From positions 248,001-312,000 of the forward strand of contig NZ_LMAH01000001.1 of NCBI RefSeq assembly GCF_001507335.1: 64,000 bases of DNA, read 5' to 3'. The DNA comes from Chryseobacterium sp. JAH. Its GTDB lineage: Bacteria > Bacteroidota > Bacteroidia > Flavobacteriales > Weeksellaceae. Under the pieces are notes generated by a model, which saw only the letters and a list, made by a program, of their open reading frames with translations, was not told where the DNA came from and did no database searches. Each line of letters begins with the position of its first letter. Position 1 is the stretch's first letter. Positions 1-64,000 of this stretch are shown here, in pieces. Both the position numbers and the translations under genes were made by a program.

Positions 1-1
1 T

Positions 2-220
2 AAAAGAGAAAAAATAGGAGATGTACCAACAGAAATGTTTTATCACTTTTTTAAGTCGTTTACTGATGCTGCAAGATGCAATTTGAATATTAAATCTGAA
101 GGGGAGAATGAACATCACAAAATTGAATCAATATTTAAAGCTTTTGCAAAAGCGATAAAAATGGCAGTCAATCAGACTGACCTAAATTATAATTTACCAT
201 CAACCAAAGGGAGTTTATAA
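2..220 (+). CDS. hisB: Imidazoleglycerol-phosphate dehydratase, C-terminal part
   Basis: Last 72 residues of HisB, which dehydrates imidazoleglycerol phosphate to imidazole-acetol phosphate in histidine synthesis. The frame is open from the window edge, so the 5' part lies outside. Visible family motifs are [12 protein letters not shown] and [10 protein letters not shown], the latter carrying the paired metal-binding histidines and glutamate, and the typical C-terminus LPSTKGSL. It stops one base before hisH begins, as expected of one operon. Whether this copy is fused to a histidinol-phosphatase domain, as in many Bacteroidota, cannot be seen. Confidence 0.93.
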
Positions 221-221
221 A

Positions 222-800
222 ATGATAGCAATTATAAAATATAACGGTGGAAACGTCAATTCTGTTCAGAATGCTCTTGAAAGATTGGGTGCAGACTCAA
301 TTATTACAGATGATTTTGAATTGATAAAAAATGCCGACAAAGTAATTTTTCCCGGTGTTGGCGAAGCTTCATCTGCGATGAAAGTTTTAAAAGAAAAAGG
401 TTTGGATCTGTTAATTCCAAGTTTGAAGCAACCTGTTTTGGGAATCTGTCTCGGAATGCAGTTGATGTGTAAAAATAATGAAGAAGGAAATACAGTAGGA
501 ATGGGGATTTTTGATTGCGATGTGAAAAAATTCCCTCCATTGGATCTGATTCCACACATGGGTTGGAATACCGTTTCAAATGAAAGATCTCCACTGTTTT
601 CAGAGAAATCCGGTGAAAATGATCTTTATTTTGTGCATAGTTTTTATTGTGAATTGACAGAACATACAAGTTCTGTCTGCAACTATATTTTGCCCTTCAG
701 CGCATCTTTACAAAAAGATAATTTCTTTGCGACACAATTTCACCCTGAGAAATCTGGAAAAACAGGAAGTAAAATAGTAGAAAATTTTTTGAACCTCTAA
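222..800 (+). CDS. hisH: Imidazole glycerol phosphate synthase, glutaminase subunit
   Basis: Class I glutamine amidotransferase (192 residues, normal for the family) that supplies ammonia to HisF. The nucleophile is Cys76 in GICLGMQ. The other triad members are His174 and Glu176 in FHPEKSG near the C-terminus. The start [11 protein letters not shown] matches the family, one base after the hisB stop, with hisA 13 bases downstream. Cytoplasmic. The order hisB-hisH-hisA-hisF-hisIE is the usual one in flavobacteria. Confidence 0.96.
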
Positions 801-813
801 AAAACCTATATAT

Positions 814-1533
814 ATGAAAATAATACCGGCCATAGACATCATCGACGGAAAATGCGTTCGACTTTCAAAAGGTGATTACGATACCAAGAAAATTTACAAT
901 GAACATCCTCTGGAAGTTGCTAAAGAATTTGAAGCCTCTGGCATTCAGTTTCTGCATTTAGTTGATTTGGATGGTGCAAAATCAAAACACATTGTCAATC
1001 AAAAAGTGTTGGAAAATATTGCGAAAGAAACTTCTTTGCAGATCGATTTTGGTGGCGGACTGAAAACTGAAAAGGATATAGAAACAGCCTTTAATGCAGG
1101 TGCAAAACAAATCACAATCGGCAGCATCGCTGTTCAGAATCCAGAATTTTGTTATCAATTAATTGAAAAATACGGAGCTGAAAAAATAATTCTCGGAGCC
1201 GACTGCGAAAATAAAATGATAAAAACTTCCGGCTGGTTGGAACAAAGCGATAAAAACGTGATTAATTTTATTCTTGATTATCAAAAAAAAGGTATTCGAA
1301 ACGTAATTTGTACCGATATTTCAAAAGACGGAATGCTGGGAGGCGCTTCCACCGAACTGTACAGAGAGATTTTAGAAAAAACATCCGTTCAATTAGTGGC
1401 AAGTGGCGGAATTTCCTGTATAGAAGATGTTTATCTGATGAAGGAGATCGGATGTGCCGGAACGATCATTGGTAAGGCAATTTATGAAGGTAAAATCACT
1501 CTGAAAGAATTGCAAAAATTTATTGAAAACTAA
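814..1533 (+). CDS. hisA: ProFAR isomerase (phosphoribosylformimino-5-aminoimidazole carboxamide ribotide isomerase)
   Basis: TIM-barrel isomerase of 239 residues that opens the ProFAR aminoaldose to PRFAR, the substrate of HisF/HisH. The two catalytic aspartates are Asp8 ([10 protein letters not shown]) and Asp130 (ILGAD). The half-barrel phosphate loops show as DFGGGLKT and VASGGIS. Same strand as hisH and closely spaced. A 155-base gap follows before hisF, the only loose junction in this operon. Confidence 0.95.
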
Positions 1534-1688
1534 ATTTGGATTTCTTTATACTAAATTCATTCAAGTCACTATAAACTTTTTAGAAGAGCACATCAGCTTA
1601 AAAACTTACATCAACAAGTCCCAACGGGACGCTTTAACAAAGGATGGGATGAAATCCTATCAACATTAAACATGACAAATAAGAAAAA
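1534..1688 (+). repeat. hisA-hisF intergenic spacer with short palindromes
   Basis: The spacer holds a perfect small hairpin, GTCCC-AAC-GGGAC (1618-1630), followed by GGATGGGATGAAATCC (about 1642-1657), which is also partly self-complementary. No open frame of substance and no TANNTTTG promoter box was found. Such GTCCCAACGGGAC units resemble dispersed intergenic elements of flavobacteria, but I cannot count copies elsewhere. Confidence 0.3.
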
Positions 1689-2441
1689 ATGCTCAAAAAA
1701 AGAATAATCCCTTGCCTCGACATCAAAGACGGAACCACGGTAAAAGGAATCAACTTTGAAGGTCTTCGAAATGCCGGAAATCCTATTGATTTAGCCAAAA
1801 AATATGAAAATGAAGGAGCGGACGAACTGGTTTTTCTGGACATTACGGCAACCATAGAAGAACGAAAAACTTTTGTCGAACTAGTGAAAAATATTGCCAG
1901 AGAACTGAGCATTCCATTTACTGTAGGAGGCGGAATTTCTTCTGTGAAAGACGTCAGAAAACTGTTGGAAGCCGGAGCGGATAAAATCAGCATCAATTCA
2001 TCAGCAGTGAAAAATCCCTATCTGATTTCTGAACTGGCGAAAGAGTTTGGAAGTCAGTGTATCGTTGTTGCGATTGATACAAAATTTGTTAATAACGAAG
2101 ATTGGGTTTTTGTAAAAGGTGGAAGAGAAATGACTCCGTTGAAGACCTTGGATTGGTCAAAAAAAGTTGAGGAATTGGGAGCCGGCGAAATTCTTTTAAC
2201 CTCAATGAATGGTGACGGAACAAAAAACGGTTTTGACTTGAGATTGACGAAACTCATTTCAGAAAAGATAAATATTCCGGTGATCGCTTCCGGCGGAGCA
2301 GGAAAAATTGAAGATTTTGAAGATGTTTATAATCTAACAAAAGCAACTGGAGCTTTGGCTGCAAGCATTTTTCACTTTGGTGAGATTGGAATTGATGACT
2401 TAAAAAATGACTTAAAAAACAGAAATATCAACGTACGATGA
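1689..2441 (+). CDS. hisF: Imidazole glycerol phosphate synthase, cyclase subunit
   Basis: TIM-barrel cyclase (250 residues) that joins PRFAR and ammonia from HisH to form imidazole glycerol phosphate and AICAR. Catalytic Asp11 sits in [10 protein letters not shown] and Asp130 in VVAIDTK. Phosphate-binding loops are TVGGGIS and ASGGAGK. The start is the ATG giving [11 protein letters not shown], the standard family N-terminus. The stop overlaps the hisIE start by four bases (ATGA), implying translational coupling. Confidence 0.96.
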
Positions 2442-3025
2442 AAATAGATTTTAATAAAACAAACGGACTGGTCCCTGTGGTTATCCAAGACGAAAGAACT
2501 TTACAGGTTTTAATGCTTGGTTACATGAATGAAGGGGCTTTTAACAAAACAAAAAAGGAAGGTATCGTTACTTTTTTCAGTCGTTCAAAAAACAGATTGT
2601 GGACAAAAGGTGAAGAGTCTGGGAATTTTATGTCCGTAAAAAAAATTCAGATCGATTGTGATCAGGATACAATTTTAATTAAAGTCATTCCAAAAAATAC
2701 AGTGTGTCACACTGGAAGCTTCAGCTGTTTTGGTGAGAAAGATTGCAAAGGTTTTATATATCAGCTGGAAGCTAAAATCGCTCAGCGAATTGATGACAAA
2801 GTAGATAGTTCTTATACCTATTCATTATATCAAAGAGGCATCAATAAAGTGGCTCAAAAAGTCGGAGAGGAGGCTGTGGAATTGGTGATTGAAGCTAAAG
2901 ACAATGATGAAAATTTATTTAAAAATGAAGCAGCTGATTTACTATATCACTTTTTAATTTTGTTAAGAGCGAAGAACTTTTCGTTAAATCAAATTGAAGA
3001 AATTCTACTGCAAAGAAATCAATAA
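2438..3025 (+). CDS. hisIE: Bifunctional phosphoribosyl-AMP cyclohydrolase / phosphoribosyl-ATP pyrophosphatase
   Basis: Fusion of HisI (about residues 1-105) and HisE (about 108-195), steps 2 and 3 of histidine synthesis. The HisI part shows [19 protein letters not shown] and the metal-binding region DCDQDT with CHTGSFSCF. The HisE part is an all-alpha NTP pyrophosphohydrolase with [14 protein letters not shown] and NEAADLLYH acidic metal ligands. Length and order match bacterial HisIE. The start overlaps the hisF stop by four bases. Last gene of the operon, followed by a terminator hairpin. Confidence 0.96.
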
Positions 3026-3050
3026 AAAAACCTGCAAATCTGCAGGTTAC
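3024..3050. terminator. Terminator between hisIE and the M28 peptidase genes
   Basis: An 8-bp perfect stem, AACCTGCA / TGCAGGTT (3029-3036 and 3041-3048), has a 4-base loop. On the minus strand it is followed by seven T, so it best terminates the M28 peptidase transcript. It also lies just after the hisIE stop. Confidence 0.7.
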
Positions 3051-3087
3051 GTATATTTTTAAAACATAGATATATGTTTTTAACATT

Positions 3088-4026
3088 TTATTTTTTCTGA
3101 GTTTCTTTAATATCAGAAGTTTTATTTGCTCCAGCAAAATGCTGCAAAGCTCCGATGGTTGCCTTGCCGATATTAAAAACATACCGTACATCTGTATTGG
3201 CAAATGTATCATCTTTCGTATGCGGAAGTTCGCTTCTCAAATACTCAAAAAATCCTGTTATCACTTCACCTTTTTTCTCAAAGGAAATGTAGTCGCTGTG
3301 TTCAGCAGGATCAATTTTAGCTTTCAAAGGAGAGTATAATGTCGTGCAAGCCATCAGCTCTTTCGTGGCCTGAGTAGATGCTGCATTATTTTTAGAGCTG
3401 CCACCTTGGTCTTCATCACAGAAAACGGTGTCATTAAATATTCCTTTTTTACCACCAACTTGGTCTAAATTAAAAACCATTTTTATATCTAGCTGACGAA
3501 CTTTTTTCTGAAAAACTACCTCGTCTGCATAATGCTTACTGCCATATAATCCCTGTTCTTCACCTGAAAAATGGATAAATTTTATAGAATATTCAGTGGG
3601 AACATCCTTTAAAATTTTTGCGGCTTCCATTATAATGGAAGTTCCGCTTCCGTTGTCATTAACTCCGGGACCATTGATATTGTCGAAATGACCACAGATA
3701 ATGACATAGGTATCTGGATACACTGTTCCTTTTTTCGTGATGATAAGGTTTTTAGACTTCATCCTTCCCACAGAGAAAGGATCTTCCATGATCTGATCTT
3801 CTGTATAACCGAAGGAGAGATATTTATTTTTAATCCAAACTAATGCTTTATCATTTTCTTCGGAACCTGTGGTTTTTACGCCCAATTTCTCAAACTCTTT
3901 TAAATGAGAATTAATATCTTCAAATTTAAGAGCATCAACACGGTCCTGATAAGTTTGAATGAAATTTTGTGATTTCAGATCGTCGGTTGCAATACCGAAA
4001 AGCAAAATAGCTACAAGTTTTTTCAT
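3088..4026 (-). CDS. Secreted M28-family zinc peptidase without a sorting tail
   Basis: Metallopeptidase of 312 residues with a short hydrophobic N-terminus (MKKLVAILLFGIA) that probably directs export. M28 metal ligands are visible: His113 (CGHFD), Asp124 (GVNDNGSGTS), Glu156/157 (SGEEQG), Asp188 (NLDQVGG) and His243 (EHSDY). It is a close paralogue of the upstream gene but ends at KTSDIKETQKK, with no C-terminal T9SS domain. It may therefore stay in the periplasm or be released differently. The 57-base gap to the upstream paralogue and the lack of its own -7 box suggest co-transcription. Substrate unknown; aminopeptidase activity is inferred from the family. Confidence 0.85.
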   Translation of the reverse strand: MKKLVAILLFGIATDDLKSQNFIQTYQDRVDALKFEDINSHLKEFEKLGVKTTGSEENDKALVWIKNKYLSFGYTEDQIMEDPFSVGRMKSKNLIITKKGTVYPDTYVIICGHFDNINGPGVNDNGSGTSIIMEAAKILKDVPTEYSIKFIHFSGEEQGLYGSKHYADEVVFQKKVRQLDIKMVFNLDQVGGKKGIFNDTVFCDEDQGGSSKNNAASTQATKELMACTTLYSPLKAKIDPAEHSDYISFEKKGEVITGFFEYLRSELPHTKDDTFANTDVRYVFNIGKATIGALQHFAGANKTSDIKETQKK

Positions 4027-4083
4027 ATTTCTACATACAGATTACTAAATTAAATATTTTATATGATAGACTTTTCAACTTAA

Positions 4084-5262
4084 TTATTTCTCAATAATAA
4101 TTTTTTTTGAAATTTTTTCGCCCTCAAAAACTACTGTTCCGATATAATTTCCAGAATCTATTCCTGAGATATTAATTTCTTTTTGATTTTCAGATTTTAA
4201 AACCAATTTTCCGGTTACATCAGTTATTTCTGTAGTAAAGTGGCGGACGGTAGCAGGAATCTCAATATGTAAAATATTTTTCGCTGGATTAGGAAAAAAT
4301 TTAACAGAGTCATGATCTTTCTGACCTTCACTAACTGCGAGAACCGATGTGGCCACCGCAAAATGCTGAAGCGCACCAAGCGCAGCTTTTCCTACATTAA
4401 AAACATATGTTGGATCTACATTGGCAAAAGTATCATTTACAGTATGCTCATTCATGCTCTGTGGAGTTTCGTAGAAACCTGTAATAATATCTCCTTTAGC
4501 TTCAAAAGGAACATAATCAGATGCATAGGTGTTTGACATAACGGTTTGAAGGGGAGAATAAAGAGTGGTACACGTTGCCAATTGTTGTGTAAAAGATAAA
4601 GAAGCAGCATTATTCCCCGGTAATCCTGACTGATCACTTTCGCATTTGATTGAATTACTAGGAGCAGACAATTTGCCTCCTACTTGATCAATGTTGAAAA
4701 CAACTCTCAAATTTAACTGTCGCACGCCGTTTTGAAAAACAACATTATCTACATAGTGATGGCTCCCTAAAAGCCCCTGTTCTTCACCGGAAAAATGAAT
4801 GAACTTTACAGAATATTCTGTAGGAACATCTTTTAAAATTCTTGCAGCTTCAAGCAGAATAGAAGTTCCGCTACCGTTATCACTCACTCCGGGACCTGTT
4901 ATCGTATCGTAATGGCCACAGATAATTACATAGGTGTTCGGATAAACAGTTCCTGTTTTTGTGATGATTAAATTTTTTGTCGTATTGCCGTTTACTGTAA
5001 AGCTGTCTTCGGTAATTTGATTGGCAGCATACCCGTAAGCTTGATATTTCGTTTTAAGCCAGTTCAGCGTATTTGTATTGGCGGTAGATCCACTCGTTTT
5101 TACACCCAATGCAGCAAACTCCTGAAGAAGTGTAGTAATATTAGGTTGCGTTATCTGATTGACTCTGTTTTGATAAGCTTGAATAAAACTTTGAGCGTGC
5201 GCATTATAAGTTGCTAATGAAAGGAGTAGAAGAGTGGATAATTTTTTCACTTTAAATGTCAA
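4084..5262 (-). CDS. Secreted M28-family peptidase with T9SS type A sorting domain
   Basis: Zinc peptidase of 392 residues. Signal peptide about residues 1-24 (KKLSTLLLLSLATY, cleavage near AHAQ). The M28 domain shows CGHYD, GVSDNGSGTS, SGEEQGLLGS, NIDQVGG and ASDYVPFE; where the paralogue has EHSDY this copy has YASDY, so the last histidine ligand is not obvious. The C-terminal ~75 residues (FFPNPAKNILHIE ... DVTGKLVLK ... KKIIIEK) form a type A T9SS sorting domain, predicting secretion across the outer membrane. It heads a two-gene tandem with the shorter M28 gene. Confidence 0.88.
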   Translation of the reverse strand: MTFKVKKLSTLLLLSLATYNAHAQSFIQAYQNRVNQITQPNITTLLQEFAALGVKTSGSTANTNTLNWLKTKYQAYGYAANQITEDSFTVNGNTTKNLIITKTGTVYPNTYVIICGHYDTITGPGVSDNGSGTSILLEAARILKDVPTEYSVKFIHFSGEEQGLLGSHHYVDNVVFQNGVRQLNLRVVFNIDQVGGKLSAPSNSIKCESDQSGLPGNNAASLSFTQQLATCTTLYSPLQTVMSNTYASDYVPFEAKGDIITGFYETPQSMNEHTVNDTFANVDPTYVFNVGKAALGALQHFAVATSVLAVSEGQKDHDSVKFFPNPAKNILHIEIPATVRHFTTEITDVTGKLVLKSENQKEINISGIDSGNYIGTVVFEGEKISKKIIIEK

Positions 5263-5287
5263 TTTTATACTTTGAAGTAATTTTAAA

Positions 5288-5295
5288 CAAATGTA
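5288..5295 (-). promoter_or_regulatory. -7 promoter box of the M28 peptidase pair
   Basis: Minus-strand TACATTTG matches the Bacteroidota -7 consensus TANNTTTG. It would start transcription about 22 bases before the upstream M28 gene. Confidence 0.5.
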
Positions 5296-5300
5296 GATAA

Positions 5301-5334
5301 TAAAAAAATCCCGAGCAAAAAACTCGGGATTTTA
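5301..5334 (-). terminator. Terminator after rplT
   Basis: An 11-bp perfect stem, AAAATCCCGAG / CTCGGGATTTT (5305-5315 and 5323-5333), is flanked on the minus strand by a run of T. It closes the rpmI-rplT transcript. Confidence 0.8.
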
Positions 5335-5357
5335 TATTGATAACAAAAAATTTTACA

Positions 5358-5702
5358 TTATTTTACTTGATCTACAACTGCTTTGAATGCTTCAGGATAG
5401 TTCATAGCCAAATCAGCTAAAACTTTTCTGTTTAATTCAATGTTGTTCTTTTTAAGAGCTCCCATAAACTGAGAGTAAGACATTCCGTGCTCTCTAGCTC
5501 CTGCGTTGATACGCATGATCCAAAGTGATCTGAAGTTTCTCTTTTTCTCTTTTCTTCCACGGTAAGCATATTGCATTGCTTTTTGTACCGCGTTTTTAGC
5601 AACAGTCCAAACGTTCTTTCTTCTACCGAAAAAACCTTTAGCTTGTTTCATTAATTTTTTTCTGCGCGCTCTAGAAGCTACGGCATTTACTGATCTTGGC
5701 AT
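5358..5702 (-). CDS. rplT: 50S ribosomal protein L20
   Basis: L20 (114 residues, normal length), a 23S rRNA-binding protein needed early in large-subunit assembly. The N-terminus [16 protein letters not shown] is a basic rRNA-binding tail, and the middle shows [17 protein letters not shown] and [10 protein letters not shown], hallmarks of the family. It follows rpmI by 117 bases on the same strand. In many bacteria L20 represses this operon by binding its leader; no recognisable leader structure was identified here. Confidence 0.97.
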
Positions 5703-5819
5703 AATTTAAATTGTTTTTTTGAAAAGGGCGGTAAACTGTTTCATTACACTTATTTGCACCGTTTCAGGGTTAAAATGTTGAATTGTTATTCTTATAAACC
5801 GAAAAATGATTTATAAAAA

Positions 5820-6017
5820 CTACTTAATTGCTAATTGACGTTTAACGCCTTTCTCATCCACTTTCGCAACATAAGAAGTAGTAGTAAGATTTCTCTTCTG
5901 CTTAGTTTCTTTTTTAGTTAAGATGTGGCTTTTGAAAGCATTTTTTCTTTTAATCTTACCAGTTCCGGTAAGTTTAAAACGCTTCTTAGCACCTGATTTC
6001 GTTTTTAATTTTGGCAT
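5820..6017 (-). CDS. rpmI: 50S ribosomal protein L35
   Basis: Small basic ribosomal protein (65 residues) with the family signature [18 protein letters not shown] and [15 protein letters not shown]. It normally follows infC directly. Here a 595-residue membrane protein gene and an infC terminator intervene, and rpmI appears to have its own -7 box upstream. Confidence 0.96.
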
Positions 6018-6091
6018 TGTTTGCTTTTTTATGTTTTTGTTATCAATATTTGTTTTTAAATCCCTGAAGATATATCAAGAATAATGGTTTG

Positions 6092-6099
6092 CAAAGTTA
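6092..6099 (-). promoter_or_regulatory. -7 promoter box of rpmI-rplT
   Basis: Minus-strand TAACTTTG fits TANNTTTG. Predicted start is near 6088, giving a leader of about 70 bases before rpmI, long enough for an autoregulatory structure. It would free rpmI-rplT from the infC transcript. Confidence 0.5.
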
Positions 6100-6118
6100 C
6101 GAAAAAATATTAAATCTC

Positions 6119-7906
6119 CTACCTAAATAAAAGGTTTTCAATTAATGTATCCTTTTTCGCAATCATATGAATCTCTGTTGACTTTTCATGATAAATGATT
6201 TTAGTTTTGATAAGTGAATTTTCAGAAAATATATCTTTAAATTTTGTATAACTAATTTCCTTATTATCTATCTCAATCGAATAGGTTTCACCACTTTTGA
6301 ATTCTTTATAAATAGAATTTCCCTTTAATAAAATTAATGCATCCCTCTTATTTTCAAATAAATATCCCGGAATCGTCAGTTGGTTATCCTTAAGTTTAAT
6401 TCCCGCATTTTTTCCATATTTATTAATAAACATTATGTATTGATTAACATTATCTTTTGCTAAAACTTTAATGTAGTTAGTCTTGAAAATCATGTTTTCT
6501 TTCAGCTGATCTCCAATATTAAAGTTAAGTTCTGATCCAGTACCGAAAATAATAAGATCAGGATTTCTTCTCATCACATAATTAGCATCACCCAACTCAT
6601 GTGCTAATGCACCATTTCCAAAATTAGATGGTGGATTCCTGGCAAGAAAATAATCGTTTAAACCCAACATATCAACTGTGGGAAGTTCAGAAAAATAAGG
6701 AATACATCCTGCAGCAGTTACAGCAATCAGTGTATTATTCGGGAAAATATTTTTAAGTCTATTTCCCAGATGCATTCCATCAAACTCCCATCTTTCATCT
6801 TTTGCATATTGATTAGCTGGTATAAATACCTGAATACACACGCTAGAGATTAATAGAATAAAGAAAAAAACTCTCGTTTTAGTAATACTAAAATCTATCT
6901 TGTTCGAATGTTCTAAACCTGTTATAATAGAAAAAACTAAAAAAATCAGCACTACATAATAATGTCTAAACGCAGGAAATATATCACCACCAATTAACGT
7001 AATGTAGGACATCCATGCCATAGTACACAATAATAGATATAACCCAAATAAATTTTTCTTTTTAAAAACTAGATAATATAAACATAAAAAACCAAGTGCA
7101 GAAAGAAGTAAAGTCCCTAAAAAAGCTTTAAAATTGTAATATCCCCCTCGCAAAATATGATGTAGAGTAATTTTGACCTTTACTAATGCTGTGTTGGGTA
7201 CAAGTTCTCCATAATAATTATATCTAAATACAAGCTGACCCAATAAAAATAGAGAAGGAATAAGAATTACGGAAAAAACAATTTTTAAAAATAGCTTCCT
7301 ATCTCTGAAATTAAAAACTAGTAAAAATACTGAGGTCAAGATAGTAAATAGATAACCATCAGGTCTTGTGAGAGCTAAGAGCCCTAACCATAATGAAAGT
7401 AGGTAAATTCTTTCGAAGTTTTTTTTATTGATAATAACTGATACCTCTATAATCATCAGAGTTATAAAAAAGATATACAGTGGTTGCTCTAAACCGCCAA
7501 CTGCCCAAACTGCTACACATGGTGTAGTAACAAATAGTAACATGGCATAGTATATATATTGTATTTTAGAACCCTGACTTTTGAAATAAAATAAGATAAC
7601 GCCTAAAATCCCTAATGAGCACAATATTCCTAGAATTCTTGTAGCAATCATCAGATCAAATCCTAATTTCCCTAATGCAGAAACACCCAAAATCCACAAC
7701 AAATTAGAATATCCCTCAACAGGAGAACCATCGTTCCAAGTTAATCCTTTGCCTTCAATGAAACGTTTTGCATAACGAAGGGATATTAAACTGTCATCTG
7801 AAATGAAAGGATAATAATATAAGCAACTTAAAAAGAAGATGCATAAGACAAGCAGCAATAAGTAATTATATTCTAGCCTCCTTGATTTATATTTAATTGA
7901 ATTCAC
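6119..7906 (-). CDS. GT-C fold polytopic membrane glycosyltransferase-like protein
   Basis: Integral membrane protein of 595 residues with roughly 10-12 hydrophobic segments in the first ~370 residues and a soluble C-terminal third. After the first segment come Asp37-Asp38 (SDDSLISLRYAKRF), then EGKGLTWNDG and VEGYSNLLW. This arrangement is typical of GT-C transferases that use polyprenyl-phosphate sugars and is close in pattern to mycobacterial AftB-like arabinosyltransferases. The acceptor is unknown; an envelope glycan or lipid is likely. It lies between infC and rpmI, normally adjacent genes, behind the infC terminator and without a clear promoter. The DNA looks more AT-rich than its ribosomal neighbours, which suggests insertion by transfer. 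Confidence 0.6.
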   Translation of the reverse strand: MNSIKYKSRRLEYNYLLLLVLCIFFLSCLYYYPFISDDSLISLRYAKRFIEGKGLTWNDGSPVEGYSNLLWILGVSALGKLGFDLMIATRILGILCSLGILGVILFYFKSQGSKIQYIYYAMLLFVTTPCVAVWAVGGLEQPLYIFFITLMIIEVSVIINKKNFERIYLLSLWLGLLALTRPDGYLFTILTSVFLLVFNFRDRKLFLKIVFSVILIPSLFLLGQLVFRYNYYGELVPNTALVKVKITLHHILRGGYYNFKAFLGTLLLSALGFLCLYYLVFKKKNLFGLYLLLCTMAWMSYITLIGGDIFPAFRHYYVVLIFLVFSIITGLEHSNKIDFSITKTRVFFFILLISSVCIQVFIPANQYAKDERWEFDGMHLGNRLKNIFPNNTLIAVTAAGCIPYFSELPTVDMLGLNDYFLARNPPSNFGNGALAHELGDANYVMRRNPDLIIFGTGSELNFNIGDQLKENMIFKTNYIKVLAKDNVNQYIMFINKYGKNAGIKLKDNQLTIPGYLFENKRDALILLKGNSIYKEFKSGETYSIEIDNKEISYTKFKDIFSENSLIKTKIIYHEKSTEIHMIAKKDTLIENLLFR

Positions 7907-7937
7907 CTAATTAGTTTTAATAAAGTGCAAAATAAAG

Positions 7938-7966
7938 AAAAAAAAAACCTCAAATTTCTTTGAGGT
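7938..7966 (-). terminator. Terminator after infC
   Basis: Perfect 8-bp stem ACCTCAAA / TTTGAGGT (7947-7954 and 7959-7966) with loop TTTC. On the minus strand it is followed by about nine T. It separates infC from the inserted membrane protein gene. Confidence 0.75.
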
Positions 7967-7989
7967 CATATTTATAAGTTCTAAATGAA

Positions 7990-8550
7990 TTATTTAGCTG
8001 GTTTTTTAGGACTCATCATCATAATCATTCTCTTACCTTCAAGTTTAGGTAACTGATCTACTTTACCAACGTGCTCTAATTCCTGAGCCAGTTTAAGAAG
8101 TAAAATTTCACCCTGATCTTTAAAGATAATGGAACGTCCTTTGAAAAATACGTAGGTTTTCAATTTTGAACCTTCTTCCAAAAACTTTTCAGCATGTTTT
8201 TTCTTAAAATCATAATCGTGCTCATCCGTCTGAGGTCCGAAACGGATCTCCTTAACAACCACTTTGATTTGTTTTGCTTTAAGTTCTTTAGTTTTTTTCT
8301 TCTGCTCGTATAAAAACTTCTTATAGTCTAATATTCTCGCAATGAAAGGTTCAGCTTTATCTGAAATCACGACCAAATCTAATTCCTGTTCTTTGGCAAT
8401 TTGTCTCGCTTTATCAATCGGGAAAATTCCCGCTTCTACGTTGTCGCCCACTAAACGAAGTTCCCGTACACGGATCTTATCGTTTATCATGTGTAAGTCC
8501 TCCTGTGGTGGACGTCTCTGTGGGCCTCTGTTGTTAAATCTTTGTGCTAT
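7990..8550 (-). CDS. infC: Translation initiation factor IF-3, probable non-AUG (AUA) start
   Basis: IF-3 binds the 30S subunit and polices start-codon choice. The core ([57 protein letters not shown]) is unmistakable. An AUG exists at 8488-8490 (166 residues). The frame stays open further upstream and encodes a basic arm ([19 protein letters not shown]) resembling the N-terminus of other flavobacterial IF-3 proteins. The only initiator-like codon before the in-frame stop is AUA at 8548-8550, giving 186 residues. A rare start in infC is the known basis of IF-3 autoregulation in Escherichia coli (AUU). The AUA choice here is inference. Confidence 0.9.
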
Positions 8551-8677
8551 CGCTTTATAATTTTATTGGTTAATAACTAATTTTGAATTGAAAAATTTAA
8601 TGATTAAAAAATTTAAAAATTACTTTTAGCAAATTAATCTTTAAATAAATTTAATATTTAAATCATTAAATCTTCAA

Positions 8678-10597
8678 CTATATTGTTGCGGCTTTTTTGA
8701 AGTAGGCTGCAAACTCATCCATGCTCATTACTCCAAGATCGCCTTCTCCACGTCTACGTACAGAAATTGTGCCATCTCTTTCTTCATTTTCTCCCACTAC
8801 AAGCATGAAAGGAATCTTTTTTAATTCCGCATCACGGATTTTTTTACCCGTTTTTTCGTTACGCTCGTCAATTAATCCGCTAATATCGTGAATTTCTAAA
8901 AATTCTGAAACTTTTTTAGCATAATCTACATATTTTTCACTGATCGGCAATATTGTAAACTGATCCGGGCTCAACCATAATGGGAAATCTCCGGCTGTAT
9001 TTTCTAATAAGATTGCGATAAAACGTTCCATAGAACCAAACGGTGCTCTGTGAATCATGATCGGCCTGTGCTTCTCATTATCGCTTCCAATATAAGTAAG
9101 ATCGAATCTTTCCGGTAAATTATAATCTACCTGAATAGTTCCTAACTGCCATTTTCTTCCCAAAGCATCTTTCACCATGAAGTCCAATTTAGGACCATAG
9201 AATGCAGCTTCACCGTATTCTGTAACAGTATTTAATCCTTTTTCTTTCGCTGCAGTTACGATTGCGTTTTCTGCTTTTTCCCAGTTTTCATCAGAACCGA
9301 TATACTTTTCTTTGTTTTCAGGATCTCTTAATGATATTTGAGCAGTAAAATCAGCAAAGCCAAGCGAACCGAAAACATACAGAACCAAATCAATCGTTTT
9401 CTTAAACTCGTCCATCAGCTGATCAGGAGTACAGAAAAGGTGAGCATCGTCCTGGGTAAAACCACGAACTCTCGTCAAGCCATGAAGTTCTCCACTCTGC
9501 TCATATCTGTAAACTGTTCCAAACTCTGCATATCTTTTAGGCAAATCTCTGTAACTCCATTGTGAAGTTTTATAGATTTCACAGTGGTGAGGGCAGTTCA
9601 TTGGCTTCAGCATAAATTCTTCTCCTTCATTGGGAGTTTTAATTGGCTGGAAACTGTCTGCTCCATATTTATCCCAGTGTCCAGAAGTCACGTACAATTC
9701 TTTTGCACCGATATGAGGTGTCATTACAAATTCGTATCCTCCTTTTTTCTGAGCATCAGAAAGGAAATTTTCTAATTTTTTTCTCAAAGCAGTACCCTTA
9801 GGCAACCAAAGAGGTAAACCGGCTCCAACTTTTTCTGAGAAAGCAAAAATCCCTAATTCTTTCCCTAATTTTCTGTGATCTCTTCTTTTTGCCTCTTCCA
9901 ATAATTCAAGATATTCAGTCAATTCTTTCTGTTTCGGGAAAGAAATTCCATATACTCTTGTTAACTGAGGATTCTTCTCATTTCCTCTCCAATAGGCACC
10001 TGCAGCATTCAGAATCTTAACTGCTTTTACAATTCCTGTATTAGGAATGTGACCTCCACGACAAAGGTCTGTGAAGTTATCATGCGTTACAAAAGTAATT
10101 TCGCCATCGTTAAGATTCGAAATCAATTCCACTTTATAAGGATTATCAGCATACGTCTGCAAAGCTTCCGCTTTAGAAACAGGGTATAATGAGAATGTTG
10201 AAGCTTTTTTAGCGTTTTCTAAAACTTTCTTTTCAATTTTCTCAAAATCTTTTTCAGACAAAACTTCGTCACCAAAATCTACGTCGTAATAAAATCCGCT
10301 TTCGATTGCCGGACCGATGGTTAATTGAGCATTTGGATAAAATTCAAGGATAGCCTGCGCCAAAAGGTGAGCAGAAGAATGCCAAAAAGCTTTCTTTCCA
10401 AGATCATCATTCCATGTCAAAAGCTGTACCGTAGAATCTGTGGTAATAGGCGTGGTAACTTCGACTTGTGTGCCGTTTACAACTGCGGAAATGGTATTTC
10501 TAGCCAATCCCTCGCTTATAGATTTTGCCACATCCAACGGAGTGACTTCTCCCTCAAATTCTCTGACGCTATTGTCTGGAAGTGTAATTTTTATCAT
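8678..10597 (-). CDS. thrS: Threonyl-tRNA synthetase
   Basis: Full-length ThrRS (639 residues) that charges tRNA-Thr. Domain order: TGS (about 1-62), editing domain with HSSAHLL and GGHIPNTG (about 63-225), class II catalytic core (about 240-535) with the zinc-ligand region [10 protein letters not shown], motif 2 [11 protein letters not shown] and motif 3 [11 protein letters not shown], then the anticodon-binding domain (about 540-639) with [15 protein letters not shown]. First gene of the thrS-infC segment, with its own promoter box. No T-box-like leader is seen. Confidence 0.97.
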
Positions 10598-10621
10598 TGT
10601 TTACTAAGAAATTTTAAGTTG

Positions 10622-10629
10622 CAAAAATA
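10622..10629 (-). promoter_or_regulatory. -7 promoter box of thrS
   Basis: Minus-strand TATTTTTG fits TANNTTTG. Predicted start is about 21 bases before thrS. Confidence 0.5.
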
Positions 10630-10740
10630 CGCATTTTTTACATCTTTATGAAATCATTGCCTGATAATTCACAAAAAATACAATTTATTTTACATTCTGA
10701 CGTTAGTACTTATTTTTTAAAAACCTTTTCAGACTTTTAA

Positions 10741-10930
10741 AACCGCTTAAAGAATGCTAAGTCTCGAATTACATAGCAAATTTTGAAATCTGCTGAATCG
10801 CAGCCCGACCTGAATGGAGCTCTTTTGTCTGGAGATGCAGTGGGCTTACAATGTAAATTATAATATCCATTGGTTCGCATCTCCAGAAAAAAAGCGGGAA
10901 TGGAGGGCGGAAAAGCTGCCCTAATAAATA
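10741..10930. repeat. Structured intergenic element with nested inverted repeats
   Basis: A 355-base gap between thrS and the next gene (10598-10953) holds an unusually GC-rich block. A perfect 10-bp inverted repeat CTGGAGATGC / GCATCTCCAG lies at 10829-10838 and 10877-10886. Further out, GCAGC (from about 10799) and GCTGC (about 10915-10919) can pair. It contains a minus-strand open frame of 66 codons, but composition and symmetry look like a non-coding repeat. I associate such blocks with dispersed flavobacterial intergenic elements; copy number cannot be checked here. Confidence 0.45.
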
Positions 10931-10935
10931 ATTGC

Positions 10936-10966
10936 AAAAAAAATACTAAGCTTTCACTTAGTATTA
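10936..10966 (-). terminator. Terminator overlapping the stop of the small lysine-rich gene
   Basis: Stem AATACTAAG / CTTAGTATT (10942-10950 and 10957-10965) with a 6-base loop, followed by T on the minus strand. The stop codon of the small gene lies inside the hairpin. Confidence 0.65.
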
Positions 10967-11136
10967 TCTGTTTTCCCTGATTTGTTTTCTGAAGATTTTT
11001 TTACATCATCTTTATCTACATCGGGTGGATTTTGTTTTTTTGACGAAGCAGGAATATTCTGAAAATCTTCATTCTGCTTTTTCGTTTCTGCGGAATTTGC
11101 AGATTCTTTCTTTTTGTTATCGTCTTTTGAGTCCAT
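10954..11136 (-). CDS. Small hydrophilic Lys/Asp/Asn-rich protein
   Basis: Sixty residues, nearly all charged or polar (MDSKDDNKKKES ... KSGKTDNTK), with no hydrophobic segment and no recognisable domain; predicted disordered. It lies 11 bases after the DUF4230 gene on the same strand and ends in a terminator hairpin, which supports it as a genuine last gene of that operon. Function unknown. Confidence 0.55.
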   Translation of the reverse strand: MDSKDDNKKKESANSAETKKQNEDFQNIPASSKKQNPPDVDKDDVKKSSENKSGKTDNTK

Positions 11137-11147
11137 AATTTTGAATT

Positions 11148-11753
11148 TTAGAGTCCAAGAACACCGAGTTGTCCGGTTTTATCTTCTATCTTATAATTCA
11201 AAGCCTTTGCCAAAACGAAAATATTGTTCAGATTTTCCATCAATTGCTGTTTGCCTTCATTTCTCAACTTGTTTTGATCTACAGAATTGATTGCAGTCTG
11301 CTTCGCTTTTTGCTGAACCTTCTTAATATCCTTTTCAGAAATTCTGTTGATGAAAGAATCATCTAACGACTGAATTTCTACACTTGGCGTGATTCTTATA
11401 TCCGCAGTCGGAAGATCAGTGATAATCAATTTTTTATTCACAGAATCTACCTCCATTTTCATTTTATTTAAATCATAGGAAACCTGCGCATTGGTTCTGG
11501 TGTAGGTAATAATACTATTGCTTGTCATTTCTTTGCCAAGAAATTCGTAGCCAAATTTCGTTTTCTGCATTGCGGAAAAGTCCTGTTCCAATACCACCAT
11601 TTTATTCATCTTCGAGATTTGATTGGTCAAAATATAATAATCAGACTTTTCGGTTTTCTCGCTTACTTTTAAACATGATCTGAAACTGAAAAACAGAATC
11701 ACCATCAGAAGAATTCCTGCAACAAATGGAATAAAAAGTTTTAAATTTCTCAA
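11148..11753 (-). CDS. DUF4230 family membrane-anchored protein
   Basis: Protein of 201 residues with one N-terminal transmembrane helix (about 7-27, LFIPFVAGILLMVILFF) and the rest predicted outside the cytoplasm. It has the DUF4230 pattern, including MVVLEQDF, GKEMTSNSIITYTRTNAQV and the tail region QQLMENLNNIFVLAKALNY. Function unknown. It starts two bases after the thioredoxin-like gene, so the two are coupled, which hints at a shared envelope role. Confidence 0.7.
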   Translation of the reverse strand: MRNLKLFIPFVAGILLMVILFFSFRSCLKVSEKTEKSDYYILTNQISKMNKMVVLEQDFSAMQKTKFGYEFLGKEMTSNSIITYTRTNAQVSYDLNKMKMEVDSVNKKLIITDLPTADIRITPSVEIQSLDDSFINRISEKDIKKVQQKAKQTAINSVDQNKLRNEGKQQLMENLNNIFVLAKALNYKIEDKTGQLGVLGL

Positions 11754-11755
11754 TT

Positions 11756-12322
11756 TTAATTATTAAATATTTCTTTAATCACCGATTGGTCATCTTTCTT
11801 TAAGATTTCTACAAGATCCCTTTCGATATATCCTGTAGTCGGCATTTCAATAATTCTTCCAATTTCCTTGCCATATTTTTCAACAATAATAGTAGGGACT
11901 TTCTGAACGTTATATTTAGATTCATCACCTGTAGGAGATTCTTTTTTACGATTTACTGCAATAATTATCAGTCTACTGTCCGGAAACTTCACTTCTTCTA
12001 AAATTTTCATCAATCTAGGGAAATCTCTGTGACTATCCTCGCACCATGTTCCCATGAAAACGATCAGATTGTAAGAATTTATTTTATTTTTTTTTAATTC
12101 ATCAATAGCTTTTTGATCTAAAGCATATTCGTTGAATTCTTTTGTATACCACTCAGAATAAGGTTCTTTAAGAAACTGATCTTTCAACTGATTTCCCAAA
12201 AGCATTTTACCATCGTTTTTAGTTTCAACTTCTCGGTTGACAACAACTTTCTGAGCACTTAAATGCTGAGTTGCCGATGCCAATGATGCTGCAATAAGCA
12301 TATTTGTAATAATTTTTTTCAT
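11756..12322 (-). CDS. Exported thioredoxin-family protein with a single active-site cysteine
   Basis: 188 residues with an N-terminal signal sequence (MKKIITNMLIAASLASAT) and a thioredoxin fold: FMGTWCEDSHRDFPRLMK, and cis-proline region VQKVPTIIVEKYG. The usual CxxC is WCEDS, a CxxS form, so a disulfide exchange or glutathionylation-like single-cysteine mechanism is more likely than dithiol reduction. Periplasmic location is inferred. Upstream of and coupled with the DUF4230 gene. Confidence 0.75.
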   Translation of the reverse strand: MKKIITNMLIAASLASATQHLSAQKVVVNREVETKNDGKMLLGNQLKDQFLKEPYSEWYTKEFNEYALDQKAIDELKKNKINSYNLIVFMGTWCEDSHRDFPRLMKILEEVKFPDSRLIIIAVNRKKESPTGDESKYNVQKVPTIIVEKYGKEIGRIIEMPTTGYIERDLVEILKKDDQSVIKEIFNN

Positions 12323-12415
12323 AGGTAGATTTCTACTTTTTTTTAAAGATTATTCCGAATCGTTGGAATAAGTAATGTAATCGCCCTTTTTCACTGATAC
12401 TTAGGCGGATTCATT

Positions 12416-12883
12416 TTAATTTTCAATAATTGCTTTTAAATCAGCAGGAGAGTAGTACTTGTTTTTCAAAACTTTATGATCAGCTTTTCTGTACACATTA
12501 TATTTTTCACCTGATTTTTCGTAGAAAGATTCAACCTCTTTTGCAGCATAAAACTCTACGGTTTCGTTCGCCTGCTCTTCATTATCACAAGCTTTAGACA
12601 TATTTGAACGTTGAACCTCGTTGAATAATTCAACAAATTTATCACCTAATCCAAACTCTAATACAGCTCCGCTTAAAACATATTGTAAATCACATAATGC
12701 ATCAGCGATTTCTACTAAATTTTTATCTTCAATCGCCTGTTTCAGCTCATTTAATTCTTCCTGCAAAAGCTCAACTCTTAAATTACATCTTTCCTGCGAA
12801 GGAATTTGTGGAGTTTCCAAAATAGGAGCTTTGAAAGTGGTGTGGAATTCTGCTACTTGGTTCAGGCTGTCAATTTTATCCAT
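12416..12883 (-). CDS. All-alpha NTP pyrophosphohydrolase (PRA-PH/MazG-like)
   Basis: 155 residues with the metal-binding pattern of all-alpha NTP pyrophosphohydrolases: LLQEELNEL (EExxE) and EIADALCDLQYV (ExxDxxxD). Such enzymes split nucleoside triphosphates into monophosphate and pyrophosphate and often clean up non-canonical nucleotides. The C-terminal part (YRKADHKVLKNKYYSP) resembles phosphoribosyl-ATP pyrophosphohydrolase-like proteins of Bacteroidota. A true HisE is fused in hisIE, so this one is probably not for histidine synthesis. Substrate unknown. Confidence 0.78.
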   Translation of the reverse strand: MDKIDSLNQVAEFHTTFKAPILETPQIPSQERCNLRVELLQEELNELKQAIEDKNLVEIADALCDLQYVLSGAVLEFGLGDKFVELFNEVQRSNMSKACDNEEQANETVEFYAAKEVESFYEKSGEKYNVYRKADHKVLKNKYYSPADLKAIIEN

Positions 12884-12902
12884 GAAATTTTTAAATTTAA
12901 AG

Positions 12903-12910
12903 CAAATATA
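12903..12910 (-). promoter_or_regulatory. -7 promoter box of the NTP pyrophosphohydrolase gene
   Basis: Minus-strand TATATTTG fits TANNTTTG, with predicted start about 16 bases before the gene. Confidence 0.5.
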
Positions 12911-12983
12911 GTGATTTTGGTAAATTTTTGGATGCGAGATGTGGGATGAAAACCAAACTACTCAGTATTGATCATTCTACCAA

Positions 12984-13013
12984 TAAAAAAAGACCGCCAT
13001 TTCTGACAGTCTT
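12984..13013 (-). terminator. Terminator after the reprolysin gene
   Basis: On the minus strand, AAGACTGTC pairs with GGCGGTCTT (two G-T wobbles), followed by seven T. On the plus strand the wobbles become mismatches, so it is directional. Confidence 0.7.
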
Positions 13014-13034
13014 CAAGTTTAATTGATTTAATGG

Positions 13035-15965
13035 TTAATTTTTGATAAATCTTTTTGAGATTTCTCCAATCTGGATCGTGTATGCTCCTGCAGTAAGGCT
13101 GCTTACATTCACTGTGCCTCTTTCGAGTTTTCCTGAGTTGATTAGTTTTCCACCCATATCGAAGATCTTGTAATCTTCAGTCGTAGTATTTGAAATATTT
13201 AAAATATCTCTTACAGGATTTGGATATAATTTAATATCAGTCAATACATTTTTGACATCAAAATCATTCCCTCTTCCTGAGGAAAGAATATTTAAAGTAT
13301 AATCTTCAACCTGCCCGTAAGTGTAAGATCCACAAGAAGATGAAGGCACAGAATTATACTGCATCATTACTCGCATTCTTGTATTTCCTAAGGTCGCTGT
13401 TGAAGGAATTGTGATTGATCCTGTTACAGGAGTGGTTTGTGAACCAGTTTTTGTCCAAACCAATTCTCCGCTGTCTGAAAAATCACCATCTTTATTATAA
13501 TCTATATAAACAGCGTACGCTTCATTATATTTAGTCGAAGTCCAAACCGGAGTAATAGAAATTGTATTTGCATTTCCTGAGGTCACATTTGTTGAAATAG
13601 AAGTGAAGTTTTCATATCCTGCAGTTCCTGTTGAAGTGTTATTAATTGTTCCAAATTTCACATTTCCAATTCTTTCATCCGAAGTATTGGTGGCAGTTGC
13701 TGAACAATATGTAACAGTGCTTCCCGCAAGAGTAGTTACTGTCGCAGTATTACTTGAAGTGGAAACATTTCCAGCAGCATCTTTAGCTCGTACACTAAAG
13801 CTATAGGTTGTAGAAGGATTCAAACTTGTAACCGTATACGTTGTAGAGGCAGTATTTCCAATCAATGAAGAACCCTGATAAACATCATAACCCGTAACAC
13901 CTACAGCATCTGTTGCTCCCGACCAGGAAAGGTTAGTGCTTGTAGAAGTTGTACCTGAAGCCGAAAGAGTAGGGGCAGTAGGAGCTACAGTATCTATACT
14001 TCCTGATCCTGCGTTTACTGAAATGTTTGCGTTATTGACATCAAAGAAAATATGATTGCTTCCTTTGACCATAATCCTTCCTGTCGTTGTCGTAACATTC
14101 GGAATGACTACCGCTTGAGAACCGTCATTGGGAGTTCCGGCTAATAAAGTTGTCCATGTTGTCCCTGAATTTGTCGACCAAAGAATATCTACATTGGCTG
14201 CGTTAACACCGTTTGCAGTTGTTCCTGCAACATTCCAGGTTATGCTTTGTGAGCTTCCTCCTGCGTAAGTGGTCGCTGTACCTTGAGAAGTAATGATGAA
14301 AGGTCCTGCAGTTGCATTTACAGTCACTTTAGCATCGTCAGAATTGTTTCCGGAACCTCCGGCTCTGTTATCACGAACTGTAAATCTGAAATTTAAAGCT
14401 CGTGCTACGGAAGAAAGTGCTTCTACATTGATCTCTGAACCGGCTGTAGTCGTAGCACCTGCTAATACAGAAGCCATTCTTGGGAAATATCTTACAGGCG
14501 TTGTAGCTGGCGTCCAAGATCTGAATGTTGGGCCGGTTGCTTTTGTTGCACTAGCTGCAGAACTTGCTCCGGTTTGAGAAGATGAAGCATTATCAACCTG
14601 TTCCCAAATATAAGTCAAAGAATCTCCGTTGGCATCAGTTCCAGTTCCCGTCAGCATAAACGGTGTACTTTTCGGAATCGTATAATCTAAACCAGCATCA
14701 GCTGTTGGAATTGAATTTCCTGTAGAAGTGCTTACCGGACATGTTTTAGCTTTAATATTATTTGTAATTTGCTGAATGCTTATGGCATGAAAGAAAGAAT
14801 CTGAATGCGGCTGAATATCCTGAGCTGTAATTCCTGCATAACCCATGATTGTTGAGCCTGAACCCGTCTCCATATTGACACCTGTTCCTTCATTACTCAT
14901 TGAGAACGTATGATTTCCTCCAAATTGATGCCCTAACTCGTGCGCAACATAATCAATATCAAAATTATCACCTGATGGAATTCCGTCTGATGGGGAAGTG
15001 TAGCCACTACCTTTAGAACCGTTTACACAAACGCAACCGATACAGCCAGCATTTCCGCCGCCGCCTGAAGCTCCAAATAAATGCCCGACATCATAATTGG
15101 CCTCACCAATAACTGAAGTTAAAGTTGATTGAAGCTGAGAATTCCAATTACTCATCTGTGCTGCTGCAGAATATGGATCTGAAGATGCACTGGTATAAAT
15201 GACAGCATCATTATTGGCTATCAAAACCATTCTTGCTGCAAAATCTTTTTCAAAAACTCCGTTAACGCGGGTCATTGTATTATTCATCGCCGCTAAAGCG
15301 AGTGCTTTTGTTCCTCCAAAATAAGTGGTGTATTCCCCTGTAGATGATAATGCCAAACGGAAAGTTCTTAGTTTAGCATCATCCGCATTTGGTCTTGCTG
15401 CCAGATCTGTTGCGCTAATTCCTTTTTGGGCAACATCGATAACAGTACATTCAAATGAGCTTAAATTATCTTTTTTATCAGACTTTTTATAAACTACATA
15501 AGTAGAAAGATCTTTTGTGTACGGCTCAATAAAAACTGCGGATTTGTCACCATAAATTTCCATTGAAGATAATCCCAGAGGAGAAATACTGAAGTAAACC
15601 GTAGAATTAGAATCTTCGAGACCTTCGCCAACATAAGATTTAATATCAGGATATTTTGCAGCTAATTGAGGATCGAAATTTGAATTTTCTCTGACCTTAA
15701 AATTCTCTAATTTCCCTTCAGAATTAGGAAATGAGATAATGATCTCTGATTTTTCGCCCACGGATAATCTTTTTGGAACTCTCACTAAGGCGCTTTTTAA
15801 TCCGTTGATATCGAGCTGGTAAATTTTGGGAGCGAGAATGTTTGCTTTGTTTTCAAAAATCTCTGAATTTGTTTTTCTAGAACCTTCAGACCAAAGTCGG
15901 TCAGTCTGAGCGAAAGAAATGCCGGATAGAAATAGCATTCCAATCACAAATAGTTGTTTTTTCAT
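13035..15965 (-). CDS. Secreted reprolysin-type metalloprotease with FN3, GEVED and T9SS domains
   Basis: 976 residues. Signal peptide 1-20 (MKKQLFVIGMLFLSGISFAQ); propeptide-like region to about 190; metzincin catalytic domain about 195-415 with the zinc motif HELGHQFGGNH at residues 342-352 and Met-turn MGYAG; a middle region with repeated beta-sandwich segments; one fibronectin type III domain (APTAPTLSASGTTSTS onward); a GEVED domain (YNKDGDFSDSGE ... YGQVEDYTL); and a T9SS type A tail (LYPNPVRDILNIS ... ERGTVNVSS). Predicted to be exported through T9SS and to degrade proteins outside the cell. Single-gene unit with its own promoter and terminator. Confidence 0.93.
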   Translation of the reverse strand: MKKQLFVIGMLFLSGISFAQTDRLWSEGSRKTNSEIFENKANILAPKIYQLDINGLKSALVRVPKRLSVGEKSEIIISFPNSEGKLENFKVRENSNFDPQLAAKYPDIKSYVGEGLEDSNSTVYFSISPLGLSSMEIYGDKSAVFIEPYTKDLSTYVVYKKSDKKDNLSSFECTVIDVAQKGISATDLAARPNADDAKLRTFRLALSSTGEYTTYFGGTKALALAAMNNTMTRVNGVFEKDFAARMVLIANNDAVIYTSASSDPYSAAAQMSNWNSQLQSTLTSVIGEANYDVGHLFGASGGGGNAGCIGCVCVNGSKGSGYTSPSDGIPSGDNFDIDYVAHELGHQFGGNHTFSMSNEGTGVNMETGSGSTIMGYAGITAQDIQPHSDSFFHAISIQQITNNIKAKTCPVSTSTGNSIPTADAGLDYTIPKSTPFMLTGTGTDANGDSLTYIWEQVDNASSSQTGASSAASATKATGPTFRSWTPATTPVRYFPRMASVLAGATTTAGSEINVEALSSVARALNFRFTVRDNRAGGSGNNSDDAKVTVNATAGPFIITSQGTATTYAGGSSQSITWNVAGTTANGVNAANVDILWSTNSGTTWTTLLAGTPNDGSQAVVIPNVTTTTGRIMVKGSNHIFFDVNNANISVNAGSGSIDTVAPTAPTLSASGTTSTSTNLSWSGATDAVGVTGYDVYQGSSLIGNTASTTYTVTSLNPSTTYSFSVRAKDAAGNVSTSSNTATVTTLAGSTVTYCSATATNTSDERIGNVKFGTINNTSTGTAGYENFTSISTNVTSGNANTISITPVWTSTKYNEAYAVYIDYNKDGDFSDSGELVWTKTGSQTTPVTGSITIPSTATLGNTRMRVMMQYNSVPSSSCGSYTYGQVEDYTLNILSSGRGNDFDVKNVLTDIKLYPNPVRDILNISNTTTEDYKIFDMGGKLINSGKLERGTVNVSSLTAGAYTIQIGEISKRFIKN

Positions 15966-15993
15966 AAAAAATAATATTTTGATTGTGGAATAT

Positions 15994-16001
15994 CAAAGCT
16001 A
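15994..16001 (-). promoter_or_regulatory. -7 promoter box of the reprolysin gene
   Basis: Minus-strand TAGCTTTG fits TANNTTTG, about 25 bases before the gene start by prediction. Confidence 0.5.
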
Positions 16002-16112
16002 ATAAAAATTATATTACGAAAAACAAATTTTTTTAAGAAAAATTTGGACAATCAATTTAAAATATTATGCATTACATTAAATATGATTTAAATTAATTCC
16101 TTTATGAATGAA

Positions 16113-16140
16113 AATAGCACATACTTACGCATGTGCTATT
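16113..16140 (-). terminator. Hairpin after the acyl-CoA dehydrogenase gene
   Basis: Perfect 10-bp stem AATAGCACAT / ATGTGCTATT with an 8-base loop just past the stop codon. The T tract is short, so efficiency is uncertain. Confidence 0.5.
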
Positions 16141-16147
16141 TTATAAA

Positions 16148-17287
16148 TTACTTAGTAATCTCTCTACCGATAACCAATCTCTGAATTTCTGAAGTTCCTT
16201 CTCCAATTGTACAAAGTTTAGAATCTCTGTAGAATTTCTCAGCAGGGAAGTCTTTTGTATAACCATAACCTCCAAAAACCTGAACTGCATTATTAGAAAT
16301 TCTAACGCAAGCTTCAGAAGCATACAATTTTGCCATCGCACCTTCTTTCGTCATTTTCTGTTTAGCATTTTTCAATGTAGAAGCTCTTTGAATCAACAAT
16401 TCTGCAGCATCAATTTCTGTAGCCATATCTGCCAGCATAAAATTGATCGCCTGAAATTCAGAAATCGCTTTCCCAAACTGTTTTCTTTCCTGAGCATATT
16501 TCAAAGCAGCTTTATAAGCTCCTCTTGCAGTACCCAAACTTAAAGCAGCAATAGAAATTCTACCACCATCTAATATTTTCATTGCCTGCTTGAAACCTTC
16601 ACCTACTTCCCCCAAACGGTGAGAATCTGGTACACGAACATTATCAAAGATAAGTTCAGCAGTTTCTGAAGCACGCATTCCTAATTTATTTTCTTTTTTA
16701 CCAGAAGTAAAACCAGCCATTCCTTTTTCAAGAACGAAAGCAGTTGAATTATTTTTTGCACCAATTTCACCTGTTCTTGTCATCACAACAGCAATATCTC
16801 CTGAAATTGCATGAGTAATGAAGTTTTTAGCACCGTTGATTACCCATTCGTCACCATCTTTCACAGCAGTGGTAGACATTCCACCAGAATCAGATCCTGT
16901 ATTGTGTTCTGTCAATCCCCAAGCTCCGATTACTTTACCGGTAGCTAACTGCGGAAGCCATTTATTTCTTTGCTCTTCGTTTCCGAATTCATAGATATGA
17001 TTGGTACATAATGAATTGTGAGCTGCTACAGAAAGTCCGATAGAAGGATCTACCTGAGAAATCTCATCCAAAATAGTCACATACTCATGATAACCCAATC
17101 CAGAACCACCATACTGCTCAGGAATTACGATTCCCATGAAACCCATATCACCTAATTGATGAAATAATTCTTTAGGAAAAGTCTGACTTTCGTCCCATTC
17201 CATAATATTGGGTCTGATATTTTTCTCAGCAAATTCTTTTGCTGTTTCAGCTATCATTTTAATGTTGTTGATAGTTTCTGTATTCAT
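16148..17287 (-). CDS. Acyl-CoA dehydrogenase
   Basis: FAD flavoenzyme of 379 residues, the usual ACAD length, that oxidises acyl-CoA to trans-2-enoyl-CoA and passes electrons to ETF. Visible signatures are GLTEHNTGSDSGGMST (FAD/substrate loop), KNFITHAISGD, RKQFGKAISEFQ, QVFGGYGYTKDFPAEK and the C-terminal GEGTSEIQRLVIGRE with the likely catalytic glutamate. Most similar in pattern to short/branched-chain ACADs, but chain length cannot be settled. Stands alone with its own promoter and hairpin. Confidence 0.95.
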   Translation of the reverse strand: MNTETINNIKMIAETAKEFAEKNIRPNIMEWDESQTFPKELFHQLGDMGFMGIVIPEQYGGSGLGYHEYVTILDEISQVDPSIGLSVAAHNSLCTNHIYEFGNEEQRNKWLPQLATGKVIGAWGLTEHNTGSDSGGMSTTAVKDGDEWVINGAKNFITHAISGDIAVVMTRTGEIGAKNNSTAFVLEKGMAGFTSGKKENKLGMRASETAELIFDNVRVPDSHRLGEVGEGFKQAMKILDGGRISIAALSLGTARGAYKAALKYAQERKQFGKAISEFQAINFMLADMATEIDAAELLIQRASTLKNAKQKMTKEGAMAKLYASEACVRISNNAVQVFGGYGYTKDFPAEKFYRDSKLCTIGEGTSEIQRLVIGREITK

Positions 17288-17307
17288 ATTAGATAATAGT
17301 TAATGCC

Positions 17308-17315
17308 CAAAGATA
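17308..17315 (-). promoter_or_regulatory. -7 promoter box of the acyl-CoA dehydrogenase gene
   Basis: Minus-strand TATCTTTG fits TANNTTTG, about 17 bases before the gene start by prediction. The rest of the 17288-17623 gap is AT-rich and otherwise holds only the satD control region. Confidence 0.5.
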
Positions 17316-17537
17316 CTTAAATTGCCGAAATACGAAAAAGAATTATTACTCAGATTAAAATTTCCACATAATATTTTAATTTTCAGTATTTTATACTTTT
17401 AATTACATTATTAGATTAAAGAAAATTATTCGTTCTAAAAATAAATTTATACACAGTGAAAGCCAATTTTATGAAGATAAAATTTTAAGATATATTTTGA
17501 TTATCTGAAATTTTCATTGATGAAAATTTGATATTGA

Positions 17538-17615
17538 TATAAGTAGATTCACTAATAATTAATATCTATAAGTGTATCTGCTTATAATTTTTACATATAA
17601 GTATTTATGCTTATA
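17538..17615 (+). promoter_or_regulatory. Three-copy palindromic operator of satD
   Basis: Three 20-bp units of form TATAAG-N8-CTTATA start at 17538, 17567 and 17596, exactly 29 bp apart. Copies two and three are perfect palindromes in their 6-bp arms; copy one ends CTAATA (one mismatch). Copy three overlaps the -7 box, so a bound protein would block initiation. The first gene carries a C-terminal helix-turn-helix and is the natural candidate to bind here; that is inference. Confidence 0.6.
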
Positions 17616-17619
17616 TTTG
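17612..17619 (+). promoter_or_regulatory. -7 promoter box of satD, near-leaderless transcript
   Basis: TATATTTG fits TANNTTTG and ends four bases before the satD ATG. The transcript is predicted to begin within about two bases of the start codon. Confidence 0.55.
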
Positions 17620-17623
17620 CAAA

Positions 17624-18229
17624 ATGATAGCGGTCATCACCGGTGATATTATAAATTCGCAGCATGCAGACACTGAAGTTTGGATTACCAAACTAAAAAA
17701 TCTTCTTGAAAAGTGGGGAAGTGCTCCACAAACATGGGAAATCTACAGAGGAGACGAGTTTCAGTTTAAATGTGATATCGATGACGTATTCTGGCGTTTC
17801 CTAGCCATTAAATCTCTTATTAGAAGTCAGGAAAATTTAGACGTAAGAATTGCGATCGGTATCGGTCAGGAAAACTTCTCATCCGAAAAAGTCACAGAAT
17901 CAAATGGTACAGCTTACGTATACTCAGGAAGATTATTAAATGACTTAAAGAGTGACGGCCATACTGTTTCTATCAAAACATCCAATGATTCTTTAGACAG
18001 AGATCTCAATATTTTACTTAAATGGGCTTCAAAAGATTTTGACAGCTGGACGATGGCGACTTCTGAAATCATTCATGAAATGATTATGAACAATGATATT
18101 ACACAGGAAGATCTTGCAAAGAAATTTGCCATATCACAATCATCGGTAAGTCAAAGATTAAAGCGCGCTAACTACGAATTGATCGTAGAAACCAATCAAT
18201 ATTTTAGAAAGAAAATCTCAGAACTCTAA
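17624..18229 (+). CDS. SatD family protein with C-terminal helix-turn-helix
   Basis: 201 residues. The N-terminal part (MIAVITGDIINSQH, EIYRGDEFQFKCD, RIAIGIGQ) matches the SatD family, named from a streptococcal acid-tolerance locus. The C-terminus (about 155-195) holds a predicted HTH: ITQEDLAKKFAISQSSVSQRL. The GDxxxS and RGDEF segments resemble nucleotidyl-cyclase-fold elements, but no activity is known. Pairs with the next gene after one base, an arrangement seen for this family. The protein may autoregulate through the three upstream palindromes. Confidence 0.75.
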   Translation: MIAVITGDIINSQHADTEVWITKLKNLLEKWGSAPQTWEIYRGDEFQFKCDIDDVFWRFLAIKSLIRSQENLDVRIAIGIGQENFSSEKVTESNGTAYVYSGRLLNDLKSDGHTVSIKTSNDSLDRDLNILLKWASKDFDSWTMATSEIIHEMIMNNDITQEDLAKKFAISQSSVSQRLKRANYELIVETNQYFRKKISEL

Positions 18230-18230
18230 C

Positions 18231-18926
18231 ATGATCTTTATACAACTCATATTGGCACATTTACTCGGAGACTTTATTCTCCAGCCAAATGCTTGGGTTT
18301 CAGATAAAGAAAATAAAAAAATGAAGAGTAAATATCTGTACCTTCATGTTCTGATTCACACGGTTTTAAGTTTTATTTCACTTTGGAATCTTGAATTATG
18401 GTGGATTGCAGTATTGGTAGGAGTTTCACATTTGATCATAGATGCTGCAAAGCTTTATTTTCAGAATATAAAGACTAAAAAAAGATGGTTTTTCATCGAT
18501 CAGTTTTTACATATTGCGGTGATTGCTGGAGTTTCTTTTTATTTTGATGAGTTTAATTTTGACTTTTTAAAAGATCATAACTTCTTAAAAATAATAGTAG
18601 CCATAGTATTTTTATCATCTCCGTCATCAATTATTATTAAAACATTATTGTCTTCGTGGACACCCGCTCCCGAGACACAAACCAACATACAGACCGAATC
18701 TTTATCAAGTGCCGGAAAATATATAGGAATTTTAGAACGTTTAATGGTTTTTACTTTTATTATGGTAAATCATTGGGAAGGTGTAGGTTTTATGGTAGCA
18801 GCTAAATCTGTTTTCAGATTCAGTGATCTTGCGCAGGCAAAGCAGAGAAAACTCACAGAATATGTTCTTATAGGTACATTACTGAGCTTTGGAATTGCCG
18901 TTTTAACAGGAATTTTAATTAAATAA
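18231..18926 (+). CDS. DUF3307 family membrane protein
   Basis: 231 residues with about six hydrophobic helices and the DUF3307 N-terminus (LILAHLLGDFILQP, LHVLIHTVLSF, HLIIDAAKLYF). Conserved histidines and aspartates lie within the first helices, suggesting a membrane-embedded site, but function is unknown. It is translated one base after satD, so the two products probably act together. Confidence 0.75.
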   Translation: MIFIQLILAHLLGDFILQPNAWVSDKENKKMKSKYLYLHVLIHTVLSFISLWNLELWWIAVLVGVSHLIIDAAKLYFQNIKTKKRWFFIDQFLHIAVIAGVSFYFDEFNFDFLKDHNFLKIIVAIVFLSSPSSIIIKTLLSSWTPAPETQTNIQTESLSSAGKYIGILERLMVFTFIMVNHWEGVGFMVAAKSVFRFSDLAQAKQRKLTEYVLIGTLLSFGIAVLTGILIK

Positions 18927-18956
18927 TATAAATCTAACTAATAAGACATTTAGAAA

Positions 18957-19676
18957 ATGGAAAAGAAAGAAATGTTGTACGAAGGGAAAGCAAAACAAGT
19001 ATTTGCTACCGATAATCCTGATCAAGTAGTCGTTCGTTTCAAAGACGATGCTACAGCATTTAATGCTCAAAAAAGAGGATCGGTTGATTTGAAAGGTGAA
19101 ATGAACAATGCTATCACCACTCTTATTTTTGAATATTTAAATGAAAAAGGAATTAAAACTCATTTCATTAAACAATTGGACGAAAGAGAACAATTGGTAA
19201 AAAAAGTATCTATTATTCCTTTGGAAATGGTGGTAAGAAACTATTCTGCAGGAAGCATGGCTCAGAGATTAGGAGTTGAAGAAGGAATTAAATCTCCGGT
19301 GACTATCTTTGATATCTGCTACAAAAAAGACGAACTGGGAGATCCACTTATCAATGATCACCATGCCGTTTTCTTAGGTGCAGCTACCTATGAAGAGCTT
19401 GATGAAATGTATGAATTAACTTCAGATATCAACGAAATTTTGATCGATCTTTTCGACAAAATGAACATTATCTTGGTTGATTTCAAAATCGAATTAGGTA
19501 AAACTTCTGACGGTGAAATCATCTTAGCAGACGAAATTTCTCCTGATACTTGTAGACTTTGGGACAAAGACACCATGAAGAAGTTGGATAAAGACAGATT
19601 CAGAAGAGATCTTGGTGAAGTAACTGAAGCTTACGTAGAGATCTACAACAGACTGAAAACTTTGCTTAACAAGTAA
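18957..19676 (+). CDS. purC: SAICAR synthetase
   Basis: Phosphoribosylaminoimidazole-succinocarboxamide synthase (239 residues), which joins CAIR and aspartate with ATP in purine synthesis. Family motifs: [45 protein letters not shown] and [14 protein letters not shown]. The length fits the short bacterial form. purF follows on the same strand after an 84-base gap with a structured repeat. No terminator with a T run is seen between them. Confidence 0.97.
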
Positions 19677-19682
19677 CATGCT

Positions 19683-19743
19683 GGGTGTTGGATGTTGGAT
19701 GTGTGATGATTTCCACCCAACACCCGACATCTGACATCCAACA
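19683..19743 (+). repeat. purC-purF intergenic repeat with two mutually exclusive hairpins
   Basis: TGTTGGATGT (19686-19695) pairs with ACATCCAACA (19734-19743) and extends inward to about 17 pairs with two wobbles. The overlapping GGGTGTTGG (19683-19691) pairs perfectly with CCAACACCC (19717-19725). The two structures share the left arm and cannot coexist. It may be a dispersed repeat or a switch between purC and purF. Confidence 0.5.
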
Positions 19744-19760
19744 AATTTAGAAAAATAGAA

Positions 19761-21260
19761 ATGAAAAGTTTAGACATTCATAAAAGTGAATATTTAAAAC
19801 AGTTTGAGACTCAAACCTACGGAAGAAATCTTTTCAGAACGCAGGAAGAAGAAAGACTAGACGCTCCCAACGAAGAGTGTGGTATCTTCGGAATGTATTC
19901 TGATAATGATCTCGATACGTTTTCTCTTTCACAGTTCGGGCTTTTTGCTTTGCAGCACAGAGGTCAGGAAGCTTGTGGTATTTCTGTTCTTAAAGAGGGA
20001 AAAATCACCAATATGAAAGATGAAGGTTTGGTTTTGGATGTTTATAAAGAGATTCAGGATCCTGAAACTTTTATGGGAAATTCTGCAATCGGCCACACCC
20101 GTTACACCACCGCAGGAGACAAAAAGAAATATAATTTTCAGCCATTTTTTGCTAAAAACGAATATGACCAGATTATACTTTCAATCGCTCATAACGGTAA
20201 CTTAACTAATGCGAGAGAACTGAAGACAGAATTGGAGGCTGAAGGCGTAGTTTTCAGAGCCACTTCAGATTCTGAGGTTATTTTAAGATTAATTCAAAAA
20301 AATCTTGATCTTGGCTTACGTGGGGCTATTAAAGCAACCATGGAAAAAATTGAAGGAGCATATTCCGTTGTCGGAATGACGAGAAATAAATTCTTTGCAT
20401 TCAGAGATTTCAACGGAATCAGACCTCTGGTTTTGGGTGCTGTTGACGAAAAAACATACGTTGTAGCTTCAGAATCTGTGGCATTAGACGCTGTTGGAGC
20501 TCAATATGTACGTGATATTCTTCCAGGAGAAATTATTTACACCAACGAAAACGAGCCTGGTAAACTAAACTCTTACATGGTGAATGAGGAAAGAGGAAAG
20601 CAGAGAATTTGTTCGTTTGAATACATTTACTTCGCTAGACCCGATTCTACATTAGAAAACATCAATGTATACGAAATCAGAGAAAAGTCCGGAGAAAAAA
20701 TCTGGGAACAGGCTCCTGTAGAAGCTGATATCGTAATTGGAGTTCCTGACTCAGGAGTTCCGGCAGCAATTGGCTTTTCAAAAGCATCTGGCATACCTTT
20801 CCGTCCGGTTTTGATTAAAAACAGATACATTGGCAGAAGTTTTATCGTACCGACTCAGGAAATGAGAGAAAGGGTTGTGAACCTTAAATTGAACCCGATT
20901 ATTTCTGAAATCAAGGGTAAAAGAGTTGTAATCATCGACGATTCTATCGTTCGTGGAACAACTTCTAAGAGATTGGTTAAGATTCTAAAAGAAGCGGGTG
21001 TTAAGGAAATTCACTTCAGAAGTGTTTCTCCGCCGATTATTGCACCATGTTACCTAGGAATTGATACTCCATCTAAAGACGATTTGATTTCTGCAAATAT
21101 GTCTACCGAAGAGTTGAGAGACTATTTGGGAGTAGATTCTTTAGAATTTTTGAGTACAGATAATCTTAAAGAGATTTTAGGTTCTTCAAACCACTGTTTT
21201 GGATGCTTCACAGAAGAATATCCTGTTGCAAAGGGAGAGGAGATAGAATTATTTAGTTAA
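19761..21260 (+). CDS. purF: Amidophosphoribosyltransferase
   Basis: 499 residues; catalyses the first committed purine step, PRPP plus glutamine to phosphoribosylamine. Class II glutaminase domain about 40-270, with nucleophile Cys40 (NEECGIFGMY) after a 39-residue propeptide that must be cleaved, then RHRGQEACG-like QHRGQEACGIS and SIAHNGNLTN. The PRTase domain carries VVIIDDSIVRGTTSKR (PRPP loop) and PDSGVPAAIGFS. Cysteines near the end (NHCFGCF) could contribute to an iron-sulfur cluster as in Bacillus PurF. Confidence 0.96.
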   Translation: MKSLDIHKSEYLKQFETQTYGRNLFRTQEEERLDAPNEECGIFGMYSDNDLDTFSLSQFGLFALQHRGQEACGISVLKEGKITNMKDEGLVLDVYKEIQDPETFMGNSAIGHTRYTTAGDKKKYNFQPFFAKNEYDQIILSIAHNGNLTNARELKTELEAEGVVFRATSDSEVILRLIQKNLDLGLRGAIKATMEKIEGAYSVVGMTRNKFFAFRDFNGIRPLVLGAVDEKTYVVASESVALDAVGAQYVRDILPGEIIYTNENEPGKLNSYMVNEERGKQRICSFEYIYFARPDSTLENINVYEIREKSGEKIWEQAPVEADIVIGVPDSGVPAAIGFSKASGIPFRPVLIKNRYIGRSFIVPTQEMRERVVNLKLNPIISEIKGKRVVIIDDSIVRGTTSKRLVKILKEAGVKEIHFRSVSPPIIAPCYLGIDTPSKDDLISANMSTEELRDYLGVDSLEFLSTDNLKEILGSSNHCFGCFTEEYPVAKGEEIELFS

Positions 21261-21276
21261 GATTCATTAAATAAAT

Positions 21277-21310
21277 AAAAGGTCAGACTTAATATTAAGT
21301 CTGACCTTTT
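21277..21310. terminator. Bidirectional terminator between purF and the porin-like gene
   Basis: Perfect 14-bp stem AAAAGGTCAGACTT / AAGTCTGACCTTTT with loop AATATT and T runs on both strands. It lies between convergent genes. Confidence 0.9.
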
Positions 21311-21336
21311 TTATTGAAATAAGATTGTTTAACTTT

Positions 21337-21999
21337 CTAGAATTTAAATGCTAAACCAACTGCAAAATTGTTATTTCTTATAGCATCAGAACCGTTTGGT
21401 CTGTCTTTAGCAACATCTGTAACACCCGCTGTATATCTAGCAGTCAAACCGATATTGTCTGTGAAATAGTAACCAGCACCTAAACCAATACCTAAATTGA
21501 ATGTGTTTAATTGATCTTTATAATCTCCTGTTGTATTTAAAGGATCATTGTTGCTTTCGTTTTTAAGTTTATTTTTAGCACTAACTAAAAATCCAAATTC
21601 CGGTCCCGCTTCAACATAAAGATTTGGAATAAAATTATATTGGAACATTAATGGAACTGCAACGTAATCCAAATGTCTCGCATAAGAAATTCTATCGTTT
21701 GTAATTGGAGCTCTGTAATCATATTTATCGCCATACTGTGTGTATATAACCTCTGGCTGGATGCTAAAAGACTCAGCTACTGGAATTGTTGCAAAAACAC
21801 CAGCGTTAAATCCTATTTTAGATCCTTGATCCTCCAATGCCCCATCATCTGATAATGATGAAACGTTCATACCTGCTTTGATACCAAATCTTACATCTGA
21901 TGAAGATGTCGATCTTGTGGTAGTTGTAGTAGTTGTCGTTGTCTGAGCGAATGCTAATGAACTTGCTGTAACCGCTAGTCCTAAAATTAACTTTTTCAT
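21337..21999 (-). CDS. Outer-membrane beta-barrel protein (PorT/OMP_b-brl_2 type)
   Basis: 220 residues. Signal peptide 1-19 (MKKLILGLAVTASSLAFAQ), then a threonine-run linker and an eight-strand-type barrel: FGIKAGMNVSSLS, GFNAGVFATIP, FSIQPEVIYTQYG, VPLMFQYNF, LYVEAGPEFGFL, LGIGLGAGYYF, and the C-terminal aromatic strand NNFAVGLAFKF. Outer membrane location is well supported; function (adhesion, small pore, structural) is unknown. The 251-base upstream gap is AT-rich with no consensus -7 box found. Confidence 0.85.
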   Translation of the reverse strand: MKKLILGLAVTASSLAFAQTTTTTTTTTRSTSSSDVRFGIKAGMNVSSLSDDGALEDQGSKIGFNAGVFATIPVAESFSIQPEVIYTQYGDKYDYRAPITNDRISYARHLDYVAVPLMFQYNFIPNLYVEAGPEFGFLVSAKNKLKNESNNDPLNTTGDYKDQLNTFNLGIGLGAGYYFTDNIGLTARYTAGVTDVAKDRPNGSDAIRNNNFAVGLAFKF

Positions 22000-22250
22000 A
22001 ACTTTAAATTTTTAATATTTACTATTTTCCTAATTTTAAATTTTACTGTCAAATTTTTTGAGTTTGACGTATGGTATCTTTCAAATTGTTTGCCAAAGAC
22101 AAAAAATATGACAAAAATCAGGTCGCAATAAATTAAATAAAAGCCAAATACGAATACAAAATACTAAATATCAGATAATTACAAAAACAAACATTTGTTT
22201 AAATAAACTAAAAATAAATGTGATTTTAAGCTGAAAATGAGCGCAGAATT

Positions 22251-23297
22251 TTAAAATCCGCTAAGTTTCTTATAAAAAAGTAGTGATTTTTGGATGTTTT
22301 CTGTGGTACATTGATGGTCAAAAACGCAAGAACCAATTCCTGACAGTAAAGAAAAATTGATTTTGCTTTCAATATTCTTTTTATCATTTAATAAAAGTTC
22401 GAAAATATCTTTATCTTCAAATTGACTTAGATCTACGAACGAATAATATTTTTGAATGTTTTCTATAATTACTTCAGAATCTTCTACAGTAATTAAACCC
22501 TCCAGATATGATAGATAAGTCTCGCAAATCATTCCGAGAGCTACAGCCTCACCGTGGAGAATAGGATTTTCTTTTGCAAGACATAAGCTTTCTATCGCAT
22601 GCCCGATTGTATGCCCAAAATTTAAAGTCTTTCTTATATTTTTTTCATGAAAATCTTTATCCACCACTTCCTGTTTAATATTCATCGAAATTTGAATGTG
22701 TGGAAGAATACCCTCAACATCTAATTTCTGAATCTGAATTAAATTTTCCCAATGAGCCTTGTCTGCAATCAAACCATGTTTCAGCATTTCGGCAAAGCCG
22801 CTTCGCAGTTCTTTATAAGGAAGCGTTTCTAAAAACTGAGGATACACAAGAATCTGCTCCGGAAAACTAAATGTCCCGACCATATTTTTATAATGCATCA
22901 GATCAATTCCTGTTTTTCCGCCAATAGAGGCATCACACATTGATAATAGAGTGGTTGGAATATTGATAAACTGAATTCCTCTTTTATAAGTAGAAGCTAT
23001 AAAACCACCCATATCAGTGATTACACCTCCTCCAAGATTGATAATCAAAGCCTTTCTATCGGCCTGCATCTCTGTTAAAATTTCCCACAATTGAGTAACG
23101 GTCTGAATATTTTTCATTTCTTCACCTGGCTCAACTTCCAAAATTTCAAAACTTATTTCTGTTTCCAAATTCCCCAACAGTACTGGAAGACAGTATTCAT
23201 GAGTGTTTTCATCGACAAGAATGAAAATTTTGCTGAATGTGTTTTCGGTAATAAAAGCATTGAGTTGAGAAAAATTGTGGTCTAAAAAAGTAATCAT
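22251..23297 (-). CDS. aroB: 3-dehydroquinate synthase
   Basis: NAD- and zinc-dependent enzyme of the shikimate pathway that cyclises DAHP to 3-dehydroquinate. Motifs: NLGGGVITDMGGFIAS (NAD loop), NIPTTLLSMCDASIGGKTG, ELRSGFAEMLKHG (zinc ligand Glu) and LNFGHTIGHAIE (zinc ligand His). The start at 23297 (MITFLDHNF) is preferred over an in-frame ATG 14 codons upstream, because the -7 box at 23337-23344 would otherwise overlap the coding region. Length is then 348 residues. Confidence 0.94.
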   Translation of the reverse strand: MITFLDHNFSQLNAFITENTFSKIFILVDENTHEYCLPVLLGNLETEISFEILEVEPGEEMKNIQTVTQLWEILTEMQADRKALIINLGGGVITDMGGFIASTYKRGIQFINIPTTLLSMCDASIGGKTGIDLMHYKNMVGTFSFPEQILVYPQFLETLPYKELRSGFAEMLKHGLIADKAHWENLIQIQKLDVEGILPHIQISMNIKQEVVDKDFHEKNIRKTLNFGHTIGHAIESLCLAKENPILHGEAVALGMICETYLSYLEGLITVEDSEVIIENIQKYYSFVDLSQFEDKDIFELLLNDKKNIESKINFSLLSGIGSCVFDHQCTTENIQKSLLFYKKLSGF

Positions 23298-23336
23298 TTT
23301 TTGATTTTTAATTAAAATATTAAGCAAACAATTGCA

Positions 23337-23344
23337 CAAAGTTA
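23337..23344 (-). promoter_or_regulatory. -7 promoter box of aroB
   Basis: Minus-strand TAACTTTG fits TANNTTTG; leader about 36 bases. Divergent from the rluB promoter 34 bases away. Confidence 0.5.
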
Positions 23345-23377
23345 TGATTCTTAATTTCTAACTCGTAACTAAATCAC

Positions 23378-23385
23378 TATCTTTG
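23378..23385 (+). promoter_or_regulatory. -7 promoter box of the pseudouridine synthase gene
   Basis: TATCTTTG fits TANNTTTG. Predicted start about 12 bases before the ATG at 23401, which argues against an upstream TTG start inside the box. Confidence 0.5.
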
Positions 23386-23400
23386 CAAAAATATTTAGAA

Positions 23401-24582
23401 ATGGGCAGAGACAATAATAATTCAGGAAGACCAAAAAAACCGAGATCTTCAACAAGAAATTCGGACAGTCCTCGCTCTCCTAAATCTGGAAATTCTTCAG
23501 ATTCAAAATCTTTTAAAAAGCCTTTCTCTAAAACTGGCGGAAGAAGTTTTGAGCCAAGAGATAGAGATACAGACAGCTCTACACCTTTTTCGAAACCTGA
23601 TTCTAGGAGATCTGATACTAGCTATGAGAGTCGAATGGAAAAAAAATACTCAAAAGTTGAAAAGGAACCATTTGTATCCAATAAAGGTGAAGAAAAAAAA
23701 TCTTTCGGATCAAAAAGGGGAGGTGTAAGAAGTACTAATACCAGAGATAAATACGAAAGAGGAAGCTTAAAATACGGAAGAAGACCTGGCAGCGAAACTG
23801 ACAGAGATGACGACAGAGCAAGATCTTTTGTACAAAAAAGAAGATTCAAAAAGGTTGAAAAAGACGTTCATAAAGATACGATTCGTCTTAACAAATATAT
23901 CGCAAACTCAGGAATTTGCAGCAGAAGAGAGGCAGATGACCTGATTATTCAGGGATTGGTAGAAGTTAATGGAAAGGTGGTAACCGAAATGGGATATCAA
24001 GTTGAAAAGACAGATAAAGTAGTTTTCGACGGACAGGGTATCACTCCGGAAAAACCAGTTTATGTACTTTTGAATAAACCTAAAGGATATATTTCTACAA
24101 CAAAAGATGACAAAGCAAGAAAAACCGTAATGGATTTGGTTGCTAATGCATCGCCATATCGTCTTTTCCCGGTAGGAAGATTAGACCGTTCTACAACGGG
24201 GGTTATCCTTTTGACCAATGATGGACACATGACTAAGAAATTAACGCATCCATCTTTTGATTCTAAAAAAATCTACCATGTAACTTTGGATAAGAAATTG
24301 ACCAATGAAGACATGAAACTGATTGCAGAAGGGATTCGTCTGGAAGAAGGTATTGCAGTTGTGGATCAAATTTCGTTTATAGAAGGGAAGCCGAGAAATG
24401 AAATTGGAATGGAAATCAGCATCGGCTGGAACCGTCTTATCAGAAGAATTTTCCAAAGATTAGGATACGAAGTTGAGGCATTAGACAGAGTAATGTTTGC
24501 CGGCATGACGAAGAAAAATATTAAAAGAGGACATTGGAGAATCCTTACAGATTTAGAAGTGAACAATTTGAAAATGCTTTAA
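23401..24582 (+). CDS. rluB: RluB/RsuA-family rRNA pseudouridine synthase with long basic disordered N-terminus
   Basis: 393 residues. Residues 1 to about 155 are low-complexity Ser/Arg/Lys/Asp (GRPKKPRSST, GGRSFEPRDRD), probably an RNA-binding arm. An S4 domain follows (IRLNKYIANSGICSRREAD) and then the pseudouridine synthase domain with PVGRLDRSTTGVIL, whose Asp (about residue 262) is the catalytic nucleophile. The specific rRNA site is inferred from the family (23S near 2605). Single gene with its own promoter and a strong terminator. Confidence 0.88.
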   Translation: MGRDNNNSGRPKKPRSSTRNSDSPRSPKSGNSSDSKSFKKPFSKTGGRSFEPRDRDTDSSTPFSKPDSRRSDTSYESRMEKKYSKVEKEPFVSNKGEEKKSFGSKRGGVRSTNTRDKYERGSLKYGRRPGSETDRDDDRARSFVQKRRFKKVEKDVHKDTIRLNKYIANSGICSRREADDLIIQGLVEVNGKVVTEMGYQVEKTDKVVFDGQGITPEKPVYVLLNKPKGYISTTKDDKARKTVMDLVANASPYRLFPVGRLDRSTTGVILLTNDGHMTKKLTHPSFDSKKIYHVTLDKKLTNEDMKLIAEGIRLEEGIAVVDQISFIEGKPRNEIGMEISIGWNRLIRRIFQRLGYEVEALDRVMFAGMTKKNIKRGHWRILTDLEVNNLKML

Positions 24583-24605
24583 AACAGAGGTTTTAAGTTT
24601 AAAAT

Positions 24606-24640
24606 AAAAAAGACGCAGAAAATAATTCTGCGTCTTTTTT
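24606..24640 (+). terminator. Terminator after the pseudouridine synthase gene
   Basis: Perfect 15-bp stem AAAAAAGACGCAGAA / TTCTGCGTCTTTTTT with a 5-base loop and a T run. Probably bidirectional with pncA. Confidence 0.9.
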
Positions 24641-24709
24641 GTGTAGTAAATTATCAGTTTAGTTGTGTCTAGAATTAACTTACCATTCATCACTCAAAAA
24701 CTTATATGC

Positions 24710-25315
24710 TTATCCTAAAACCGTTACCCCTTTTTGAATCATCTCAAAGATAGCATCTTTACCGTTATCTGGTTTTACATTGACTGCACGAGTGCCATTA
24801 AAATGAAGACATGTAACATAGCCATTTGCCACAGCATCCGTAGCTGTGAATTTCACACAGTAATCTAGTGCTAAACCTACAATTTCAACCAGCTGAATAT
24901 CATGGTATTTTAAGAAATCATCTAAACCTGTTTTCATAAAATGGTTATTGTCCTGAAAACCGCTGTAGGCATCAATTTCTGTATTCTTCCCTTTCTGAAC
25001 AATGTGAGTGACTTTTTCTCTGTTCAAATCTTGATGGAATTCTGCCCCGAAAGTTCCTTCCACACAGTGATCCGGCCACATAAACTGTGGAACGCCGTTT
25101 AAAATTATGCTTTCACCTATTTTTTTGGCATTGTTGCTAGCAAAACTTTTATGGTTCGAAGGATGCCAATCTTGTGTAAGAACTATTTGGTCATATTCAT
25201 TTTCTTCCATCAGAAGATTGATGTAGGGAATTATTTCGTTTGCTCCCGGAACAGCCAAAGCTCCGCCTTCACAAAAGTCATTCTGAACATCGACTATTAT
25301 AAGTGCTTTTTTCAT
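24710..25315 (-). CDS. pncA: Nicotinamidase / pyrazinamidase
   Basis: Cysteine hydrolase (201 residues) converting nicotinamide to nicotinate for NAD salvage. Catalytic Asp9 in IIVDVQNDF, the metal motif region DWHPSNHKSF, Lys in VQKGKNTEID and the nucleophile Cys in GLALDYCVKFTA are all present. Cytoplasmic. It is transcribed divergently from the DEAD-box helicase gene. Confidence 0.95.
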   Translation of the reverse strand: MKKALIIVDVQNDFCEGGALAVPGANEIIPYINLLMEENEYDQIVLTQDWHPSNHKSFASNNAKKIGESIILNGVPQFMWPDHCVEGTFGAEFHQDLNREKVTHIVQKGKNTEIDAYSGFQDNNHFMKTGLDDFLKYHDIQLVEIVGLALDYCVKFTATDAVANGYVTCLHFNGTRAVNVKPDNGKDAIFEMIQKGVTVLG

Positions 25316-25351
25316 ACGTATTATTATGATTGAATTTTTTACAATTTATTA

Positions 25352-25359
25352 CAAATATA
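25352..25359 (-). promoter_or_regulatory. -7 promoter box of pncA
   Basis: Minus-strand TATATTTG fits TANNTTTG; leader about 33 bases. Confidence 0.5.
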
Positions 25360-25471
25360 ATATTCAAAAAATTGTCCAAATTTTAAATATCGGACAAAAC
25401 GGCATTTTAAATATTCAGCGTGTTTGGGAGAGAATTTGAGTTTAAAATAGATTCTTCAATTCCCAATAGCT

Positions 25472-25479
25472 TATCTTTG
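25472..25479 (+). promoter_or_regulatory. -7 promoter box of the DEAD-box helicase gene
   Basis: TATCTTTG fits TANNTTTG; predicted start about 14 bases before the ATG. Confidence 0.5.
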
Positions 25480-25496
25480 CAGGAAATACGTATTAT

Positions 25497-26639
25497 ATGT
25501 CATTCGAGTCGTTAGGATTATCAAGCAATATTATTCATTCCGTTAAAAAGTTGGGCTACCTGAAACCATTTCCGATTCAGGTGCAGGCTATTCCTGTTAT
25601 TTTACAAGGAAAAGATTTGGTGGGAATTGCACAGACAGGTTCTGGGAAAACAGCTTGTTTTGTAATGCCTATTTTAGAGAAATTACAAAATGCAGAAGTT
25701 AAAAAAGACCGTAATGTTCAGGTTTTGATATTGGTACCTACAAGAGAATTGGCGATTCAGATTGATGAAGTTTTCAGAACCTTCACAGAAAATCTGAAGC
25801 GTGAGATTCGTACAATGGCAGTATATGGCGGAGTTTCTATCAATCCGCAGATGAAAGGATTATTTGGAGTTGAAGTTCTTATCGCGACGCCTGGTCGTCT
25901 TTTAGATTTGATCGACCATAACGCATTGAGTATTTCAGGAATTCAACATTTGGTAATCGATGAAGCCGATAAAATGTTTCAGCTAGGTTTCGGGGAAGAG
26001 ATGGATAAACTTTTGGGAATGATGCCTGTAATGAAGCAAACAACGTTATTCTCTGCAACTTTAGATGACAAGGTTTCTGAAATGAAGAAACGTATTTCAA
26101 TGAATCCCACATTGATTGAAATAAAAAAAGAAGAAGTTGAAATCGACCATATTGAGCAATTGGCCTATCATGTTGCTCCGGAAAACAAAGGGCCATTTTT
26201 GCGTTACTTGATTAAAGAAAAGAAAGTTGAAAAAGCCCTTATTTTTGTTTCATCTACAAAATCAGCAGATAATTTGGTTGAAAAGCTTAAGAAAAATAAA
26301 ATCAAAGCAGTCGCTATTCACAGTCAGAAATCGCAAGGTGCCCGCAGAAATAATTTAGAAGAATTTAAAGTAAATGGTGCTCAGATTTTGGTCGCAACAG
26401 ACTTAATTGGTCGTGGTATTCACATCGAATCTTTGCCTTGTGTGATTAATTACGAGTTGCCACGTTCGCCTTTAGATTATATTCACAGAATCGGTAGAAC
26501 GGGGCGTGCAGGAGAAAAAGGAACTGCCATCAATATTCTGACCAATGACGAATTACAGCATTTCAGAGTGATTCAGAAGAAGATGGGAAAGAAAGTAACT
26601 TTACAAAGAACTGAAGGTATTGATTTACATGGTTATTAA
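25497..26639 (+). CDS. DEAD-box ATP-dependent RNA helicase
   Basis: 380 residues with all core motifs: Q motif (FPIQVQAIP), I (AQTGSGKT), Ia (PTRELAIQ), II (VIDEADKMF), III (FSATL), V (ATDLIGRGIHIE) and VI (HRIGRTGRAG). There is almost no C-terminal extension, so it is a minimal RhlE/RhlB-like helicase for RNA remodelling, ribosome assembly or mRNA decay. Exact role not determinable. The GRGIHIE variant of the usual GRGIDI is notable. Monocistronic, with a hairpin terminator. Confidence 0.93.
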   Translation: MSFESLGLSSNIIHSVKKLGYLKPFPIQVQAIPVILQGKDLVGIAQTGSGKTACFVMPILEKLQNAEVKKDRNVQVLILVPTRELAIQIDEVFRTFTENLKREIRTMAVYGGVSINPQMKGLFGVEVLIATPGRLLDLIDHNALSISGIQHLVIDEADKMFQLGFGEEMDKLLGMMPVMKQTTLFSATLDDKVSEMKKRISMNPTLIEIKKEEVEIDHIEQLAYHVAPENKGPFLRYLIKEKKVEKALIFVSSTKSADNLVEKLKKNKIKAVAIHSQKSQGARRNNLEEFKVNGAQILVATDLIGRGIHIESLPCVINYELPRSPLDYIHRIGRTGRAGEKGTAINILTNDELQHFRVIQKKMGKKVTLQRTEGIDLHGY

Positions 26640-26661
26640 AACCTTCATTACGCTTTAATAT

Positions 26662-26697
26662 AAACTTCAATTTTGTAATAGATTGAAGTTTTTTTAT
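26662..26697 (+). terminator. Terminator after the DEAD-box helicase
   Basis: 10-bp stem AAACTTCAAT / ATTGAAGTTT (26662-26671 and 26682-26691) followed by a T run. Confidence 0.8.
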
Positions 26698-26829
26698 TCT
26701 TGATCTTCTCGGTAAAAAAAAATTAGATTTAAAGTTTTTTTCACATTTACATTCCGCAATTATTGATATTTTTACGAAAAACTTATCAGAGTAAATTGCT
26801 GGAAATTTAGAGTTAAACAAATCATTATT

Positions 26830-27417
26830 ATGGAAAATTTCACTGTCGTTCGCGGTTTGTTTGATGGAAGAAAAAGGCAATTGATAATCAATGGAAACTA
26901 TATCAAGTTTGAAAGTAAAGATAACAAGAAAGACCTTTTTAAAATCATTAATAAAGAAGATATTAGTGGTATTCGATACGGAATTCATTTCATAAAAGGT
27001 TTAGAATTTTACATTGGACGAGAATATCAGATTTTCATTAAGTCAAAATCAGGTAAAGAAGTAAAGATCAATTTCAAACTATTCTACAGAAGAAAATTAA
27101 AAGAAAAACATCAACTATTTTGTGACATCATAGATAAATTATGGTGTCTTTATTTAGATGACATGACAGAAAGCTTTTTAAAGAAGATTGAGGAAAAAGA
27201 AGATTTTTTCTTGTGTGGAATCCAGTTTTCAGCAGACAGAATTAAATTTAATAATAAAGAATTACTGTTCAAAGATTTAGAAATTAAAAATTATTATCAT
27301 TATTTTATGGTCTATTCCAAAAATGATTATTATCAGAATAAAATGCTATATTATCTGAAAGACGATAATGCAGTAATTGTTTCACATCTTTTAACAATTT
27401 TAAAAAGTCATGAATAA
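26830..27417 (+). CDS. Uncharacterised protein at the head of the bacillithiol-type cluster
   Basis: 195 residues, not recognised. It is rich in Lys, Phe, Tyr and Ile with no signal peptide or clear membrane helix. The N-terminal ~100 residues look like a beta-rich PH-like fold (GRKRQLIINGNYIKFES ... ISGIRYGIHFIKGLEFY), and the C-terminal part repeats a similar pattern (ADRIKFNNKELLFKDLE), so it may be two related domains. Its stop overlaps the next start by eight bases, which ties it to the bstA-like operon. Confidence 0.6.
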   Translation: MENFTVVRGLFDGRKRQLIINGNYIKFESKDNKKDLFKIINKEDISGIRYGIHFIKGLEFYIGREYQIFIKSKSGKEVKINFKLFYRRKLKEKHQLFCDIIDKLWCLYLDDMTESFLKKIEEKEDFFLCGIQFSADRIKFNNKELLFKDLEIKNYYHYFMVYSKNDYYQNKMLYYLKDDNAVIVSHLLTILKSHE

Positions 27418-27946
27418 TAGAGATATCAAAAAATTTCCGATCGGCAAATTTCACGAAAATAATACCGGTTGCGACATCGAGCTAGACAGCCACATCAAAG
27501 TGATCAAAAACTTTCCTGAAAAACTGAAAAAACTGATTGAAGATTTTTCTGATGAACAGCTAGACACGCCCTACAGAGAAGCTGGCTGGACGGTAAGACA
27601 ACTTATCAATCATCTGGCAGATAGTCACGCAAACAGTTTTATCCGTTTTAAACTGGCTCTCACAGAAGATAATCCTACAATAAAACCCTACGATGAAACA
27701 AAATGGGCTGAACTTCAAGACAGTGTCAATATGCCTGTAAAGCCTGCCATGAGAATGTTGAAAGGAATCCATCAAAGATGGTATGTTTTACTGAAAACAT
27801 TGACCAATAAACAATTTGAAAGAACTTTCCGTCATCCTGAAAAAGAAAACGACCATAATCTAAGATATTATCTGGCACTGTACTCCTGGCATTGCAATCA
27901 TCATTTTACACACATTGAGAATTTAAAGAAAGAAAAAGGTTGGTAA
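27410..27946 (+). CDS. bstA: YfiT/BstA-type bacillithiol transferase (DinB fold)
   Basis: 178 residues. DinB-type four-helix protein with three likely metal-binding histidines: His in NHLADSH and two in WHCNHHFTH. The family signature FPIGKF ... EAGWTVRQLINHLADSH matches Bacillus YfiT/BstA, which conjugates bacillithiol to electrophiles. Start overlaps the preceding gene by eight bases, and its end overlaps the DUF1569 gene by seven. Its neighbour YtxJ supports a bacillithiol context. Substrate unknown. Confidence 0.82.
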   Translation: MNNRDIKKFPIGKFHENNTGCDIELDSHIKVIKNFPEKLKKLIEDFSDEQLDTPYREAGWTVRQLINHLADSHANSFIRFKLALTEDNPTIKPYDETKWAELQDSVNMPVKPAMRMLKGIHQRWYVLLKTLTNKQFERTFRHPEKENDHNLRYYLALYSWHCNHHFTHIENLKKEKGW

Positions 27947-28401
27947 AAAAAAGTCTTCACAACAGAACAGATCTTGAAGAAATTGTGACAAGAATTTCCA
28001 AACTGAGCCAAAGCTCCCAAAGAAAATGGGGCAGGATGGAGGTTGCCCAAATGCTGACGCACTGCGAGCTTATTTTACAGGTTCCTTTAAAAAAAGTAGT
28101 CCTCCAGAAACCTAATTTTATTTTGAGAGCTATTGGAATTCTGACAAAAAAAGAAATTCAGATTTTTAATAACGGAATTCCACCGAATATGCCGAGTTTT
28201 CAAAAACTAATCGTTAATTTTGAGTGTGATTTTGAGGTTGCAAAAAAAAATCTACTGAACACGCTTAACGATTACATTAAGGCCTACGAAAATCATCTGT
28301 TACCAGATGACCATGCCCTTTTTGGAAAGATGAAAGAACAGGATTGGGGATTTTTAGAATACAAACACCTCAATCACCACTTGAAACAATTTTATGTATG
28401 A
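27940..28401 (+). CDS. DUF1569 family protein
   Basis: 153 residues beginning at a TTG codon (27940) that overlaps the end of the bstA-like gene by seven bases; no suitable ATG lies nearby. The pattern KWGRMEVAQMLTHCE and FGKMKEQDWGFLEYKHLNHHLKQF is the DUF1569 signature, a DinB-related helical fold with conserved histidines. By context it may be a second thiol-dependent transferase, but that is inference. It ends ATGA-coupled to ytxJ. Confidence 0.72.
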   Translation: MVKKSLHNRTDLEEIVTRISKLSQSSQRKWGRMEVAQMLTHCELILQVPLKKVVLQKPNFILRAIGILTKKEIQIFNNGIPPNMPSFQKLIVNFECDFEVAKKNLLNTLNDYIKAYENHLLPDDHALFGKMKEQDWGFLEYKHLNHHLKQFYV

Positions 28402-28781
28402 GTTTTTTTGATAAAATATTTGGAGGCAAACAGGAAGAAAACCAGTCTAAATCTTTCTGGAACATGATAGAATCTGAAAAAGATTTAGAAGAGGCAATTA
28501 AAAAATCCTATACAGCGAAAATTGCCATTTTCAAACATTCAACAAGCTGTTTTATCAGCAAAACGGTATTAAGAAATTTTGAAAAAGAGATTGAAGAATC
28601 ACAGGAAAATGGCACTACATTCTATTTTCTGGATCTTCTGGCACATAGAAATATTTCAAACAAAATTGCTGAAGACTTCGGAATACGGCATGAAAGTCCT
28701 CAATTGATCGTTATAGAAAACGGTAATGAAATTAATAATGCCTCTCACCAGGACATCACTTTAAGCCAGATAACCTCATGA
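28398..28781 (+). CDS. ytxJ: YtxJ, bacillithiol system thioredoxin-fold protein
   Basis: 127 residues from the ATG at 28398, which overlaps the previous stop by four bases; a longer in-frame start 18 codons upstream lies inside DUF1569 and is unlikely. Thioredoxin fold with the single-cysteine motif KHSTSCFISKTV, where relatives usually have a small residue or Pro after Cys, so Phe is unusual. YFLDLLAHRNISNKIAEDFGI and ESPQLIVIENG complete the family pattern. Thought to remove bacillithiol mixed disulfides. Confidence 0.82.
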   Translation: MSFFDKIFGGKQEENQSKSFWNMIESEKDLEEAIKKSYTAKIAIFKHSTSCFISKTVLRNFEKEIEESQENGTTFYFLDLLAHRNISNKIAEDFGIRHESPQLIVIENGNEINNASHQDITLSQITS

Positions 28782-29371
28782 GTAATATGACCAACTATTT
28801 AGCAAAAGTTTTAGAGGTTCCGGCGGAACGATTAAGCCTTTGCAGTGTGCAATATGAAATAAAGAAAGTCGCTAAAGGAGAGCTTTTGCTGCAATATGGT
28901 GAAGTTTGCCGTAATACTTTTTTTGTAGAGAAAGGACTTTTGAGAATGTTTTCCATTGACAAAAACGGTAAAGAACACATTATTCAGTTTGCTCCGGAAA
29001 ACTGGCTGATTGGTGACCGAAGCAGTCTCTACTTTAATGAAAAATCAAATTACTATATCGAAGCGGTAGAGGATTCTGAAGTTTCTGTTCTGCAACGTGA
29101 TTTTTTTAATAATCTTCTCGAAGAATTTCCTGACAGCATTGAAAAAAATGATTTAGTTCTTCAAAAGCACGTCAAGAGTTTACAAGACCGCATCAACTCG
29201 CTGCTTGGTGAAACTGCTGAAGAAAGATATTTAAAATTCATTAAAATGTACCCTGATTTATTACTCAGAGTTCCCCAATGGATGGTCGCATCATACCTTG
29301 GTATTACACCTGAAAGTTTAAGTCGTGTACGGAAAGAGTTGGCAAGGAAAAACTTTATAACAGACAAATAA
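28778..29371 (+). CDS. Crp/Fnr-family transcriptional regulator, last gene of the bacillithiol-type cluster
   Basis: 197 residues with a cNMP-binding-type beta barrel (about 20-130; VKKVAKGELLLQYGE, FFVEKGLLRMF) and a C-terminal winged helix whose recognition helix reads LGITPESLSRVRKEL, an FNR-like E..SR pattern. No cluster of four cysteines for iron-sulfur binding is present. The start overlaps the ytxJ stop by four bases, so it is translated with the cluster and may regulate it. Confidence 0.85.
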   Translation: MSNMTNYLAKVLEVPAERLSLCSVQYEIKKVAKGELLLQYGEVCRNTFFVEKGLLRMFSIDKNGKEHIIQFAPENWLIGDRSSLYFNEKSNYYIEAVEDSEVSVLQRDFFNNLLEEFPDSIEKNDLVLQKHVKSLQDRINSLLGETAEERYLKFIKMYPDLLLRVPQWMVASYLGITPESLSRVRKELARKNFITDK

Positions 29372-29375
29372 TAGT

Positions 29376-29726
29376 TTAATCCATATTCAAAATACTCACC
29401 AGCCGGTTCAGATATTCCTGTTCCATCATTACTTTCTCAAAAGATTTTTTTGCAAATACAGGGCAAACCTGTTTGTTTGAGGTGTGGTGTAGGGTGATGT
29501 CATTTTCAACAAATCCGTTAAAATTCAAAGCGTATTCTTTGATAAATTTATCGATCGTATTTCGTTTAATTTCACACAGAGTACTGTTCTGAATTTTTTG
29601 CAGAGAAGTAAGAATAAAAGATTTGTCGCCGGTAAAGTTGATGATATTGGCGATGAATTTTAAGTTTTCGTGTGGCATGCTGTTCATTTCCTGGCGAACA
29701 GCATGCGGTTGGTCTTCAAATATCAT
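29376..29726 (-). CDS. Uncharacterised 116-residue protein
   Basis: Not recognised. Mixed alpha-rich composition with two cysteines (STLCEIK, KQVCPVF) and no export signal. It follows the pyridoxamine-oxidase-like gene by 33 bases on the same strand and ends four bases from the convergent Crp/Fnr gene. An internal start at MPHENLKFI is possible. Coding status rests on length, tight packing and plausible composition only. Confidence 0.5.
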   Translation of the reverse strand: MIFEDQPHAVRQEMNSMPHENLKFIANIINFTGDKSFILTSLQKIQNSTLCEIKRNTIDKFIKEYALNFNGFVENDITLHHTSNKQVCPVFAKKSFEKVMMEQEYLNRLVSILNMD

Positions 29727-29759
29727 AGCTACATAGTTTTTCTGGTTTAAGTAGGCTTG

Positions 29760-30266
29760 TTATACAGTAGCGTTTCCCTCAACACCGTCTGAATTATCAG
29801 TTTTGTTTCCGGTAACTGCTGCTGCAACGAAACTTAACATACTGATCAGCTTTCCAGCTTTTGTATCCCAGTAGTAACTTTGTTTCGGCTCAACACGAAT
29901 AATGGATACGTTAGGATCATCTTTCCCGTCAAACCATGCATTGGCCATCGCCGACCATTTCTCTTCGATTGTAGATCTGTCAGTATAAATTGAAGCTTCT
30001 CCGTAGATTGAAAGATATTCTGAGTTGCTGTTGTTCATAAAAAACAATTGAACTCTGCGGTCATCTCTGATCTCAAAATTCTTGTTGCTTTCTTCGCTAC
30101 TTATAAACCATAAATTTCCTTCGTCATCAGTTTCCTGAAGTCCCATAGGTCTGGAAGTAATTGGTAACGTTTGTAGATCTGTTGCGAACATACAAATTCT
30201 AGCTTTTTCTGAAAGTTCTTTGATTTTTTTAATCGCCTCGATGTGCGTTAAATTTTCTGTTGACAT
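29760..30266 (-). CDS. Pyridoxamine 5'-phosphate oxidase-like general stress protein
   Basis: 168 residues with the split-barrel FMN-binding fold: RICMFATDLQTLPITSRPM, GNLWFISSEESNKNFEI, RVQLFFMNNSNSEYLSIYG, and the closing DDPNVSIIRVEPKQSYYWD typical of the general stress protein 26 group. It probably binds FMN or F420-like flavin and reduces or oxidises an unknown substrate under stress. No obvious -7 box. Confidence 0.85.
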   Translation of the reverse strand: MSTENLTHIEAIKKIKELSEKARICMFATDLQTLPITSRPMGLQETDDEGNLWFISSEESNKNFEIRDDRRVQLFFMNNSNSEYLSIYGEASIYTDRSTIEEKWSAMANAWFDGKDDPNVSIIRVEPKQSYYWDTKAGKLISMLSFVAAAVTGNKTDNSDGVEGNATV

Positions 30267-30623
30267 AATATTAATATTTAGTGTGATTGTAATAAAAAAA
30301 GAGAAGTGGTATTTTCTCTTGGTTAAAAAATTTCTAACTGATTTTTCAACTTCAAAAATCTAACCAAAATCAGAAAAAGGTATTAAAAATAGAAAATATT
30401 TTAAAATAATCAAAAAATCAATAATAAATTATAGCAGAATCACTAAATTATGATTCAAATCATAATATTTAATTAATTATTTTGATAATATGAAAATTCA
30501 GTTCACATTTATGTTAAAAAATGGAAATCATTAGCTTGATCTATTATGTTATTCAGTAAGGGCGCAGTAAGCATTTTGGCACAAAATATGTCTATAAAAT
30601 TCTAATAAAACTATTAAAATGAT
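30267..30623. promoter_or_regulatory. Divergent control region with an FNR-like palindrome (30448-30465 core)
   Basis: A 357-base gap between the stress oxidase gene (minus) and a Crp/Fnr gene (plus). It is very AT-rich apart from the palindrome ATTATGATT-CA-AATCATAAT (30447-30466), whose core TGATT-N2-AATCA resembles an FNR box. No TANNTTTG box was found at the usual spacing on either strand, so which gene it controls is unclear. Confidence 0.45.
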
Positions 30624-31238
30624 ATGAAAACGATCAGCTGTACTAAACTAGACGAAGATCTTTTAAAATCCTTCGGAGGTGAAATAAAATCTTTTAAAGA
30701 AGGAGAAAAGATTTTTCAACAGGGAGAGATTCCGATGTATTACTTCCAGATTGTAGAAGGGAAAGTGAAAGAAAATAATCAGGATAGTGAAGGCAGGGAG
30801 TTCATACATAATATCTTAGGTTCTGGACAGAGCTTCGGCGATTCTATGCTTTTCATAGATAAAAGATATCCTATTAATGCAGAAGCAATCACAGATTGCC
30901 GAGTGATTAAACTTGCCAAACCTAACTTCTTAAATCTTTTGGAAAAGCATCCGGAAACTTCTGTTCAAATCAATTCCTGTATGTCTCAAAGAATGCATTA
31001 TCAGTTTATTATGATGCAAAATTTAGCTTCAAATGATCCAGTGATCAGGCTTACAGGTTTATTGGAGTACTTAAAAAGTTTTCACAGTGATGATATTCCG
31101 CTATCGTTTCAGATACAGCTTACTAGACAGCAAATTGCCAATCTTACAGGTCTTCGTGTCGAAACGGTAATAAGAACCATTAAAAAAATGGAAAAGAACC
31201 TGACCGTAAAAATTGACAATCGAAAGATTTTCTTTTAA
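30624..31238 (+). CDS. Crp/Fnr-family transcriptional regulator (paralogue A)
   Basis: 204 residues. cNMP-binding-type domain about 15-125 (SFKEGEKIFQQGEIPMYYFQIVEG, read as one strand-rich block) and a C-terminal winged helix with TRQQIANLTGLRVETVIRTI, resembling the FNR recognition helix (E..xR). No iron-sulfur cysteine set. It is clearly related along its whole length to the regulator at 32041-32631, and both flank the SDR gene. A 33-base gap to the SDR gene suggests one transcript. Confidence 0.88.
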   Translation: MKTISCTKLDEDLLKSFGGEIKSFKEGEKIFQQGEIPMYYFQIVEGKVKENNQDSEGREFIHNILGSGQSFGDSMLFIDKRYPINAEAITDCRVIKLAKPNFLNLLEKHPETSVQINSCMSQRMHYQFIMMQNLASNDPVIRLTGLLEYLKSFHSDDIPLSFQIQLTRQQIANLTGLRVETVIRTIKKMEKNLTVKIDNRKIFF

Positions 31239-31271
31239 ATATCAAATAATTTAATTTTTAAACAAGCGAGA

Positions 31272-32015
31272 ATGCAGTTAGAAAACAAATCAGTCCTCAT
31301 TACAGGAGCTGACAGCGGAATAGGGAAGGCAGTAGCATTACTTTTCGCAAAGGAAGGAGCGCATATTGCAATTATGTACCGTACCGATGAAGAAGGTGCA
31401 GCGAAAGTTCAGAAAGAAATCATTTCAATAGGTAGAAAATCGATCATCCTGCAAGGCGACATCAACGATTCAGAATTCTGCAGGAAAGCCGTCGAAAAAA
31501 CGGTTTCAGAATTTGGTGGGTTAAATATCTTGGTCAATAATGCGGGTACCCAGTTTCCTTGTGATACTATTGAAAATTTAGAAGAAGAAAATATTCGGAC
31601 CACTTTTAATTCTAATATTATTGGGATGATTTTACTGACGAAGGCTGCATTTTCTTATTTAAAGGAAGGAGATTCGGTAATCAATACAACCTCGGCAACA
31701 GCATATCAGGGACATGAAGAACTTTTGGACTATTCTGCAACCAAGGGTGCAATTGTTTCGTTTACAAGATCATTGGCTTTGCAGTCTAAACCAAAAGGAA
31801 TCAGAGTAAATGCTGTGGCTCCGGGACCAGTGGCAACACCGCTGACAGAAGAGACTTTCGGGGAAGAGGAAGAAGATCAATCTAAACCACCATTGCAGAG
31901 AAACGCAACGGAAGATGAGATTGCTACAAGTTTTCTGTTCTTGGCTTCTGATCAGGCTGCTCAGATTACCGGACAGGTTATTCATCCCAATGGTGGATTA
32001 ATTGTGAACGGATAG
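31272..32015 (+). CDS. Classical SDR-family oxidoreductase
   Basis: 247 residues, NAD(P)-dependent. Cofactor motif TGADSGIGKAV, structural motif NNAG, catalytic Ser in NTTSATAYQG and Tyr/Lys in YSATKGA. The closing PGPVATPL and SDQAAQITGQVIHPNGG fit the glucose/3-oxoacyl reductase-like group. It is probably co-transcribed with the Crp/Fnr gene upstream and is convergent with the second Crp/Fnr gene. Substrate unknown. Confidence 0.9.
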   Translation: MQLENKSVLITGADSGIGKAVALLFAKEGAHIAIMYRTDEEGAAKVQKEIISIGRKSIILQGDINDSEFCRKAVEKTVSEFGGLNILVNNAGTQFPCDTIENLEEENIRTTFNSNIIGMILLTKAAFSYLKEGDSVINTTSATAYQGHEELLDYSATKGAIVSFTRSLALQSKPKGIRVNAVAPGPVATPLTEETFGEEEEDQSKPPLQRNATEDEIATSFLFLASDQAAQITGQVIHPNGGLIVNG

Positions 32016-32040
32016 ATTTAGATAGTAAGGAGATCAAGGA

Positions 32041-32631
32041 TTAGAAAAAGATCTTCCTGTTTTGTATCTTGAGGATTTCATTTTTCTCCATATTTTTTGT
32101 CACCCGAATCACGGTTTCTACACTCAATCCAGTAAGAGAGGCAAGTTGTTGTCTGGTGTAGGGAATTTGGAACGAATATTTCGAATGATCCTCATGCTGA
32201 TCTTTAAGATAATTCATCAGGGTTTTAAGCTTATTTTCAGGATTTTGGAACGACATACTCTGCATCATGATGTTCTTGTAGTACATCCTTTCTGAAATAA
32301 AGTTCAAAGTCGTTTCATACAGTTCAGGATTTTGTTTTAATAACTGAAGATAATTCTGTTTGGGCAGTCTGATTAACTTACAGTCTTCAATTGCCACAGC
32401 ATTTAAGGGGTAAGATCTTCCTGTAAAGAGTGGAGTAATAATGCTTTCGCCTTCAGAAATAATCCCTTGGATAAACTCTTTTCCCTGATCATTGAAGTTG
32501 TTTATTTTAAGTTTTCCTTCCACAATTTGATAATAATATTGAGGCGTATCGCCTTCAGAAAAAATCATCTCGTTGGTTTTAAAATTTTTACAATCTGCAC
32601 CATGAGAAAATAATAGGTCTTCATTAATCAT
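32041..32631 (-). CDS. Crp/Fnr-family transcriptional regulator (paralogue B)
   Basis: 196 residues from the ATG at 32631 (MINEDLLFSHG), which matches the start of paralogue A; an in-frame ATG 23 codons upstream adds an unrelated tail and is less likely. cNMP-binding-type domain, then winged helix TRQQLASLTGLSVETVIRVT and the shared ending KIQNRKIFF. No iron-sulfur cysteines. Together with paralogue A it brackets the SDR gene. Confidence 0.87.
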   Translation of the reverse strand: MINEDLLFSHGADCKNFKTNEMIFSEGDTPQYYYQIVEGKLKINNFNDQGKEFIQGIISEGESIITPLFTGRSYPLNAVAIEDCKLIRLPKQNYLQLLKQNPELYETTLNFISERMYYKNIMMQSMSFQNPENKLKTLMNYLKDQHEDHSKYSFQIPYTRQQLASLTGLSVETVIRVTKNMEKNEILKIQNRKIFF

Positions 32632-32800
32632 AAAAAATCTAAATTTTAAAACATTTGTGTTTATCCTTATAATTTGGTTTAAATAGGACTGTTTTAACAA
32701 GTTGTAAAGAAAAAAGAATTTTTATTAATAGTGAATTAATATGCTACCACACAGATACCACAAGGTTTTAGGTAGATGTAAGTGCAAATTTCACCCTTCG

Positions 32801-32812
32801 TGATTTCAATCA
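32801..32812 (+). promoter_or_regulatory. FNR-like operator upstream of the LuxR-type HTH gene
   Basis: TGATT-TC-AATCA is a perfect 5-bp-arm palindrome. Its centre (32806.5) is 41.5 bases before the transcription start predicted from the -7 box at 32837-32844, the classic class II activator position. It lies in the 320-base gap between a Crp/Fnr gene and the HTH gene. Confidence 0.5.
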
Positions 32813-32836
32813 TAAAAAGACATCTGTATAATCTAA

Positions 32837-32844
32837 TATATTTG
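32837..32844 (+). promoter_or_regulatory. -7 promoter box of the LuxR-type HTH gene
   Basis: TATATTTG fits TANNTTTG. Predicted start near 32848, with a leader of about 100 bases. Confidence 0.5.
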
Positions 32845-32951
32845 ATGGTTGGTTAATCATTAATCAGTAGAATTATTGTTGAAAAAATTAAAAAACAATA
32901 ATAAATAGTAATACTTCGTATGAAGAAAATAAAAATAATTGAGACAAGATC

Positions 32952-33251
32952 ATGAAAAATTTGGCAGAAGAAGAAATTATAAGATTGGCTAAAGACAATT
33001 CACCCCGCCTTTTGAGTAAGTTCAAAATTTCGTATCCGGATTTTTTTGAAAAACTGGCAGCTATACAACCTAATCTCCAAAATTCGGAATTGATATTTTG
33101 TATTTATCTAAAATTAAATTTAACGACCAAAGAAATTGCGACCTACACTTTTGTCACGCCAAAAGCAATACAAAACAGAAAGAACAGAATCAGAAAAAAA
33201 CTGAATATTGATTCGTCAGTCGACATTTACAAATGGTTTGATGAAATTTGA
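32952..33251 (+). CDS. Small LuxR-type helix-turn-helix protein
   Basis: 99 residues, essentially an HTH domain: LIFCIYLKLNLTTKEIATYTF followed by VTPKAIQNRKNRIRKKL. This resembles the DNA-binding end of flavobacterial TPR-HTH regulators, but here stands alone without a sensor domain. The frame starts cleanly at an ATG, so it may be a small regulator or a surviving domain of a larger gene. Convergent with pdeM six bases away. Confidence 0.72.
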   Translation: MKNLAEEEIIRLAKDNSPRLLSKFKISYPDFFEKLAAIQPNLQNSELIFCIYLKLNLTTKEIATYTFVTPKAIQNRKNRIRKKLNIDSSVDIYKWFDEI

Positions 33252-33257
33252 TTAAAT

Positions 33258-33902
33258 TTAAATTTCATAAATATCAGAATCCGTAAAAACAAAGTACATC
33301 CCTTTTTTAGGGATGTTTTTTGTATCCAGACCTGTAAACTCACTGAAAGCAGGTAATAATAATTGCTTAGAAGTTTGAGCAAAACAAGGTAATTTAATTT
33401 TCTTGACCGGAGAATTAATAACAAAACCAGGATGAATATGTCCTGTAATCTGAAATTTAGGATTCGAACGGTCAAAGTCGTGAACGAAAGAAATGTCATC
33501 AATTTCCAATGAAACACTTCTTGAATCCAAACATAATTTTTTTTCTAAAGTTTTCGAAATTCTATCGTGATTGCCTTCTACCAGACAGAATTTGATATCC
33601 GGATATCGACTTTGCCAAGTACAGAATTCATCCACTTCAGAATTGTTCCCAGCGTGTAATAAATCTCCGACAATAATAAATTTTTCAGGCCGGAAATTTT
33701 CAATTAAAATAGATAAACGCTCCAAATCATTTTTCATAATATGATTCGCCAGAGCAATCCCATTTTTTCGGAAATGAGCGGTTTTCCCAATGTGCAAATC
33801 TGAAAAAATCAATGCTTTTTCCTTTTCCCAAAACAACGCACGTTGATTCGTTAGAGTGAAAATTTCGCTTTGAATCAATATATTTTTAGTTGCTATATTC
33901 AT
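33258..33902 (-). CDS. pdeM: Ligase-associated DNA damage response endonuclease PdeM
   Basis: Calcineurin-like metallophosphoesterase of 214 residues with two-metal motifs DLHIGKTAHFRK, GDLLHAG, EGNHDR, and GHIHPGF. Last gene of the four-gene minus-strand cluster exonuclease-ligase-helicase-PdeM, the standard ligase-associated repair set. It probably processes damaged DNA ends together with its neighbours. Starts 37 bases after the helicase gene. Confidence 0.9.
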   Translation of the reverse strand: MNIATKNILIQSEIFTLTNQRALFWEKEKALIFSDLHIGKTAHFRKNGIALANHIMKNDLERLSILIENFRPEKFIIVGDLLHAGNNSEVDEFCTWQSRYPDIKFCLVEGNHDRISKTLEKKLCLDSRSVSLEIDDISFVHDFDRSNPKFQITGHIHPGFVINSPVKKIKLPCFAQTSKQLLLPAFSEFTGLDTKNIPKKGMYFVFTDSDIYEI

Positions 33903-33938
33903 AATAAAGTGGACGTTCGAGGATTGATGATGGAAGTT

Positions 33939-36395
33939 TTACTCATCTTTAATGTTTCTTCCGGATTGTTTAATTAATTTCTGAATTCTTGCATCAAGAT
34001 TTTCGCTCGTTAGAGTCTGTCTCAAACTGTCAACCTTAATCGGGAAACTTAATGGTGTAAATTTATTGGAATATTTTAAGATGAATTTCGATTTTTCAAT
34101 CCGTTTGAAAGCTTCAACCAATCTTTGTTCCTGTAATTGCATATTAAAAACTTCAGTATATGCCTGTCTTACGAGAAAATGATTTGGATCATAGTCTTCC
34201 AAAACTTTGAAAATCAATCCCGCTGAACTTTGCAAAGCTTTATTGGAACGTTGCTGTCCGGGGAAATTCTGCACAACCATTCCTGAAATCACAGCAATAT
34301 CTCTGAATTTACGCCTTGCCATTTCTGCGGAATTAATACTGGAAATCACATCTACCATCAAATTATCTCGGGTCAGAATTTTCGCTAAATTATCTTCATT
34401 TAGCGGAATTTCCTTGTCACTGAATAATTCAAAACCATAATCATTCATCGCCATTGAAAAGGAAATCGGAGCCAGTTTTGAAATTCTGTAGGCAATCAAA
34501 GCCGCCATCACTTCGTGCACCAGTCTTCCTTCAAAAGGATACATAAATAAATGATAGCCTTCGCGGTTTTTAATTAATTCAATCAAAAATTCATCCTCTC
34601 TTGGAATGTGTGAACGCTTTTCCTGATTGGCCAAAAGCGGATGTAGAAATTTAAGTTCTTTTTCAGAAGCTTTTGGATTCAGCGCACCTGACAATTTTTC
34701 TCGTAAGAAATGACCTAAATTTGAACTTAAAGGTAATCGTCCACCCAAATAACTCGGAGCCTGCGCTTTTCCTTTAGAAGCCCGAACGAAAACAGTCATA
34801 TCTTTAATCATCGCCACTTCCAAAACCCTACCGGCCAGGATAAATTTTTCTTCTTTCTTCAATCTTGAAATAAAGTATTCCTCAACCATTCCGATGTATC
34901 CGCCTGAAATAAATTTTACTTTCAGCATCGCATCGCTAACAATCGCGCCCATATTCATTCTGTGGAGCATCGCAATTTTTCGTGAAGTCACTTTGTGCAA
35001 ACCATCTTCCATCACGACCACTTTGTGATATTCTTCGTAACTCTTTAAAGCACTTCCACCAATTGTGAGAAAATCAATCATCGCTTTCCATTCTTCATCT
35101 CTGATTTCCTGAAAAGTATAGACTTTTTTGATTCTTTTATAAACTTCGTTCGGTAAAAATCCGTCACCAACCGCCAAAGTCATCAGAAACTGAACCAGGA
35201 CGTCGAAACACAAAACCACAGGCTCACGTGGTTCGATAACTTTCTGTTTTACAGCTTCTTTTAAAGCGGCAACTTCAATCAGTTCTAAAGAGTGCGTGGG
35301 AACACAGAAAATTTTTGAGGTTTCAAAAGGGGAGTGGCCACTACGTCCCGCACGTTGCAAAAATCTCGCAACACCTTTTGCCGAACCGATTTGAATCACC
35401 GTATCAACCGGCTTAAAGTCAATTCCTAAATCCAAAGAAGATGTGGAAACGACTGCTTTCAGTTTTCCTGAACTTAAATTTTCTTCAATCCATATTCTTA
35501 AATGCGCATCTATCGAACTGTGATGAATCGCAATTTGTCCGGCAAAATCAGGATATGCATTCAGCAAAAGCTGATACCACATTTCGCTCTGGCTTCTGGT
35601 ATTTGTAAAAACGATAGTCGATTTCGATTCCAGAATGATTGGAACCACTTTATCCGCTAATTTTTGTCCGAGATGTCCTGCCCATGGCAAAAGTTCAACT
35701 TCATCAGGAAAAACCGAAATGATATCGATTTTCTTAAGTTCTTTCGCCGTAATCTTTGTTTTCTTAATGTCGTAAGGAATCAAAACATCCTGTGCTTCAT
35801 CAAGATTACCTATGGTTGCGGTAATTCCCCAGATTTTTAGTTTCGGAACGTAATGAAAGAGCTGTGAAATCCCCAATTCGACCATTACGCCACGCTTTGA
35901 ACCCAACAATTCGTGCCACTCATCCACCGCAACGCAATGCATATGGGTAAAGAAGCGCTGATGATTTTTCTGAGCTAGAAGCAGATGTAAACTTTCGGGA
36001 GTGACTACCAAGATCTCCGGCATATTTTTAACCTGTTGCTGACGGACTTTCGGGCCGGTATCACCGTTCCTTACACCTACTACCCAATCCAGTCCAATCT
36101 CGTCAATTGCTTCCTGCATCGCCTTGGCAATATCTTTAGAAAGGGAACGCAATGGCGTAATCCAAATCATTTTCAGTCCTTTTTTGTACTTGTCAGGATT
36201 CGTCAGAAAGTCTGAAACCAAAGCTAAAAATACTGAAAACGTTTTTCCAAAACCTGTCGGAGCTACTACCATTCCGCTGTAGCCACTGCCAAATTTCTTC
36301 CAGGTATCGACCTGAAATTTAAATGGCGAGTTGCCCTTTTCCATCATCCAGTTTTGAATGATTTTAAAGCCTTCGGTATTTTCGTAGTTGCTCAA
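33939..36395 (-). CDS. Ligase-associated DNA damage response DEXH-box helicase (Lhr-like)
   Basis: 818 residues, superfamily 2. Motif I APTGFGKTFS, motif Ia TPLRSL, motif II VDEWHELLGSKRG (DEWH, typical of Lhr-like helicases), ITATIG, then SSLDLGIDFKPVD and QRAGRSGHSP in the second RecA domain. The winged-helix and Lhr core occupy about 420-818. It unwinds DNA or RNA-DNA during repair. A 119-base gap separates it from the ligase gene. Confidence 0.92.
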   Translation of the reverse strand: MSNYENTEGFKIIQNWMMEKGNSPFKFQVDTWKKFGSGYSGMVVAPTGFGKTFSVFLALVSDFLTNPDKYKKGLKMIWITPLRSLSKDIAKAMQEAIDEIGLDWVVGVRNGDTGPKVRQQQVKNMPEILVVTPESLHLLLAQKNHQRFFTHMHCVAVDEWHELLGSKRGVMVELGISQLFHYVPKLKIWGITATIGNLDEAQDVLIPYDIKKTKITAKELKKIDIISVFPDEVELLPWAGHLGQKLADKVVPIILESKSTIVFTNTRSQSEMWYQLLLNAYPDFAGQIAIHHSSIDAHLRIWIEENLSSGKLKAVVSTSSLDLGIDFKPVDTVIQIGSAKGVARFLQRAGRSGHSPFETSKIFCVPTHSLELIEVAALKEAVKQKVIEPREPVVLCFDVLVQFLMTLAVGDGFLPNEVYKRIKKVYTFQEIRDEEWKAMIDFLTIGGSALKSYEEYHKVVVMEDGLHKVTSRKIAMLHRMNMGAIVSDAMLKVKFISGGYIGMVEEYFISRLKKEEKFILAGRVLEVAMIKDMTVFVRASKGKAQAPSYLGGRLPLSSNLGHFLREKLSGALNPKASEKELKFLHPLLANQEKRSHIPREDEFLIELIKNREGYHLFMYPFEGRLVHEVMAALIAYRISKLAPISFSMAMNDYGFELFSDKEIPLNEDNLAKILTRDNLMVDVISSINSAEMARRKFRDIAVISGMVVQNFPGQQRSNKALQSSAGLIFKVLEDYDPNHFLVRQAYTEVFNMQLQEQRLVEAFKRIEKSKFILKYSNKFTPLSFPIKVDSLRQTLTSENLDARIQKLIKQSGRNIKDE

Positions 36396-36514
36396 TTTTG
36401 TTAATTGTTTTATTTACACACAAAGGCGAAAAGGTTTTTGACATTCTTAGGCATATTTTTTCGTTCACAAAGGCGTCCCACTCAGAAATCTTTGCGAACA
36501 TTACATTTTAAAAT

Positions 36515-38095
36515 TTACTGTATCAATTTCTTAATCTCTTCAATATCATCAATATCATTTACGGTCTTATCTTTCCGCCATCTTAAAATCCTTGGGAAAC
36601 GCAATGCCACACCGCTCTTATGACGGTTACTGAAGCCAATTCCTTCAAATGCAATTTCGAAAACCAATTCAGCTTTCACAGTTCGGACGGGACCGAATTT
36701 TTCGATTGCATTTTTATTTACAAACTTGCTGACTTCCATTATTTCTTTATCTGTCAATCCGGAGTAGGCTTTGGCAATGGTAACCAATTTATCGCCACTT
36801 TTCACAGCAAAACTGTAATCGGTGTAATAGGCGCTTCTTCGCCCGCTTCCTTTTTGTGCGTAAATCAAAACTGCATCAATCGTCAACGGACTGATTTTCC
36901 ATTTCCACCAATCGCCTTTTTTCCTTCCGGAATGATAGTGCGAATTTTTCTGTTTCAGCATCAATCCTTCACTGTTGATTTCTCTGGAATTCTCTCTGAT
37001 TAAATTTAATTTACTCCAGTCTTCAAAATCAATTGCGTGAGAAATTTTGATATTTTCCGGCATTTCATTTAATAATAATTCCTCCAACATTGCTCTTCTG
37101 GCGGAGATGGGCTTTTCCCTTAAATCAGTTCCTTCCAGTTCCACAATATCGTAAGCAAAAACTTCAATCGGAATTTCAGCGAGCATTTTTTTGGTTAAAG
37201 TTTTACGGTTCAAACGTTTCTGTAATTCATTAAAATTTAAAACGTTACCATCCTTTACCGCAAGTATTTCTCCATCAATCACAAAGTTTCCTTTCATCGC
37301 TTTTACAGTCTCGGTAATTTCGGGAAACTGCTCGGTCACCAGTTCTTCCCCACGCGACCAGATGAATACTTCACCGTTTCTTCTGATAATTTGTCCACGA
37401 ATACCGTCCCATTTATATTCAATCAACCATTCTTCGGGTTTACCCAAATCTTCCAATTCTTTTTCCAGTGGATAAGCCAAACAGAAAGGGTAGGGTTTTG
37501 AGTTATCGGGATTGATATTCTCGGCAGAAATCAGTTCTTTAAATGAAACTTCGTTCGGTTGCCATTTTCCCATCAAACTGTGCATCAAAGTACTTGCTTC
37601 CTGTCCGGAAAATTTGGTCAGAGAATTAATTAGCGTCTTAGATGAAACCCCAATCCTGAAACTTCCACCCAGTAATTTGTTGAAAATCAATCTTTCCGTA
37701 TAATCCAAACCATTCCAGGAATTAAGAATAAATTCTTTTTTCTCAGCTTCGGTTTTCGTTTTCAGTCCGATGATGTCGGTCATCCACTCAGATAATGTTT
37801 TTTCAATTTTTTCGGTGGGAGGCGGAAGGATCAGGGATATCGTTTCACCCAAATCGCCGACTGAGGAATAGCTTTCCTGAAAGAGCCAAAATGGCAGTTG
37901 GGTAATTTCCAACGCCCATTCTTTCATATAATTGGTATTCACATTTCGCTTGGGTCTTTTCCCCGTAAACAGGGCTACAAACCACAATTTATCATCATCA
38001 GGCGCACGTTCAAGATAATCGATGATGGCATCGATTTTAGCATTGGTTTTATTCGTACTTTCCAGGGCGTTGATGAGTTCTGCGAAATTCTTCAT
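36515..38095 (-). CDS. ATP-dependent DNA ligase (ligase-associated DNA damage response operon)
   Basis: 526 residues. N-terminal DNA-binding domain about 1-200; nucleotidyltransferase domain with motif I EYKWDGIRGQ (lysine that becomes adenylated), motif III FVIDGEILA, motif IV EGLMLK and motif V WWKWKISPL; C-terminal OB-fold ending in FRHRKDKTV-like WRKDKTVNDID. Belongs to the set found with a dedicated helicase, exonuclease and PdeM; the main replicative NAD ligase is presumably elsewhere. Confidence 0.93.
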   Translation of the reverse strand: MKNFAELINALESTNKTNAKIDAIIDYLERAPDDDKLWFVALFTGKRPKRNVNTNYMKEWALEITQLPFWLFQESYSSVGDLGETISLILPPPTEKIEKTLSEWMTDIIGLKTKTEAEKKEFILNSWNGLDYTERLIFNKLLGGSFRIGVSSKTLINSLTKFSGQEASTLMHSLMGKWQPNEVSFKELISAENINPDNSKPYPFCLAYPLEKELEDLGKPEEWLIEYKWDGIRGQIIRRNGEVFIWSRGEELVTEQFPEITETVKAMKGNFVIDGEILAVKDGNVLNFNELQKRLNRKTLTKKMLAEIPIEVFAYDIVELEGTDLREKPISARRAMLEELLLNEMPENIKISHAIDFEDWSKLNLIRENSREINSEGLMLKQKNSHYHSGRKKGDWWKWKISPLTIDAVLIYAQKGSGRRSAYYTDYSFAVKSGDKLVTIAKAYSGLTDKEIMEVSKFVNKNAIEKFGPVRTVKAELVFEIAFEGIGFSNRHKSGVALRFPRILRWRKDKTVNDIDDIEEIKKLIQ

Positions 38096-38136
38096 TTCTA
38101 ATTTCTATTTCTAAACCTGCAAGTTCAACATTATAT

Positions 38137-39165
38137 TTAATCTTGCTTAATATCTGCTATTACTTCCTTTTCAACCACTTCATCGTCGTCATCGCCGTAA
38201 AGCGTTTCCACAACATCAGATTTAATTCCGATTTCATTTAAGTATTTTGAAAACACTTCGGTTTGTCCGTGCGTGACGTGAACAATTTCAGCTTCGGTAG
38301 CTTTGATGGCTTGCAGTAAACCTTTCCAGTCGGCGTGATCGCTCATTGGAAATCCTGCATCCATACTTCGCCATCTTCTTGCGCCACGAACCTGCATCCA
38401 GCCGGAGCAAATCGCTGTTGCGGCATCCGGAATTTTCTTAATGACATTGCTATCCAACAAAGCCGGTGGCACAATCACAATGTCACCCGCAACGTGTTTG
38501 ATGCTTTCTCTGAAATCGGGAACTTCATAATCTGGAAGCACAATTCCAACTTCTTCAAAGGCTTTATTGAGTTTTCCAATCGAGTAGTGGACATGGATTT
38601 TTCCCATCCCTTCCACAGCCTTCATAATTCTCTGTGCTTTCCCCAAAGAATAACCGATGAATACAGAAGTTTTCTGATTTTCCTGATTTCTCAACACCCA
38701 ATTCTGCAATCTCTTATTCAAATCAGGAACTTCAAGCCAATTGTAAATGGGAAGCCCGAAGGTACTTTCAGTGACAAATTCATTACACTTCACGAGTTCA
38801 AGAGGTGTACTCAAGCCATCATCCTGAACTTTATAATCACCGGAAACCACGGTCACATAACCTTTATATTCTAAACGAATCTGTGCCGAACCAATGATAT
38901 GACCAGCCGGATGCATTGAAAGCTTAACACCATTAATATCCAAAACTTCCCCATACTGTAAGGTTTGACATTCGATGTCCGGAGAAATTCTTTGATGTAA
39001 AATTGGTTTTGTGAAATGATGACAAAGGTATTTCTTCATTCCCCAACGGGCATGGTCAGCGTGACCGTGCGTGATCACTGCATAATCTACAGGTCGCCAT
39101 GGGTCAATATAAAATTTTCCCTGCGGACAGTAAATACCTTTGTTTGTGAATGTGATGAGTTTCAA
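38137..39165 (-). CDS. Ligase-associated DNA damage response exonuclease (metallo-beta-lactamase fold)
   Basis: 342 residues with MBL/beta-CASP-type motifs: THGHADHARWG (HxHxDH metal ligands), HPAGHIIGSAQI, VSGDYKV and the late SDHADWKGL. Homologous to SNM1/CPSF-type nucleases. First gene of the four-gene repair cluster, 41 bases before the ligase gene. The C-terminus is acidic (GDDDDEVVEKE). Confidence 0.91.
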   Translation of the reverse strand: MKLITFTNKGIYCPQGKFYIDPWRPVDYAVITHGHADHARWGMKKYLCHHFTKPILHQRISPDIECQTLQYGEVLDINGVKLSMHPAGHIIGSAQIRLEYKGYVTVVSGDYKVQDDGLSTPLELVKCNEFVTESTFGLPIYNWLEVPDLNKRLQNWVLRNQENQKTSVFIGYSLGKAQRIMKAVEGMGKIHVHYSIGKLNKAFEEVGIVLPDYEVPDFRESIKHVAGDIVIVPPALLDSNVIKKIPDAATAICSGWMQVRGARRWRSMDAGFPMSDHADWKGLLQAIKATEAEIVHVTHGQTEVFSKYLNEIGIKSDVVETLYGDDDDEVVEKEVIADIKQD

Positions 39166-39306
39166 AAGCGTGATGATTAGTATGTTTCTGAATATTCAAA
39201 AACCTAACCAAATTATTTTAAATCAAAACTTTTCTGCAGATCATTCCTATTCTTAGTGGTTTTTGAAATTTTCTTCTTTAAAACTGAGCACAACTTTTTA
39301 TCAAAC

Positions 39307-39335
39307 AAAAAAGAGCTGTTTTTAAAACAACTCTT
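39307..39335 (-). terminator. Terminator after the PRISE-type reductase gene
   Basis: Minus-strand stem AAGAG-TTGTTTT / AAAACAG-CTCTT-type pairing (39311-39335, one internal mismatch) followed by a T run, ten bases after the stop codon. Confidence 0.6.
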
Positions 39336-39345
39336 CATAAAATCT

Positions 39346-40422
39346 TTATGGAATAATCTTTTCTTCTTTTAATTTTTTAAATAAATCAAAGAAGGAATCT
39401 TCGGTATTTTGAAATTCTCTGAATCCCGCTTTTCGGCTGTTGGTCATGTCGGTCATCACTTCAAGAGGTCTTCCCAAATCCAAATCTGTGTGCCAAGCAG
39501 AAGATAATCTTTCGGTATTTTCTTCTTTTAAATTATATTTTTTTACGATTTGGCTCCAGATTTCCTCATGGTTCTGCATTTCTTTTTCGAGAGGTTTGAT
39601 TTCGTTTTCAAAACCAACTGCTTCCACACCAAAATAATCCGCCAATCTGTACCACAACCATTTCCAACGGAAAATATCTCCGTTTGTGATATTGAATGCA
39701 GTATTTTTCGCTTCTTCTGTGGTTGATGCCCAAACTAACTGTTTCGCTAAAATTCTTGCATCCGTCACATCCGAAATTCCGTTCCATTGTGCGGATGATC
39801 CGGGCCAGATAAATTTTCTGCCGGTCTCTTTGCAAATGCTTGCATACACTGCCAAAGTAGTTCCCATATTCATCGCATTTCCGACTGCATAACCAATTAC
39901 GGTATGCGGTCTGTGAATACTCCAGCTAAAACCATCTCTTTCTGAAGCTGCATACACCTCATCTTCCTGAGCATAATAAAAATTCGGAAGCGGAAGTCTC
40001 GGCTGCTCTTCTCTCAACGGAGTTTCGGGAAGTTTTCCTTCTTTTGCGTAGGCTTCAAAAGGGCCGAGATAATGCTTCAATCCTGTAACCAAAGCAACAT
40101 GCTGTACCGATTTTTTTGCAGACAAAACATTTAACAGGTTTCTTACCAAAGCGCTATTGACAAGGATGTTTTCTTCTTCAGTATCATTTCGCATCCAGGT
40201 TGTGAAAAAAACATGAGTAGGAGAGATGTTTTCTAATGCAACTTTCAAACTTCCTGTATCTAACAAATCAGCTTTTACTGATATTAATTCTTCGATATTG
40301 TTGTTTGTGTTTCTGGATAAACCGTAGGTTGTCCAGCCTTGAGAAATGAGTTCGTTGGCGAGATTACTTCCAGTAATTCCGGTGGCTCCGACTACTAATG
40401 CGATATTTTTATTGTTTTCCAT
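39346..40422 (-). CDS. PRISE-type SDR oxidoreductase (progesterone 5-beta-reductase/iridoid synthase-like)
   Basis: 358 residues. NADPH motif VVGATGITGSNLA, Lys in VTGLKHYLGPFEAYA and Tyr in NFYYAQEDEVY, the arrangement of the PRISE group where the usual YxxxK is replaced. Family members reduce enones with NADPH. Preceded by a -7 box and an FNR-like palindrome, with a Crp/Fnr gene immediately upstream on the same strand, which suggests direct control by that regulator. Confidence 0.85.
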   Translation of the reverse strand: MENNKNIALVVGATGITGSNLANELISQGWTTYGLSRNTNNNIEELISVKADLLDTGSLKVALENISPTHVFFTTWMRNDTEEENILVNSALVRNLLNVLSAKKSVQHVALVTGLKHYLGPFEAYAKEGKLPETPLREEQPRLPLPNFYYAQEDEVYAASERDGFSWSIHRPHTVIGYAVGNAMNMGTTLAVYASICKETGRKFIWPGSSAQWNGISDVTDARILAKQLVWASTTEEAKNTAFNITNGDIFRWKWLWYRLADYFGVEAVGFENEIKPLEKEMQNHEEIWSQIVKKYNLKEENTERLSSAWHTDLDLGRPLEVMTDMTNSRKAGFREFQNTEDSFFDLFKKLKEEKIIP

Positions 40423-40439
40423 TTTGTAAATTTCTTCTA

Positions 40440-40447
40440 CAAAACTA
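40440..40447 (-). promoter_or_regulatory. -7 promoter box of the PRISE-type reductase gene
   Basis: Minus-strand TAGTTTTG fits TANNTTTG; predicted start about 14 bases before the gene. Confidence 0.5.
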
Positions 40448-40470
40448 GGGTGGTTTTCATCAAAAGCGCT

Positions 40471-40482
40471 TGATCTGGATCA
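40471..40482 (-). promoter_or_regulatory. FNR-like operator of the PRISE-type reductase gene
   Basis: TGATC-TG-GATCA, a perfect palindrome embedded in TTGATCTGGATCAT. Its centre lies about 40.5 bases before the predicted start, the class II activator position for Crp/Fnr proteins. Confidence 0.55.
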
Positions 40483-40541
40483 TGAGTTTAGGTTAGTTTA
40501 AGCCGATGTAAATTGAAAACATAGAATTGAAAATTATAGAT

Positions 40542-41123
40542 CTAACCTTTCAATAAAAGTTTTTTACGAATTCTGCTGACGGTTTCCGGAGCTAAGCCTA
40601 AAAATGACGCAATGAGATTGTGTGGAATTCTTTTGATTATTTCAGAGTTTTTTTGAGAAAATTCAAGGTATTTTTCCTCGGCAGTATAACTGTTTGAAGC
40701 AATAAGACGATAGTCTTTCGTTACTAAACTGTTTTGATACAGAATCCTGAAGTAACGATCCATCACCGGAATTTGGAGCATTAATCTGTCATAATCTGCA
40801 AGACTGATCATGAGCAACTCTGTGTCCTCCAACGCATCAATATTCAAAACAGCTTTTTCCTGATTGATAAAACTTTTAAAATCTGAAATCCACCATCCTT
40901 CAAAAGCAAACATATTTATATGTTGCCCTCCTTTTTCATCTACAAAATAAGATTTCAGCAAGCCTTGGCATACGAAAGAGAGATGAGTACATACATTTCC
41001 CTCATGTAACAGGTACTGCTTTCTCTTAAGCTTTGTAAGCGAAAAAAAAGACTGCAATTCAATCTTTTCTTCTTCAGTTAAGCTCACTTTATTTCGAATA
41101 TGAGAAATGAGGATGTCAAACAT
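40542..41123 (-). CDS. Crp/Fnr-family transcriptional regulator
   Basis: 193 residues. cNMP-binding-type domain (about 20-120; RKQYLLHEGNVCTHLSFVC) and C-terminal winged helix LGLAPETVSRIRKKL, which has the FNR E..SR recognition pattern. Belongs to the common flavobacterial group without an iron-sulfur cluster. It is upstream of the PRISE-type reductase gene on the same strand with the candidate operator between them. Confidence 0.87.
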   Translation of the reverse strand: MFDILISHIRNKVSLTEEEKIELQSFFSLTKLKRKQYLLHEGNVCTHLSFVCQGLLKSYFVDEKGGQHINMFAFEGWWISDFKSFINQEKAVLNIDALEDTELLMISLADYDRLMLQIPVMDRYFRILYQNSLVTKDYRLIASNSYTAEEKYLEFSQKNSEIIKRIPHNLIASFLGLAPETVSRIRKKLLLKG

Positions 41124-41139
41124 GTAGAAAAATATAAAA

Positions 41140-41147
41140 CAAAATTA
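41140..41147 (-). promoter_or_regulatory. -7 promoter box of the Crp/Fnr gene
   Basis: Minus-strand TAATTTTG fits TANNTTTG; leader about 13 bases. The rest of the 41124-41460 gap is AT-rich, with only the terminator below. Confidence 0.45.
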
Positions 41148-41360
41148 AGGTTTCTGGTCAGACTTTTCAAATTTATAGTGGTTGATCCTTCATCTTTATT
41201 TTTTGTTCTGAAAAATGCAATTTTTCATCTAAATTATAGGTTGAATTTCTCATTATTAAATCAGAAGAAAAGTATAGAAAATCCGTGTTTCAATCGTTAG
41301 CCAGTTTTTATCCAAACTGTTTAAGAAATCAGAATAATTCAAAGTAATCTTGACAATTTT

Positions 41361-41398
41361 TTATAAAAAAACAGTCCCAAAAAATTGAAACTGTTTTA
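41361..41398 (-). terminator. Terminator after the M60 protease gene
   Basis: 8-bp stem AAAACAGT / ACTGTTTT (41369-41376 and 41391-41398) with a 14-base loop and a T run on the minus strand, about 60 bases past the stop. Confidence 0.55.
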
Positions 41399-41460
41399 TG
41401 TAAAATCTAATTAGCTTTATACACCTTAAGGTACATTAAAAGCTTGGTATTAAGTTAAAT

Positions 41461-44400
41461 TTATTTTTTAATAATTTTAATGGTTTTAAAGGCGTTTCCT
41501 TTTGTATCTTTCAATGAAAGATAGTAAATTCCTGAAGGGTAGTTAGCAATCTCTGTATTTATTTTATTTTCAATCGCTTCAAGATTTCCGTTCGAACTTA
41601 ATATTATTTTTCCGTCTGTACCAAAAATATTCACACTGTAATTTCCTGATGCATTTTTCAATTTAATATGAATTAATTCGTTCTGCTTTATAGGATTAGG
41701 GTAGACAACTAATTCAGAATTGCTAGTTTCCATTTCGGTTATAGAAAGTACTGAAGTTGGATACACCAAAATTTTCTGCCCATTGTAACCTACTGCATAT
41801 ACTGCCACAGCATTGGATGGGTAATAAACTTTTGTAGTCTGATTAGTGATATCTCCTGTACCTGAAACCGATATGTAGATAATCTCATTATTGGCGTTAA
41901 ACGTTTCATAAGCTACAGCATTTTGCCAAACACTATGTTGTACAGTGAGATAATTATTACTTAAAGTAACCCCTTGCCCTGTTTGCCCGTTTAACGGGAG
42001 TTGATCACGGAAAGCTGCAATACTGCGTGCTGAAATATAATGCATTACAGGCGATACAGGTGTCTGATAGTTTTGAGCCTGTATGAAAGCTATAGTAGCA
42101 TCTACCTGTGCCTGCGTAATGGTAAGTTGCCCAATTCCATAGTCATCAATAGCTCTGTTGATTGGTTTTAAAAATCCTGTTTTTGTAAAGAAATCAGTCA
42201 AATCTTCCTGAACAACGGCACATGTATTTTTTACAAAATTCAGTAGCAATTCACCATTAGAAACACCTGAAGCATTGTAATTTCTTGCAATATTTGCAAC
42301 CATTCCAAACCAGTGTGCATAATCTACTCCCGTATAACTGGCTGGATAATTAAAGGAGAGGATCGGTGCATTTCGTGAAGCTCCGGCTAATTGATAATAC
42401 AGTTCAAGCTGCCAGAAAGGTACCAGTACTTTAAATACATCGATATTTGCGTTCCCTTGCAAGGCTTCCTGGTTGATGGAAGTATTTAAAATCGCTCCGT
42501 TTATTCTTCCACCTGCAAGGCTGTTCATTCCTGTTGCCGGCTCCACAGATTCTCTTTCCAGGCGAGACATCCCATCATTTTGTGTATTCATATGATAATC
42601 TACCCATGTACTATGCATATTATTGGTAACTTCTGTAGTACCAATCCATTTAAGATCCGGTCTTATTTGATTGATGTGTCCGAATTCATGAGCAAGTCCC
42701 CATAAAGACAACTGGTTGATATCGGCCAAAGATTCCTCACCCCAGTCAGAATCCATATTTATGCCTAGCCCGCCAGCATACCAACCTCCGCCATTATTAC
42801 TATAGCTGAACATACGGTTTTTTGGAACTAAATTATATTTATAGAGCCCCATCACAAGCCATTCATTTTTTACAATAAGGTCATATTTTGCAATAAGAGC
42901 GGCAGGATTAAAAGGAGCATGATTTTTTAGCATACTTTTTTTATAAACCAAATGCGAATGATTCCCCACAACATCAATCATATTATACGCTGAATTGGTT
43001 AAACTCTCTTGCCAGTCACTTTGTGTAGATGTCTGATAGTGATACAGACCATTGACCTTACCTGAAACAATATTGATTTGGATGTTAGGTAATGTTGTAT
43101 TGGTATTATAATAACTTATATATCCTAGACCACTGTTTGTAAGTTGAAATACATTCAAACCATTATGAAGTTCATAATAGGAACTGACACCACCCATAGT
43201 AGTGGAAAAATCCTTGACTTGCAAAGAAACACTAGCTCCAGAAGGTAAATTCTGAACAAACATGGCCACCTTAGTGCCTTGTGCGAATACGATACCTGTA
43301 GGATTTTCAAACCTGCTATATCCAGATCCGACCTTTAGGTTACCAGTAGTAACTGCGATAGGAGGATAAACCTTGTACTCCTGGATTCTATATTTACTTA
43401 CGTACGTTCCGTTGAATAGACATTGTGCCAAATCTTTATAGAAAGGAGATGTTATTGCATTTATATCTAACTGATTAACAGACGGCTGTAATAATGAATA
43501 GAGATTGTTAGCAAAAATATTGCTGTATGGATTTGCGGCTCCTGAAGAACCTATTGTGTAGAAGCCCATTTCAGCACAACTTGCAAAGTTACCCTCACCA
43601 CTATTAATTGTAATTCTTACGTTTAAAGGTGTAATCTGATTAGGAAAATTAACGTTTACGGGTGAAGAAGAATTTTGAAAATCAAAAGACATCAGGGGAA
43701 CAAATGTACTGTTTGATGCAGTATTATAACTAATGCTCACATTTCCAAACCTACCATTACTACCGTTTGTTCTCGGTGTGTATTTTAGGTAATCAATAGG
43801 AGTAACACCGTTTAACCTGTAATTTAACACCACAGGAAAAGTAGTAGTGCTATATGCAGAGTGATACAGTGTACTTACATCATTATCGTAAGATTTATCT
43901 ATATTTTCTCCCGACTGAAATGATGATGCTGTCGTTCCGGAGGCGATAATGTTTGCCTTCACATCATTTACACCATTTATACTTAGTTCCGATGTATTGA
44001 TGGTGCAGTCGGTACCGTCAGAAATCACAGGTTGGGTTTCAGAAAAGAATTTGATCTCCGCTCCGCTTGAGAAGTTGCCAACGCCACTGTTCACCGAAAT
44101 TTTAATGATATAAGGATTCTGGATCGCTGTCGGAAAAACAACTTCCTTATCCAAAGTGTTAGATGCCCAAATTAAATTACTGCTTACTAAAGTGAAAGTA
44201 TTGGGTGCCGTCTGTGTACTGTATGAAATATTTACATTAGTCCATATTCCGTTGGTACCTCCAGATTGTCTTGGAGTATAAACCAGTTTTTTAATGCTGG
44301 TAACATTAGTGGTAAAATAAAACTTCAACTCATCCGGAATACCGTTCTGTGACCATTTAGAATGATAGATGGTCGTATTATCACCATCAAGTAACTTTCC

Positions 44401-44520
44401 AGCTTCACTCCCCGGTTGTGCTGGTTGCAAAGAAACACCCGTATATACAGGAACCTGAACAAGCTGCGAAAATCCTTGTAATCCGCAAAGTAAAGTGAAA
44501 AACAATAATAATTTTTTCAT
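41461..44520 (-). CDS. Secreted M60-like (enhancin-type) metallopeptidase with discoidin-like and T9SS domains
   Basis: 1019 residues from the ATG at 44520 (MKKLLLFFTLLCG, signal peptide ending near GFSQ); a second ATG three codons earlier is possible. Two related beta-sandwich modules at about 20-165 and 185-325 (ISYSTQ / ISYNTA, NSGVGNFSSGAE / NSGEGNFASCAE) look like a tandem carbohydrate-binding discoidin-type pair. The M60 domain has HEFGHINQ at about residues 611-618 and a downstream Glu in TTEVTNN. The C-terminal T9SS tail is VVYPNPIKQNELIHIK ... IKIIKK. M60 peptidases cut glycoproteins such as mucins. Confidence 0.88.
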   Translation of the reverse strand: MKKLLLFFTLLCGLQGFSQLVQVPVYTGVSLQPAQPGSEAGKLLDGDNTTIYHSKWSQNGIPDELKFYFTTNVTSIKKLVYTPRQSGGTNGIWTNVNISYSTQTAPNTFTLVSSNLIWASNTLDKEVVFPTAIQNPYIIKISVNSGVGNFSSGAEIKFFSETQPVISDGTDCTINTSELSINGVNDVKANIIASGTTASSFQSGENIDKSYDNDVSTLYHSAYSTTTFPVVLNYRLNGVTPIDYLKYTPRTNGSNGRFGNVSISYNTASNSTFVPLMSFDFQNSSSPVNVNFPNQITPLNVRITINSGEGNFASCAEMGFYTIGSSGAANPYSNIFANNLYSLLQPSVNQLDINAITSPFYKDLAQCLFNGTYVSKYRIQEYKVYPPIAVTTGNLKVGSGYSRFENPTGIVFAQGTKVAMFVQNLPSGASVSLQVKDFSTTMGGVSSYYELHNGLNVFQLTNSGLGYISYYNTNTTLPNIQINIVSGKVNGLYHYQTSTQSDWQESLTNSAYNMIDVVGNHSHLVYKKSMLKNHAPFNPAALIAKYDLIVKNEWLVMGLYKYNLVPKNRMFSYSNNGGGWYAGGLGINMDSDWGEESLADINQLSLWGLAHEFGHINQIRPDLKWIGTTEVTNNMHSTWVDYHMNTQNDGMSRLERESVEPATGMNSLAGGRINGAILNTSINQEALQGNANIDVFKVLVPFWQLELYYQLAGASRNAPILSFNYPASYTGVDYAHWFGMVANIARNYNASGVSNGELLLNFVKNTCAVVQEDLTDFFTKTGFLKPINRAIDDYGIGQLTITQAQVDATIAFIQAQNYQTPVSPVMHYISARSIAAFRDQLPLNGQTGQGVTLSNNYLTVQHSVWQNAVAYETFNANNEIIYISVSGTGDITNQTTKVYYPSNAVAVYAVGYNGQKILVYPTSVLSITEMETSNSELVVYPNPIKQNELIHIKLKNASGNYSVNIFGTDGKIILSSNGNLEAIENKINTEIANYPSGIYYLSLKDTKGNAFKTIKIIKK

Positions 44521-44538
44521 GTTATACAATTTTGCCTA

Positions 44539-44546
44539 CAAAAATA
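44539..44546 (-). promoter_or_regulatory. -7 promoter box of the M60 protease gene
   Basis: Minus-strand TATTTTTG fits TANNTTTG; predicted start about 15 bases before the chosen ATG. Confidence 0.45.
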
Positions 44547-44674
44547 GATTTTTTGAGAGTTATTATTTTTATCGGACATTATTTTGATAGCATAAAAGTT
44601 AACTTTTTATCTATCAAATTATTTAGGATGATAGATTTATCCCTAATGGGATTTGTCTAGTATTCAACTTATGA

Positions 44675-44830
44675 TCAATGAAGAAATTTGATTTTATCAT
44701 TTACATCACTCACAAACGGATCAATATAGATTCTTTTTAAATCTGTAGAAACCCTAGTAGTTGTTGGCTGACCTGCAAAAGTTAAATCATAACTTTGATT
44801 CACCAAAACGACCACTGATCTGTTATTATT
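44675..44830 (-). pseudogene. 3' remnant of a lost gene (possible glycoside hydrolase tail)
   Basis: A 51-residue open frame without a usable start encodes a protein-like sequence: NNNRSVVVLVNQSYDLTF, GQPTTTRVSTDLKRIYI, ending DKIKFLH. It has no ATG and is bounded upstream by a stop. The VVVLVNQS ... TTTRVSTD pattern resembles the C-terminal beta domain of GH30-like hydrolases, but this is a weak match by eye. Best read as the decayed 3' end of a gene inside the 438-base gap 44521-44958. Confidence 0.35.
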
Positions 44831-44880
44831 TTAATATCTCGTGTATATTAATTTTATTTTTTTACTAGCAATTGTTACAT

Positions 44881-44900
44881 AGACTAACCAATATTAGTCT
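44881..44900 (+). promoter_or_regulatory. Palindromic operator candidate of the HxlR-type gene
   Basis: AGACTAA-CCAATA-TTAGTCT has perfect 7-bp arms. It ends where a degenerate -7 box (TGTTTTTG, 44900-44907) begins, so a bound protein would block the promoter. It lies 58 bases before the HxlR gene and is likely its own site. Confidence 0.5.
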
Positions 44901-44958
44901 GTTTTTGTACCACATATTTAAAAAACTAGTAAATTAGCAGTAACTAATTCAACCCATC

Positions 44959-45306
44959 ATGAGACGACAAAAAATTAAACAGTGCAATTGCCCGCTCGGA
45001 AAGGCCATGTCAGCTTTAGGCAGCAAGTGGAAACCCATTATCGTACTAGTGATTAAAGACCGTACTTTGAGATTTGGCGAAATTGCAGAACATATTTCTC
45101 TGATTTCAAGAAAGGTCCTTACAGATCAACTAAGAGAAATGGAAGAGGATAAATTGGTAATCAGACGAGAATTCAAAGAATTACCACCAAGAGTAGAGTA
45201 TAACCTTACTGAAAAAGGATCTGCATTATTGCCTATTTTAAATTTGCTCGAAGAATGGGAAAAAGAATTTGATTTTACAGAAGAAAAATTAGATGCGATT
45301 AGGTAA
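44959..45306 (+). CDS. HxlR-family winged-helix regulator
   Basis: 115 residues with the family signature: NCPLGKAMSALGSKWKPIIV, then LRFGEIAEHISLISRKVLT and the wing YNLTEKGSALLPIL. N-terminal CNC cysteines could sense thiol-reactive compounds, as in several HxlR/YodB proteins; that is inference. It is followed 31 bases later by an acetyltransferase-like gene on the same strand, a likely target. Confidence 0.9.
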   Translation: MRRQKIKQCNCPLGKAMSALGSKWKPIIVLVIKDRTLRFGEIAEHISLISRKVLTDQLREMEEDKLVIRREFKELPPRVEYNLTEKGSALLPILNLLEEWEKEFDFTEEKLDAIR

Positions 45307-45337
45307 TGAAAAAAGTAAAAAGACTGATTAATATAAA

Positions 45338-45964
45338 ATGAAAGTAATAGATATTGAAACATGGAAAAGGAAAGAACATTTTAAATTTTTCTCTAAAATG
45401 AAAAGTCCGTTTTTTGGATTTACAAGCGAGGTAGATTGTACAAAGGCTTATGACGATGCAAAACGAAAAGGTAATTCATTTTATGCAGTCTATCTTCACA
45501 AATCAATGATTGCGATAAATACAGTAGAAGAATTGAAACTGAGGATTGTCGACGGAAATGTAGTTTTGTATGATGAAGTACATGTTGGAGGTACTATTGG
45601 AAGAGCAGACGGAACTTTCGGGTTTTCATTTTTTCATTATTCTGAAAACTTCGATATTTTTAATCAGGAACTGCAAAAAGAAGTAAAATCTGTTCAAAAC
45701 TCTACAGGTCTAGGAATCAGCAATGATGTTTTGCCTATTAATCACATAAGACATACAACTATTCCGTGGAAATCTTTTTCTGCTATGCTTCATCCTACTA
45801 ATTTTGACCCTAAAGAGTGCATTCCGAAAATTACGTTTGGAAAATTCAATATCCGTGATGATAAAAAATATCTTCCCGTCTCTATAGAGGCGCATCATGG
45901 TTTGGCAGATGGGCTACATTTAGCAAAATACTTTGAAGAGTTTGAGAGACAACTAAGTTTATAA
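45338..45964 (+). CDS. Chloramphenicol acetyltransferase-like protein
   Basis: 208 residues of the trimeric CAT fold. The catalytic motif HHGLADG (histidine base) is intact near residue 188, and the N-terminus MKVIDIETWKRKEHFKFF with the segment TIPWKSFSAMLHP matches CAT-type proteins. Many chromosomal relatives do not confer resistance, so drug activity is not assured. Paired with an HxlR regulator, which suggests inducible expression. Ends at a strong bidirectional terminator. Confidence 0.8.
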   Translation: MKVIDIETWKRKEHFKFFSKMKSPFFGFTSEVDCTKAYDDAKRKGNSFYAVYLHKSMIAINTVEELKLRIVDGNVVLYDEVHVGGTIGRADGTFGFSFFHYSENFDIFNQELQKEVKSVQNSTGLGISNDVLPINHIRHTTIPWKSFSAMLHPTNFDPKECIPKITFGKFNIRDDKKYLPVSIEAHHGLADGLHLAKYFEEFERQLSL

Positions 45965-45965
45965 C

Positions 45966-45998
45966 AAAAAGAATCCTGAAAAAATCAGGATTCTTTTT
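45966..45998. terminator. Bidirectional terminator between the CAT-like and Nudix genes
   Basis: Perfect 14-bp stem AAAAAGAATCCTGA / TCAGGATTCTTTTT with a 5-base A loop, between two convergent stops. Confidence 0.9.
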
Positions 45999-46748
45999 TT
46001 ACCAGTTATTCAAACCGTTTTCCAGAGCTTTTTTATAATTCTCTTCGTCAAAAGAGTAGAGGTCAGGAGATTTGTGAGCGCCGCCACGTCGCTGCTCATC
46101 TAATTTTCTAAGAATTCCCAGATTTTTGATTTTTCGGTAGAAATTTCCTCTATTGAGCTCTTTTCCTAAAATCGTTTCATATAATTTCTGTAATTCTGAA
46201 AGGGTAAATTTCTCAGGCAGAAGATTATAACCGATTGGTTTATAAGATATTCTTTCTCTTAAGCTGAGTAATGCTTTTTCGATAATTTCACGGTGATCCA
46301 TCGCCAATTCAATCTCATTAAGCTGGCTAAGATATACCCACTCACATTTTTCACTGAATTCATCTAAAATCAGATTGGCATTATCGGGGTTGTATAAAGC
46401 GTAATATCCTATCGAGACAAAACGTTGTTTGTGCCATAGAGAATCATCAAAATCTTCGAAATAAAATTCACTTCTTTTGTTTTTGCCGAAAACAGCAAAC
46501 TCTTCAAGATATACGTCAGAAATCCCTGCTCTCTCCTTCAAAACACGCTTTGCCGCATCATCCAGATCTTCATCTTTTTTCACGTAACCACCTGGTAGAA
46601 GCCACTGTTTGCGGTAGGTCATCTGAAGAAGAAGAACTTTTAATTCACTTTTATCAAAACCAAAAACGACAGGATCGGCCGACAGATGTGGAAGATAAAG
46701 ATCTTTAGCCTCGTCAGATTTCCTTAAAAATTGTTGCTGTGAATCCAT
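45999..46748 (-). CDS. Nudix-HTH transcriptional regulator (NrtR-like)
   Basis: 249 residues: an N-terminal Nudix domain (about 20-150; WLLPGGYVKKDEDLDDAAKRVL, read in parts as GGYVKKDEDLDD and RVLKERAG) in which the Nudix box is degenerate, and a C-terminal winged helix (about 165-245; FTLSELQKLYETILGKEL). This is the NrtR/AraR-type layout, where a Nudix fold senses ADP-ribose or sugar-like ligands. No NAD or sugar genes lie next to it, so the regulon is unclear. An operator-like palindrome overlaps its promoter. Confidence 0.83.
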   Translation of the reverse strand: MDSQQQFLRKSDEAKDLYLPHLSADPVVFGFDKSELKVLLLQMTYRKQWLLPGGYVKKDEDLDDAAKRVLKERAGISDVYLEEFAVFGKNKRSEFYFEDFDDSLWHKQRFVSIGYYALYNPDNANLILDEFSEKCEWVYLSQLNEIELAMDHREIIEKALLSLRERISYKPIGYNLLPEKFTLSELQKLYETILGKELNRGNFYRKIKNLGILRKLDEQRRGGAHKSPDLYSFDEENYKKALENGLNNW

Positions 46749-46762
46749 ATAATTATTGTGAA

Positions 46763-46782
46763 TGTCTAATATGACAAATTTA
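46763..46782 (-). promoter_or_regulatory. Promoter and operator of the Nudix regulator gene
   Basis: Minus-strand TAAATTTG (46775-46782) fits TANNTTTG. The palindrome TGTC-TAATAT-GACA (46763-46776) covers the predicted start and ends in the -7 box, so autorepression is likely. A second TGTCA half-site is at 46861. Confidence 0.5.
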
Positions 46783-46829
46783 ACATTAAAAAATTAAGAA
46801 TTTCAAAAATATGGTATGTAGAATATCAG

Positions 46830-46853
46830 TTTAGGGAATTTTTTAGGGAATTT
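46830..46853. repeat. Perfect 12-bp tandem duplication
   Basis: TTTAGGGAATTT occurs twice head to tail with no mismatch. It lies in the 434-base gap between the Nudix regulator and a small secreted protein gene, a gap that otherwise holds the two promoter boxes and no coding signal. Confidence 0.6.
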
Positions 46854-47151
46854 AACTATTTGTCATAATAGGGTAATTGGAATATTCCAAATATGCTCGA
46901 CCTCAGCTTTTAATGATTAGAATAAGCCAAAGCAAAATATTCGTTTTTATATATAAAAAAATAATCAAAATTTTCTATTGACACTTATAACACATGTAAA
47001 ATACTGAATCCCAATAAGTTGAAATCAAACATCTCAACGCAATGGTTGAATAACTTAACTAAACAGTGATGGTCAATCCGTCAAACTAGATTCATGAAAA
47101 AATACTACAAAAGGGCTATTTTCCCCAGGGAGTATATTTCCTATTTTTGAG

Positions 47152-47159
47152 TAGAATTT
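47152..47159 (+). promoter_or_regulatory. -7 promoter box of the small secreted protein gene
   Basis: TATTTTTG fits TANNTTTG; predicted start about 20 bases before the ATG. Confidence 0.45.
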
Positions 47160-47182
47160 TAATCTAATAAAAACTAATACCC

Positions 47183-47554
47183 ATGAAAATTTATTTAACA
47201 CTTGCCTTGCTTATAATGAGTACATTTATTTTTGCGCAGAGCGAAAAATTCAAGAAAATTGAAACGACTTTGAATGAGCAACTCAAAGGCTCATATATGT
47301 TGAGAGGAATATATGATCCGCCTTCATATTCATTTGTATCTATTAAAATTGCAGAGAATGGTGATATGACAGTTACCGGCGATGAAAAGCCTTTTACCGA
47401 AACTTATTCTATTAAAAATGCCTCCATATCAGCAGATAGAATGAGAGTAAAGATTTATCAAAGCGAACCAAGAGTCAATATTACTTTCTATGTGAAATCA
47501 GAACAGGAGATTTTAAAATCTTTTCTTGAATTACAAAAACTTCTAAATAAGTAA
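47183..47554 (+). CDS. Small secreted protein of unknown function
   Basis: 123 residues with a clear signal peptide (MKIYLTLALLIMSTFIFAQS, cleavage near residue 19). The mature part is about 100 residues, rich in beta-type segments (YSFVSIKIAENGDMTV, DRMRVKIYQSEPRVNITFY), with no recognised domain and no cysteine. Probably periplasmic or surface. Own promoter and a terminator downstream. Confidence 0.65.
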   Translation: MKIYLTLALLIMSTFIFAQSEKFKKIETTLNEQLKGSYMLRGIYDPPSYSFVSIKIAENGDMTVTGDEKPFTETYSIKNASISADRMRVKIYQSEPRVNITFYVKSEQEILKSFLELQKLLNK

Positions 47555-47575
47555 TTTACCATATGCTAACAAAGA

Positions 47576-47604
47576 TAAACCCCCGACTTTCGATCAGGGG
47601 TTTA
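47576..47604. terminator. Terminator between the secreted protein and SDR genes
   Basis: 8-bp stem TAAACCCC / GGGGTTTA (47576-47583 and 47597-47604) between convergent genes. T runs are weak. Confidence 0.6.
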
Positions 47605-47632
47605 GTATTTAAACTTACTTTAATTCTTCTGC

Positions 47633-48637
47633 TCAATTTTTGTTACTATGGGAACTTCTTGAGGTGAAAAACATATATGCTAATCCTAAGGTAACGCCTG
47701 CTACCATTGCTAATTTTGTTTTTTTACTTGGAACCGGAATAGAGGTTTCTCCGTAGATCTGATGTGGCTCCGGCGATGATTCCAAAACATTTCCTGAAGT
47801 AGGTTCACCATTTTTAAGTTTCATCATCATCCTCATTCCCGCAGATGCCGTATTGATGATGGCTTTAGGGAACATTCCATAGACGTTGACCAAAAGTCTT
47901 GATGTGAAATCTGGGAATAGATCTTTTTTGGGTTCTTTAGCGAGCTGAACTATTTTTGCTGCCGTATCACGCGGATCCGCTGCAAATGGAGGAACTTTAA
48001 AATCAAGTCCGGAATACTTTGCTGAATGTGCATTTCCTGTAGAACGCTGAATCTGCGGATACAGATTGGCAACATGAATATCTTTATAATCTGAAATTTC
48101 TCCCTGTAGACATTCCATCATTCCTCGGATTCCGAATTTGGTAGCCGAATATACGGCGCTGTATGGAGCAGGCATAAATCCGCCAATTGATACATTATTG
48201 ATCAGAATTCCTTCGTTCTGCTCTTTGAAAATCGGAACTACGCTGTAGGCTCCGTGCATGTATCCGAAAAGATTGGTTTTAATAACCTGTTCGTGAAGTG
48301 ACATCGGGATTTCTTCAAATTTACCGCTTGCCATAACTCCCGCATTATTAACCCAGATATCTATTCTTCCGAATTCAAGAATGGCTCGTCTCACTAGATT
48401 ATCTACCTCTTCAGCTTTGGAAACATCGGTAGGAACTGCGATAGCTTTCACCTCAAGTTCATTGCAAAGGTGTAAAGTTTCGTCTAAGGCCTCCTGTCCA
48501 CGGGCGGCGATGACGATATTACATCCTTCCAAAGCAAATGCTTCTACTGTGGCTCTTCCGACTCCGCTGCTTCCACCGGTGACAACAACGGTTTTACCAC
48601 GAAGACTTCTTTTTTCTAAAATATTTTCTGATTTCAT
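47633..48637 (-). CDS. SDR-family oxidoreductase with C-terminal membrane anchor
   Basis: 334 residues, longer than a classical SDR. Cofactor motif TGGSSGVGRAT, NNAG, Ser in NNVSIGGFMP and YSATKFG. The extra ~80 residues end in a predicted transmembrane helix (LAMVAGVTLGLAYMFFTS) and a polar tail, so the enzyme is probably anchored to the inner membrane. Substrate unknown. It resembles membrane-tethered SDRs in many soil Bacteroidota. Confidence 0.88.
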   Translation of the reverse strand: MKSENILEKRSLRGKTVVVTGGSSGVGRATVEAFALEGCNIVIAARGQEALDETLHLCNELEVKAIAVPTDVSKAEEVDNLVRRAILEFGRIDIWVNNAGVMASGKFEEIPMSLHEQVIKTNLFGYMHGAYSVVPIFKEQNEGILINNVSIGGFMPAPYSAVYSATKFGIRGMMECLQGEISDYKDIHVANLYPQIQRSTGNAHSAKYSGLDFKVPPFAADPRDTAAKIVQLAKEPKKDLFPDFTSRLLVNVYGMFPKAIINTASAGMRMMMKLKNGEPTSGNVLESSPEPHQIYGETSIPVPSKKTKLAMVAGVTLGLAYMFFTSRSSHSNKN

Positions 48638-48675
48638 ACCTGATTATTTTGATGATTGTGGTTGATGCTTATATG

Positions 48676-48861
48676 CTATCTATTTTTACACCAAAGAGGC
48701 AGAAATGAGGATTTATTTTGAAGAAATAAGAGATATTTTTCGTCTTTATTCTTTGCTCCCTCAATATCTATGATGATTGCATCATTGGGTTTAGGGTTTT
48801 TAAAATAAGTCAACACAAAGTCTGAACTACAGCATTTAAGTTTTTCCCAATGGAGGAGAGG
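48676..48861 (-). pseudogene. Possible gene remnant without a start codon
   Basis: An open frame of 61 residues without ATG encodes plausible protein (DFVLTYFKNPKPNDAIII, KDEKYLLFLQNKSS). It fills the gap between the SDR and lipoprotein genes. It could be the decayed tail of a lost gene, or a chance frame. Not recognised. Confidence 0.2.
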
Positions 48862-48879
48862 TTATAATCCAAATTCATT

Positions 48880-49272
48880 TTATTTCATTTTAAATCCTAC
48901 GGGAGCCATTGTTTTTGCCTTATCGTACATATTGAGGTAAATAATTACGGTGTCTTTTTTCCCCTCGTACGTGACAGCATAACGATCAAGCAAACCCATT
49001 CCGAACGGACTGTTTTTAGATTTAAATTCACAGCAACTTCCATCTCTTTCATAAGAAACTTTTTCTCCGTTGGGTCCTGTGAGAGCATTAAGATAATTCC
49101 TTTCATTGAGCGGACCGTTTCCAACTCCGCCCACCTTCACAGGATTTTTTTCGGTAAAACCGTAAGTGGCATCTTCAGGTGAAGAATCGGTTGAACTTTC
49201 AGCTGTAGTTTTTACTGTTCCACATGATGATAGTATAATGATCATTATTGTGCTTAAAAGAAGTTTTTTCAT
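48880..49272 (-). CDS. Small lipoprotein of unknown function
   Basis: 130 residues with a lipoprotein signal (MKKLLLSTIMIIILSSCGTV, lipobox Cys17). The mature part includes a Cys pair (DGSCCEFKS) and the segment YGFTEKNPVKVGG. No known domain recognised. It starts 21 bases after the DUF2071 gene on the same strand, so the two are probably co-transcribed. Confidence 0.68.
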   Translation of the reverse strand: MKKLLLSTIMIIILSSCGTVKTTAESSTDSSPEDATYGFTEKNPVKVGGVGNGPLNERNYLNALTGPNGEKVSYERDGSCCEFKSKNSPFGMGLLDRYAVTYEGKKDTVIIYLNMYDKAKTMAPVGFKMK

Positions 49273-49293
49273 GGTTTGTTTAAGCTTTATATT

Positions 49294-50001
49294 TTATTTA
49301 GTTTTTGCGGTTTTCCATTCGTGCTCAATATGGGTCATCAGTAAAGCATTGTCAAACTGTACAGAACCATTAGGGAAAATATTTTCATCCTCAAAAAAAC
49401 TCGATTTTACATTTAATACTTCTAGCGGCTTTACCCTCCATTCGTAGGCATTAAGTAGCAGTCCTTCAAGTTTTTCTTTGTTGGGAGAATATCCCAAATC
49501 ACCTTTTTTAAAAAAATCAGAGGCATTTTCTAAGGTCTCAAAGATTGAATTTTGATTAAAAATAGAAGTTTCCTTGGCATCAATTGAAATTTTGGTATCA
49601 TCGGAACTTTTAAAGTCGATATGATAATTTCCTAATTTTTCTTCCACATTAAATTTTGCCAGATAATGTTTTCCGGGGAAAATTCTCCCTCCAACCAAAG
49701 TATTCAGCACTAAAGAGGTGTCTCTTCTTGGAATATAAACTCCGGATTTTACTTCTCCGTCTTCATCCCATTCAACAGCAATTCTATGAGCACCGTTTTC
49801 GGAATTTATTCCTAAAAAATCGGAAAAACCTTTTGGTTTAATATTTTTTAATCTAATGAGACAAATCCCTACAACGGCTCTACCTCTGTAGATTTTAGGG
49901 CGAAAAGGTTGAGGAATTATCTTCTCTACATCTTTGGGATCTGCCGTATAATTAATAAGAATACGACGATCAATATATCCGTGAATGGTGGGGATTTTCA
50001 T
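49294..50001 (-). CDS. DUF2071 (YqjF-like) family protein
   Basis: 235 residues with the acetoacetate-decarboxylase-like beta fold of DUF2071: RILINYTADPKDVEKIIP, VGICLIRLKNIKP, SENGAHRIAVEWDED and SGVYIPRRDTSLVLN. Cytoplasmic, function unknown. It shares a probable transcript with the downstream lipoprotein gene. Confidence 0.8.
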   Translation of the reverse strand: MKIPTIHGYIDRRILINYTADPKDVEKIIPQPFRPKIYRGRAVVGICLIRLKNIKPKGFSDFLGINSENGAHRIAVEWDEDGEVKSGVYIPRRDTSLVLNTLVGGRIFPGKHYLAKFNVEEKLGNYHIDFKSSDDTKISIDAKETSIFNQNSIFETLENASDFFKKGDLGYSPNKEKLEGLLLNAYEWRVKPLEVLNVKSSFFEDENIFPNGSVQFDNALLMTHIEHEWKTAKTK

Positions 50002-50051
50002 GTTGACATGTTTTCTGTATAAACGTTCGGCAAAGCATATTACTTTAATTT

Positions 50052-51152
50052 TTATTTCAATTTTTCCGTTAAAAACAAATACTGCTTCGGAAGATGATGC
50101 TGCCAGATATTTTGATTATCCGACTCATTACTGAAGATCTTAAAATATTCTTCGTCAGCGTAAAGCACTATAGTATTTCCTGTACGAACGTAATAATTAC
50201 TTTGGAAGTACTCTGGAGTATTGAAGTTGGGAATGTGTTTTTTCACTGCTTTCGAAACCATTTTACCTAGATATTTTTCGTAGTTTTTCTGTGCCTTCAG
50301 ACTGGGTTTACTTAATTGATTGTAAGCATATTTCAACGCTACATTGGCAGGGAATTTTTGCTTTTTAATTATGGCTTTAGCGCCCTGAAAAGGATTAACT
50401 GATGTAAAATCATTGATGGTCTGCAAAGAAAAAGGAACATCTGGAACCCAATCAGCAGTATTGACTACATTATACGCCCAGCCTCCTTGAGTCATATGCT
50501 CATAATCGTAAGCGAAAAAAAGATTTCCGGGTTTTGGTCCTGCACTGCAATAGGTTTTGAAACGGATATCCTGCGGAAGCTTTCCAGAGAGTTTTAAATT
50601 TTCAAGATAAGCATTCAGCATAAAGGTTATTCCGCCACCCTGACTGTGACCTGTTAGAATAAAATCTTTAATTCCGGCTTTATAACACGAATCTATTTTG
50701 GATTCAATCGTTTTTGAGAGGTATGCCATTGCTACAAACCAACCTACCTGAACTGCAGCTCTCGGATTTTCTGCCAGTTTATATTTAAATAGAAACTGAT
50801 CATCCAATTGAAGTTCACCCTTCGCCGGAATCATGGCTGCATAGAGATTCGCAAGGAAACTTGCCTCCGTCTGAATACTTCCCTGAACTGCAATGACCGC
50901 TACTTTTTCCTTCTTATGAATCCAAAGATCCCAAATATTGTCGAACGCAACAACAGGTGAGCGATAAACAAAATCAAAATATTCGGGATTGGTGAGGGTG
51001 GTGTTTTTATCCCATTCATCAACCGGAATGTGGGCTTTGTAGTTTATTTTTAATGTTTCAATATATTCAGATTTGTCGAAACCAGATTTTAAAATCTGTG
51101 CGAAAATGTTTTGTGAAAAGAAAATGATCAAAAAGAAAAAAACTTTATTCAT
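50052..51152 (-). CDS. Exported class 3-type lipase family protein
   Basis: 366 residues with a signal peptide (MNKVFFFLIIFFSQNIFAQ). Alpha/beta-hydrolase fold with the nucleophile elbow LTGHSQGGGITFML and a later acidic region (ADWVPDVPFS), typical of Lipase_3 proteins; the catalytic His is probably in the last ~60 residues. Likely a secreted or periplasmic lipase or esterase. No T9SS tail is present. Substrate unknown. Confidence 0.8.
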   Translation of the reverse strand: MNKVFFFLIIFFSQNIFAQILKSGFDKSEYIETLKINYKAHIPVDEWDKNTTLTNPEYFDFVYRSPVVAFDNIWDLWIHKKEKVAVIAVQGSIQTEASFLANLYAAMIPAKGELQLDDQFLFKYKLAENPRAAVQVGWFVAMAYLSKTIESKIDSCYKAGIKDFILTGHSQGGGITFMLNAYLENLKLSGKLPQDIRFKTYCSAGPKPGNLFFAYDYEHMTQGGWAYNVVNTADWVPDVPFSLQTINDFTSVNPFQGAKAIIKKQKFPANVALKYAYNQLSKPSLKAQKNYEKYLGKMVSKAVKKHIPNFNTPEYFQSNYYVRTGNTIVLYADEEYFKIFSNESDNQNIWQHHLPKQYLFLTEKLK

Positions 51153-51272
51153 AAGATTTAATTTTTATGATTAAATTATTCTAAAGCTTTCTTCTATATC
51201 ATTCACATTACAAAGAATAATCATTTATAAAATTACGGTGTTTTCTTTATAGTTGTAGATAATATAATCGTT

Positions 51273-51580
51273 TTATTTCGTTGCAGGTTGAGTCAGACTT
51301 TTCACTTCAATTACTTTGAAATTTTTGCAGTTGAAAATTTTCTTTGTACTCGTTTTTTCATCAATCACCACTTTTTCTGCATCATCAAACGAAATGAATT
51401 TTGATCGATAATTTACTTTACCATTATATACCATTTTTTTTCTTTGAAATTCCTCTTAGCATTTTCAGCAGACAGATGTAACAGATTTTCTTGAGCATTC
51501 ATTGCTTCCTTTTGCGAGAACTTATTTTGAGAAAGTAGAAGGAATACAAGTACTCCTGCAGTGGTAAGCATTTTTTTCAT
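51273..51580 (-). pseudogene. Small exported protein gene split by a frameshift at an A8 run
   Basis: A signal-peptide ORF (MKKMLTTAGVLVFLLLS ... NKFSQ) runs from 51580 and stops at 51413. A second frame continues from the homopolymer at 51434-51441 as KMVYNGKVNYRSKFISFD and ends VKSLTQPATK at 51273. One extra A in the run (nine instead of eight) would join them into one protein of about 102 residues. This is a frameshift mutation, a slippage site or a sequencing error. It lies ten bases after the GLPGLI gene, so it was probably its operon partner. Confidence 0.6.
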
Positions 51581-51590
51581 TAGGTAAATT

Positions 51591-52463
51591 TTATTGGTAT
51601 AAATTGAGATTCAGATAATTATTTTCTTTTTTAAATTTCTCTTTGGCACTCTTTTCCATTTCCTTCATCATTTCCTCCTGAGAAAGAGTTTTCCCGTCAA
51701 AAGATACAACTGCAGTTACCGTTGCAGTACCACCATTGGAAGAACCTCTCTGTCTGTAATCTTTTACAGGATCTTTCTTGTGTTCCCGCCATAGTTTGTT
51801 AAATTTTTCTTCAGTTACTGCAATTTCTCTTGCTTTTTTGTCTAGGCTCAGCGTTTGTTCGCCACTCACTTTTCTGCTGCCGACCAAGGTAAATGAGTGA
51901 TCTCCTTTTGTATCTTCAATTTTCAGGATCAAACCTGGAAGTCCATAGAAATTGTAGGGACCGTCCTGCACCGGAATTTCGGGAGCAAACCATGCAATCC
52001 ATTTTCTGCCGTTCAGACTGGCAGTTGCTTTCTGTACATTATACCCTAAAACTTTGTCTTTATCTGAAGTAATTTTCCAGTCGATTTTTCTATTGTTTTC
52101 AATCAAAAGTGGAGTGGAAGAAATTCTTGTTCGGAGTTTTGTCTGATAACCGGGATACATTTTTAAAACTTCGTCATCTACCTTTGCAGGTTTAAGCGAA
52201 GTAAAATCGAAATGATTATTCTGTGTCATTTTTGCATTTTTAAAGGTGGCCTGCATTGTAGAGTCGTACACTGCTTTTACCTGACTGTAAAATTTTGATC
52301 CGGTGGGTGAGGTTTCCAAAACCATCGTTTCTATGTCAGATTTATCACGGCTGAGAGAATCTAATCTAAATTTATATTCATACAAAAACTGATTAGACTG
52401 CGCACTGATTTGGTGGGTAGCTACAATGGTGAGTATTGCAAAAAGAGAAGTGATTTTTTTCAT
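51591..52463 (-). CDS. GLPGLI family secreted protein
   Basis: 290 residues with a signal peptide (MKKITSLFAILTIVATHQI, cleavage near SAQS) and the family hallmark NFYGLPGLILKI in the second half, preceded by WIAWFAPEIPVQDGP. The family is common in Bacteroidota, often next to TonB-dependent receptors, but its function is unknown. No such receptor lies here. The downstream small gene is frameshifted. Confidence 0.85.
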   Translation of the reverse strand: MKKITSLFAILTIVATHQISAQSNQFLYEYKFRLDSLSRDKSDIETMVLETSPTGSKFYSQVKAVYDSTMQATFKNAKMTQNNHFDFTSLKPAKVDDEVLKMYPGYQTKLRTRISSTPLLIENNRKIDWKITSDKDKVLGYNVQKATASLNGRKWIAWFAPEIPVQDGPYNFYGLPGLILKIEDTKGDHSFTLVGSRKVSGEQTLSLDKKAREIAVTEEKFNKLWREHKKDPVKDYRQRGSSNGGTATVTAVVSFDGKTLSQEEMMKEMEKSAKEKFKKENNYLNLNLYQ

Positions 52464-52725
52464 CTGCTATTTAATTTTAAAAAATTAAAAATAATAAAAT
52501 AAATCACAATGTTTTGATAAAACACAGTTAATGTTTTACTAAATTATCATTGTTTTAAATAAGTGAATTGCAGTTGTACTTTACATCGTCAATCTTGTCA
52601 TCTTGGGCATATAACAAGTTGAGGCGAAAACTATGATTATTAAATTTAATTGTATTGCAAAAGTAAATAATCATCAAAAATAATAATTTTAATCACAACC
52701 ATTTGAAATTGATTGAAGAGGTCAC

Positions 52726-52790
52726 CTTTGATTTAGCTACAACAATCTTTGATTTAGCCACAATTGTCTTTTAGATTCTGACCAACTTTG
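52726..52790 (+). promoter_or_regulatory. Cassette 1 control region: 21-bp direct repeats and -7 box
   Basis: CTTTGATTTAGCTACAA (52726-52742) and CTTTGATTTAGCCACAA (52747-52763) are direct repeats exactly 21 bp apart. Core AGCCACA begins at 52756, 34 bases before the G of a degenerate -7 box CAACTTTG (52783-52790). The rest of the 52464-52825 gap is AT-rich with no other signal seen. Confidence 0.65.
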
Positions 52791-52825
52791 TACTGTAAAA
52801 ATTAATCAATTAAAAACAATCAAAA

Positions 52826-53665
52826 ATGGACACACAAAAAGTATGGTTCGTGACAGGAGCTTCAAAAGGATTAGGATTAACTTTGGTCAAAAGATTATTG
52901 GCAGAAGGTCATTCTGTAGCAGCGACTTCCAGAAATATTACTGAACTACAGAAAGCAGTGAGTGAAGAAAATGTATCATTTCTTCCGCTTGAAGTTGATT
53001 TGATTAACGAAAACTCTGTTGAATCAGCAGTTTCAAAATCGATAGAGAAATTCGGGAAGCTGGATGTTGTAGTGAATAATGCCGGTTACGGACAGTTGGG
53101 AACTCTGGAAGAAATTTCGGATTTGGAAAGCCGTCAGAATTTTGACACCAACGTCTTCGGTTCTCTGAATATCGTCAGAAAGACAATGCCTTATTTGAGA
53201 GAACAGAAAAGTGGATTCATTATCAACATCGCATCAATTGGCGGATTAACAGGAGAATTTGCAGGTTGGGGAATCTATTGTGCCACTAAGTTTGCAGTGG
53301 TAGGATTTACAGAAGCTTTGGCCGCTGAAGTTAAAGAATTCGGAGTGAATGCAACTGTGGTTTATCCTGGGTATTTCAGAACTGATTTCTTAACAGGTGG
53401 CTCACTCAGAACGCCAAAAACGGAAATTGAAGAATACACCGTAGCAAGACAACTTCAGACCGCACACGAAAAAGACATCAACGGAAATCAGCCGGGAGAC
53501 CCTGAAAAAGCAGCTGTGGCGTTGATGGAATTGGTAGCACTGGAAAATCCGCCTGTACATTTGGTTTTAGGTTCTGATGCATTCGGAATTGCCGGAAATA
53601 AATTAAATGCGCTTCAAAGTGAAATTTCTGAGTTTAAAACGCTAAGTACATCTACAGATTATTAA
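52826..53665 (+). CDS. Classical SDR-family oxidoreductase (cassette 1)
   Basis: 279 residues. TGASKGLGLTL binds NAD(P), NNAG is present, catalytic Ser in NIASIGGLTG and Tyr/Lys in YCATKFA. The C-terminal extension (after about residue 190) is longer than in minimal SDRs and includes GGSLRTPKTEIEEY. Substrate unknown. It is followed by a hairpin and then an AraC regulator gene, the first of four SDR-AraC cassettes, and is controlled by the 21-bp repeat element upstream. Confidence 0.9.
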   Translation: MDTQKVWFVTGASKGLGLTLVKRLLAEGHSVAATSRNITELQKAVSEENVSFLPLEVDLINENSVESAVSKSIEKFGKLDVVVNNAGYGQLGTLEEISDLESRQNFDTNVFGSLNIVRKTMPYLREQKSGFIINIASIGGLTGEFAGWGIYCATKFAVVGFTEALAAEVKEFGVNATVVYPGYFRTDFLTGGSLRTPKTEIEEYTVARQLQTAHEKDINGNQPGDPEKAAVALMELVALENPPVHLVLGSDAFGIAGNKLNALQSEISEFKTLSTSTDY

Positions 53666-53671
53666 ATTTGT

Positions 53672-53708
53672 AAAGGCAACAGTTTCTTGCTGTTGCCTTT
53701 TAATTTTT
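53672..53708 (+). terminator. Hairpin between the SDR and AraC genes of cassette 1
   Basis: Perfect 11-bp stem AAAGGCAACAG / CTGTTGCCTTT (53672-53682 and 53690-53700) followed by TAATTTTT. It probably terminates part of the SDR transcripts and lowers AraC expression. Confidence 0.75.
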
Positions 53709-53713
53709 AAGTT

Positions 53714-54628
53714 ATGCATAACAGAAAATTATACACCATCGATACCATTTCTGAATTTCACAGAATTTCAGGATTGCCCAAACCTCAGCATCCGCTCATC
53801 AGTCTGGTAGATTACAGTTTGGTGGAATATCAAATCGAAGAATCCGAAATTAGCTGGGTTCAGGATTTGTATTTTATGGGTTTTAAAAGAGATATTCAGG
53901 GGAAACTTCATTACGGTCAGGGTCAGTATGATTTTGATGAAGGTCTGATGTGTTTTATTGCGCCAAGACAGTTAGTCAAAATGGTTATCAGCAAATATGA
54001 AACAAAACCTTCGGGATATCTTTTGGCTTTTCATCCTGACTTTATCTGGAATACACCTTTAGCAAAAACCATAAATAATTATAAATTTTTCGGATATGAT
54101 GTGAACGAGGCTTTATTTCTTTCTGAAAAAGAAGAAGAGACGTTAATCGGACTTTTCAAAGGAATCGAAAAAGAATACCAATCGGGAATTGACCAGTTTA
54201 CTCAGAATATCATTATTTCGCAGATTGAAGTCATTTTAAATTATTGCGAAAGATTTTATCAAAGACAATTCATTACCCGAAAAAAGACCAATCATCAGAT
54301 TTTAGATAAATTAGAAATCATCCTTAAAGATTATTTTAACGAAAATGTGATGGATAAAGGTTTGCCGACCGCCAATTATGTCGCTGAACAATTGAACATC
54401 TCAGCTAATTATTTGGGGAGTTTATTAAAGCAATTAACAGGACAAACCACACAACAACACATCCACGAAAAACTGATTGAAAGAGCCAAAGAAAAACTGT
54501 CAACAACAGAACTTTCAATAAGTGAAATTGCCTATGAACTAGGGTTTGAACATTCGCAATCTTTCAGTAAACTGTTTAAAGCTAAAACGGATATTTCGCC
54601 TTTGGAATTCAGAAAGTCATTTAATTAA
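53714..54628 (+). CDS. AraC-family transcriptional regulator (cassette 1)
   Basis: 304 residues. An N-terminal ligand-sensing region of about 190 residues (FHRISGLPKPQHPLISLVD, YGQGQYDFDEGLMCF) and a C-terminal double HTH (about 200-304) with LNISANYLGSLLKQLTGQTT and SISEIAYELGFEHSQSFSKL. The last ~50 residues are almost identical to the cassette 2 and 3 regulators. Likely controls the SDR gene upstream through the 21-bp repeats; ligand unknown. Confidence 0.9.
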   Translation: MHNRKLYTIDTISEFHRISGLPKPQHPLISLVDYSLVEYQIEESEISWVQDLYFMGFKRDIQGKLHYGQGQYDFDEGLMCFIAPRQLVKMVISKYETKPSGYLLAFHPDFIWNTPLAKTINNYKFFGYDVNEALFLSEKEEETLIGLFKGIEKEYQSGIDQFTQNIIISQIEVILNYCERFYQRQFITRKKTNHQILDKLEIILKDYFNENVMDKGLPTANYVAEQLNISANYLGSLLKQLTGQTTQQHIHEKLIERAKEKLSTTELSISEIAYELGFEHSQSFSKLFKAKTDISPLEFRKSFN

Positions 54629-54646
54629 GACGTACAATTTATTTTC

Positions 54647-54710
54647 ACCAACATTGCTACAGCAAAGACCAATTTGGTTATTTTTTTCACTTTGGCAATA
54701 CAGAACTTTG
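54647..54710 (+). promoter_or_regulatory. Cassette 2 control region: 21-bp direct repeats and -7 box
   Basis: ACCAACATTGCTA (54647-54659) and ACCAATTTGGTTA (54668-54680) are imperfect direct repeats exactly 21 bp apart. The proximal core GGTTATT begins at 54676, 34 bases before the G of GAACTTTG (54703-54710). Same geometry as cassettes 1, 3 and 4, with weaker sequence match. Confidence 0.5.
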
Positions 54711-54733
54711 CATAATAATTTAAACAAAACATT

Positions 54734-55471
54734 ATGCAAAATCTTAAAGGAAAAGTAGTAGCTGTTACCGGAGCAAGTGCAGGAATCGGCAAAGCCATTG
54801 CGATAAAATTGCCAGAAAACGGGGTGAAAGTTGTTTTGGGAGCGCGGAACATTGAGCAATTGCAAAGCATAGTTGATTACATTAAAAACAACAACGGCGA
54901 TGCAATCTCTGTAAAAATAGATGTGAGCAAAAAAGAAGATTTGATTCACTTTGTAAACGCTGCTGTTGAAAAATACGGAACATTAGACGTCATCATCAAT
55001 AATGCAGGAGTGGCGCAGCTTAGCCGGATTGATGAACTGGATGTTGACGGCTGGGAGCAAATGATTAATATCAACATCAAAGGGGTTTTGTATGGAATGG
55101 CAGCCGCAATTCCTGTTTTCAAACAACAGCAGTCGGGTCATATTGTGAATATCATTTCTACCTCAGGAATCAAAATTGTTCCGACACAGGGGATTTATGC
55201 AGGTACAAAAAATGCTGTTCGTACTATTTCGGAAGCCTTTCGTCAGGAATCGGATGGGAAGATCAGAATTACGGGAATTTCGCCCGGCGTCGTGAAAACT
55301 GACTTTGCAAATCATATAAAAAATGAATCAATGAAAACTGTCATTCAGCAGAATATGGAACAATTAGCCATAAGCCCGGAAGCTGTTGCCGATGCTGTCA
55401 TCTATGCCATCAGTCAGCCAAAAGAAGTTGAAATCGGTGACATCGTCATTCGTCCGGCAAAACAAAATTAA
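54734..55471 (+). CDS. Classical SDR-family oxidoreductase (cassette 2)
   Basis: 245 residues. TGASAGIGKAI, NNAG, Ser in NIISTSGIKI and Tyr/Lys in YAGTKNA. C-terminus KEVEIGDIVIRPAKQN. It is close in pattern to the cassette 4 SDR (both with [12 protein letters not shown]-type and [12 protein letters not shown]-type segments), so the two probably share ancestry. Substrate unknown. AraC gene starts 20 bases after its stop. Confidence 0.92.
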   Translation: MQNLKGKVVAVTGASAGIGKAIAIKLPENGVKVVLGARNIEQLQSIVDYIKNNNGDAISVKIDVSKKEDLIHFVNAAVEKYGTLDVIINNAGVAQLSRIDELDVDGWEQMININIKGVLYGMAAAIPVFKQQQSGHIVNIISTSGIKIVPTQGIYAGTKNAVRTISEAFRQESDGKIRITGISPGVVKTDFANHIKNESMKTVIQQNMEQLAISPEAVADAVIYAISQPKEVEIGDIVIRPAKQN

Positions 55472-55491
55472 TTATTATTAATCCTAATAAA

Positions 55492-56406
55492 ATGCAGCAA
55501 AAAACAGATATCCATCACATCGCAAGCATCTCACAACTGATGCGTGAACTCGGATTGCCGGCGCCTTTGCATCCGCTGATTGCTTTGGTCAATTACAATG
55601 ATGTTTCTGCCGAAATGCTGGAAAAGGGACAAAAGTTAAGTATTGATTTTTATAAAATTTCTTTTAAACCCGATTTTAAAGGACAAACGAAGTACGGACA
55701 AGGTTATTATGATTTTGAAGAAGGTGGATTGGCTTTCCTGAAACCCAAACAAATTGTCTATACGCCGGAAGATAAAGAGAGTTATGTGGGCTTTGCACTA
55801 TATTTTCATCCGGATTTCATTCTGAATTATCCTTTAGGAAAACAGATAGACCAGTTCGGCTTTTTCTCGTACAATGTTTCCGAAGCATTGTTTTTATCGG
55901 CAAAGGAGAAAGACATTATCACCAGTTTATTTAACTCAATTGCTGCGGAGTTAACGAATAGTATTGATCATTTCAGCCAGAACGTTTTGGTCACACAAAT
56001 TGAATTATTGTTAAATTACAGCAACAGGTTTTACAATCGGCAGTTCATTACAAGAAAAGCTTTGAACAACAATATCGTCAATCGGTTAGACCAATTACTG
56101 AAAAATTATTTCAATGATCGCAGCGGACTCAAGAATGGTCTGCCATCCGTGCAAAACATCTGTGCGGAGTTGCAATTGTCCCAACGTTATTTAAGTGATT
56201 TAATGAAATCATTGACGGGACTCAATACACAGCAATATATTCAAAATGCTATGATTGAAAAAGCCAAAGAAAAACTTTCAACAACCGAACTTTCCGTGAG
56301 TGAAATTGCATACGAACTGGGCTTTGAGCATTCTCAGTCTTTCAGTAAGTTATTTAAAGCTAAAACGGATATTTCGCCTTTAGAGTTTCGGAAATCTTTT
56401 AATTAA
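55492..56406 (+). CDS. AraC-family transcriptional regulator (cassette 2)
   Basis: 304 residues. N-terminal sensing region (MRELGLPAPLHPLIALVNYN, KYGQGYYDFEEGG), variable relative to the sister proteins, and C-terminal double HTH ending SVSEIAYELGFEHSQSFSKL and SPLEFRKSFN. The DNA-binding tail is identical or nearly so to those in cassettes 1 and 3 while the codons differ. It starts 20 bases after the SDR gene with no terminator between, so it is co-transcribed. Confidence 0.9.
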   Translation: MQQKTDIHHIASISQLMRELGLPAPLHPLIALVNYNDVSAEMLEKGQKLSIDFYKISFKPDFKGQTKYGQGYYDFEEGGLAFLKPKQIVYTPEDKESYVGFALYFHPDFILNYPLGKQIDQFGFFSYNVSEALFLSAKEKDIITSLFNSIAAELTNSIDHFSQNVLVTQIELLLNYSNRFYNRQFITRKALNNNIVNRLDQLLKNYFNDRSGLKNGLPSVQNICAELQLSQRYLSDLMKSLTGLNTQQYIQNAMIEKAKEKLSTTELSVSEIAYELGFEHSQSFSKLFKAKTDISPLEFRKSFN

Positions 56407-56410
56407 ATTT

Positions 56411-56470
56411 TTTCGGCTACAGGAAAATACTTTTCGGCTACAAGAGTACAACAGCGAAACCTCAACTTTG
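56411..56470 (+). promoter_or_regulatory. Cassette 3 control region: 21-bp direct repeats and -7 box
   Basis: TTTCGGCTACAGG (core at 56415) and TTTCGGCTACAAG (core at 56436) are direct repeats 21 bp apart with one difference over 13 bases. The proximal GGCTACA begins 34 bases before the G of CAACTTTG (56463-56470). Strongest match of the four. Confidence 0.7.
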
Positions 56471-56490
56471 CTTCATTAAAATATATCAAA

Positions 56491-57387
56491 ATGAAAGTAT
56501 TTGTTACAGGCGCTACAGGTTTTGTGGGAACAGCCGTAGTACAGGAATTATTAGCCAATGGTCATCAGGTTTTAGGATTGGCTCGTTCGGAAGAATCAGC
56601 AAACAAACTGATTTCAGCCGGCGCAAAAGCACACCGAGGAGATTTAAATGATTTTGAAAGTCTGAAATCAGGAGCTGAAGGTTCAGACGCAGTGATTCAC
56701 TTAGGTTTCGTCCACGATTTTACAAGATTCGAGGAAATGTGCAAACTTGATGGCAAAGTCATTGAAACAATTGGTGAAGCTTTGGCAGGAACCGACAAAC
56801 CATTTCTCATCACTTCAGGAACGGCACTTTTCTCAAAAGACGGACTTACCGTAGAAACAGACTGCTCAGTAAATCCTCATCCCAGAATTGCTACAGAAAA
56901 TGCAGCCGATGCTGTTGCAGCTAAAGGTGTAAAAGTTGCGGTGATTAGATTGTCGCCATCCGTTCACGGGAAAGGTGATATCATTGGTTTTATCCCCACA
57001 TTGATTAGGATTGCAAGAGAAAAAGGCAAATCTGCTGTAATTAATGATGGCAACAATTTCTGGCCCGCAGTTCATAAATTAGATGCTGCAAAATTATACC
57101 GATTAGCTTTGGAAAATCCTTTTGAAAGCGGAAAAAGGTATCACGCAGTTGCTGAACAGGGCATTCCGTTTAAAGATATTGCAACGTTTATCGCTCAAAG
57201 ATTGCAGGTTCCGGTTGTTTCTCTATCCAATGATGAAGCGAGAGAACATTTTGGGTGGTTTGCGCATTTTGCAAAGCTTAATAATCTGACTTCAAATGAA
57301 GAAACCAAAACAGTTTTAAGTTGGGAACCACAACATCCAACTTTATTGGAAGATCTTGAAAACATTTATTTAGCTGAGCAACAATAA
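56491..57387 (+). CDS. Extended (atypical) SDR-family oxidoreductase (cassette 3)
   Basis: 298 residues. NAD(P)-binding FVTGATGFVGTAVV (GxxGxxG) and VIHLGFVHDF, the layout of extended, epimerase-like SDRs. No clear YxxxK was found: the usual tyrosine site reads RIATENAADAV, so chemistry may differ. Later motifs are RLSPSVHGKGD and FWPAVHKLDAAKLYRLA. It thus belongs to another SDR branch than cassettes 1, 2 and 4, although it sits in the same regulatory slot. Confidence 0.87.
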   Translation: MKVFVTGATGFVGTAVVQELLANGHQVLGLARSEESANKLISAGAKAHRGDLNDFESLKSGAEGSDAVIHLGFVHDFTRFEEMCKLDGKVIETIGEALAGTDKPFLITSGTALFSKDGLTVETDCSVNPHPRIATENAADAVAAKGVKVAVIRLSPSVHGKGDIIGFIPTLIRIAREKGKSAVINDGNNFWPAVHKLDAAKLYRLALENPFESGKRYHAVAEQGIPFKDIATFIAQRLQVPVVSLSNDEAREHFGWFAHFAKLNNLTSNEETKTVLSWEPQHPTLLEDLENIYLAEQQ

Positions 57388-57429
57388 TCTAAGACAAACA
57401 TTCATTAAATTTGATTAAATATTAAACCT

Positions 57430-58344
57430 ATGTCTGACGCGCCAATAAGAATAAAGACCATATCCCAATTCCATACTTTACGTGGTTTGCCGAAGCCAAA
57501 ACATCCGCTCATCAGTGTAATTAATTTTGAAGATATGGCACCCGCTTTGGAAAGCGGAAAGCAGAGTTTGATATTTGATTTTTATATGATTTCTGTCAAA
57601 CGGGATATGAATCATAAATACAGATACGGTCAGCAAGATTATGATTTCGATGAAGGTGTAATGTTTTGTATGGCACCGCATCAGATTCTAAGCGTTATCA
57701 GAGAAGAGCACGACAAAAATCCATCCGGATGGATGATGATGATTCACCCTGATTTTCTCTGGAATACGCCATTGGCAACTGCCATCAAAAAGTATGAATT
57801 CTTCGATTATTCGGTCAATGAAGCTTTATTTTTATCCGAAGATGAGGAAATTAAAATCCAGCAAATCACCGAAAACATTAAGCAGGAATACCAGACGAGT
57901 ATTGATAAATTCAGTCAGAATATTATTATCTCTCAGCTGGAAACACTTTTGAATTATTCAGAAAGATTCTATCAAAGACAATTTTTAACAAGGCAAAAAG
58001 CACATCATCAATTCTTAGAAAAATTATCAATGCTGCTTAATAATTATTTTGAGAGAGATGATTCTAAAGAAAAAGGATTGCCGAGTGTTCAGTTTCTTTC
58101 AGACGAATTGAATATGTCACCGCAGTATATGAGAAGTCTTTTAAAAACTTTAACGGGACAAACCACACAACAGATTATACATGAAAAACTGATTGAAAAA
58201 GCCAAAGAAAAACTCTCCACAACCGAACTCTCTGTAAGTGAAATTGCTTATGAATTGGGGTTTGAACATTCTCAGTCTTTCAGTAAGCTGTTTAAAGCCA
58301 AAACGGATATTTCGCCTTTGGATTTTCGGAAGTCGTTTAATTAA
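57430..58344 (+). CDS. AraC-family transcriptional regulator (cassette 3)
   Basis: 304 residues. N-terminal part (FHTLRGLPKPKHPLISVINF, RYGQQDYDFDEGVMFCMA) and C-terminal double HTH with LNMSPQYMRSLLKTLTG and SVSEIAYELGFEHSQSFSKL, ending SPLDFRKSFN. Very close to the cassette 1 regulator in the N-terminal half as well (IHPDFLWNTPLA vs FHPDFIWNTPLA). Its last bases overlap the convergent serine hydrolase gene by eight. Confidence 0.9.
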   Translation: MSDAPIRIKTISQFHTLRGLPKPKHPLISVINFEDMAPALESGKQSLIFDFYMISVKRDMNHKYRYGQQDYDFDEGVMFCMAPHQILSVIREEHDKNPSGWMMMIHPDFLWNTPLATAIKKYEFFDYSVNEALFLSEDEEIKIQQITENIKQEYQTSIDKFSQNIIISQLETLLNYSERFYQRQFLTRQKAHHQFLEKLSMLLNNYFERDDSKEKGLPSVQFLSDELNMSPQYMRSLLKTLTGQTTQQIIHEKLIEKAKEKLSTTELSVSEIAYELGFEHSQSFSKLFKAKTDISPLDFRKSFN

Positions 58345-59377
58345 AAGGCTTTACCAGTTCACTCTTAAGAATAATATCTTTAATCAGTGTTTCAAAATAA
58401 TAAAAATTTTCACTGTTTTCATTCATTTGATTTTCCAGAATAATCAGACTGATATCAGATTCCGGAATATAAATATTTAATGAAGCAAAACCATCGCCCA
58501 ATCCTGTATGACCTAAATATTTTACACCATGATTTTCTGCAATTCTGATATTGTAACCGTAACCCATTTTATCTTTTCCAAAAACGCTATGTTGAGATTG
58601 TACAGATTCTGTAGTCATCTTTCTGTACATTTTCTCGCTTAAAATTTTACCTTTATGAAGATTGTTATTCCATATTGAAAGATCTTTTGCTGTGGTTATT
58701 ATTCCGTCGGCAGGTAAATTTTCTTCATTTATGAAAGAACTGTCAATAACTTTATAATCTTTTTGACTGATCATATGTCCACTTACCAGATTTCTTTGGT
58801 CGCCTTTTGAAAAGCAAAACGTGTTTTTCATTTTAAGATTATCAAATAATTCATTTGCAACATCTCTGTAAGCTTTACCTGAACTTTTTTCGATAATTTT
58901 CCCTAAAAGAATATTTGATAAATTCCCATATTTGAAATCGGTTCCCGCTTTGAATAGCAATGGTTTCTCAATGTCTGAGATTCCGTGGGTATGGTTTAAA
59001 AGCTGATGAACGGTAACAGAATCTGCCCAAGATTGCTTAAGATATGATAAATATTTTTTGATGGGTTTATCTAAATCGACTTTTCCTTTTTCAACCTCTT
59101 TTAAAAGCAAAACAGAAGTAATTTGCTTTGAATTTGACATGATTTCAAATTGATCATTTATTTCCAAAGGAATTTTCGCTTTAAGATTTCTCGATCCGGA
59201 AGCCTTTGAATATTTTGTTTTTCCATTTTTAGTAATCAAAATAACCCCGTTGAACGTACTGTGATTTTTAGTTTGAATTAAACTGTCGATTTTTGCAGAC
59301 CAGCTTTTCTGATGTTGAGCAAACGTATGTATACAAAGAAATAAAAGGAAAGAAATAACAGTTTTACTTGTGATCAT
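58337..59377 (-). CDS. Exported serine hydrolase (class C beta-lactamase / PBP-like)
   Basis: 346 residues with a signal peptide (about 1-21, VISFLLFLCIHTFAQ). Serine beta-lactamase-fold motifs: the nucleophile SxxK in MSNSKQITS, YxN in FKYGNLSN and HTG in LGHTGLGDG. This set fits the beta-lactamase-related esterase/D-aminopeptidase group rather than a resistance enzyme. Convergent with the cassette 3 AraC gene. Confidence 0.87.
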   Translation of the reverse strand: MITSKTVISFLLFLCIHTFAQHQKSWSAKIDSLIQTKNHSTFNGVILITKNGKTKYSKASGSRNLKAKIPLEINDQFEIMSNSKQITSVLLLKEVEKGKVDLDKPIKKYLSYLKQSWADSVTVHQLLNHTHGISDIEKPLLFKAGTDFKYGNLSNILLGKIIEKSSGKAYRDVANELFDNLKMKNTFCFSKGDQRNLVSGHMISQKDYKVIDSSFINEENLPADGIITTAKDLSIWNNNLHKGKILSEKMYRKMTTESVQSQHSVFGKDKMGYGYNIRIAENHGVKYLGHTGLGDGFASLNIYIPESDISLIILENQMNENSENFYYFETLIKDIILKSELVKPFN

Positions 59378-59406
59378 TTGTAGTTGAATTTCGAAATAAT
59401 TTGATC

Positions 59407-59414
59407 CAAATATA
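59407..59414 (-). promoter_or_regulatory. -7 promoter box of the serine hydrolase gene
   Basis: Minus-strand TATATTTG fits TANNTTTG; leader about 26 bases. No box was found for the divergent MFS gene in 59378-59540. Confidence 0.5.
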
Positions 59415-59540
59415 AGATTTTAATCAACATATAGAGACTCATAGATTTTATCTTTTTCGATGATCAGCTCAGAAAAATAAGTACACAATGCCTACCTTTA
59501 CTAAGTTTTTCACTAAAGATATTTTCAAATAGAAACTTTA

Positions 59541-60725
59541 ATGCTCGATTCATCTTCTTCACGTATTTCAAAAACCGTGGTTTGGCTTATGGCCGTTATT
59601 TCCGGACTTGTTGTTGCCAATAATTATTATAATCAGCCTTTGCTTGGATTAATTTCTAAAGATTTTGATATTTCTGAAACCGCAGCGGGAAAAATTTCTG
59701 TTCTTACCCAGTTAGGTTATGCTTTCGGATTATTGCTCATCGTCCCTTTGGGAGATAAATTTTATCGTAAAAAACTAATCCTAATTGACTTGCTTTTGGT
59801 TTTTGCAGCATTATTGTGGATGACTTTTGCCACAGATGTCTGGATGTTGTATGTAGCAAGTTTGTTGATAGGAATTACATCCGTAATCCCACAATTGTTT
59901 GTTCCCATTGCCGCTGAATTGTCCTCAGAAGAAGAAAAATCGGAAAATATTGGATTGGTTGTCTCAGGTTTGCTACTAGGGATTTTGCTCTCCAGATTCG
60001 TCGGCGGAATTGTCGGTGAACTTTGGGGATGGCGCACAATGTACGCAATCGCAGCAGGATTGATGCTTGTAATTTGGATATTTGTTTACAAAATGCTTCC
60101 TGTTTTACAGCCTAATTTTAAAGGAACGTATATCGAACTGATGAGATCTGTAGCCCAATTAGCAAAAACTCAACCTGTTTTACAGCTGGCTTCATTCCGA
60201 GGTGCGATGGCTTTTGGGTCGATGTGTGCGCTATTCACAACCCTGGTTTTTCATATGGAGAGACCTCCGTTTGAGGTAGGTGCTTCTGTGGTGGGAAGTT
60301 TCGGTCTGGCTGGAGCGGTTGGCGCATTAGCTGCCGCCAGGGTAGGAAAGTTGCAAAATAAGATTTCTTTAAACAGAATTATCCGGTATGCTCTGTTGAT
60401 TTTAATCGGAAGTTGGGGATTTACCTATTTTGCAGGAAATACATATTGGGGACTAATTGTTGGCGTTATCCTGATTGATTTAGGCGTACAGTCGAGTCAT
60501 ATTATGAATCAGACTAATTATTTCTTATTGAAAACCACTGCAGTTAACCGTTTGAATACCGTTTATATGGTTTCTTATTTCATCGGTGGCTCATTAGGTA
60601 CTTGGCTGGCTTCTTTAGCTTGGCAATATGCTCAGTGGGAAGGAGTTTGTATGGTTGGTGTTGTAATGGGACTGCTGGCTTTGTCAGCACATATTCTCTT
60701 CTGTAAAAAAATAATTTCAAATTAA
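59541..60725 (+). CDS. MFS transporter
   Basis: 394 residues with about 12 transmembrane segments in two six-helix halves, an MFS-type loop after helix 2 (PLGDKFYRKKLI), and YNQPLLGLISKDF near the N-terminus as in sugar- or drug-efflux MFS proteins of the YnfM/AraJ-like group. Substrate not determinable. It is followed by a FrnE-like DsbA gene after 25 bases, probably as one transcript. Confidence 0.9.
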   Translation: MLDSSSSRISKTVVWLMAVISGLVVANNYYNQPLLGLISKDFDISETAAGKISVLTQLGYAFGLLLIVPLGDKFYRKKLILIDLLLVFAALLWMTFATDVWMLYVASLLIGITSVIPQLFVPIAAELSSEEEKSENIGLVVSGLLLGILLSRFVGGIVGELWGWRTMYAIAAGLMLVIWIFVYKMLPVLQPNFKGTYIELMRSVAQLAKTQPVLQLASFRGAMAFGSMCALFTTLVFHMERPPFEVGASVVGSFGLAGAVGALAAARVGKLQNKISLNRIIRYALLILIGSWGFTYFAGNTYWGLIVGVILIDLGVQSSHIMNQTNYFLLKTTAVNRLNTVYMVSYFIGGSLGTWLASLAWQYAQWEGVCMVGVVMGLLALSAHILFCKKIISN

Positions 60726-60750
60726 TATATTTAACCTTAAAATAAAATTC

Positions 60751-61449
60751 ATGAAAATAGAAATCTGGTCAGACGTCATGTGTCCTTTTTGTTATATCGG
60801 AAAGAAAAACTTTGAGCAGGCATTAGAAAAACTGCCATTTAAAGAAGAAATAGAAGTAGAGTGGAAGAGTTTTCAGCTGGATCCTACTTTAGAACTTGCA
60901 GAAACAAAGACTACAGCAGAATATTTCAGAGAAAAGAAAGGTTTTCCTGAGGAGCAGGCAAAGCAAATGACGGCTCAGGTTGTACAAATGGGTAAAGCTT
61001 CGGGTATTGATTTTAATTTTGAAAAAGCATTAATTACCAACACCTTTCCTGCGCATAAAATTCTGCATTTAGCTAAAAAGAACGGTAAATCTTCAGAGAT
61101 GGAAGAAGAATTGTTCAAAGCTCATTTTTTGAAAGGTGAAAATGTAGGAAGTGTTGAAGTTTTATCAAAATTAGCGGAAAAACTTGGCATCAGTAAAAAC
61201 GAAGCAATGCAAACGCTTAGTTCAGACGAATTTAATAATGAAGTGAATCAAGATATCACAGAAGGTCGTAATAACGGTATTACCGGAGTTCCTTTCTTTA
61301 TTTTAAATGGAAAATATGCGGTCTCAGGAGCGCAGCCGACGGAACTTTTTGAGGAAGCTTTAACGCAAACGTATAACGAAACGGTGAAGCCATTTAAAGG
61401 TGCTTCGAGTAATGATTTGTCTTGCGATGCAGACGGTTGCAGTATTTAA
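60751..61449 (+). CDS. FrnE-like DsbA-family oxidoreductase
   Basis: 232 residues, no signal peptide, so cytoplasmic. Thioredoxin fold with an inserted helical domain: active site VMCPFCYIGKKN (CPFC), and cis-Pro region ITGVPFFILNGKYAVSGAQ, the FrnE signature. Relatives contribute to disulfide handling and oxidative stress tolerance. It ends with a cysteine-containing tail DLSCDADGCSI. Probably co-transcribed with the MFS gene upstream and the nucleosidase downstream. Confidence 0.92.
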   Translation: MKIEIWSDVMCPFCYIGKKNFEQALEKLPFKEEIEVEWKSFQLDPTLELAETKTTAEYFREKKGFPEEQAKQMTAQVVQMGKASGIDFNFEKALITNTFPAHKILHLAKKNGKSSEMEEELFKAHFLKGENVGSVEVLSKLAEKLGISKNEAMQTLSSDEFNNEVNQDITEGRNNGITGVPFFILNGKYAVSGAQPTELFEEALTQTYNETVKPFKGASSNDLSCDADGCSI

Positions 61450-61472
61450 TCTACGCTATTTTCATATTTAAA

Positions 61473-62054
61473 ATGATAAAAATAAACAATCAAACTACGT
61501 TTGCGGTTGAAGACACCCTTTTCGTCTTTGCTTTAGATTCTGAAGCCGGAAAAGCTTTTGATCACACGCAGAAACTCATCACCGGAATCGGAAAAGTAAG
61601 TGCAGCCATTGAACTGACTAAAGAAATCATTAGAAAAAAACCTAAGTTAATCGTGAATCTGGGCTCGGCAGGTGGAGTAGGTTTTCATAAAGGTGAGATC
61701 ATCTGCTGCACACAATTTATCCAGCGTGATATGGATGCGCAGGGTTTAGGATTTAAAAAGTTTGAAACACCGTTATCCAATATCCCGATCGTTCTGGAAA
61801 ACGGTTTAAAAATGGACGGGGTGGAAGAAGGAACTTGCGGCAGCGGCGACAGTTTTGAGATGAATCACATCAACACCGAATATAACGTCATCGACATGGA
61901 AGCGTATCCGTTGGCTCTCATTGCCATGCAGGAAAATATTCCTTTTTTATGTTTAAAATACATTTCCGATGATGCGGGGAGCGATGCCGCAGATGATTGG
62001 TCGGTACAGGTTCTTTTGGCTTCAGAAGCGTTTAAAAAGCTTTTGTTCAAGTAA
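61473..62054 (+). CDS. MTA/SAH-nucleosidase-like phosphorylase-fold protein
   Basis: 193 residues from the ATG at 61473 (MIKINNQTTFAVED); a longer frame from 61422 overlaps the previous gene and is less likely. Purine nucleoside phosphorylase fold: FALDSEAGKAF, LVNLGSAGGVGFHKGE and VIDMEAYPLALIA, where the ME..A motif with its Glu binds ribose. Shorter than typical MTAN (about 230). Specificity uncertain. A hairpin terminator follows. Confidence 0.8.
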   Translation: MIKINNQTTFAVEDTLFVFALDSEAGKAFDHTQKLITGIGKVSAAIELTKEIIRKKPKLIVNLGSAGGVGFHKGEIICCTQFIQRDMDAQGLGFKKFETPLSNIPIVLENGLKMDGVEEGTCGSGDSFEMNHINTEYNVIDMEAYPLALIAMQENIPFLCLKYISDDAGSDAADDWSVQVLLASEAFKKLLFK

Positions 62055-62071
62055 GCCTTAAAAAATAAAAG

Positions 62072-62100
62072 TAAGCCATCTTTTGTAGATGGCTTATTGT
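62072..62100 (+). terminator. Terminator after the nucleosidase gene
   Basis: Perfect 9-bp stem TAAGCCATC / GATGGCTTA (62072-62080 and 62088-62096). T run short. Confidence 0.65.
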
Positions 62101-62189
62101 TTCAGAATTCTAGTTCCAGTCACTGAATTTTGTTTAGCATTTGCAAAATTCAAAGCTTGGTATCCAATTAAATTAGTTCAGCTCTGATA

Positions 62190-63107
62190 TCAGTTAAAAG
62201 AATTCCTAAATTCCAATGGCGTCACTTCAGTTTTATTTTTAAATAGTTTATTGAAAGACTGCGGATATTCAAAACCTAACTGATAAGCAATCTGACTAAC
62301 AGATAAATTGGTGGTCGATAAAATCTCTTTCGCTTTATCAATCAGCTTCTGATGAATGTGCTGTTGAGCATTTAAACCCGTCAATTCACGTAAAATATCA
62401 CTTAGATAATTCGGAGTAACATTCAACTGATTGGCTAAAAACTGAACCGTAGGAAGACCATTCTGTAACCCATTATCGCTGTTAAAATGATGATCCAGTA
62501 AAACATCCATCTGACTAAGCAAATCATTGTTCTTCACTTTTTGAAACAGAAACTGACGGTTGTAGAAACGGTTGCTGTAATTTAATAGTAATTCAATCTG
62601 GCTGATCATCACATCCTGACTGAAATGGTCGAGACGCTGACTGAGTTCATCTTCAATATTTCCGAACAGGCTGAAAATGGTCTGCTGTTCAGATTCAGTC
62701 AATTGCAAAGCTTCATTGGCTCCGTAAGAAAAGAAACCATAATTTTTGATATTTTTTGCCAGCGCATAGCCCCTGAGAAAATCGGGATGAATCAGGAGCG
62801 TCTGTCCTTCACAGTTTCCGTTGCTTTCGTCCTCTGCAATCAATTGATGCGGCGCCATAAAAGAAAGTCCGCCATTCTGAAAATCATAATGATGCTGTCC
62901 GTATCTGATTTTTCCACTGAGTGCTTTTTTGTACGAAATCTTGTAAAAATCCATTACCATTCCTTTGGCAATATCCGAGACATCACCGGAAATATCCTTG
63001 TAATCATTCAGAGAAATCAGCGGATGTTTAGGCTCAGGCATTCCCAGCGCTTTGTTCATCTCAGTGATGGTATGAAAGACGTACGGAATATGCGTGTTTT
63101 TTTTCAT
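62190..63107 (-). CDS. AraC-family transcriptional regulator (cassette 4)
   Basis: 305 residues of the same family: N-terminal part TEMNKALGMPEPKHPLISLND and RYGQHHYDFQNGGLSF, C-terminal double HTH with LNVTPNYLSDILRELTG and SVSQIAYQLGFEYPQSFNKL. The DNA-binding tail differs at several positions from cassettes 1-3 (SVSQ/YQLGFEYPQ), matching the different core in its operator. Own -7 box just upstream, besides possible readthrough from the SDR gene 43 bases earlier. Confidence 0.9.
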   Translation of the reverse strand: MKKNTHIPYVFHTITEMNKALGMPEPKHPLISLNDYKDISGDVSDIAKGMVMDFYKISYKKALSGKIRYGQHHYDFQNGGLSFMAPHQLIAEDESNGNCEGQTLLIHPDFLRGYALAKNIKNYGFFSYGANEALQLTESEQQTIFSLFGNIEDELSQRLDHFSQDVMISQIELLLNYSNRFYNRQFLFQKVKNNDLLSQMDVLLDHHFNSDNGLQNGLPTVQFLANQLNVTPNYLSDILRELTGLNAQQHIHQKLIDKAKEILSTTNLSVSQIAYQLGFEYPQSFNKLFKNKTEVTPLEFRNSFN

Positions 63108-63119
63108 AAGATTTCAATA

Positions 63120-63127
63120 CAAATATA
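63120..63127 (-). promoter_or_regulatory. -7 promoter box of the cassette 4 AraC gene
   Basis: Minus-strand TATATTTG fits TANNTTTG, with start about nine bases before the ATG. This gives the regulator its own consensus promoter, unlike the SDR gene. Confidence 0.5.
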
Positions 63128-63150
63128 GCAATAACTTTATTCTAAACCGA

Positions 63151-63891
63151 CTACATTGGCTGAGCAGTCGGGCGGATAATCATTTCGCTGATGTCTACGT
63201 CTTCAGGTTGACTGATCACATATGAAACTGCTCTGGCAATACTTTCTGCAGAAATCGCCATGCCCGCCAGCTGACCGATGAATGGTTTTACTTTTTCGTC
63301 GGTAATCGTATGTGTCAGTTCAGATTCTGTCACGCCCGGCGAAATAATGCTGGTTCTGATGTTGTAAGGTTTCACTTCCTGTCTCAGACCTTCACTGATG
63401 GCTCTTACGGCAAATTTTGTCCCGGAATAAACCGCACTTGAAGGTGCCACTATATGACCTGCGACTGAAGATACATTGATAAAGTGACCACTTTTCTGTT
63501 GTATAAAGTGAGGCAAAACCGCGCCGATTCCATACAGAACACCTTTGATATTCACATCAATCATCTGTTCCCATTCTTCATAAAGTAGACTTTCAAGCAT
63601 TGAAACCGGCATCACTCCCGCATTGTTGAATAAGACATCGATTTTTCCGAAATTTTTCAAAGTATGGTTCACCAATGCTTCTACATCTGCACGTTTGCTG
63701 ACATCAGTGGCGAAAGCCAGAGCTTTCCCTCCTTCGGCCGTGATTTCTGCAACCAAATCATCCAGTTTTTCTTTTCTTCTTGCGGCAAGGCTCAAAACTG
63801 CTCCTTCTTTTGCTAATAATTTTGCTGTTGCGAAACCTATTCCGCTGCTCGCTCCGGTGATGATGATCACCTTTCCTGAAATATTACTCAT
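63151..63891 (-). CDS. Classical SDR-family oxidoreductase (cassette 4)
   Basis: 246 residues from the ATG at 63891 ([19 protein letters not shown]); a start 26 codons upstream is rejected because it would lie before the promoter. NNAG, Ser in [10 protein letters not shown] and Tyr/Lys in YSGTKFA. C-terminus [14 protein letters not shown] resembles the cassette 2 SDR (VEIGDIVIRPAKQ), so these two are paralogues. Substrate unknown. Followed by the AraC gene on the same strand. Confidence 0.92.
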
Positions 63892-63911
63892 TATATTATT
63901 TTTTTGTAGAG

Positions 63912-63967
63912 CAAAGATGAGGTACACGTTGTCAATTGAAGTATCCATAGCAAGGAAAAGAGTATCC
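63912..63967 (-). promoter_or_regulatory. Cassette 4 control region: 21-bp direct repeats and -7 box
   Basis: On the minus strand GGATACT occurs at 63967 and 63946 (first G positions), 21 bp apart. The proximal core is 34 bases before the G of CATCTTTG (63912-63919). Geometry identical to cassettes 1-3, but the core is GGATAC rather than GGCTAC. Confidence 0.65.
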
Positions 63968-64000
63968 AAAATGAAATGGGTTGCTGAATTATAAAAAGGA

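Follow-up and report, generated by a model that had tools for sequence, protein, structure and literature searches.

Four oxidoreductase operons of Chryseobacterium apparently carry control switches read by the AraC-type regulator of the same operon

AraC of Escherichia coli binds as a dimer to the direct half-sites araI1-I2, the proximal one lying at the -35 region. At the Pm promoter of the Pseudomonas putida TOL plasmid, the sites for XylS and RNA polymerase overlap, as Gonzalez-Perez reportedly found in 2002, and a like overlap is predicted for the operators described here. XylS recognizes TGCA-N6-GGNTA-N6-TGCA-N6-GGNTA, which has a 21-bp period (PMC4514859, PMC5481539). CphR of Rhodococcus has TGCA-N6-GGNTA repeats at -35 to -49 and -55 to -69 of cphA2A1 (PMC6205950), and the araI1 and araI2 half-sites read TAGC-N7-TCCATA and TAGC-N7-ACCTGA (PMC4514859). 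E. coli YqhC, an AraC-type activator of aldehyde/aldo-keto reductases at yqhD-dkgA (PMC8262776), resembles the present systems in enzyme logic. An AraC-family rhamnose regulator of Bacteroides, described by comparative genomics, differs in regulator group, motif and pathway. We found no characterised member of the Bacteroidota AraC subfamily studied here and, in the literature, no prior description of its operator.

We analysed 64,000 nucleotides of Chryseobacterium sp. JAH (the window) that contain four cassettes, each a short-chain dehydrogenase (SDR) gene with an araC gene downstream in the same operon (Table 1). All four cassettes are paralogues, three of them arranged in tandem. The SDR4 start is likely the ATG listed in Table 1, rather than an operator-overlapping TTG at 63969.

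Table 1. Predicted operators, -7 boxes and genes of the four cassettes (window coordinates)
Feature	Position	Strand	Details or basis
Operator 1, two 21-bp half-sites	52724..52765	+	cores AGCTACA 52735-52741, AGCCACA 52756-52762
Operator 1 A-box TTTGA	ahead of each core	+	sequence
-7 box promoter 1, CAACTTTG	52783..52790	+	first base C, not T
SDR1, classical short-chain dehydrogenase	52826..53665	+	PF00106
AraC1 regulator, predicted reader of operator 1	53714..54628	+	HTH_18
Operator 2	54644..54685	+	cores TGCTACA 54655-54661, GGTTATT 54676-54682
Operator 2 A-box ACCAA	both half-sites	+	sequence, AraC2-orthologue comparison
-7 box promoter 2, GAACTTTG	54703..54710	+	sequence, AraC2-orthologue comparison
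SDR2, classical SDR	54734..55471	+	PF00106
AraC2 regulator	55492..56406	+	
Operator 3	56404..56445	+	cores GGCTACA 56415-56421 and 56436-56442
-7 box promoter 3, CAACTTTG	56463..56470	+	sequence
SDR3, extended SDR / NAD-dependent epimerase type	56491..57387	+	PF01370
AraC3 regulator	57430..58344	+	AlphaFold model pLDDT 87.7
Operator 4	63937..63978	-	cores GGATACT 63967-63961 and 63946-63940
-7 box promoter 4, CATCTTTG	63912..63919	-	sequence
SDR4, classical SDR	63151..63891	-	ATG start at 63891
AraC4 regulator	62190..63107	-	

Re-reading the sequence reproduced every core start of the original prediction. At all four window loci the direct repeats are spaced exactly 21 bp, with the proximal core 34 bp and the distal core 55 bp before the G of TTTG. 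When periods of 15-29 were compared, 21 gave the highest self-similarity at each site (20, 11, 18 and 11 of 25 at sites 1, 2, 3 and 4), at site 4 narrowly (11/25 vs. 10/25 for the next period). Among 1155 TTTG positions tested at the operator geometry in the window, only two, sites 3 and 4, had cores identical in 7/7 bases; in the same test, site 1 had 6/7 identical bases plus strong flanks, while site 2 (3/7) was unremarkable on its own. The repeat earlier termed the core is real but makes up only the B-box half of each half-site. A regulator-specific A-box, differing between cassettes, lies ~4-8 bp ahead of each core.

With two direct half-sites ~21 bp apart and, by a site model (PWM), a GGNTA-type B-box with an A-box ahead, the elements support assignment as AraC/XylS-type class II operators joined to a promoter of the Bacteroidota type. 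They share with XylS the two direct repeats of 21-bp period, the order of A-box and B-box within each half-site and the B-box itself, the XylS GGNTA matching GG(C/A)TA here. They differ in phylum and sigma factor, in the Bacteroidota-type -7 box with G/C at -12, in the regulator gene lying downstream of the enzyme in the same operon, and in the A-box, which is not TGCA, is slightly nearer the B-box and varies between paralogues. CphR differs in its period (20 bp as stated), its actinobacterial promoter and its regulator gene, which does not come last in the target operon. The likeness to araI2 proposed originally is a fair analogy, but the araI half-site sequences are unlike those here, and XylS and CphR are closer (GGNTA box, 20-21-bp period; CphR also at -39 to -35).

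We examined regions upstream of 171 non-redundant AraC relatives in Bacteroidota, most of them nearest to AraC1/AraC3. Among 119 regions scored for self-similarity, 36 reached ≥12/16 at period 21, compared with 0-4 at any other period. Core pairs occurred 78 times with a 21-bp gap and at most four times with every other gap, and TTTG followed exactly at +34 in 74 of the 78. The site model detected an operator before 126/171 relatives (reversed control, 2/171), and inclusion of longer flanks and operons raised this to about 154; about 17 of the 171 had no detected operator, some because the flank was too short. Thus, the 21-bp/+34 arrangement is not due to chance, and poor conservation, which the original prediction had named as a possible refutation, is the opposite of what we found, as the exact geometry is kept across the phylum. 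In 124/126 cases the operator precedes the enzyme gene rather than araC, and the geometry is found ahead of unrelated enzymes (SDR, NmrA-like, aldo/keto reductase, zinc alcohol dehydrogenase) and in many Bacteroidota genera. In related genomes, 12 of 13 strict matches lie ahead of operons that contain a family AraC. In the window's own genome, perfect matches to a strict pattern were confined to sites 3 and 4, with no orphan strict sites. A spread-out regulon in this genome was considered and rejected, as two-mismatch matches do not adjoin family AraC genes.

Site 2 had seemed spurious because AraC2 orthologues appeared siteless; this was reversed when longer flanks showed an operator before an aldo/keto reductase gene, which heads these operons in place of SDR2. 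The proximal ACCAA of all 14 AraC2-orthologue operators equals the A-box of operator 2, and the box is kept in register in 14/14. Since AraC2 orthologues share its ACCAA box, site 2 is convincing; since ACCAA persists before a changed first gene, the operator goes with the regulator rather than with the enzyme.

The promoters depart from the full TAnnTTTG consensus. TTTG and the A are kept, but the first T is replaced by G or C in 118/126, and never by A, in line with the original observation that the -7 boxes lack this T. The counts at -12 were G66, C52, T8 and A0 in the 126 operators, versus T189, A68, C62 and G61 in other upstream regions (Fisher p 9e-21), and a TTG near -33 occurred in 7/126 operator promoters. 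The position of the proximal half-site is fixed relative to TTTG; for the start register we used the F. psychrophilum start-site map, which places the TAnnTTTG box at -12 to -5 (PMC9723704). The G of TTTG is then at about -5, rather than -4 as first proposed, so the cores would lie at about -39 to -33 and -60 to -54. The CphR repeats at -35 to -49 place its proximal GGNTA at -39 to -35, the register inferred here. From the core positions, the rare -33 TTG and the G/C at -12, we infer that these promoters are activator-dependent. The best-surviving alternative is that the cognate AraC binds the repeats yet mostly represses or regulates in both directions, as AraC itself represses in the absence of arabinose. 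We consider this improbable: both half-sites precede the -7 box, where a class II activator would be expected to bind (compare CphR at -35 to -49; PMC6205950), and the promoter looks weak alone because the T at -12 is G/C and a -33 TTG is rare.

By profile matches and structural modelling, the regulators are AraC/XylS-family proteins with both characteristic domains. HTH_18/HTH_AraC, comprising two C-terminal helix-turn-helix motifs (HTH1 and HTH2), scored above the Pfam cut-off in AraC1-4, and PDB profile matches were AraC and SoxS. Of the four regulators scanned, only AraC2 matched Pfam AraC_binding, below cut-off. In the AraC3 model, the C-domain matches the fold of the MarA/SoxS/AraC DNA-binding domain and the N-domain resembles the sensor domains of AraC (2arc) and RhaR (5u93), with TM (target) about 0.62-0.66; both domains thus appear structurally similar to those of E. 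coli AraC. HTH2 is nearly identical among AraC1-3 (SQSFSKLFKAKT) and differs in AraC4 (PQSFNKLFKNKT), whose cassette core (GGATACT) differs too.

Regulators and operators coevolve. HTH1 residue 232 and A-box base -5 gave the top raw coupling; in raw mutual information some non-contact columns scored as well, and in the pooled analysis residue 70 ranked first. Comparing 63 pairs of closest relatives had too little power (residue 232: base 14, p 0.004; base 16, p 0.36), and a tree-based test replaced this comparison. The phylogeny-aware likelihood ratio for 232 and -5 was 34.6, versus 20.4 for the runner-up among 66 columns; the binary residue classes of the first tree-based test were picked with the data in view, for which this comparison compensates, each column being split by the same data-driven rule. 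Residue 239 and base -6 gave a ratio of 30.9. HTH2 residues 286 and 281 couple with core positions +2 and +5 more weakly (ratio 14.5, split chosen post hoc). The covariation with the recognition helix proposed as a check is therefore strong for HTH1 and the A-box and weaker for HTH2 and the core. We take these residues to be equivalent to MarA/AraC base contacts, partly from alignment to the AraC and SoxS PDB profiles; we found no papers listing those contacts.

The 232/-5 coevolution and the AraC linkage of strict matches support a predicted pairing of each regulator with its own operator. We reject as very unlikely that one shared regulator per genome reads all repeats and the linked AraC is incidental. 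The common B-box core and near-identical HTH2 of AraC1-3 would fit this, but A-boxes vary by cassette and coevolve with HTH1 of the linked AraC, ACCAA stays with AraC2 when the first gene changes, and strict matches are nearly always AraC-linked, with no orphans in this genome. That the geometry is a functionless leftover of one cassette's duplication, as paralogy and the tandem arrangement might suggest, has almost no credence and is rejected, as the spacing is exact although flanking sequence has diverged, and this spacing is kept before unrelated enzymes and in many genera.

Each element thus very probably combines the operator and promoter of a self-contained operon that pairs an oxidoreductase with an AraC-type protein, its own activator. 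The protein encoded at the operon's end would bind, as a dimer, to two directly repeated half-sites spaced by two helical turns (21 bp), HTH2 reading the shared B-box (GGMTACA) and HTH1 the private A-box ~4-8 bp ahead. The proximal half-site (core about -39 to -33) would replace the -33 element, so that the bound protein could contact RNA polymerase and rescue a promoter with G/C at -12. The cupin-like N-domain presumably senses a small ligand that turns binding or activation on or off, and induction would raise enzyme and regulator together. More tentatively, and with a little less than even confidence, these promoters may form a phylum-wide Bacteroidota activator-dependent class, (G/C)AnnTTTG without a -33 element, combined with a modular AraC code. 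HTH2 and the B-box would be common, kept uniform in tandem arrays by gene conversion; HTH1 and the A-box would be a private key insulating adjacent paralogues; and selection would have placed G/C at -12 as a lock, holding the promoter silent when its regulator is absent.

These results make the operator of a large Bacteroidota AraC subfamily readable, with as many as 15 close members in one genome, so that regulators can be matched to their targets by sequence and the recognition code becomes testable. In this phylum, whose sigma factor is unusual, G/C at -12 offers a mark for telling activator-dependent promoters by sequence, one open to test, and it could help in building tight inducible promoters for Bacteroidota hosts.

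All four operators lay exactly where the original prediction had placed them, before SDR1 to SDR4, and at 4/4 sites the last G of the TTTG-ending −7 box fell at the claimed +34, counted from the proximal core, or +55 counted from the distal one (a core being the GGMTACA-like B-box of a half-site). The best self-similarity period was 21 at every site, with a narrow margin at site 4. Against 1155 TTTG positions in the window alone, site 3, site 4 (both with cores matching 7/7), and, once its flanks are counted, site 1 were exceptional, and site 2 was not distinguishable. The longest open frame of SDR4 begins at a TTG within its operator, and automatic annotation could mis-start the gene. Elsewhere in the window, we noted by eye an HxlR-like regulator gene followed by a chloramphenicol acetyltransferase-like gene (HHGLADG motif).

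AraC1 to AraC4, the regulators of these cassettes, are all AraC-type (Pfam HTH_18); AraC1 shares 48-58% identity with AraC2, AraC3, and AraC4. We gathered relatives in the genus, in the phylum, and in named genomes, of which 171 were kept at 90% non-redundancy. With no motif model applied, period 21 was the sole self-similarity peak in the DNA before the linked enzyme, as 36 of 119 regions reached at least 12/16, compared to 0-4 for other periods from 14 to 33. For the bare core GGMTACA (6/7 match), 78 pairs were spaced at gap 21, no other gap had more than 4, and reversed sequences gave no peak at 21; in 74 of the 78, TTTG lay at exactly +34. Both counts are independent of our site model, which was trained on the same sites it counts and placed 126/171 relatives above threshold (2/171 for the control, reversed sequences rather than shuffles). 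Among the 45 below threshold, 13 had a site farther upstream and 15 more had one once longer stretches, matched to loci by hand, were covered, giving approximately 154/171 with the operator. No site was detected in the other ~17, several of which are distant (36-45% identity) or short of flanking DNA. The operator preceded the enzyme in 124/126 cases, with a median of 23 bases from the TTTG G to the start codon. Site-bearing genera include Ohtaekwangia, Mucilaginibacter, Pedobacter, Chitinophaga, Niabella, Larkinella, Dyadobacter, Belliella, Zobellia, Aquimarina, and Sphingobacterium. Thus, the exact geometry, whose conservation had been proposed as a check, is kept across Bacteroidota relatives.

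Since the F. psychrophilum TAnnTTTG box spans −12 to −5 (PMC9723704), the cores would occupy about −39 to −33 (proximal) and −60 to −54 (distal), which is the class II position of CphR (PMC6205950) and the arrangement of XylS (PMC5481539). Only 7/126 had TTG near −33. At the first position of the −7 octamer, G stood in 66 operator promoters, C in 52, T in 8, and A in 0, compared to T 189, A 68, C 62, and G 61 for NANNTTTG matches in 734 further upstream regions taken from these loci (p = 9e-21 for T against non-T and p = 2e-17 for A against C/G). Because mere loss of T in AT-rich genomes would often yield A, G/C at this base appears to be selected.

When protein columns were paired with operator bases, the highest raw coupling scores went to residue 232, which opens the recognition helix of HTH1 (one of the two helix-turn-helix motifs), with bases −5 and −7 in the proximal half-site. 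Base −5 was G with N, S, G, or D at residue 232, T or C with Q or K, and A with R or H. In a phylogeny-aware test on a tree restricted to the sensor part, a dependent model was favored over an independent one for residue 232 with base −5 (LR 34.6; next best 20.4 when 66 columns were split in the same data-driven way) and for residue 239 with base −6 (LR 30.9), while spacer controls gave 5.1 and 9.7. HTH2 residues 286 and 281 coupled more weakly, with core bases +2 and +5. The repeats therefore covary with the recognition helix, the support that had been proposed as a check. Placed on AraC by alignment, residues 232 and 236 presumably correspond to the base-contacting Ser208 and His212 of AraC and Trp42 and Arg46 of MarA.

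Conservation is much stronger in HTH2 (mean column entropy 0.67 bits) than in HTH1 (1.37 bits). AraC1-3 are 96-98% identical in the last ~46 residues (HTH2) and 44-52% elsewhere. Since HTH2 is near-identical and the rest diverged, these regulators probably share a B-box reader and have private readers of the A-box, the regulator-specific bases ~4-8 bp before the core. Over their last 45 residues AraC2 and AraC3 agree at 98%, and over the remainder at ~44%; AraC2 matches its own orthologues at 64-76% in the body and 70-93% (mostly 85-87%) in the C-terminal block, which is thus closer to its tandem neighbors. As the 98% also exceeds the 99th percentile of block identity (89%) for pairs of similar overall divergence, the comparison points to gene conversion of the HTH2 segment. 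Synonymous sites in the segment are only slightly more alike than elsewhere, so the conversion would be old. Strong shared constraint retains some probability as an alternative cause of the likeness.

Coordinates of features in the window and of two related loci
Feature	Position	Strand
AraC1 C-terminal HTH2 segment	54488-54625	
AraC2 C-terminal HTH2 segment	56266-56403	
AraC3 C-terminal HTH2 segment	58204-58341	
Upstream extension of the SDR4 frame, from the TTG in its operator	63892-63969	-
HxlR-like and acetyltransferase-like genes	44959-45964	
L255	G011:C3:34920-41475	
L008	G000:C8:74128-80364	

Independent support for reading by the linked regulator comes from AraC2 orthologues, which keep ACCAA, the AraC2-type A-box, in the window's register in 14 operons headed by an aldo/keto reductase gene that is absent from the window locus. 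Since the A-box persists despite the different operon head, the operator follows the regulator, not the enzyme. The order in other genomes (L226-L238, L245) is aldo/keto reductase, SDR2, AraC2; in the window, the operator lies directly before SDR2. A strict pattern gave 14 matches and 0 in the backward control across the window's genome and 19 relatives, and 12 of the 13 matches outside the window's genome precede an operon with an AraC of this family. At L255, an SDR gene lies behind a near-perfect operator-promoter match, and no AraC of the family was found within ~6 kb; the site is possibly an orphan. L008, in the window's own genome, carries a fifth family AraC behind an aldo/keto reductase, and its repeats (GCATACGACAATCGTGATTTTGAATACA...CACTTTTG) have the same geometry as sites 1-4.

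The operator type is known, as 21-bp direct repeats have been described for XylS and MekR and, by comparative genomics (PMC3870299), for a Bacteroides rhamnose regulator. In the open-access papers searched, we found no description of the subfamily operator, the recognition code, the Bacteroidota promoter with G/C at −12, or their spread.

In a predicted model of AraC3 (pLDDT 87.7), the sensor domain is AraC/RhaR-like and the DNA-binding domain MarA/SoxS-like. Most of the linked enzymes are NAD(P)-type oxidoreductases; from this and by analogy with YqhC (PMC8262776), we guess that their substrates may be carbonyl or quinone-like. As the best reading, we infer that regulation is positive and ligand controlled: each regulator would activate its enzyme and, via the shared operon, itself.
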